In this document: one piece after another, positions 1 to 19,413 of the stretch
How positions within the stretch are numbered: the first letter of the stretch is position 1
Layout of the letters: the number at the start of each line of letters is the position of its first letter
The notes under the pieces: generated by a model
Told to the model about the DNA's origin: nothing
What the model saw: the letters and a program-made list of their open reading frames with translations, nothing else
Databases searched by the model: none
Translations under genes and position numbers: made by a program
Assembly: GCA_022360105.1 (NCBI GenBank)
Contig: JAKSDL010000713.1
Span: 1 to 19,413 of the forward strand
DNA from: Pseudomonadota bacterium
GTDB lineage: Bacteria > SAR324 > XYD2-FULL-50-16 > JAHJRI01
Length of the DNA stretch: 19,413 nucleotides
Direction of reading: 5' to 3'

Positions 1-1011
1 ACGGAAAACGTATCAATCAAACACAGCAGCCAGGTTACAGCCGCGGTTGCAGGGGATAAAAGAATTGCTACCCAGGCCAACCACACAGCCACTCATCTGC
101 TACAATCTGCTTTGAGAACCGTGTTGGGCGATCATGTGAAGCAATCCGGATCTCTTGTTAACTCGGAAAAGCTCCGATTTGATTTCAGCCATTATGCCCA
201 GTTAACACCGGAACAGATTAACGACATCGAAAACATTGTTAATCACCACATAAGAGCAAATGGTGAAGTGGTTTCTGCAGAAATGGACTTTGACAATGCC
301 GTAAAAGCAGGTGCCATGGCCATTTTTGGAGAAAAATATGGCGATACCGTTAGAGTAATTACGGCTGGAGAATCCAGCAAGGAGCTTTGTGGTGGTTGTC
401 ATACTTCCAAGACTGGTAATATTGGCCTTTTTAAGATCATTTCCGAAGAAAGCATTGCCGCCGGTATTAGACGAATTGAAGCGATAACCGGTGATGAAGC
501 GTTGAAATTTGTGCAAAACAACATCAATGCACTGGAAGGGATTTCACAAAAGCTCAAAGTTCCAATGTCAGAGGCAGATAGCCGACTGGAACAGGTTTTC
601 ACTCAGTTGAAGGAAAAAGAAAAGCAGATTGAACAATTTCAGAAAGAATTGCAGCAGGCTGCGGCGGAAAAAGCCCTTAAAAGCATTGAGAAGGTTGGCG
701 ATATCAGCTTATTAATGCTGAAAACGGATGCTTCGGATCTTAAGTCGCAAGCTGGAACATTTTTAAGCAATATGGATTCGGGAGTTGTGTTGCTGGCTAA
801 AGTTACAGGTACTGACAAGATCTCTGTGATATTGTCTGTCTCCAAAGATCTGACAAAAAGAGTTCATGCAGGCAACCTGGTAAAGGAACTGGCTCCGATT
901 ATTGAAGCCCGAGGTGGTGGAAGTCCGAATGTTGCCCAGTGTGGAGGAACCAAACCGGAAGCCTGGGATCAGTTGCAGGCTGCATTGCGTTCCAAAGTTG
1001 AAGCAGCCTGA
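1..1011 (+). CDS. alaS: Alanyl-tRNA synthetase, C-terminal part (5' end outside window)
   Basis: Partial gene; the frame is open from base 1 to the TGA at 1009-1011, giving 336 residues. AlaRS charges tRNA-Ala with alanine in the cytoplasm and hydrolyses mischarged Ser/Gly-tRNA-Ala in a separate editing domain. The visible part starts in that editing domain: the zinc-binding HxxxH is residues 28-32 of the fragment (H-T-A-T-H), followed by the conserved QSGSLV and RFDFSH stretches, and the second zinc pair lies in ELCGGCH near base 380-410. After it comes a helical, probably coiled-coil linker (about bases 540-690), then the C-terminal DHHA1/C-Ala domain with its glycine-rich signature (ARGGGSPNVAQCGGTKPE, about bases 907-962). 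The aminoacylation domain is missing only because the window starts late. No frameshift is seen. The gene ends 17 bases before a strong terminator. Confidence 0.98.
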   Translation, partial: TENVSIKHSSQVTAAVAGDKRIATQANHTATHLLQSALRTVLGDHVKQSGSLVNSEKLRFDFSHYAQLTPEQINDIENIVNHHIRANGEVVSAEMDFDNAVKAGAMAIFGEKYGDTVRVITAGESSKELCGGCHTSKTGNIGLFKIISEESIAAGIRRIEAITGDEALKFVQNNINALEGISQKLKVPMSEADSRLEQVFTQLKEKEKQIEQFQKELQQAAAEKALKSIEKVGDISLLMLKTDASDLKSQAGTFLSNMDSGVVLLAKVTGTDKISVILSVSKDLTKRVHAGNLVKELAPIIEARGGGSPNVAQCGGTKPEAWDQLQAALRSKVEAA

Positions 1012-1027
1012 TCTTCAGTAAAACATG

Positions 1028-1068
1028 AGGATTCGGAATAGTCGTCGATTTTCCGAATCCTTTTCTCC
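1028..1068 (+). terminator. Intrinsic terminator of alaS
   Basis: Perfect inverted repeat GGATTCGGAA (1029-1038) / TTCCGAATCC (1051-1060), extended by an A-T pair at 1028/1061, with a 12-base loop and a T-rich tail TTTTCTCCTT (1061-1070). It lies between the convergent alaS and hisB genes. The T tract favours alaS as the gene served; read from the hisB side, the stem is followed only by CATGTTTTACTG, so a bidirectional role is possible but weaker. Confidence 0.85.
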
Positions 1069-1073
1069 TTCTC

Positions 1074-1655
1074 CTACAGGACGCCTTTGGAAGAAGGCAC
1101 CTTATCCGAGACAATTTCAACAGCCTGAGCGAGGCACTTCCCCAGTCCTTTGAAAAGAGATTCTGCCTTATGGTGATCGTTCTCTCCGTATAATATTTCC
1201 TGGTGCAGGGTTGTTTTTGAAGTGAGAGAGAATGAACAAAAGAAATGCTTAATCATTTCGGTAGGCAGGGTACCGATGTTTTCTGTAAAAAACTCACCTT
1301 TAAATACGTGATAGGGTCTACCTGAAATATCGATAACCGTTCTGCTCAATGTCTCATCCATTGGAAGAAAGCAGTGGGCATATCTTTGGATTCCTTTTTT
1401 ATCTCCCAAAGCAGCAAGAAAAGCCTCACCCAGCGTCAAAGCAATATCCTCAACGGAATGATGTGCACAAACCTCCAAATCTCCCTTGCAGGTTAGTTCC
1501 AAATCAAAACCCGAATGGAATGCCAGTAAATCAAGCATATGGTCCAAAAATCCAATGCCCGACCGGATAGCGGTCTTACCGGAACCTTCCAGGTTCAATA
1601 TGCCTGTGATCTCTGTTTCTTTGGTTTTTCTTTCAAATTCGTTTTTACGAGACAT
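1074..1655 (-). CDS. hisB: Imidazoleglycerol-phosphate dehydratase
   Basis: Monofunctional IGPD, 193 residues: dehydrates imidazole glycerol phosphate to imidazole acetol phosphate, step six of histidine synthesis. The metal-binding signatures are present twice, as expected for this duplicated fold: HHSVED at residues 65-70 and DHHKAE at 160-165, plus the FLDHM stretch near 36-40 and the RYAHC and MDE motifs near 91-101. There is no histidinol-phosphatase domain, unlike enterobacterial HisB. The frame extends upstream to an ATG at 1694 inside hisD, but the ATG at 1655 is preferred: AAGGA (bases 1660-1664, minus strand) sits five bases upstream and the family's usual length of about 195 residues is matched. 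That ribosome binding site overlaps the hisD stop codon, so the two genes are probably translated from one message. Confidence 0.96.
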   Translation of the reverse strand: MSRKNEFERKTKETEITGILNLEGSGKTAIRSGIGFLDHMLDLLAFHSGFDLELTCKGDLEVCAHHSVEDIALTLGEAFLAALGDKKGIQRYAHCFLPMDETLSRTVIDISGRPYHVFKGEFFTENIGTLPTEMIKHFFCSFSLTSKTTLHQEILYGENDHHKAESLFKGLGKCLAQAVEIVSDKVPSSKGVL

Positions 1656-1659
1656 TATT

Positions 1660-1664
1660 TCCTT
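1660..1664 (-). promoter_or_regulatory. Ribosome binding site of hisB
   Basis: Minus-strand AAGGA, sharing its first bases with the hisD TAA stop (TAAGGA). It decides the hisB start at 1655 over the in-frame ATG at 1694 within hisD. Confidence 0.7.
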
Positions 1665-2937
1665 ATTGTTGTCTAACACGAATTGCTTCCGCATGGGCGT
1701 TTAATCCCTCTAAATCAGCAAATTCCGCAATATCGTCTGCTTCCTTTTGCAATCGTTGTTTCGAATATTCAATCAAAGATGAATGCTTTTGAAAATCCCG
1801 AACCGACAGTGGAGATCCGTATTTTGCAGCACCCGATGTGGGTATAGTGTGGTTTGGTCCTGCAAAGTAATCTCCAATAGTTTCCGAAGACCATTTGCCG
1901 ATAAAAATCGCTCCTGCATTGTTTATTTTGTCAAGGATCGTTCGGTCCTTGACCATGAGTTCCAAGTGTTCCGGGGCAATTTTATTCACAAGTTGGATCC
2001 CTTTTTCAATGGTATCCACCACTACAATACACCCGTTGGATTGAAGCGATTTCATTATAATCTCTTTTCTTGGCAAACCCGGTACAAGCTGATCAATTCT
2101 TGATTGCACTTCAGCTGCAGTTTCAGGAAGCGTAGTGATTAATATCGCCCGGGCGTCTTCATCATGCTCAGCTTGAGTAAGCAAATCCCTGGCCAAATAC
2201 TCTGCAGGTACATCGGAATCATTATGTAAAATCACTATTTCGCTGGGACCTGCAATGGAGTCGATGCCTACTTTTCCAAATACCTGCCTTTTGGCTTCCG
2301 CTACAAATTTGTTACCCGGTCCTGTCACTTTGCAAACAGGATCAATGCTATCCGTTCCATAGGACAGGGCTGCTATGATTTGAGCTCCGCCAACAGCTAT
2401 TACCTCTTCCAGCCCTAATAGATAACAAATAGCCAGAACCAGGGGATGTGGCAATCCTTCAGGACCTGGTGGCGAAGCAACAGCGATGGACTTCACACCT
2501 GCAATTTGTGCTGGAATCGCATTCATAATAATTGTAGAGGGATAGAAAGCTTTACCACCCGGAGTATATATTCCCACCCTATCCAATGGAGTCACCTTTT
2601 CTCCCAATATGGTTCCGTCTCCGTACGATTGAGTCCAGCTTTCCTGCTTTTGATGTTCATGAAAATGCTTGATATTTCTGATAGCATTTTGAAGTATTTG
2701 CCTGATCCTGCTGTCAACCGATTCATGGGCTTTAACCAGGTCTTGCCTGTCTACGCGGATGTTTTTCAGCTGCACCTTGTCAAACTCCAGGGTGTAATCA
2801 AGCAGCGCTTGATCACCATGATTTCGGACACGACTGATAATTTTACTTACAATCCCGGAAAGCTGATCATCGAATTCTGTCAAGCTGTCCAGAGAACGAA
2901 GCAGTCCCTCTGCATCGACAATCCGTAACAAAGTCAT
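1663..2937 (-). CDS. hisD: Histidinol dehydrogenase
   Basis: 424 residues, close to the usual 430. Oxidises L-histidinol to L-histidine in two NAD-dependent steps, the last reactions of the pathway. The signature GGAQIIAALSYGT starts at residue 183 and the conserved VTGPGNKFVAEAK at 204. Zinc ligands known from the E. coli enzyme can be placed at Q255 and H258 (TQAEHDEDA), D356 (GDYFAGPNH) and H415 (LNAHAE); the catalytic Glu-His pair is E323-H324 (PEHLE). All key residues are present, so the enzyme should be active. The ATG at 2937 has only a distant AAGGG upstream. The next gene, hisB, follows with its ribosome binding site overlapping this stop. hisG, hisC and the rest of the pathway are not in the window, so the histidine genes are split in this genome. 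Confidence 0.97.
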   Translation of the reverse strand: MTLLRIVDAEGLLRSLDSLTEFDDQLSGIVSKIISRVRNHGDQALLDYTLEFDKVQLKNIRVDRQDLVKAHESVDSRIRQILQNAIRNIKHFHEHQKQESWTQSYGDGTILGEKVTPLDRVGIYTPGGKAFYPSTIIMNAIPAQIAGVKSIAVASPPGPEGLPHPLVLAICYLLGLEEVIAVGGAQIIAALSYGTDSIDPVCKVTGPGNKFVAEAKRQVFGKVGIDSIAGPSEIVILHNDSDVPAEYLARDLLTQAEHDEDARAILITTLPETAAEVQSRIDQLVPGLPRKEIIMKSLQSNGCIVVVDTIEKGIQLVNKIAPEHLELMVKDRTILDKINNAGAIFIGKWSSETIGDYFAGPNHTIPTSGAAKYGSPLSVRDFQKHSSLIEYSKQRLQKEADDIAEFADLEGLNAHAEAIRVRQQ

Positions 2938-3115
2938 TTTAGTTTAAGTACCCTTACGCACATTCAAGAATTGAGTGAAATACAAGATCAACAGGTTTGT
3001 ATCCTCACCCGAATCAATAGTTTTGCAAAAAATTAAGAACTGACTTGTTAATCTAGCAGTGAACCTGCTCTAATGCAATGTGCAAGCCCTCAGATGCCGC
3101 TTTTAATTCAGAATA

Positions 3116-3144
3116 TTGATTTTGCCACAGCAACAGCTTATATA
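3116..3144 (+). promoter_or_regulatory. Possible promoter of the EcsC-like gene
   Basis: TTGATT (3116-3121), 17-base spacer, TATATA (3139-3144), each matching the sigma-70 consensus at four of six positions. The start point would fall at about 3151, directly before the ATG at 3153, which has no recognisable ribosome binding site. This is consistent with a leaderless message, but AT-rich chance matches are common. Confidence 0.35.
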
Positions 3145-3152
3145 CCGTTTTT

Positions 3153-4460
3153 ATGGACAAGACCGCCTATTTTGATTTTATTAATCAATTGACAGCTACT
3201 GAAATCGATCTGCTGCAGACTTTTGCCAGAAACAGGGTTATGGAACCTTTTGAAGGTCAGTCAGGTTTGGATACCCTACAGGAGACAAATCAGAAATTAA
3301 GTTCCGGTATCGATAAAATTAAGGAATGGAATAAAAATAGAAAAACGAAAAAGGAGCAAAAAGATTTTTTCAGTAAACAGCTTATAAACACGCCCGTTAC
3401 ACCAATTTTGGAAAGACTTGGCAAACTGGCATCTGATGTTTCCAGCTTAACGAAAGCCAAATTCAAACAAATGGAGCCGGTCATCAAAGAGTTGATGTTT
3501 GACTTCTTGAAAAAAGGATTGGAACTCAGCAGAAATGATGATTATGAATCATGGATTATTTCCAGATCTTCCGAGATTCTGGACAGGCAGATAAGCAGAA
3601 TCGAAGATATCAGGGATCTATCCGAAAGTGAGCGACAGAAGTTAATTGAAACCTCCTATCCCTATCGAAGTCAAAAATACAGCCTGTTACTGGATTCGTT
3701 TGACAAATCAGTCAGCGTTTTTCTAGGAGCCATTGTAGCTACCAATCTACCGGGTACCGGTATTCTAGTGAGCTTGATAAACATGGTGAAGACCATGATA
3801 CGCATGTCAAATCGAATTAGTTCCCTGGCGGTTATTTACGGCAGAAAGGTTGAAAACCTCTCAGGATTATTTGAAACCTGCGCGCTCCTACTGAATTCAA
3901 TAGAAGATTGGGATAAAAACAGAGATCATATTCCGCTTGAACCGGGCGTACTTGAGAGATTGTTTGAAGAAGATAAAGGAGATTTTGAAGCCGAACTGGC
4001 CAAATTTATTGAAGCCGTCGGTACTAAAGAGCTCTATATTGCAATACCGGGGATTGGGATGCTGAGCCTTGGAAAGATTAACCTGGACAATTTAAAAATC
4101 GATTTGGTGGTGGAAAACCTGATGCAGGATTACCATCTGTCCTATCAGATTGAGAATTCAGATAACAGATCTCATCTGGCAGAAATTATTGAAGATTTCG
4201 AAATGATTTTCAAAGAGTTCAAAGCGGCTGATTATTATACCGTTTTGAGAAACAAAAGACGTTTGGAACAGAAGTCAGGGACTGTTAAAAACATTGGTAG
4301 TTTTTTCAAAACAATGGTTGGCAGTGAAGATGAGTTGGATGCCTTAAGATCTGATCTGGCGACCGATGCCAGGATTGTGTTTAATTCCGTAGCGCCTTTG
4401 TCCAAAGAGAAAAGAACAGTCCGTATTCAGGAAATCGTTGAGGAGTTGGCTTCGCGTTAA
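3153..4460 (+). CDS. Conserved-looking protein of unknown function, weakly EcsC-like
   Basis: 435 residues; not recognised with certainty. It has no signal peptide. The N-terminal 130 residues are charged and probably helical (a lysine-rich run near residues 60-70). A hydrophobic, glycine-containing stretch at residues 186-212, followed by an amphipathic part ending in AVIYGRK at 226-232, resembles the central GA...PG...IYG pattern of EcsC-family proteins, which is the only family hint I see. A second short apolar segment, IAIPGIGMLSLG, lies near residue 295. The C-terminal third is again charged and helical. It stands alone: divergent from hisD with 215 bases between them and separated by 239 bases from rpoN. 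No ribosome binding site precedes the ATG. Function not assigned; a membrane-surface protein is one inference from the apolar core. Confidence 0.7.
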   Translation: MDKTAYFDFINQLTATEIDLLQTFARNRVMEPFEGQSGLDTLQETNQKLSSGIDKIKEWNKNRKTKKEQKDFFSKQLINTPVTPILERLGKLASDVSSLTKAKFKQMEPVIKELMFDFLKKGLELSRNDDYESWIISRSSEILDRQISRIEDIRDLSESERQKLIETSYPYRSQKYSLLLDSFDKSVSVFLGAIVATNLPGTGILVSLINMVKTMIRMSNRISSLAVIYGRKVENLSGLFETCALLLNSIEDWDKNRDHIPLEPGVLERLFEEDKGDFEAELAKFIEAVGTKELYIAIPGIGMLSLGKINLDNLKIDLVVENLMQDYHLSYQIENSDNRSHLAEIIEDFEMIFKEFKAADYYTVLRNKRRLEQKSGTVKNIGSFFKTMVGSEDELDALRSDLATDARIVFNSVAPLSKEKRTVRIQEIVEELASR

Positions 4461-4635
4461 AGAGTAAAAAAAGGAGATAGAGAAACCGATAACGTTGAAA
4501 AAGAATTCATTTTTTTGAGATGATTATTGAAAAACGAATAACCCTTCTCCATTTTGACAAACTGTTGTTTTAAAGATATAGATCATGTTATTAATAGACA
4601 ATAAGTAGCGGTAGTTTTTGGACAAACGAATCAGG

Positions 4636-4664
4636 TTGACTTAAATTTTTGAGTCAGTTGTAAA
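4636..4664 (+). promoter_or_regulatory. Likely rpoN promoter with an overlapping inverted repeat
   Basis: TTGACT (4636-4641), 17-base spacer, TGTAAA (4659-4664); five and four of six consensus matches. The predicted start is near 4671, leaving a leader of about 29 bases before the rpoN ATG. A 20-base imperfect palindrome (TGACT at 4637-4641 against AGTCA at 4652-4656; eight of ten positions pair across the centre) covers the -35 box and spacer, where a repressor could sit. Confidence 0.45.
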
Positions 4665-4699
4665 TTTTTCATAATTTTTGCGTTAAAAAAAGAATCATC

Positions 4700-6379
4700 A
4701 TGGTTTCCATGCGAATGGGGTTAGAAATGCGGATGAGCCAACAGCTCATCATGACCCCACAATTACAGCAAGCGATAAAACTTCTTCAACTCTCTCGTAT
4801 AGAATTGGAAGAGTTAATAGACCAAAGTCTGATTGAAAACCCGACCCTTGAGATTACACCGGTTGAGGAAGAAGATGAGTCAACTGAAAAGAAAACCGAA
4901 GAAACAACTGAAGCTACCAATCTTGTAGATGAGCAGGTACAGCTGTCATACGATGAAGAGTGGCAAAATTACATCGAATCCGGCGCAGGAGTGATGCAGG
5001 ATGTCAAAAACCGCACCAGCGATTCCGATGACCATTCCAACCCTTTAGAAGCTACTATTTCCAGGGAGTCATCCCTGATGGACCACCTTTTCTGGCAATT
5101 GGATCTGTCAAAAATGACGGACATAGAAAAGGAAATCGCTGAATTCATTATCGGCAACATCGATGATGAAGGATATCTCTCCATCTCTGTCAGGGAACTG
5201 CTGGCTACAACACCTCCTCTGCATAAACTGGTCAAAAAACTGCTGCTAAACAACGAAATTGATTCTGACACCGATGATGATGCAGTGGCCATGTTCGATG
5301 TATTTCATGAAACCCGTGAAAAAGTAGCAATCAAGAAAAAAGGCAGAAAAAAGAAAGCCCCGGTTTTGGATGAAGAAGAGGAGCTTGATGAGGAGGTAGA
5401 TATTTCGCAGGTCAGTGATGAACAATGCGGTGTTTTAGAAAGGATTATCAGGAGAATTCAGTTGTTTGATCCCCCCGGTGTTGCGACCAGAACCCTGCAG
5501 GAATGCTTGCAAAACCAGTTGATTGTATTAAGTATGTCTGATTCACTGGCGATGAAAATCATCACGGAAAACATGCAATTTCTTGAACAAAAGGATTTAA
5601 AGAGAATTGCCAGACTTCAAAAAGCTGATATCCAGGAGGTGGTCAAAGCATACCAGGTAATTACCGAACTTGAACCCAAACCCGGAAGACCATTTGGCGG
5701 AGAAGTAACTCAATATGTTGTTCCCGATGTATTCATCTACAAACGCGGAAGCGAATACGTGGTCAGTATGAACCAGGACAGTATTCCCCGATTGCGTATT
5801 AATCCCTACTATCAAAAGCTGCTTCAAGAGAACAAGGAAGAACCTGTACAGCCTAAGAAAGAAGGCGAAGGTGAGCAGGATATGACTTACCAATATATCC
5901 TGGAGAAAATTAAGGCAGGTGACTGGCTAATGAAAAGTATAGAACAACGCCAGAAGACCATCTATCGTGTTACAAAAAGCATCCTCAAGTTTCAATCCGA
6001 ATTTTTTGAAAAAGGTATTGACTATCTTAAGCCACTCGTTCTAAAGGACGTCGCCGAGGACATTGAAGTCCACGAATCCACTGTCAGTCGGATCACAACC
6101 AATAAGTATGTTTATACTCCCCAGGGTATATTTGAATTAAAATACTTCTTTACAAGCGGAATTGACCAGGGAGATGGCGATGTTATCTCTTCTAAAAAAA
6201 TTAAAGACTATATTCAAAAGCTTATTGAATCTGAAGACAAGAAGAAGCCGTATACCGATTTACAGATAAAAACCGAACTTCTCGAAAATGCCGGAATTAA
6301 AGTTGCCCGCCGAACGGTTGCTAAATATCGGGAAGCAATGAACATTCTTCCTTCCAATAAGCGTAAAAAGCTCTATTAA
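4700..6379 (+). CDS. rpoN: RNA polymerase sigma-54 factor
   Basis: 559 residues. Sigma-54 binds core RNA polymerase, recognises -24/-12 promoters and needs an AAA+ activator to open DNA. Region I is intact (Q-rich QQLIMTPQLQQAIKLLQLS at residues 14-32, then ENPTLE). An acidic region II follows (about 52-120). The core-binding domain is at about 121-330 (GNIDDEGYL at 152-160; FDPPGVATRTLQECL at 256-270). The DNA-binding part has a helix-turn-helix at about 447-468 and the RpoN box ARRTVAKYRE at 536-545. The protein is longer than the usual 450-500 residues because of an insertion at about 168-236, inside the core-binding domain, with a lysine-rich run (KKKGRKKK) beside an acidic run (DEEEELDEE), and a smaller charged insertion at 380-393. 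The SD is weak. It is followed by the YbjN-like gene and pspA. Confidence 0.97.
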   Translation: MVSMRMGLEMRMSQQLIMTPQLQQAIKLLQLSRIELEELIDQSLIENPTLEITPVEEEDESTEKKTEETTEATNLVDEQVQLSYDEEWQNYIESGAGVMQDVKNRTSDSDDHSNPLEATISRESSLMDHLFWQLDLSKMTDIEKEIAEFIIGNIDDEGYLSISVRELLATTPPLHKLVKKLLLNNEIDSDTDDDAVAMFDVFHETREKVAIKKKGRKKKAPVLDEEEELDEEVDISQVSDEQCGVLERIIRRIQLFDPPGVATRTLQECLQNQLIVLSMSDSLAMKIITENMQFLEQKDLKRIARLQKADIQEVVKAYQVITELEPKPGRPFGGEVTQYVVPDVFIYKRGSEYVVSMNQDSIPRLRINPYYQKLLQENKEEPVQPKKEGEGEQDMTYQYILEKIKAGDWLMKSIEQRQKTIYRVTKSILKFQSEFFEKGIDYLKPLVLKDVAEDIEVHESTVSRITTNKYVYTPQGIFELKYFFTSGIDQGDGDVISSKKIKDYIQKLIESEDKKKPYTDLQIKTELLENAGIKVARRTVAKYREAMNILPSNKRKKLY

Positions 6380-6460
6380 TCCGTCGCAATTATCCTTACA
6401 ATAGTCTGCAACTTACTCGGAAAAAATTTTAAAGATTTCGCTTTCTGAATTTCAACTGAT

Positions 6461-6469
6461 TGGTATAAA
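6461..6469 (+). promoter_or_regulatory. Possible extended -10 promoter before the YbjN-like/pspA pair
   Basis: TGGTATAAA fits the TGnTATAAT extended -10 pattern, with no convincing -35 box. It lies in the 133-base gap after rpoN and would start the YbjN-like gene and pspA independently of rpoN. A TATAAT at 6492-6497 is an alternative but is only 15 bases from the ATG. Confidence 0.3.
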
Positions 6470-6512
6470 ATAAGTTTTCCTGTTTTGAACCTATAATTTG
6501 AGAGTTAGCCAT

Positions 6513-6908
6513 ATGAGCCAGTATTTTTCGAAAGTAGTTGAATATGCTGAAACACTGGGCCTTGACGTCATTCATAAAGATGACAAAGAGGAGCTGATTG
6601 TTGTTTCAAACGAAGACAAGGGAATATACAACTTAATCATCGACTGTGAAGAAACCATTCTGATTTTCGAACAGCTTATTTACGGAATAAGTAGTCCTTC
6701 TGAAAAGCATTTTCTGAGACTTCTACAAATGAACCGTACATTGATTCATGGTGCTTTTGTTGTGGATGAGGAAGGAAAGCAGGTTATTTTCAGGGATACC
6801 CTCCAACTGGAGAACCTGGATTTTAATGAGTTCGAAGGAACTATAAATGCCTTGAGTCTCGGGCTGGCAGAATATTCCACCGAATTACTAACATTAAACA
6901 AGAATTAA
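6513..6908 (+). CDS. YbjN / CesT-Tir chaperone-fold small protein
   Basis: 131 residues, no signal peptide or membrane segment, so cytoplasmic. The arrangement (an N-terminal helix, alternating beta strands, then LLQMNRTLIHGAFVVDEEGKQVIF followed by a C-terminal helix) is that of the YbjN/type III secretion chaperone-like fold; this is a fold-level call without catalytic residues. The frame opens at a TTG at 6498, but the ATG at 6513 is preferred because GAGAG (6500-6504) is placed correctly for it. The stop is 18 bases before the pspA start, so the two genes are almost certainly co-transcribed. Proteins of this type are known as neighbours of PspA in other bacteria, which suggests a role with PspA in envelope stress; that role is inference. 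Confidence 0.7.
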   Translation: MSQYFSKVVEYAETLGLDVIHKDDKEELIVVSNEDKGIYNLIIDCEETILIFEQLIYGISSPSEKHFLRLLQMNRTLIHGAFVVDEEGKQVIFRDTLQLENLDFNEFEGTINALSLGLAEYSTELLTLNKN

Positions 6909-6926
6909 GGATAACAAGGAGACATC

Positions 6927-7646
6927 ATGGCTGGGTTTTTTCGTCGAGTTTTTAGCCTTGGCAGTGCAGAAGCTCACTCTATCATTGATAAGCTTGAAGA
7001 TCCTGTGAAGATGACAGAGCAGGGAGTTAGGGAATTAAAGAAGGACCTTGAGCAGGCTATGCAAAATTTTGCTGAAGTTAAAGCAATTGCGATTCGAGCC
7101 GAAAGAGATCTGGAAAAAGCAAGAAATGGCTCTGCAGATTGGGAGCGTAAGGCTATGGCGCTGCTTCAGCAAGGCCAATCGGGCAAATTGGAACCTGAAA
7201 AAGCAGACAGGTTGGCAACGGAGGCATTAGCTAGAAAAGAGGAATTCTCCAAACAGGTTGCGATAGCAAAAAACGCTTTTGATGCACAAAACCAAACCGT
7301 ACAAGCCTTGCAGAAAAACATCGATACTCTCAAAGGGAAGATTACCCAATACGAAAATGAGCTGGTGACACTAAAAGCCAGGGCTAAAACTGCTTCGGCT
7401 ACAAAAAAGATAAATAAACAATTATCTAATGTGGACTCCACTGGAACCGTTGCTATGCTGGAACGAATGAAAGAAAAAGTTGAGGAAGAAGAGACACTCG
7501 CCATTGCTTATGGTGACTTGGCTGAAAAATCAAAAACTGTTGACGATGAAATCGATCAAGCCCTGTTGACTGACGATTCGGGTTCGGGTACCAGCTCAAG
7601 TTCCAAAGAACTGGAAGCTTTAAAGGCTAAAATGGGGATTCAATAA
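6927..7646 (+). CDS. pspA: PspA/IM30 (Vipp1) family membrane-stress protein
   Basis: 239 residues, of usual length (E. coli PspA is 222). The opening MAGFFRRVFSLG with the IIDKLEDPVKM stretch is the family's amphipathic membrane-binding helix and first turn. Residues about 25-190 are nearly continuous alpha-helical coiled coil rich in Glu, Lys and Ala, as in the ESCRT-III-like core. The C-terminus ends with a serine/glycine-rich linker and a short helix (KELEALKAKMGIQ). These proteins form oligomeric rods or rings on the inner face of the cytoplasmic membrane and protect it when it leaks protons. A strong AAGGAG (6916-6921) is six bases from the ATG. No PspB, PspC or PspF homologue is visible nearby, and I found no sigma-54 site in front of the operon although rpoN is directly upstream. 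Confidence 0.93.
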   Translation: MAGFFRRVFSLGSAEAHSIIDKLEDPVKMTEQGVRELKKDLEQAMQNFAEVKAIAIRAERDLEKARNGSADWERKAMALLQQGQSGKLEPEKADRLATEALARKEEFSKQVAIAKNAFDAQNQTVQALQKNIDTLKGKITQYENELVTLKARAKTASATKKINKQLSNVDSTGTVAMLERMKEKVEEEETLAIAYGDLAEKSKTVDDEIDQALLTDDSGSGTSSSSKELEALKAKMGIQ

Positions 7647-7788
7647 ACCGGGTAATAGGTTTGGTTTTTCAAGAATAGGGAGCAAGGAAAAACACTCTTA
7701 AAAACTTCAGTGTTTAAGGTTTAAATTATTTGATATTGCTTCTTTTTTTTGATAGGCTTGAGCAATAATTCTGCTAACTTCTCTAGAT

Positions 7789-7793
7789 GGAGG
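7789..7793 (+). promoter_or_regulatory. Ribosome binding site of the HU/IHF gene
   Basis: GGAGG, 11 bases before the ATG at 7805. It overlaps the upstream in-frame ATG at 7787, making that codon an unlikely start. Confidence 0.6.
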
Positions 7794-7804
7794 AATATAG
7801 AAAA

Positions 7805-8116
7805 ATGAAGATGAAGAAATCTCAGTTGATCGAAAAGCTGGTCCTGGAAATGGAAGATTATATCGACGAAACAAGCGCGAAACAGAAGACAGAGATTGCC
7901 AGAGAAACAGTTAACCTTTTTTTCAACTCCATCAAGGATGCTTTAAAAGATGGTGATAGAGTGGAAATCCGGGGATTTGGCTCATTTAGCACCAAACAAT
8001 ATGAAGAATACGTAGGTAGAAATCCGAAAACGGGAGAGAAGGTAAAAGTTAAGCCCAAAAAACTGCCTGTTTTCAGACCTGGTCGAGAACTCCGCGATAT
8101 GGTGAATAACTATTAA
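7805..8116 (+). CDS. HU/IHF-family DNA-binding protein
   Basis: 103 residues from the ATG at 7805. The frame also contains an ATG at 7787, but the ribosome binding site GGAGG lies between the two, and the protein homology begins at MKMKKSQLIEKL. The family signature is complete: dimerisation helices in the first half, then GDRVEIRGFGSF, the beta-arm GRNPKTGEKVKV, and the end KPKKLPVFRPGRELRDMVN. The arms insert into the DNA minor groove and bend it. I cannot tell an IHF subunit from HU by eye; the spacing and the PGREL end are seen in both. It may act as the DNA-bending partner for sigma-54 promoters, since rpoN lies two genes upstream, but that is inference. It is separated from pspA by 158 bases and converges on the acyltransferase gene. 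Confidence 0.93.
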   Translation: MKMKKSQLIEKLVLEMEDYIDETSAKQKTEIARETVNLFFNSIKDALKDGDRVEIRGFGSFSTKQYEEYVGRNPKTGEKVKVKPKKLPVFRPGRELRDMVNNY

Positions 8117-8124
8117 CATGATTT

Positions 8125-8153
8125 GTTGAGGGAGTATCCTAAGCTCCCTCAAC
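8125..8153. terminator. Perfect hairpin between convergent genes
   Basis: GTTGAGGGAG (8125-8134) and CTCCCTCAAC (8144-8153) form a perfect 10-bp stem with a nine-base loop, lying between the HU/IHF stop and the stop of the acyltransferase on the other strand. There is no T tract on either side, so it may act as a weak bidirectional terminator or as an mRNA 3'-end stabiliser rather than a classical terminator. Confidence 0.6.
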
Positions 8154-8154
8154 T

Positions 8155-9060
8155 CTAATACACACGGTCGGGATCGTCAGCAGGGCGAGTCTTCCATCTT
8201 CTGTTGAACCAGAAATACTGGTCAGGGTTTTGACGAATCTTGTCCTCCAGCTCATCTGATATCGATTGTGCCAGCCTTTCCAGATCTTGCTGCTGATCTC
8301 CGGAAATTTGATAATCAATCCGCTTCAAATATCCTTTATAGTTAAAGGGCGATTCACGTACGCTCCAGATAAAAAGCAACGGTGCTTTCCGCTTTAAGGC
8401 GAAGGTCGCCAGCCCTTGCCCGACAACTGCTTTTTTACCAAAAAAATTAACAAATAAATTGTCGTGCGGAACGTTCAAATCCCCTGCCATGCCCAATGGT
8501 TTGTTTTGCTTCAAAGCCCTCATCATATCAAAAGCTGCGGATTTAGCTTTTGATATGGTAACGGTGCCAAATTTTCTGCGAATGTCGTTAATGGCGTTGT
8601 CTATTAACAGGTTTTTCTGCATGCCCGTAAACATATACATAGGTGTTCCAAAATAAGAAATGGCACCTGAAATCAGTTCCCAGTTTCCAAAATGATTTCC
8701 CGCTACAATAACCCCTTTCTCTTCTTGAAGTGCCTCTTCCAGCAATTCCAATCCGCTTAATTTTATGTAATTCTTTAGCTGGCTTAACTTAAGGCGTTTC
8801 AGGTATATGAACTCAAAAGCAACGATAGCGGCGTTTATACAGGTTTTTTTCCGAATTTTTTTTAGTGCTTTACGATTTAGTGTATCACCAAAAGCAATGT
8901 TGAGATTGGTTTCGATGATTTTTTTGCGGACACCGCTATAGTAAAGAAACAGGCCGAAGAAGACGGCAAGTGAAGCTATAATTTTTCTGGGAAGGAGGAC
9001 AATTGTCATAGAGAGTATCTGATAAAACAGATACTCAATGCGGTATTGGATTTTTTTCAA
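8155..9060 (-). CDS. LpxL/HtrB-family lipid A (lysophospholipid) acyltransferase
   Basis: 301 residues. Members transfer a fatty acyl chain to Kdo2-lipid IVA or a related acceptor at the inner leaflet of the inner membrane. An N-terminal hydrophobic segment at about residues 17-41 anchors the protein. The catalytic HX4E is H123-E128 (NHFGNWE). Other family stretches are GDLNVPHDN near 193, the GQGLATFALK run near 213, and the C-terminal YFWFNRRWKTRP. The start used here is TTG at 9060 because conserved N-terminal residues (IQYRIEYL) precede the first ATG; the ribosome binding site is poor. It follows kdsD by 30 bases at the end of a four-gene operon, which fits lipid A maturation. The exact acceptor cannot be read from the sequence. 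Confidence 0.88.
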   Translation of the reverse strand: MKKIQYRIEYLFYQILSMTIVLLPRKIIASLAVFFGLFLYYSGVRKKIIETNLNIAFGDTLNRKALKKIRKKTCINAAIVAFEFIYLKRLKLSQLKNYIKLSGLELLEEALQEEKGVIVAGNHFGNWELISGAISYFGTPMYMFTGMQKNLLIDNAINDIRRKFGTVTISKAKSAAFDMMRALKQNKPLGMAGDLNVPHDNLFVNFFGKKAVVGQGLATFALKRKAPLLFIWSVRESPFNYKGYLKRIDYQISGDQQQDLERLAQSISDELEDKIRQNPDQYFWFNRRWKTRPADDPDRVY

Positions 9061-9090
9061 AATCGATCCGGAGATAGGTTTAGTGCAAGA

Positions 9091-10056
9091 TTATAATCCG
9101 GCTCTGATCATGGCTTGCATGGTAATTATGCCGACCGATTTTTTTGAATCGTCCAAGACAGGTAGCAGCAATAATGGCTTGGGGCTGTTTTTAATCTTTT
9201 CAAAGGCTTCTATGGCAAAAACGCCTGCGGATATCGTGGTTGGATTATCAAACATGATATCCCTGGCTTTTAAACTTCTTAACTTTTCTGTGGTTTGAAA
9301 AGCCTTTCTGAGATCATAGCCGGTGATAAGCCCTTTGAAAAACCCCCGGTCATCGATGACAGACACCGCGTTGACCCCACCCTTGGTTATCGCTGAGATC
9401 ACAGTATCAAACGTATCATCCAAATTGACCACTGGATTTTCCTCACCCGACTTCATTAAATCGTCGACCTTGTATAATAATCTTTTACCTAAGCGACCAC
9501 CGGGATGGAACAGGGCAAAATCACTGCTGGTGAATTCTTTTTTGCGCATCAAAGCTACAGCCAAGGCATCTCCCACTGCCAATGCGGCGGTTGTAGAAGC
9601 TGTCGGTGCAAGGTTCAAAGCACAAGCTTCTTTTTCGATCGGTGTAAAAAGCACCACCTGAGAATGTTTAGCCAGGGTAGATTCCCGATTGGCGGTAATT
9701 GCAATCAGTTTGCATTCCATTTTCTTCAATACGGGAAGAATGCCGACCAATTCATCGCTTTCACCGGATTTACCTATTAAAATCAGGGTATCACCTTGTT
9801 CAACCATGCCCAAATCACCGTGTAGCGCTTCAGAAGGGTGCAGGAAGATGGCGGTCGTTCCGGTTGAAGAAAAGGTCGCAGCTATCTTTCGGGCAATCAG
9901 ACCTGACTTGCCCATTCCGGTCAGGATAATCTTACGAGGAGATTTTAGAATTAACTGAATAGCTGCTTCGAAAGATTCGTCAATGGAATCAAGAAGATCT
10001 TTCAATGCAGCAATTTCCAGAGAGACTACCTCCCTGATAATATTTAAAGAGTCCAT
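9091..10056 (-). CDS. kdsD: D-arabinose 5-phosphate isomerase (SIS + two CBS domains)
   Basis: 321 residues, the family's usual length. Converts ribulose 5-phosphate to arabinose 5-phosphate, the first dedicated step towards Kdo of LPS. The SIS domain occupies about 35-190 with GMGKSGLIARKIAATFSSTG at 47-66. Residues equivalent to the E. coli KdsD active site are all in place at a constant offset: K50, H79 (LHGDLGM), E102 and H184 (FHPGGRLG). A pair of CBS domains follows, at about 200-321, beginning LMKSGEENPVV. The start is eight bases after the transaldolase stop, so the two are co-transcribed and possibly translationally coupled. Capsule-specific KpsF or GutQ paralogues look alike, but the lipid A acyltransferase downstream supports a housekeeping role. 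Confidence 0.94.
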   Translation of the reverse strand: MDSLNIIREVVSLEIAALKDLLDSIDESFEAAIQLILKSPRKIILTGMGKSGLIARKIAATFSSTGTTAIFLHPSEALHGDLGMVEQGDTLILIGKSGESDELVGILPVLKKMECKLIAITANRESTLAKHSQVVLFTPIEKEACALNLAPTASTTAALAVGDALAVALMRKKEFTSSDFALFHPGGRLGKRLLYKVDDLMKSGEENPVVNLDDTFDTVISAITKGGVNAVSVIDDRGFFKGLITGYDLRKAFQTTEKLRSLKARDIMFDNPTTISAGVFAIEAFEKIKNSPKPLLLLPVLDDSKKSVGIITMQAMIRAGL

Positions 10057-10064
10057 TACCGATC

Positions 10065-10709
10065 TTATTTGAATTTTTCGGCGTCTTTGGCAAATTGTTC
10101 GATGCCAATATCGGTAAGCGGATGTTTACCCATCTGTTTCAGTACTTTTGAAGGAACCGTCAGGATATCCACACCCATTGTGGAAAGCTCAACCACGTGA
10201 TTAGGAGTTCGAATGGATGCGGCAATAATTTTGGTATCAAGGTCCGGGTTGTTTACCAGGATACTTCTGATGACTCCCAACAACTCCAAACCATCTGACG
10301 AAATATCATCAAGCCGTCCTAAAAACGGACAAACATAGGTTGCACCGGCTTTAGCCGCCAAAATTGCCTGACTGGCTGAAAACATCAGAGTCACATTGGT
10401 ATCAATGCCCTCTTCTCGCAATACTCTAACGGCTTTTAATCCTTCTTCGATCATTGGGATTTTTATGACGATATTATCAGAAACCTTTGCCAGTTCTTTT
10501 CCTTCTGCAACAATTCCCTCAAAATCCAGAGATAACACTTCCGCATGAACAGGACCCGATACTTCTTTGCAGATGTCTTTCAAGATCTCGGTAAACTCAC
10601 CATTTTCTTTTGCAATCAGGGTTGGATTCGTTGTTACTCCATCTGCCAAACCTAGTTCTTTGGCCTGACGGATTTCGTCAATATTCGCGGAATCTACGTA
10701 AATATCCAT
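10065..10709 (-). CDS. tal: Transaldolase, small (FSA-like) type
   Basis: 214 residues, the short class of (beta/alpha)8 aldolases that includes fructose-6-phosphate aldolase and small transaldolases. The Schiff-base lysine is K83 (NIVIKIPM); D6 (YVDSAN) and TTNPT at 26-30 belong to the active site. Two positions that separate the activities point to transaldolase: E57 (HAEVLS), where E. coli FSA has Gln59, and F129 (CPFLGRLDD), where FSA has Tyr131. A TAAGGAG ribosome binding site (10716-10722) lies six bases before the ATG. The gene is second in the operon and feeds the pentose phosphate pool used by KdsD eight bases downstream. Substrate choice is inferred from the two residues, not proven. 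Confidence 0.92.
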
Positions 10710-10740
10710 GTAATGCTCCTTAAGGGAATGAATAAATTGC

Positions 10741-12165
10741 CTATTTTGATACCAGCTCTCTATAAAACTTCCAATTGTATCCTAAAACCAGATAGGCAAA
10801 TGAAACAAGGAATACAGTCCAAAACAAAATTTGGGAGTTACCCGGCATCGATCCAAACAGCACGGCCATAATAATAAACGAAAGAATTACCACCTTAATC
10901 AATTTTGGTATGGCTGGCAGGATAACCCGTCCAAAATGTATATACTTAATTTTCGAAACCATCAATGCGGCAATCAGCACGACAAATCCTATTTTTATGG
11001 ATTGACTGATCTGTAATAATACAACAGAACCACTGACCAAGGCCGCTGCCGGGGAAGGAAGTCCGTTAAATATTTGAACTCCGCTTTCAACCCCCTCTTT
11101 CCTTTTGTTGATAACGAATCGATATAATCTAAATACTGTGCAAATAAAATGCAAAAGCGCAAGGCCGATCCCCAGAAAGCTGTGCTTAAAAGCAGCCCAG
11201 ATAACAAGAGCTATGGTACCACCGAAATTTGTTCCATCGGCCAGATCATCAAACAATTCCCCTTTTGGCGTACTGCCCCATTTATCCGCTGCCCTTCCAT
11301 CAAACATATCCAAAAACTGGCCTAAAAAGACAAGTGAAAAAGCCAGCTCAAGATAGCGTGTTTTCACTAGTCTTTGAATCCAGGGGTAATCATTTAAAAA
11401 GGAAATGTCGGGATTAAAAAAGCTGAATATCAAAACAAGAGAAATCCCACAAAGTCCGCATACAAGGTTCATTAGGCTAAGAATGTTGGCATACCAGTAG
11501 TTGGGAATGACTTTGAAGAACATGCTGCAAAAGGAGAGAAACACGGCACCGTTTAAGGTGGCCACATAAATATTCCAAGTATTTTCGGGGTAGTAAACCT
11601 GTTGCATGGTAATAAGCACCAGGGTCAGGGCTGCAAGAAAAGTTTTCGATTTCCCAAAAAGGTTGGCTGCCTTATTGGAAATAAAATGTCTGGAAACAGT
11701 TCCGACAATATCAAAAAATAAAAACACGATAACTGCTAACATTGGTATGACATTGACATAAGCAAAATAGAACAAAGGCGGGAAAATCAATAATTTGTCT
11801 GATAAAGGATCGATGCTTTCCCCTTCGACCGAGTGCAAATCGAAATACCTTGCAATGGTTCCATCGGTGATATCGGTTATCATCCAAAACGCAAAACATA
11901 GAATACCCGCATGTTGCCAAATAGTTTCAGTCTCACCCGGATATAGAACAATACCCATATGATACAATAGCACCGAAACAACACCCATGGGATACCGACA
12001 GCGACTGATGAAATTTGGATGCAGCCAAAATTTGGATTGTACCCATTTGGTCGCGCCAGGTGTCCTGGACATCTTGAACAGCGTGTACCTTTCTAATGCA
12101 AACATAAGCAATACAGGTATGACAGACTTGTAAACAACAGGTGGAACAAGGTCGAAAAAATACAT
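10741..12165 (-). CDS. Fused PgsA-like and PssA-like CDP-alcohol phosphatidyltransferase
   Basis: 474 residues, about twice the usual length, made of two CDP-alcohol phosphatidyltransferase domains. Domain 1 (about 45-215) opens with HPNFISRCR, like the PNxxTxxR start of PgsA, and has a complete catalytic motif D98xxD101-G-xx-A105-R106-x8-G115-xxx-D119-xxx-D123, ending DPLSDKLL as in PgsA. Domain 2 (about 221-474) opens with [11 protein letters not shown], as in phosphatidylserine synthases, and has D286xxD289-G-xx-A293 then Asp294 where Arg is expected, G302-xxx-D306-xxx-D310, ending [10 protein letters not shown] like PssA's DSLADxxxFG. Many hydrophobic segments place it in the inner membrane. 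The first gene of the operon; transaldolase follows 31 bases later. No ribosome binding site is visible before the ATG. Domain products (phosphatidylglycerol phosphate, phosphatidylserine or another alcohol) are inferred from motif style only. Confidence 0.85.
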
Positions 12166-12455
12166 GGCTATTATCAGGAAAAAGGTGAATGGCGATTACT
12201 GATTCTTATAAGGCTTAATACCTAGCAATAATTAATGAATTTGGAAAGTCAACTCAAATCACACTTCACAAACGCGGTTGGCTGTGTCAATTAGTTAATT
12301 AAGCATTAAACAAACGAGTTTTTCAACTTTGGACATGAGATAAAGATAAAATCATTCTTGTTTTGGTCAAACCCACATCCTGCACCTTTTGTTCTTCTGC
12401 TTTTATGGCAGATTTCCATATCTACCTCATTAACTTTTTAGTCCACTTACTATTT

Positions 12456-13220
12456 ATGAAAGATATTTGTAAGATCGTAAATGGCTTAGCCCTTACTATA
12501 GCAGTTGTCTTTGCAGTTTCGAGTTGCGGTGGTTCCAGCGCCAACGTCGAACTAATGACTATGGAAGAAAAATACGATGCTGCAATTCAGTTTATGGATA
12601 AAGGTAACTATGCCAGTGCAACCCCATTGTTTCAAAGTATTATCGAACAAAATCCCGGTACTCGATACGCAGCATACTCATATCTGAAACTGGCAGACGC
12701 CCATATCTTGGCTGATGATGGCAAATATGATGAAGCGGAAACCAATTACCGGATTTTTCTGAATTTTAACTCTTACAGCCATTTGGTTCCGTACGTTTTA
12801 GGAAGACTGATAGAACTGAATTACAAGAGAAATATAAGCTTCTTTTTCGGCAGAGAATATGCATTTTCAAGAGATCCGGAACATTTTAAGAAAATAATTA
12901 ATGAATATCAAAGGTTCTTTTTTCTGTATCCGGATAGTCTCTACCTGAGAGATGCCGAAAAATACCTTAACAATTCCATCGAAGCCCTGGCAGAACACGA
13001 GCTGATTATAGGCAACTGGTACATGGATCGTTCGCTATATGAGCAGGCTATTTTCAGGTACAGATACATTATGCGGGAATACCCAAACTTTAATGGGTGG
13101 CAGCGTGTGGTTGAACAATTGATCGTTGCTTATAAAAACAATCAGCAACCCCATTTGGCCGAGGAATTTCAGCGCGTTTATGACGAAAAAAAGAAGGAAA
13201 TGAAAATGGGTCTTAACTAG
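12456..13220 (+). CDS. bamD: BamD-like outer-membrane assembly lipoprotein
   Basis: 254 residues from the ATG at 12456; the frame is open further upstream, but this start gives a proper lipoprotein signal with the lipobox VSSC and the acylated cysteine at residue 24. The mature part is tetratricopeptide-like helices matching BamD (YfiO/ComL) along its length: YDAAIQFMDKGNYASATPLFQSII near 35-60, the FSRDPEHFKKIINEYQRFFFLYPDS stretch that corresponds to BamD's RDxxxAxxAFxxxxxxYPxS, and NWYMDRSLYEQAIFRYRYIMREYP near 185-210. BamD is the essential partner of BamA in inserting beta-barrel proteins into the outer membrane. No clear ribosome binding site is seen. It is followed 48 bases later by a CpoB-like gene, then dprA. 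Confidence 0.9.
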   Translation: MKDICKIVNGLALTIAVVFAVSSCGGSSANVELMTMEEKYDAAIQFMDKGNYASATPLFQSIIEQNPGTRYAAYSYLKLADAHILADDGKYDEAETNYRIFLNFNSYSHLVPYVLGRLIELNYKRNISFFFGREYAFSRDPEHFKKIINEYQRFFFLYPDSLYLRDAEKYLNNSIEALAEHELIIGNWYMDRSLYEQAIFRYRYIMREYPNFNGWQRVVEQLIVAYKNNQQPHLAEEFQRVYDEKKKEMKMGLN

Positions 13221-13268
13221 TAAGACCAGTATGGATGAAAAAAGGTAGGAAAACGCTAAAGGTATATC

Positions 13269-14321
13269 ATGAAATATTTAAACGGGTGTAAAGTTAGCCT
13301 ATGGGCAGGGATGCTTATAAGTATTTTCCTTATCGGGTGTTCTTCCGCAGACCCCAAACCTGAAACTTTTGCCATCAATGACATTGATAAGGCTGTTTAT
13401 AAAGATCTGGCGTCAAAATATAAACAACTTTTCAAGCAAAATGTTGAATTGCGCAAAAGATTAATCAAACTGGAAGAAAAAAGACAAAAAGAAAACGACG
13501 AAAGTTCAGAGACAATCAAAAGCTTAAGCAATACCATTCAATTGCTGGAAATTAATCTAAAGCAGATGAACAATCGCTTGAAGAACAATTCAGATAGGCT
13601 AACCCAGCTTTCTGCAAGGGAAACCAAGCCTATTGAACTCCCTTCTTCAACCAAGAAACCTGCCAGTGTCAAAATCGAACAAACTGAAGTGGCCGGGCTT
13701 TCCGGTGAATTTAGTACTCCAAAAGGTTCAAAAGCGATCAAAACCGTTCCCCTGCTTCCTGATGCTACTGCAAAGGCAAAAAAACAGTCAGTCACAATAA
13801 AAAAAGAAAATGACCTGATGGCAGCAGAAGACTCCAACTCGGTCTTTATTACAACGAAGCCAAAATCTGCTTGGGAAGATCCGGATTTGAAACCTCCTAC
13901 GGCTCCTATTAATCTAAAAATTGTACCTGGAGCGAAAAAGAAGTACCAACAGGCGTTCAAAACATACTCCAACCGAGACTTCAAAATAGCCATTCGCTTG
14001 TTTAAAGATTTTGTGAAACGATATCCAAGTGATATGGATGCGGATAATTCTCAATACTGGATTGGGCAATCATACTATCAATTAGACGACTTTTTGAGTG
14101 CTGAACATGCATTTCGAAAAGTGTTGCGCAATTATCAGCACAAAGAAACAAGAAGAGGATATAAGACTCCGGACGCAATATTGATGCTTGGCAGAATTTA
14201 TTCTCAACGCAATCAACCCATAAAGGGCAGGTACTACTTTGAGCAGGTCATTGCACGATTTCCAACCTCAAGGTCAGCAGCCAAGGCCAAAAGAGAGGTT
14301 CAATCGATGAGTGTTTTTTAA
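13269..14321 (+). CDS. CpoB/YbgF-like lipoprotein with coiled coil and TPRs
   Basis: 350 residues. A lipoprotein signal ends in LIGC with Cys24. A coiled coil fills about residues 45-115 (repeating Leu/Lys/Glu/Asn heptads), followed by a low-complexity Pro/Lys/Thr linker to about 215 and three TPRs to the end, including FKIAIRLFKDFVKRYPSD and AEHAFRKVLRNY. This order, coiled coil, linker, C-terminal TPRs, is that of CpoB (YbgF), which works with Tol-Pal and PBP1b in the periplasm to couple outer-membrane constriction to wall synthesis. Two differences: E. coli CpoB is a soluble periplasmic protein rather than a lipoprotein, and no tol or pal genes are here. AAAGG lies seven bases before the ATG. 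Its stop TAA shares its last base with the dprA ATG. Confidence 0.85.
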   Translation: MKYLNGCKVSLWAGMLISIFLIGCSSADPKPETFAINDIDKAVYKDLASKYKQLFKQNVELRKRLIKLEEKRQKENDESSETIKSLSNTIQLLEINLKQMNNRLKNNSDRLTQLSARETKPIELPSSTKKPASVKIEQTEVAGLSGEFSTPKGSKAIKTVPLLPDATAKAKKQSVTIKKENDLMAAEDSNSVFITTKPKSAWEDPDLKPPTAPINLKIVPGAKKKYQQAFKTYSNRDFKIAIRLFKDFVKRYPSDMDADNSQYWIGQSYYQLDDFLSAEHAFRKVLRNYQHKETRRGYKTPDAILMLGRIYSQRNQPIKGRYYFEQVIARFPTSRSAAKAKREVQSMSVF

Positions 14322-15445
14322 TGGAAACACTATCAGACACAACAAAAGGAATCATCGCACTTTGGATGATCCCTGGTCTAGGACCGGTTCGCATACAAAC
14401 TCTATGGGAAAAGCTTGGCAGTATTGATGCAATATTTAATACCCCTCATCAACGCCTGGCTGAGTTGCTGGGTGTAAATCCTTCGGTTACCTCCGGCATT
14501 CCATGGGCAATGGAGTCGAAGGAGTTCATAAAAGAGCTGGAGCTAATAAACAAGCATGAAGTTCATGTGCTGGATTTTACCGACACTGCCTACCCAGCAG
14601 CTCTTAAGCAAATACATAACGCACCTCCCATCATTTACTTGAAAGGTTCAAAAGATCTGGAATCCGGATTTATGCTGGCGTTTGTCGGGTCAAGAAAAGC
14701 TTCATTTGCCGGACAGAATATGTGCCGAAAACTGATAAAGCGCCTGTCAGTCATCAAACCTGAAACTGTCATCGTAAGTGGCTTAGCATTAGGAATTGAT
14801 ACAGCAGCTCATTCAGCCGCTTTGGAAGCAGGATTAAATACGATAGCCGTTCTTGCCAACGGTTTATCGGATATTTATCCGGCGAGGAACCGTAAATTGG
14901 CAACAAACATCCAAAACAAAGGAACTGTGTTATCCGAGTTTCCCATGACCACAAAACCTGTAGCAGGAAACTTTCCTTTACGAAACCGCATCATAAGTGG
15001 GTTATCAAAAGGTGTGATTGTTATTGAGGCGGGTGAGAGAAGCGGAGCTACAATCACTGCTGGTTATGCCATAGAACAAAATCGGGAATTGTTTGCCTTG
15101 CCGGGTCCTGCTGACTCAAATTTCTACAAAGGTACCAATAGGCTGATCCAAAGAAGCCAGGCGAAACTGGTAATCGAAGCTGAAGATATTTTGGAAGAGT
15201 TTGAAACGTTAAGTGCTCATGTTTGTTATGATGATAGCAAAAAAGATCCTCAAATACCGCAAGACCTAAGCGTGGAAGAGCAACAAGTACTGACGCTTAT
15301 TAAAAACGGTATCACTCAAAAAGATCGTTTGATCGATCAATCAGATTTACCAATACAACGATTGTTAGCCGCCCTGACGTCATTGGATCTAAAAGGATTG
15401 ATAGTTACCAAACCCGGAGCTACTTACGAAGCAGTGCAATTTTAA
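14321..15445 (+). CDS. dprA: DNA processing protein DprA (Smf)
   Basis: 374 residues with all three domains. An N-terminal SAM/HhH-like part (WMIPGLGPVRIQTLWEKLG at residues 16-34). The Rossmann-like DprA core: VGSRKAS, SGLALGIDTAAHSAAL, VLANGLSDIYPARN, SEFP, FPLRNRIISGLS, EAGERSGATITA, and LPGPADSNFYKGTNRLI. A C-terminal winged-helix domain at about 315-374. DprA binds incoming single-stranded DNA and loads RecA in natural transformation; it is also widely present in bacteria not known to be competent. The ATG overlaps the preceding stop by one base (TAATG), indicating translational coupling to the CpoB-like gene. No topA follows, unlike in many genomes. Confidence 0.97.
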   Translation: METLSDTTKGIIALWMIPGLGPVRIQTLWEKLGSIDAIFNTPHQRLAELLGVNPSVTSGIPWAMESKEFIKELELINKHEVHVLDFTDTAYPAALKQIHNAPPIIYLKGSKDLESGFMLAFVGSRKASFAGQNMCRKLIKRLSVIKPETVIVSGLALGIDTAAHSAALEAGLNTIAVLANGLSDIYPARNRKLATNIQNKGTVLSEFPMTTKPVAGNFPLRNRIISGLSKGVIVIEAGERSGATITAGYAIEQNRELFALPGPADSNFYKGTNRLIQRSQAKLVIEAEDILEEFETLSAHVCYDDSKKDPQIPQDLSVEEQQVLTLIKNGITQKDRLIDQSDLPIQRLLAALTSLDLKGLIVTKPGATYEAVQF

Positions 15446-15509
15446 CTGTCCCGCCCTTATTCTTTTCGGTATTAAAATAATCAACGTCTGATTTGAAGGT
15501 ATCTATTTC

Positions 15510-15532
15510 AAACAATGAATCCATTATTGTTT
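15510..15532 (+). terminator. Weak hairpin downstream of dprA
   Basis: AAACAAT (15510-15516) pairs with ATTGTTT (15526-15532) around a nine-base loop. It is AT-rich and has no T tail, so termination is possible but unproven. Confidence 0.25.
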
Positions 15533-15636
15533 CAATTGCTTAATTTGACATATTCCCATAATTTAAAGGAACAAAAGGATTAACATCCAACAAGACGTGT
15601 TTTTTTGCTCTACAAACATTCATCATCAGATCTCAA

Positions 15637-16284
15637 GTGAAACGTTACATTATGACTGGTCTCTACCTATCGGCCTTTCGCAAAAACCTAATGCTTTTGC
15701 CATGTTGCATCTTGGTGTTTTCATCAATCAGTTCGGCACAACAATTGGTGCACTTTTCGGCAATGGTTCATTATGAGCTTATGGAACAAAACTGGCCGGG
15801 ATATGATTTAACCCTGATTTTTCAAAATAGTTATGGACTGCGTTTTTCCTTGATGCAGGAAATGGAGTTTTTGGAAACAATTTCAGATGAGGATGGAAGT
15901 GTTAAGAAAAACAATTTTGAAGGAGATCTGAAACTACCCATGTTTCTTAAAATGCTGGATTTTAAGACGTTCGAGGAAGGCCCTGCAAAGGTTTTTGACT
16001 TTGTTTCCGCATACGTGGGGGTTGGTTACAATACTTTGGAACTGACAATGAATCAAAAAAAGTATTATGCTAGTGCAGGCGAACTTGTAAAAAAAACAAG
16101 AGATGAGACTGTTCATTCAAAGGTTGGTGCGTTTTCCGTTGGCATGTATGGCGGAGATAGTTTTTTGGTGATCGACTTCAGACTGCGCTACATTAGAGGG
16201 ACTATAGAATCTTCCGACTATGTCAAGGAAGAGAACGAGTTTGATAAATGGATGATGATCGTATCTCTTGGGTTCGGAATTTGA
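15637..16284 (+). CDS. Exported protein of unknown function, possibly an outer-membrane beta-barrel
   Basis: 215 residues from a GTG at 15637; an ATG at 15652 is equally possible, and neither has a clear ribosome binding site. An N-terminal signal peptide is visible: basic residues, a hydrophobic core LMLLPCCILVFSS, and a probable signal peptidase I site after SSA (residue 34, counted from the GTG). The mature part has alternating polar/apolar stretches with many aromatic residues (YDLTLIFQNSYGLRFSL, FDFVSAYVGVGYNTLEL, FLVIDFRLRYIRG, WMMIVSLGFGI) like the strands of a small beta-barrel, and a charged middle. I know no family for it. The last residue is Ile rather than the aromatic one usual in barrels. 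It stands alone, 191 bases after dprA. Confidence 0.6.
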   Translation: MKRYIMTGLYLSAFRKNLMLLPCCILVFSSISSAQQLVHFSAMVHYELMEQNWPGYDLTLIFQNSYGLRFSLMQEMEFLETISDEDGSVKKNNFEGDLKLPMFLKMLDFKTFEEGPAKVFDFVSAYVGVGYNTLELTMNQKKYYASAGELVKKTRDETVHSKVGAFSVGMYGGDSFLVIDFRLRYIRGTIESSDYVKEENEFDKWMMIVSLGFGI

Positions 16285-16396
16285 ACAGTGTTCGATTTTG
16301 GTGATTTTTCCGCCGTTTAAAAAAAAACTGGTTTCCGGATGTCAGACCGATTTATTAGCCCATTTAGACCTGTATTTTGCATTGCTGGAACATTAA

Positions 16397-16954
16397 GAAA
16401 GATCCGTTTATTTCGTAGTTCAAACGGCAGTTGAGCTGTTTCAGACGGGCATTTTCGATAGGGATTTGTTAAAAAAAAGGAGGTATTTCCAAAGTAACCA
16501 AAGTGATTATTCCTGGAGAAACCGAATCGGCCAGATCATTCGAGGAAATAGATTCACAGATAGTATTGGCGGCGACGATGATTGTTGGCATAAAAAAAAA
16601 GCTTATAAAGTTGCTGAAATTTTAGACAAAAGGTATAAAGAATCTCTTGAACAAGCCAATGTGGAAGAGATATATTTGGAGGATGAATTTACAAGGATCA
16701 TGCTTTCCAATGGTTCACACGGTGTTGGAATAACACGGGTAATAAATGAATGGCTCAATTTCAAAAACACTTCACTTAGAACACGATCCATTTAAGGCCA
16801 CCATGTTAATGGCAGTTTCAACCAATTGATTCGTGAAAGGGGCAATATGTTATTCCTTCAAATTCGCAATTCATTAGCCTTGTCAACTCTGATACCGAGG
16901 GCTGGAAGTATTTTCAGAGTTTGGATATGTGAACCCATGCATTTGCTTTTGCAA
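16397..16954 (+). pseudogene. Remnant of an RCK (TrkA-N) domain potassium channel
   Basis: The translated pieces match the nucleotide-binding RCK domain of potassium channels: IFDRDLLKK, then GGISKVTKVIIPGETESARS and FEEIDSQIVLAATMIVGIK, then AYKVAEILDKRYKESLEQAN, VEEIYLEDEFTRIML and GVGITRVINEWLNF. They lie in two frames: frame 2 up to the A8 tract (16471-16478), frame 3 to the A9 tract (16592-16600), and frame 2 again to a TAA at 16793-16795. After that stop frame 2 continues with NGSFNQLIRERGNMLF, similar to the start of a C-terminal RCK_C subdomain, to a TGA at 16955. The pore and membrane part is absent; frame 2 has a TAA at 16394-16396 and I see nothing channel-like further upstream. 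Homopolymer errors in the assembly could mimic the two frame changes, but not the missing pore or the stop. Confidence 0.7.
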
Positions 16955-17124
16955 TGAGCATATAGTTCGAGTGTTAGTTGAAATAAATTTTTCATTAGAG
17001 TATTCATCATAAGAATATGGTGAACAACAACGTATTCAAAAGAATTAACATTTATTCATTGCATATAAGCTAACTTCCCCGGCGCTTCATATGCAGATGC
17101 CCAATCAGTGGGAGAAAAATTCAT
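16955..17124. other. Non-coding stretch before the cNMP-domain gene
   Basis: Together with 16285-16396 this flanks the channel remnant. I see no gene, RNA or convincing promoter. The only clear element is GGGAG (17110-17114), ten bases before the ATG at 17125, acting as ribosome binding site of the next gene. Confidence 0.5.
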
Positions 17125-19413
17125 ATGCCTCAGTGGGATTCGGACAAGTATTTTTCATTTAAAGATGCAAACAAAGAATGTATTCAGATCGCAGCTGACC
17201 TGTTAAACAGTTATCCGCTGACAAGAGGCTGTCTGGAAACATTGGGGCAAGAGCTGAAAGACCAACTTCAATTCGGCTTTTTCAATAAGGACTATGACAT
17301 CATTGTCCAGGGTGAATCCGGAAGAGATATTTTTCTTCTGTGTACAGGCACTATGGACGTTTTGGTAGCCGGTCAGGTTGTTGTGCAGATGAAATCGCCA
17401 ACGTTGGTTGGCGACAAGGGAATTGTTTCAGCTAATTCCGAGCGGGCAGCAACAATCAGGATCTCCAGTGACAAACCTGCCTTGGTTATTAAAATTCCCA
17501 TGGGAAGCTTTATCAGGGATTTTAAGGATACCAACATTGAGGATGAAAGCTTTAATCAAGAGAAGAAGATCTTTGAAAACGTCTTTCAGACCGTACAGGA
17601 ACGTTTGTTTGAGTTCATCTATCTCCAAAAAACCTTGTGGGAGCAGGCGACAAATACTATACAAGCCATAAACCAGCAGATTTATGCCAAACAATTGGAT
17701 AACCAGATGGATCCAAAGAATTGGGATGCAGAAGCCTGGGGTATAGCTCAAACCTATCTCAAATCAAAGTTTGGTATAAACTGGCCCGGAAACATTCCCG
17801 TCAATGGCAAATCAATCAATGCTTTCCTGCGGAAGTATTTCGATATGAAATACAAGAATGCAACCCAGCCAAATCAACTTGCCGCCAAACAAATGGAATG
17901 GCGTAATACCCTGACGGAAATAGCTGGCAGAGTGTCAAAAGCTGTTCCTGATGAAAAAAAGGCCTTCCCCCCTCTGGACCTGGAATTATTTAATCCCAGC
18001 ATTTATCGAATGCGGCTGACAGGTCTTCAGAATCAGTTGGAAAAAAGGTATGCCGAACGCATGGTAAGTAAGGATCCTGAAAAAACGCAAAGTCAGGGCA
18101 GTTTTTACGGCAAGGGTGAGCGTTCGAACGAATTCAATTTGCAGTTTTTTCTGGAGTACTTTAATAAAATGTACAAAATTAAAAACTCCAGAAGACTGCA
18201 AGCCCAGGTAGGGCAGAAGTGTGCATTAATTGCTGCGGAGTGTGAGAATAACTTTAACTCCTCCGTTGTTAAAATGCAGAAGTTTCTGGAGGAAGTAAAA
18301 GCTCGAAACATATCGCTGGGTGAGAGCAGTAACAAGAAGTCAGAAGCCGACCCAGCAACATTGAAAAGCTGGATTGCCGCATTGATTCGTGGAATACACC
18401 ATTACAGAGATTCTTCTCCTTCCATCGATGGTCAAACTTTAGGAGTTATCAAATTTTCCGAGAATACCTTCCCTAATTTTACGAACTTGGTAAAGGCACA
18501 TCGAGTGCAGTTTACCAGGGAAAAAATGACTCAGGCGTTTGTCAACCTGGTAAAGGCTACCCAGTTCCAGTCGGAATTCCTTTCCAAGCAGGTTCTTTAC
18601 AATATTTTCCATCTGTGTGGAATCGAGAGGGGGGATACCATTCCTGAACATGAGCTGAGATCAAGCTTTTGGTTTCCGCTGACAAATAGCCTGGTTTTAA
18701 ATTACGGCGAAACTAACCTGTTTACCATAAAATCAACCTCACCTGTTGGAGGTGTTTTTTGGAATACGGATTTGTCAGAACAGGATCCTAAGGGCGGAAA
18801 AGATATTACCATTGAAACAGAGGAAGATTCGATTATCATGGTGTTACCCATGCGTCGGCTTCCATGGGAGAGTGCTCCAAAACCAAGCGATGATGCTTTT
18901 GTTGAACAATATATGCCTTTGATGCAATGGTTCATCGACAAAAACATCGAATTTTTGCTGGACCTTCAATCTCAAAGAGATGAAATAGTCGAAGAGTGGA
19001 CCGAAATCAGGGATGGCATTGCTCGTTCCGAAAAAATCGCGGTCTTCGAGCAAAAGGCTCTTAAATTGCCTAAAACCGACTACGACAGAATAGTCAGCTG
19101 GCTAAACAGTACCATGGGATTGAAGCTGGATCCTAATGAAGTGATGGTGTCTAACAAGCTTTCAAAAAGGATCTATAACTATTTCCTGCATTCTGCAACT
19201 GTTGACTATCCTGAGCTTTCCATTGAGCAACGAGGAAATCAGGCTTATACAAAATGGCGGAATCTTCTGTTCGAGCTGACAGACCAAATACCAGCGCTGA
19301 ACAAAGTGGTGAGTGAGTTGCCTGGAGAAGATCCGGCACCTGTGCTTGATGTGCTGGCTAGACAGCTTTCACCGTTTGTCGCTCAATACATGGGGGATAC
19401 CTGGGAAAAGCAA
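17125..19413 (+). CDS. Large protein with an N-terminal cyclic-nucleotide-binding domain, otherwise unknown (3' end outside window)
   Basis: Open for 763 codons to the window edge with no stop. The ATG at 17125 is preceded by GGGAG ten bases upstream. Residues about 40-130 look like a cNMP-binding (CAP/CRP-type) beta-roll: FFNKDYDIIVQGESGRDIFLLCTGTMDVLV, then a phosphate-binding-cassette-like VGDKGIVSANSERAATI with the key Arg at 107; the family's usual Gly-Glu is Gly-Asp here (96-97). A helix follows, but no DNA-binding helix-turn-helix, so it is not a CRP-type regulator. Residues about 135-510 are charged and helical without a family I know. Residues about 513-580 resemble a second, degenerate beta-roll (SPVGGVFWNTDL ... 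DITIETEEDSIIMVLPM). No signal peptide or membrane segment; probably cytoplasmic. Function not assigned. Confidence 0.8.
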   Translation, partial: MPQWDSDKYFSFKDANKECIQIAADLLNSYPLTRGCLETLGQELKDQLQFGFFNKDYDIIVQGESGRDIFLLCTGTMDVLVAGQVVVQMKSPTLVGDKGIVSANSERAATIRISSDKPALVIKIPMGSFIRDFKDTNIEDESFNQEKKIFENVFQTVQERLFEFIYLQKTLWEQATNTIQAINQQIYAKQLDNQMDPKNWDAEAWGIAQTYLKSKFGINWPGNIPVNGKSINAFLRKYFDMKYKNATQPNQLAAKQMEWRNTLTEIAGRVSKAVPDEKKAFPPLDLELFNPSIYRMRLTGLQNQLEKRYAERMVSKDPEKTQSQGSFYGKGERSNEFNLQFFLEYFNKMYKIKNSRRLQAQVGQKCALIAAECENNFNSSVVKMQKFLEEVKARNISLGESSNKKSEADPATLKSWIAALIRGIHHYRDSSPSIDGQTLGVIKFSENTFPNFTNLVKAHRVQFTREKMTQAFVNLVKATQFQSEFLSKQVLYNIFHLCGIERGDTIPEHELRSSFWFPLTNSLVLNYGETNLFTIKSTSPVGGVFWNTDLSEQDPKGGKDITIETEEDSIIMVLPMRRLPWESAPKPSDDAFVEQYMPLMQWFIDKNIEFLLDLQSQRDEIVEEWTEIRDGIARSEKIAVFEQKALKLPKTDYDRIVSWLNSTMGLKLDPNEVMVSNKLSKRIYNYFLHSATVDYPELSIEQRGNQAYTKWRNLLFELTDQIPALNKVVSELPGEDPAPVLDVLARQLSPFVAQYMGDTWEKQ

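Follow-up and report, generated by a model that had tools for sequence, protein, structure and literature searches.

In textbook bacteria, the fork between anionic lipids and PE lies between PgsA and PssA, which are separate and separately dosed enzymes. The locus described here raises the question of whether one protein can serve both branches. The window, that is, the whole stretch of 19,413 nucleotides that was analyzed, carries on its minus strand a frame of 474 amino acids plus a stop (12165..10741), and the plus-strand translation of the same positions is full of stops. The initial annotation, which gave no strand, had described two CDP-alcohol phosphatidyltransferase (CDP-AP) halves in one chain, and this was borne out by the Pfam profile CDP-OH_P_transf (PF01066), which matched the protein in two stretches (E 5e-27, 95.6 bits versus a curated cut-off of 22). 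We propose that the protein is a predicted bifunctional PGP synthase/PS synthase, in which a pgsA-type gene and a pssA-type gene have been joined, and we consider this reading very probable. The features discussed below are collected in Table 1.

Table 1. Features of the fusion gene and of its neighbors in the window.
Feature	Position	Strand	Basis
Tandem CDP-alcohol phosphatidyltransferase gene (PgsA-type half, then PssA-type half)	10741..12165	-	frame, Pfam, NCBIfam, homologues
N half, residues 1-219: additional N-terminal helix 9-34, PgsA fold after	11509..12165	-	
C half, residues 220-474: PS synthase fold	10744..11508	-	
N-half CDP-AP motif, residues 98-123 (DITDGTIAR...GESIDPLSD), complete, Arg106 included	11797..11874	-	
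GKxK, residues 171-174, same as in separate PgsA proteins examined	11644..11655	-	
C-half CDP-AP motif, residues 286-310 (DMFDGRAAD...GELFDDLAD), four Asp kept, Arg replaced by Asp294	11236..11310	-	
Asp294 codon	11284..11286	-	alignment of homologues
RLYRF, residues 346-350, PS synthase serine-site motif (R101/R104/F105 of MjPSS; R186/L187/R189/F190 of Cho1)	11116..11130	-	
FNGLPSPA, residues 366-373, cf. FxGLPxPA of PssA proteins	11047..11070	-	
Transaldolase, context of fusion gene	10709-10065	-	
KdsD-like SIS+CBS protein, context of fusion gene	10056-9091	-	
Lipid A acyltransferase family protein, context of fusion gene	9060-8155	-	

Against NCBIfam, each half matched the right family at a score under the cut-off. 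The NCBIfam profile for pgsA (TIGR00560) matched residues 76-219 with 63.2 bits (cut-off 109.1), and that for pssA (TIGR00473) matched residues 235-408 with 87 bits (cut-off 107), a value that some separate PssA proteins of Lentisphaeria likewise do not reach. By its TIGR00560 score, the N half is not an ordinary PgsA; by fold, tree and motif, it is PgsA-type. Among solved structures, the N half matched S. aureus PgsA, which aligned to residues 47-225 of the fusion, and the C half matched the M. jannaschii PS synthase (MjPSS), with the same eight main helices and two short strands. The family motif D1xxD2G1xxAR...G2xxxD3xxxD4 is complete in the N half, and in the C half it is complete except that the Arg is replaced by Asp294. 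This agrees with the initial annotation, which had read a full N-half motif from D98 to D123 with a DPLSDK ending and a PssA-style C-half motif with the Asp substitution, and the residues concerned (D98/D101/D119/D123 and D286/D289/D306/D310) were confirmed. In addition to the PgsA fold, the N half has the DPxxD motif ending and GKxK, and in addition to the PSS fold, the C half has the serine-site motif RLxRF and FxGLPxPA. Judged from the PgsA motif, the acceptor of the N half would be glycerol-3-phosphate.

In a domain tree of 143 sequences, PgsA-type proteins formed a group with the N halves (98/97) and PssA-type proteins one with the C halves (97/84), and the same split was obtained in a 101-row tree from which the longest branches had been removed (100/97 and 94/83). 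Since the trees place the halves in the PgsA and PssA families, two different genes were joined, and the halves do not fall in one single-function family. An internal duplication was rejected, because BLASTP of one half against the other reached E 0.21 only and each half has its own place in the trees, one with PgsA and the other with PssA. The protein thus combines two conserved metal/CDP sites that differ in ancestry, the folds of PgsA and PSS, and the serine-site motif in its C half. A similar arrangement was found in other SAR324-class genomes, where a tandem CDP-AP protein of 475-552 aa, termed t2, also has two CDP-AP domains and, like the fusion, a C half on the PssA side (83.8 bits in L203). 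This t2 protein (for example at loci L202-L209 in genomes G146, G148-G151, G153, G154 and G157) is present in all 12 SAR324-class genomes without the fusion, all of which keep a separate PgsA. Its N half is aberrant in L202, L203, L207 and L209, where Val, Glu, Asp or Ala stands in for the motif Arg and an Arg follows one place further on. The C half of t2 is sister to that of the fusion in the 143-sequence tree (97/86), a resolution that the 101-row tree does not give.

A homologue search over 5.8 billion proteins, in which scoring was confined to the 7,999 candidates with the most words in common, returned 433 matches, of which 120 were listed, all of them tandem proteins between 383 and 517 aa long. 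Public records name such homologues CDP-alcohol phosphatidyltransferase family protein or after one of the two enzymes. The fusion was found at 70 genome loci in SAR324/Lambdaproteobacteria, Desulfuromonadales and kin, Deferrisomatales, Lentisphaerae/Victivallales, one Kiritimatiellota, two Verrucomicrobia bins and unplaced bins; these placements, and the class names used below (such as SAR324 or Lentisphaeria type), are taken from record titles. The nearest of these loci to the window, with 93% identity, is in G001, a genome that has the fusion, two further PF01066 proteins, Psd and Lgt. Four of the 70 loci (L043, L068, L069 and L070) did not show the two-motif pattern and were excluded from trees and tables; the frames of L068 and L070 end at a contig end. 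The fusion of L041 lacks the N-half motif Arg. No relative of the fusion was found among viral contigs, and 17 plasmid records matched it, none over more than 80% of the query. Searches with single halves returned mostly fragments of tandem proteins and, besides these, two proteins from eukaryotes. These two, from the fornicate protists Kipferlia bialata (P0142) and Spironucleus salmonicida (P0143), match the C half alone, with a possible leftover of the last N-half helices ahead of the match, and perhaps represent a bacterial fusion gene that was transferred and then shortened, or truncated gene models. The two halves also occur as two proteins (P0174 for N and P0135 for C), each on an 814,415-bp contig; P0174 turns into unrelated letters in mid-domain, which is likely a frameshift, real or from sequencing. 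In the literature searched (titles and abstract starts, with subscription journals mostly uncovered), there was no earlier description of a PgsA-PssA fusion.

Enzymes of the CDP-alcohol phosphatidyltransferase family use four Asp residues, which the initial annotation had found in both halves. In the 120 listed homologues, a set not chosen by motif, the four N-half residues (98/101/119/123) are kept in all 120 and the four C-half residues (286/289/306/310) in 119, so their retention in the window is not due to chance. The exception, P0049, has Asn289, Pro293, Val302, Ile350 and Thr372 in its C half and is a candidate for lost C-half activity. In a 75-row alignment selected by hand from the 120 listed homologues and 66 loci, Asp98/101/119/123, Pro120, Lys124, Arg159, Gly171, Lys172 and Lys174 of the N half and Asp286, 306 and 310, Arg346, Arg349, Phe366, Gly368 and Pro370 of the C half are invariant, and Asp289 is present in 74 rows.

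It had been suggested from the window alone that Asp294 might point to a structural role or a changed substrate for the second domain, and this suggestion is now weakened. At position 294, all 16 rows of the Lentisphaerota-type branch have Arg, and the 59 rows outside it have Glu (33), Asp (22), Ala (3) or Gln (1). Replacement of the motif Arg of fungal Cho1 by Ala leaves normal activity, and replacement by Glu removes more than half of it (PMC8727905). Asp294 thus does not decide whether the domain is dead or changed. In MjPSS, the corresponding Arg49 offsets the CDP-DAG phosphates. By our own mapping from the structure-match alignment, the fusion differs from MjPSS at three positions (Arg49 to Asp294, Ala59 to Glu303 and Ser63 to Asp307). 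In the window's branch, Glu303 is found in 58 of 59 rows and Lys354 in all 59, and in the 16 Lentisphaerota-type rows, position 303 is Ala (12) or Pro (4) and position 354 is Thr in 11. Positions 294, 303 and 354 covary, but on a single branch, so compensation by Lys354 is a guess.

Because Ala59 and Ser63 of MjPSS correspond to Glu303 and Asp307, the C half might use another acceptor than serine (ethanolamine, homoserine, threonine or another amino alcohol) beside an N half that is a PGP synthase, a reading that we regard as unlikely. The strongest reason to check the acceptor is Asp307, which is common to both branches (75/75 rows) and, directly behind the third motif Asp, occupies the MjPSS position that contacts the substrate serine; the acidic residues of the window's branch at 303 and at 294 (Asp or Glu in 55 of 59 rows) point the same way. 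However, the PSS-specific RLxRF motif is kept. This motif emerged from a comparison of PS and PI synthases (PMC8727905), its role was described for CDP-AP type PS synthases (PMC8633023), activity was nearly gone in Cho1 R186A, L187A and F190A, and R189A had a higher Km for serine (PMC8727905); in MjPSS, R101E abolishes activity.

Further evidence on both acceptors came from a PF01066 search in the genomes of all loci except L068 and L070 (68 of 70). In 33 of these 68 carrier genomes (10 of 22 and 23 of 46), many of which are metagenome bins, there are exactly two matches, both inside the fusion frame. PG is the established substrate of Lgt, and PS that of Psd. Among the 33 fusion-only genomes, Psd (PS decarboxylase) is present in 29, Lgt in 30 and both in 26. 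A PLD-type PS synthase as a hidden source of PS was rejected for 12 of the 33, which have no PLDc_2 protein; the PLDc_2 proteins of the other 21, unsorted by type, may include one. Psd is present in 10 of the 12, and Psd and Lgt together in eight. The presence of Psd without another PF01066 protein, in 10 cases also without PLDc_2, argues against a non-serine acceptor, as does the more frequent absence of separate pssA from carriers than from non-carriers in two groups (see below). PgpA was found in all nine fusion-only genomes of Desulfuromonadales/Deferrisomatales type and in none of the 24 others. In the remaining 35 carrier genomes, canonical PgsA is present in 13, a PssA-like protein in 12 and both in eight, and all of these are Desulfuromonadales-type or unplaced deltaproteobacterial bins.

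It is very improbable that only one half is catalytic, with the other in a structural role comparable to that of the second subunit in the usual homodimer. The solved CDP-APs are dimers (PMC8633023, PMC4634129), which fits such an arrangement, and a one-site form seems tolerated, given Asn289 in P0049 and the loss of Arg346 in G121. On the other hand, the near-complete retention of the Asp residues in both halves and the genomes with Psd and Lgt yet no other PF01066 protein speak against it. In G121 (L211, L210), the fusion has Asn at 346, Glu at 307, Ser at 372 and Gln at 294 with an intact N half, and the damage coincides with a separate PssA-type protein (91.3 bits versus the cut-off of 107) in a genome with no separate PgsA. 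Although it is a single case, this is what would be expected if the C half is a PS synthase that is free to decay once another one is present.

The bifunctional reading is also supported by comparison of carriers and non-carriers within groups. First, in the class of G020 (Lentisphaeria type; 34 genomes at >=95% completeness), all 28 genomes without the fusion have PgsA and PssA, with all candidates read, and the six carriers have intact PgsA in none and PssA in one (G121). The PssA proteins fit the pattern in 27 of 28 cases; the exception, L229, reads GLPSTG and scores 95.6 bits with TIGR00473. Beside the fusion of G018 (L151), a PgsA-like gene is split across two frames, and it is either a decaying or broken pgsA or an assembly error. 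Second, in the class of G002 (SAR324; 18 genomes at >=90% completeness), a PgsA-like protein is present in 12 of 12 genomes without the fusion and in none of six carriers; two of these 12 were scanned, and in both the PgsA protein is over the TIGR00560 cut-off. Three extra PF01066 proteins of SAR324-type carriers (G001, G004) scored best with inositol-phosphate types, far under the cut-off, and the other extra ones have motifs of the same kinds.

Third, the order of G014 gave a mixed result (58 genomes at >=97% completeness, with all 23 carriers read). Here, PF01066 matches down to E ~2e-13 were considered, with at least 135 bits required for pgsA, and 83-96 bits, a place outside the fusion frame and a motif not of the DPxxD kind for pssA; the 45 pgsA and 44 pssA genes were assigned mostly by score. 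Among the matches listed, pgsA is found in 13 of 23 carriers versus 32 of 35 non-carriers (G105, G107 and G115 being those without a 135-bit pgsA), and pssA in 10 of 23 versus 34 of 35. Both separate genes are present in eight carriers, one in seven and neither in eight. PgsA-like paralogues of about 190 aa (TIGR00560 96-113 bits) were not counted as pgsA, so G071, which has one of 185 aa with 113 bits versus the cut-off of 109.1, was entered as fusion without pgsA. If they are counted, pgsA is present in 16 of 23 carriers versus 33 of 35 (p 0.02, which overstates the evidence because genomes within a group are related), and carriers with neither gene decrease from eight to six of 23, as G071 and G078 drop out; if a PssA-side paralogue of G032 (L167, placed by tree) is counted, pssA is present in 11 of 23. 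In this order, the fusion coexists with the old genes in some lineages and stands alone in others. The prospect of intact separate pgsA and pssA in the same genome, raised at the outset as an objection, therefore applies to the eight carriers in this order with both genes, but not to the SAR324 or Lentisphaeria-type carriers. Separate genes have been replaced in several groups, and recurrence in three groups is a stronger point for replacement than the p-values. That the fusion is an additional specialized enzyme, with the missing genes explained by bin gaps or undetected divergent enzymes, is highly improbable: most of the surveyed carrier genomes are metagenome bins, all three genes persist in eight carriers of the order of G014, and the G071 paralogue and the split gene of G018 would fit, but the genes are missing in three groups, far more often from carriers than from non-carriers, and also from G070 (3,192,352 bp of 3.2 Mb in C1) and G085 (4,125,859 bp of 4.1 Mb in C1), each essentially one contig with two PF01066 matches and a fusion confirmed by reading. 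A Desulfuromonas sp. (L039) is a fusion-only isolate.

The neighborhood of the gene was compared over 70 loci. The transaldolase and KdsD-like genes lie downstream of the fusion in 10 SAR324-type loci (L001-L009, L042) and the acyltransferase gene does so in nine, and these neighbors are absent at every other locus; being confined to SAR324-type loci, they give no functional link for the wider fusion family. In SAR324 itself, the same strand and tight spacing of these genes (8155-10709) and the fusion make an operon joining phospholipid and LPS genes possible. Elsewhere in the window, long frames without a Pfam match at E 0.001 (3153-4460, 15637-16284 and 17125-19413) have relatives in two, eight and four SAR324-type loci, respectively. 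A 136-aa protein (6498-6908) matches CesT_Tir_1 (E 3e-46) and, weakly, YbjN, and is directly followed by a PspA/IM30 gene; relatives of both are found in seven SAR324-type loci.

Taken together, the family matches, folds, trees, conservation of both sites and genomes with the fusion as the only PF01066 candidate support the prediction of a single protein for both head-group lipids, as had been supposed. In the predicted bifunctional enzyme, the N half would move phosphatidyl from CDP-diacylglycerol to glycerol-3-phosphate to give PGP, and then PG and cardiolipin, and the C half would move it to L-serine to give PS, and then PE via PS decarboxylase. In many carriers, the fusion would be the only PF01066 enzyme for both steps. 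We infer that these are the acceptors and that both halves are active in one molecule, and the halves would pair with one another where such enzymes usually form a homodimer. More tentatively, a built-in heterodimer, with the PgsA and PSS halves face to face like the two identical protomers of solved CDP-APs, might set, and perhaps sense, within one molecule the split of CDP-DAG between anionic lipids (PG) and PE, and the pair might have moved among SAR324, Desulfuromonadia and Lentisphaerota, displacing the separate genes each time. A one-to-one fusion replacing both enzymes would fix the PgsA:PssA ratio at the gene level, so that lipid balance must come from kinetics or substrate supply. For annotation, bacteria seemingly without pgsA and pssA may have both under a vague or single-enzyme name.

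Compared with known systems, the chemistry and the folds are familiar, and what sets the protein apart is their union in one chain that displaces both separate genes. Compared with PgsA (TIGR00560; S. aureus PgsA 7DRJ/7DRK), the fusion has a second enzyme attached, an additional N-terminal helix and an N half well below the profile cut-off (63.2 versus 109.1 bits). Compared with PssA (TIGR00473; MjPSS 7B1K/7POW; fungal Cho1), its C half sits behind a PgsA half, the motif Arg is replaced in the window's branch, Asp307 takes the place of Ser63 of MjPSS, and the motif loop is one residue shorter than in MjPSS. Like the fusion, IPCT-DIPPS of Archaeoglobus fulgidus (4MND) has a CDP-AP domain joined to another enzyme; its partner, by a reference title cited in PMC4634129, is a cytidylyltransferase, whereas in the fusion the partner is a second CDP-AP for another head group.
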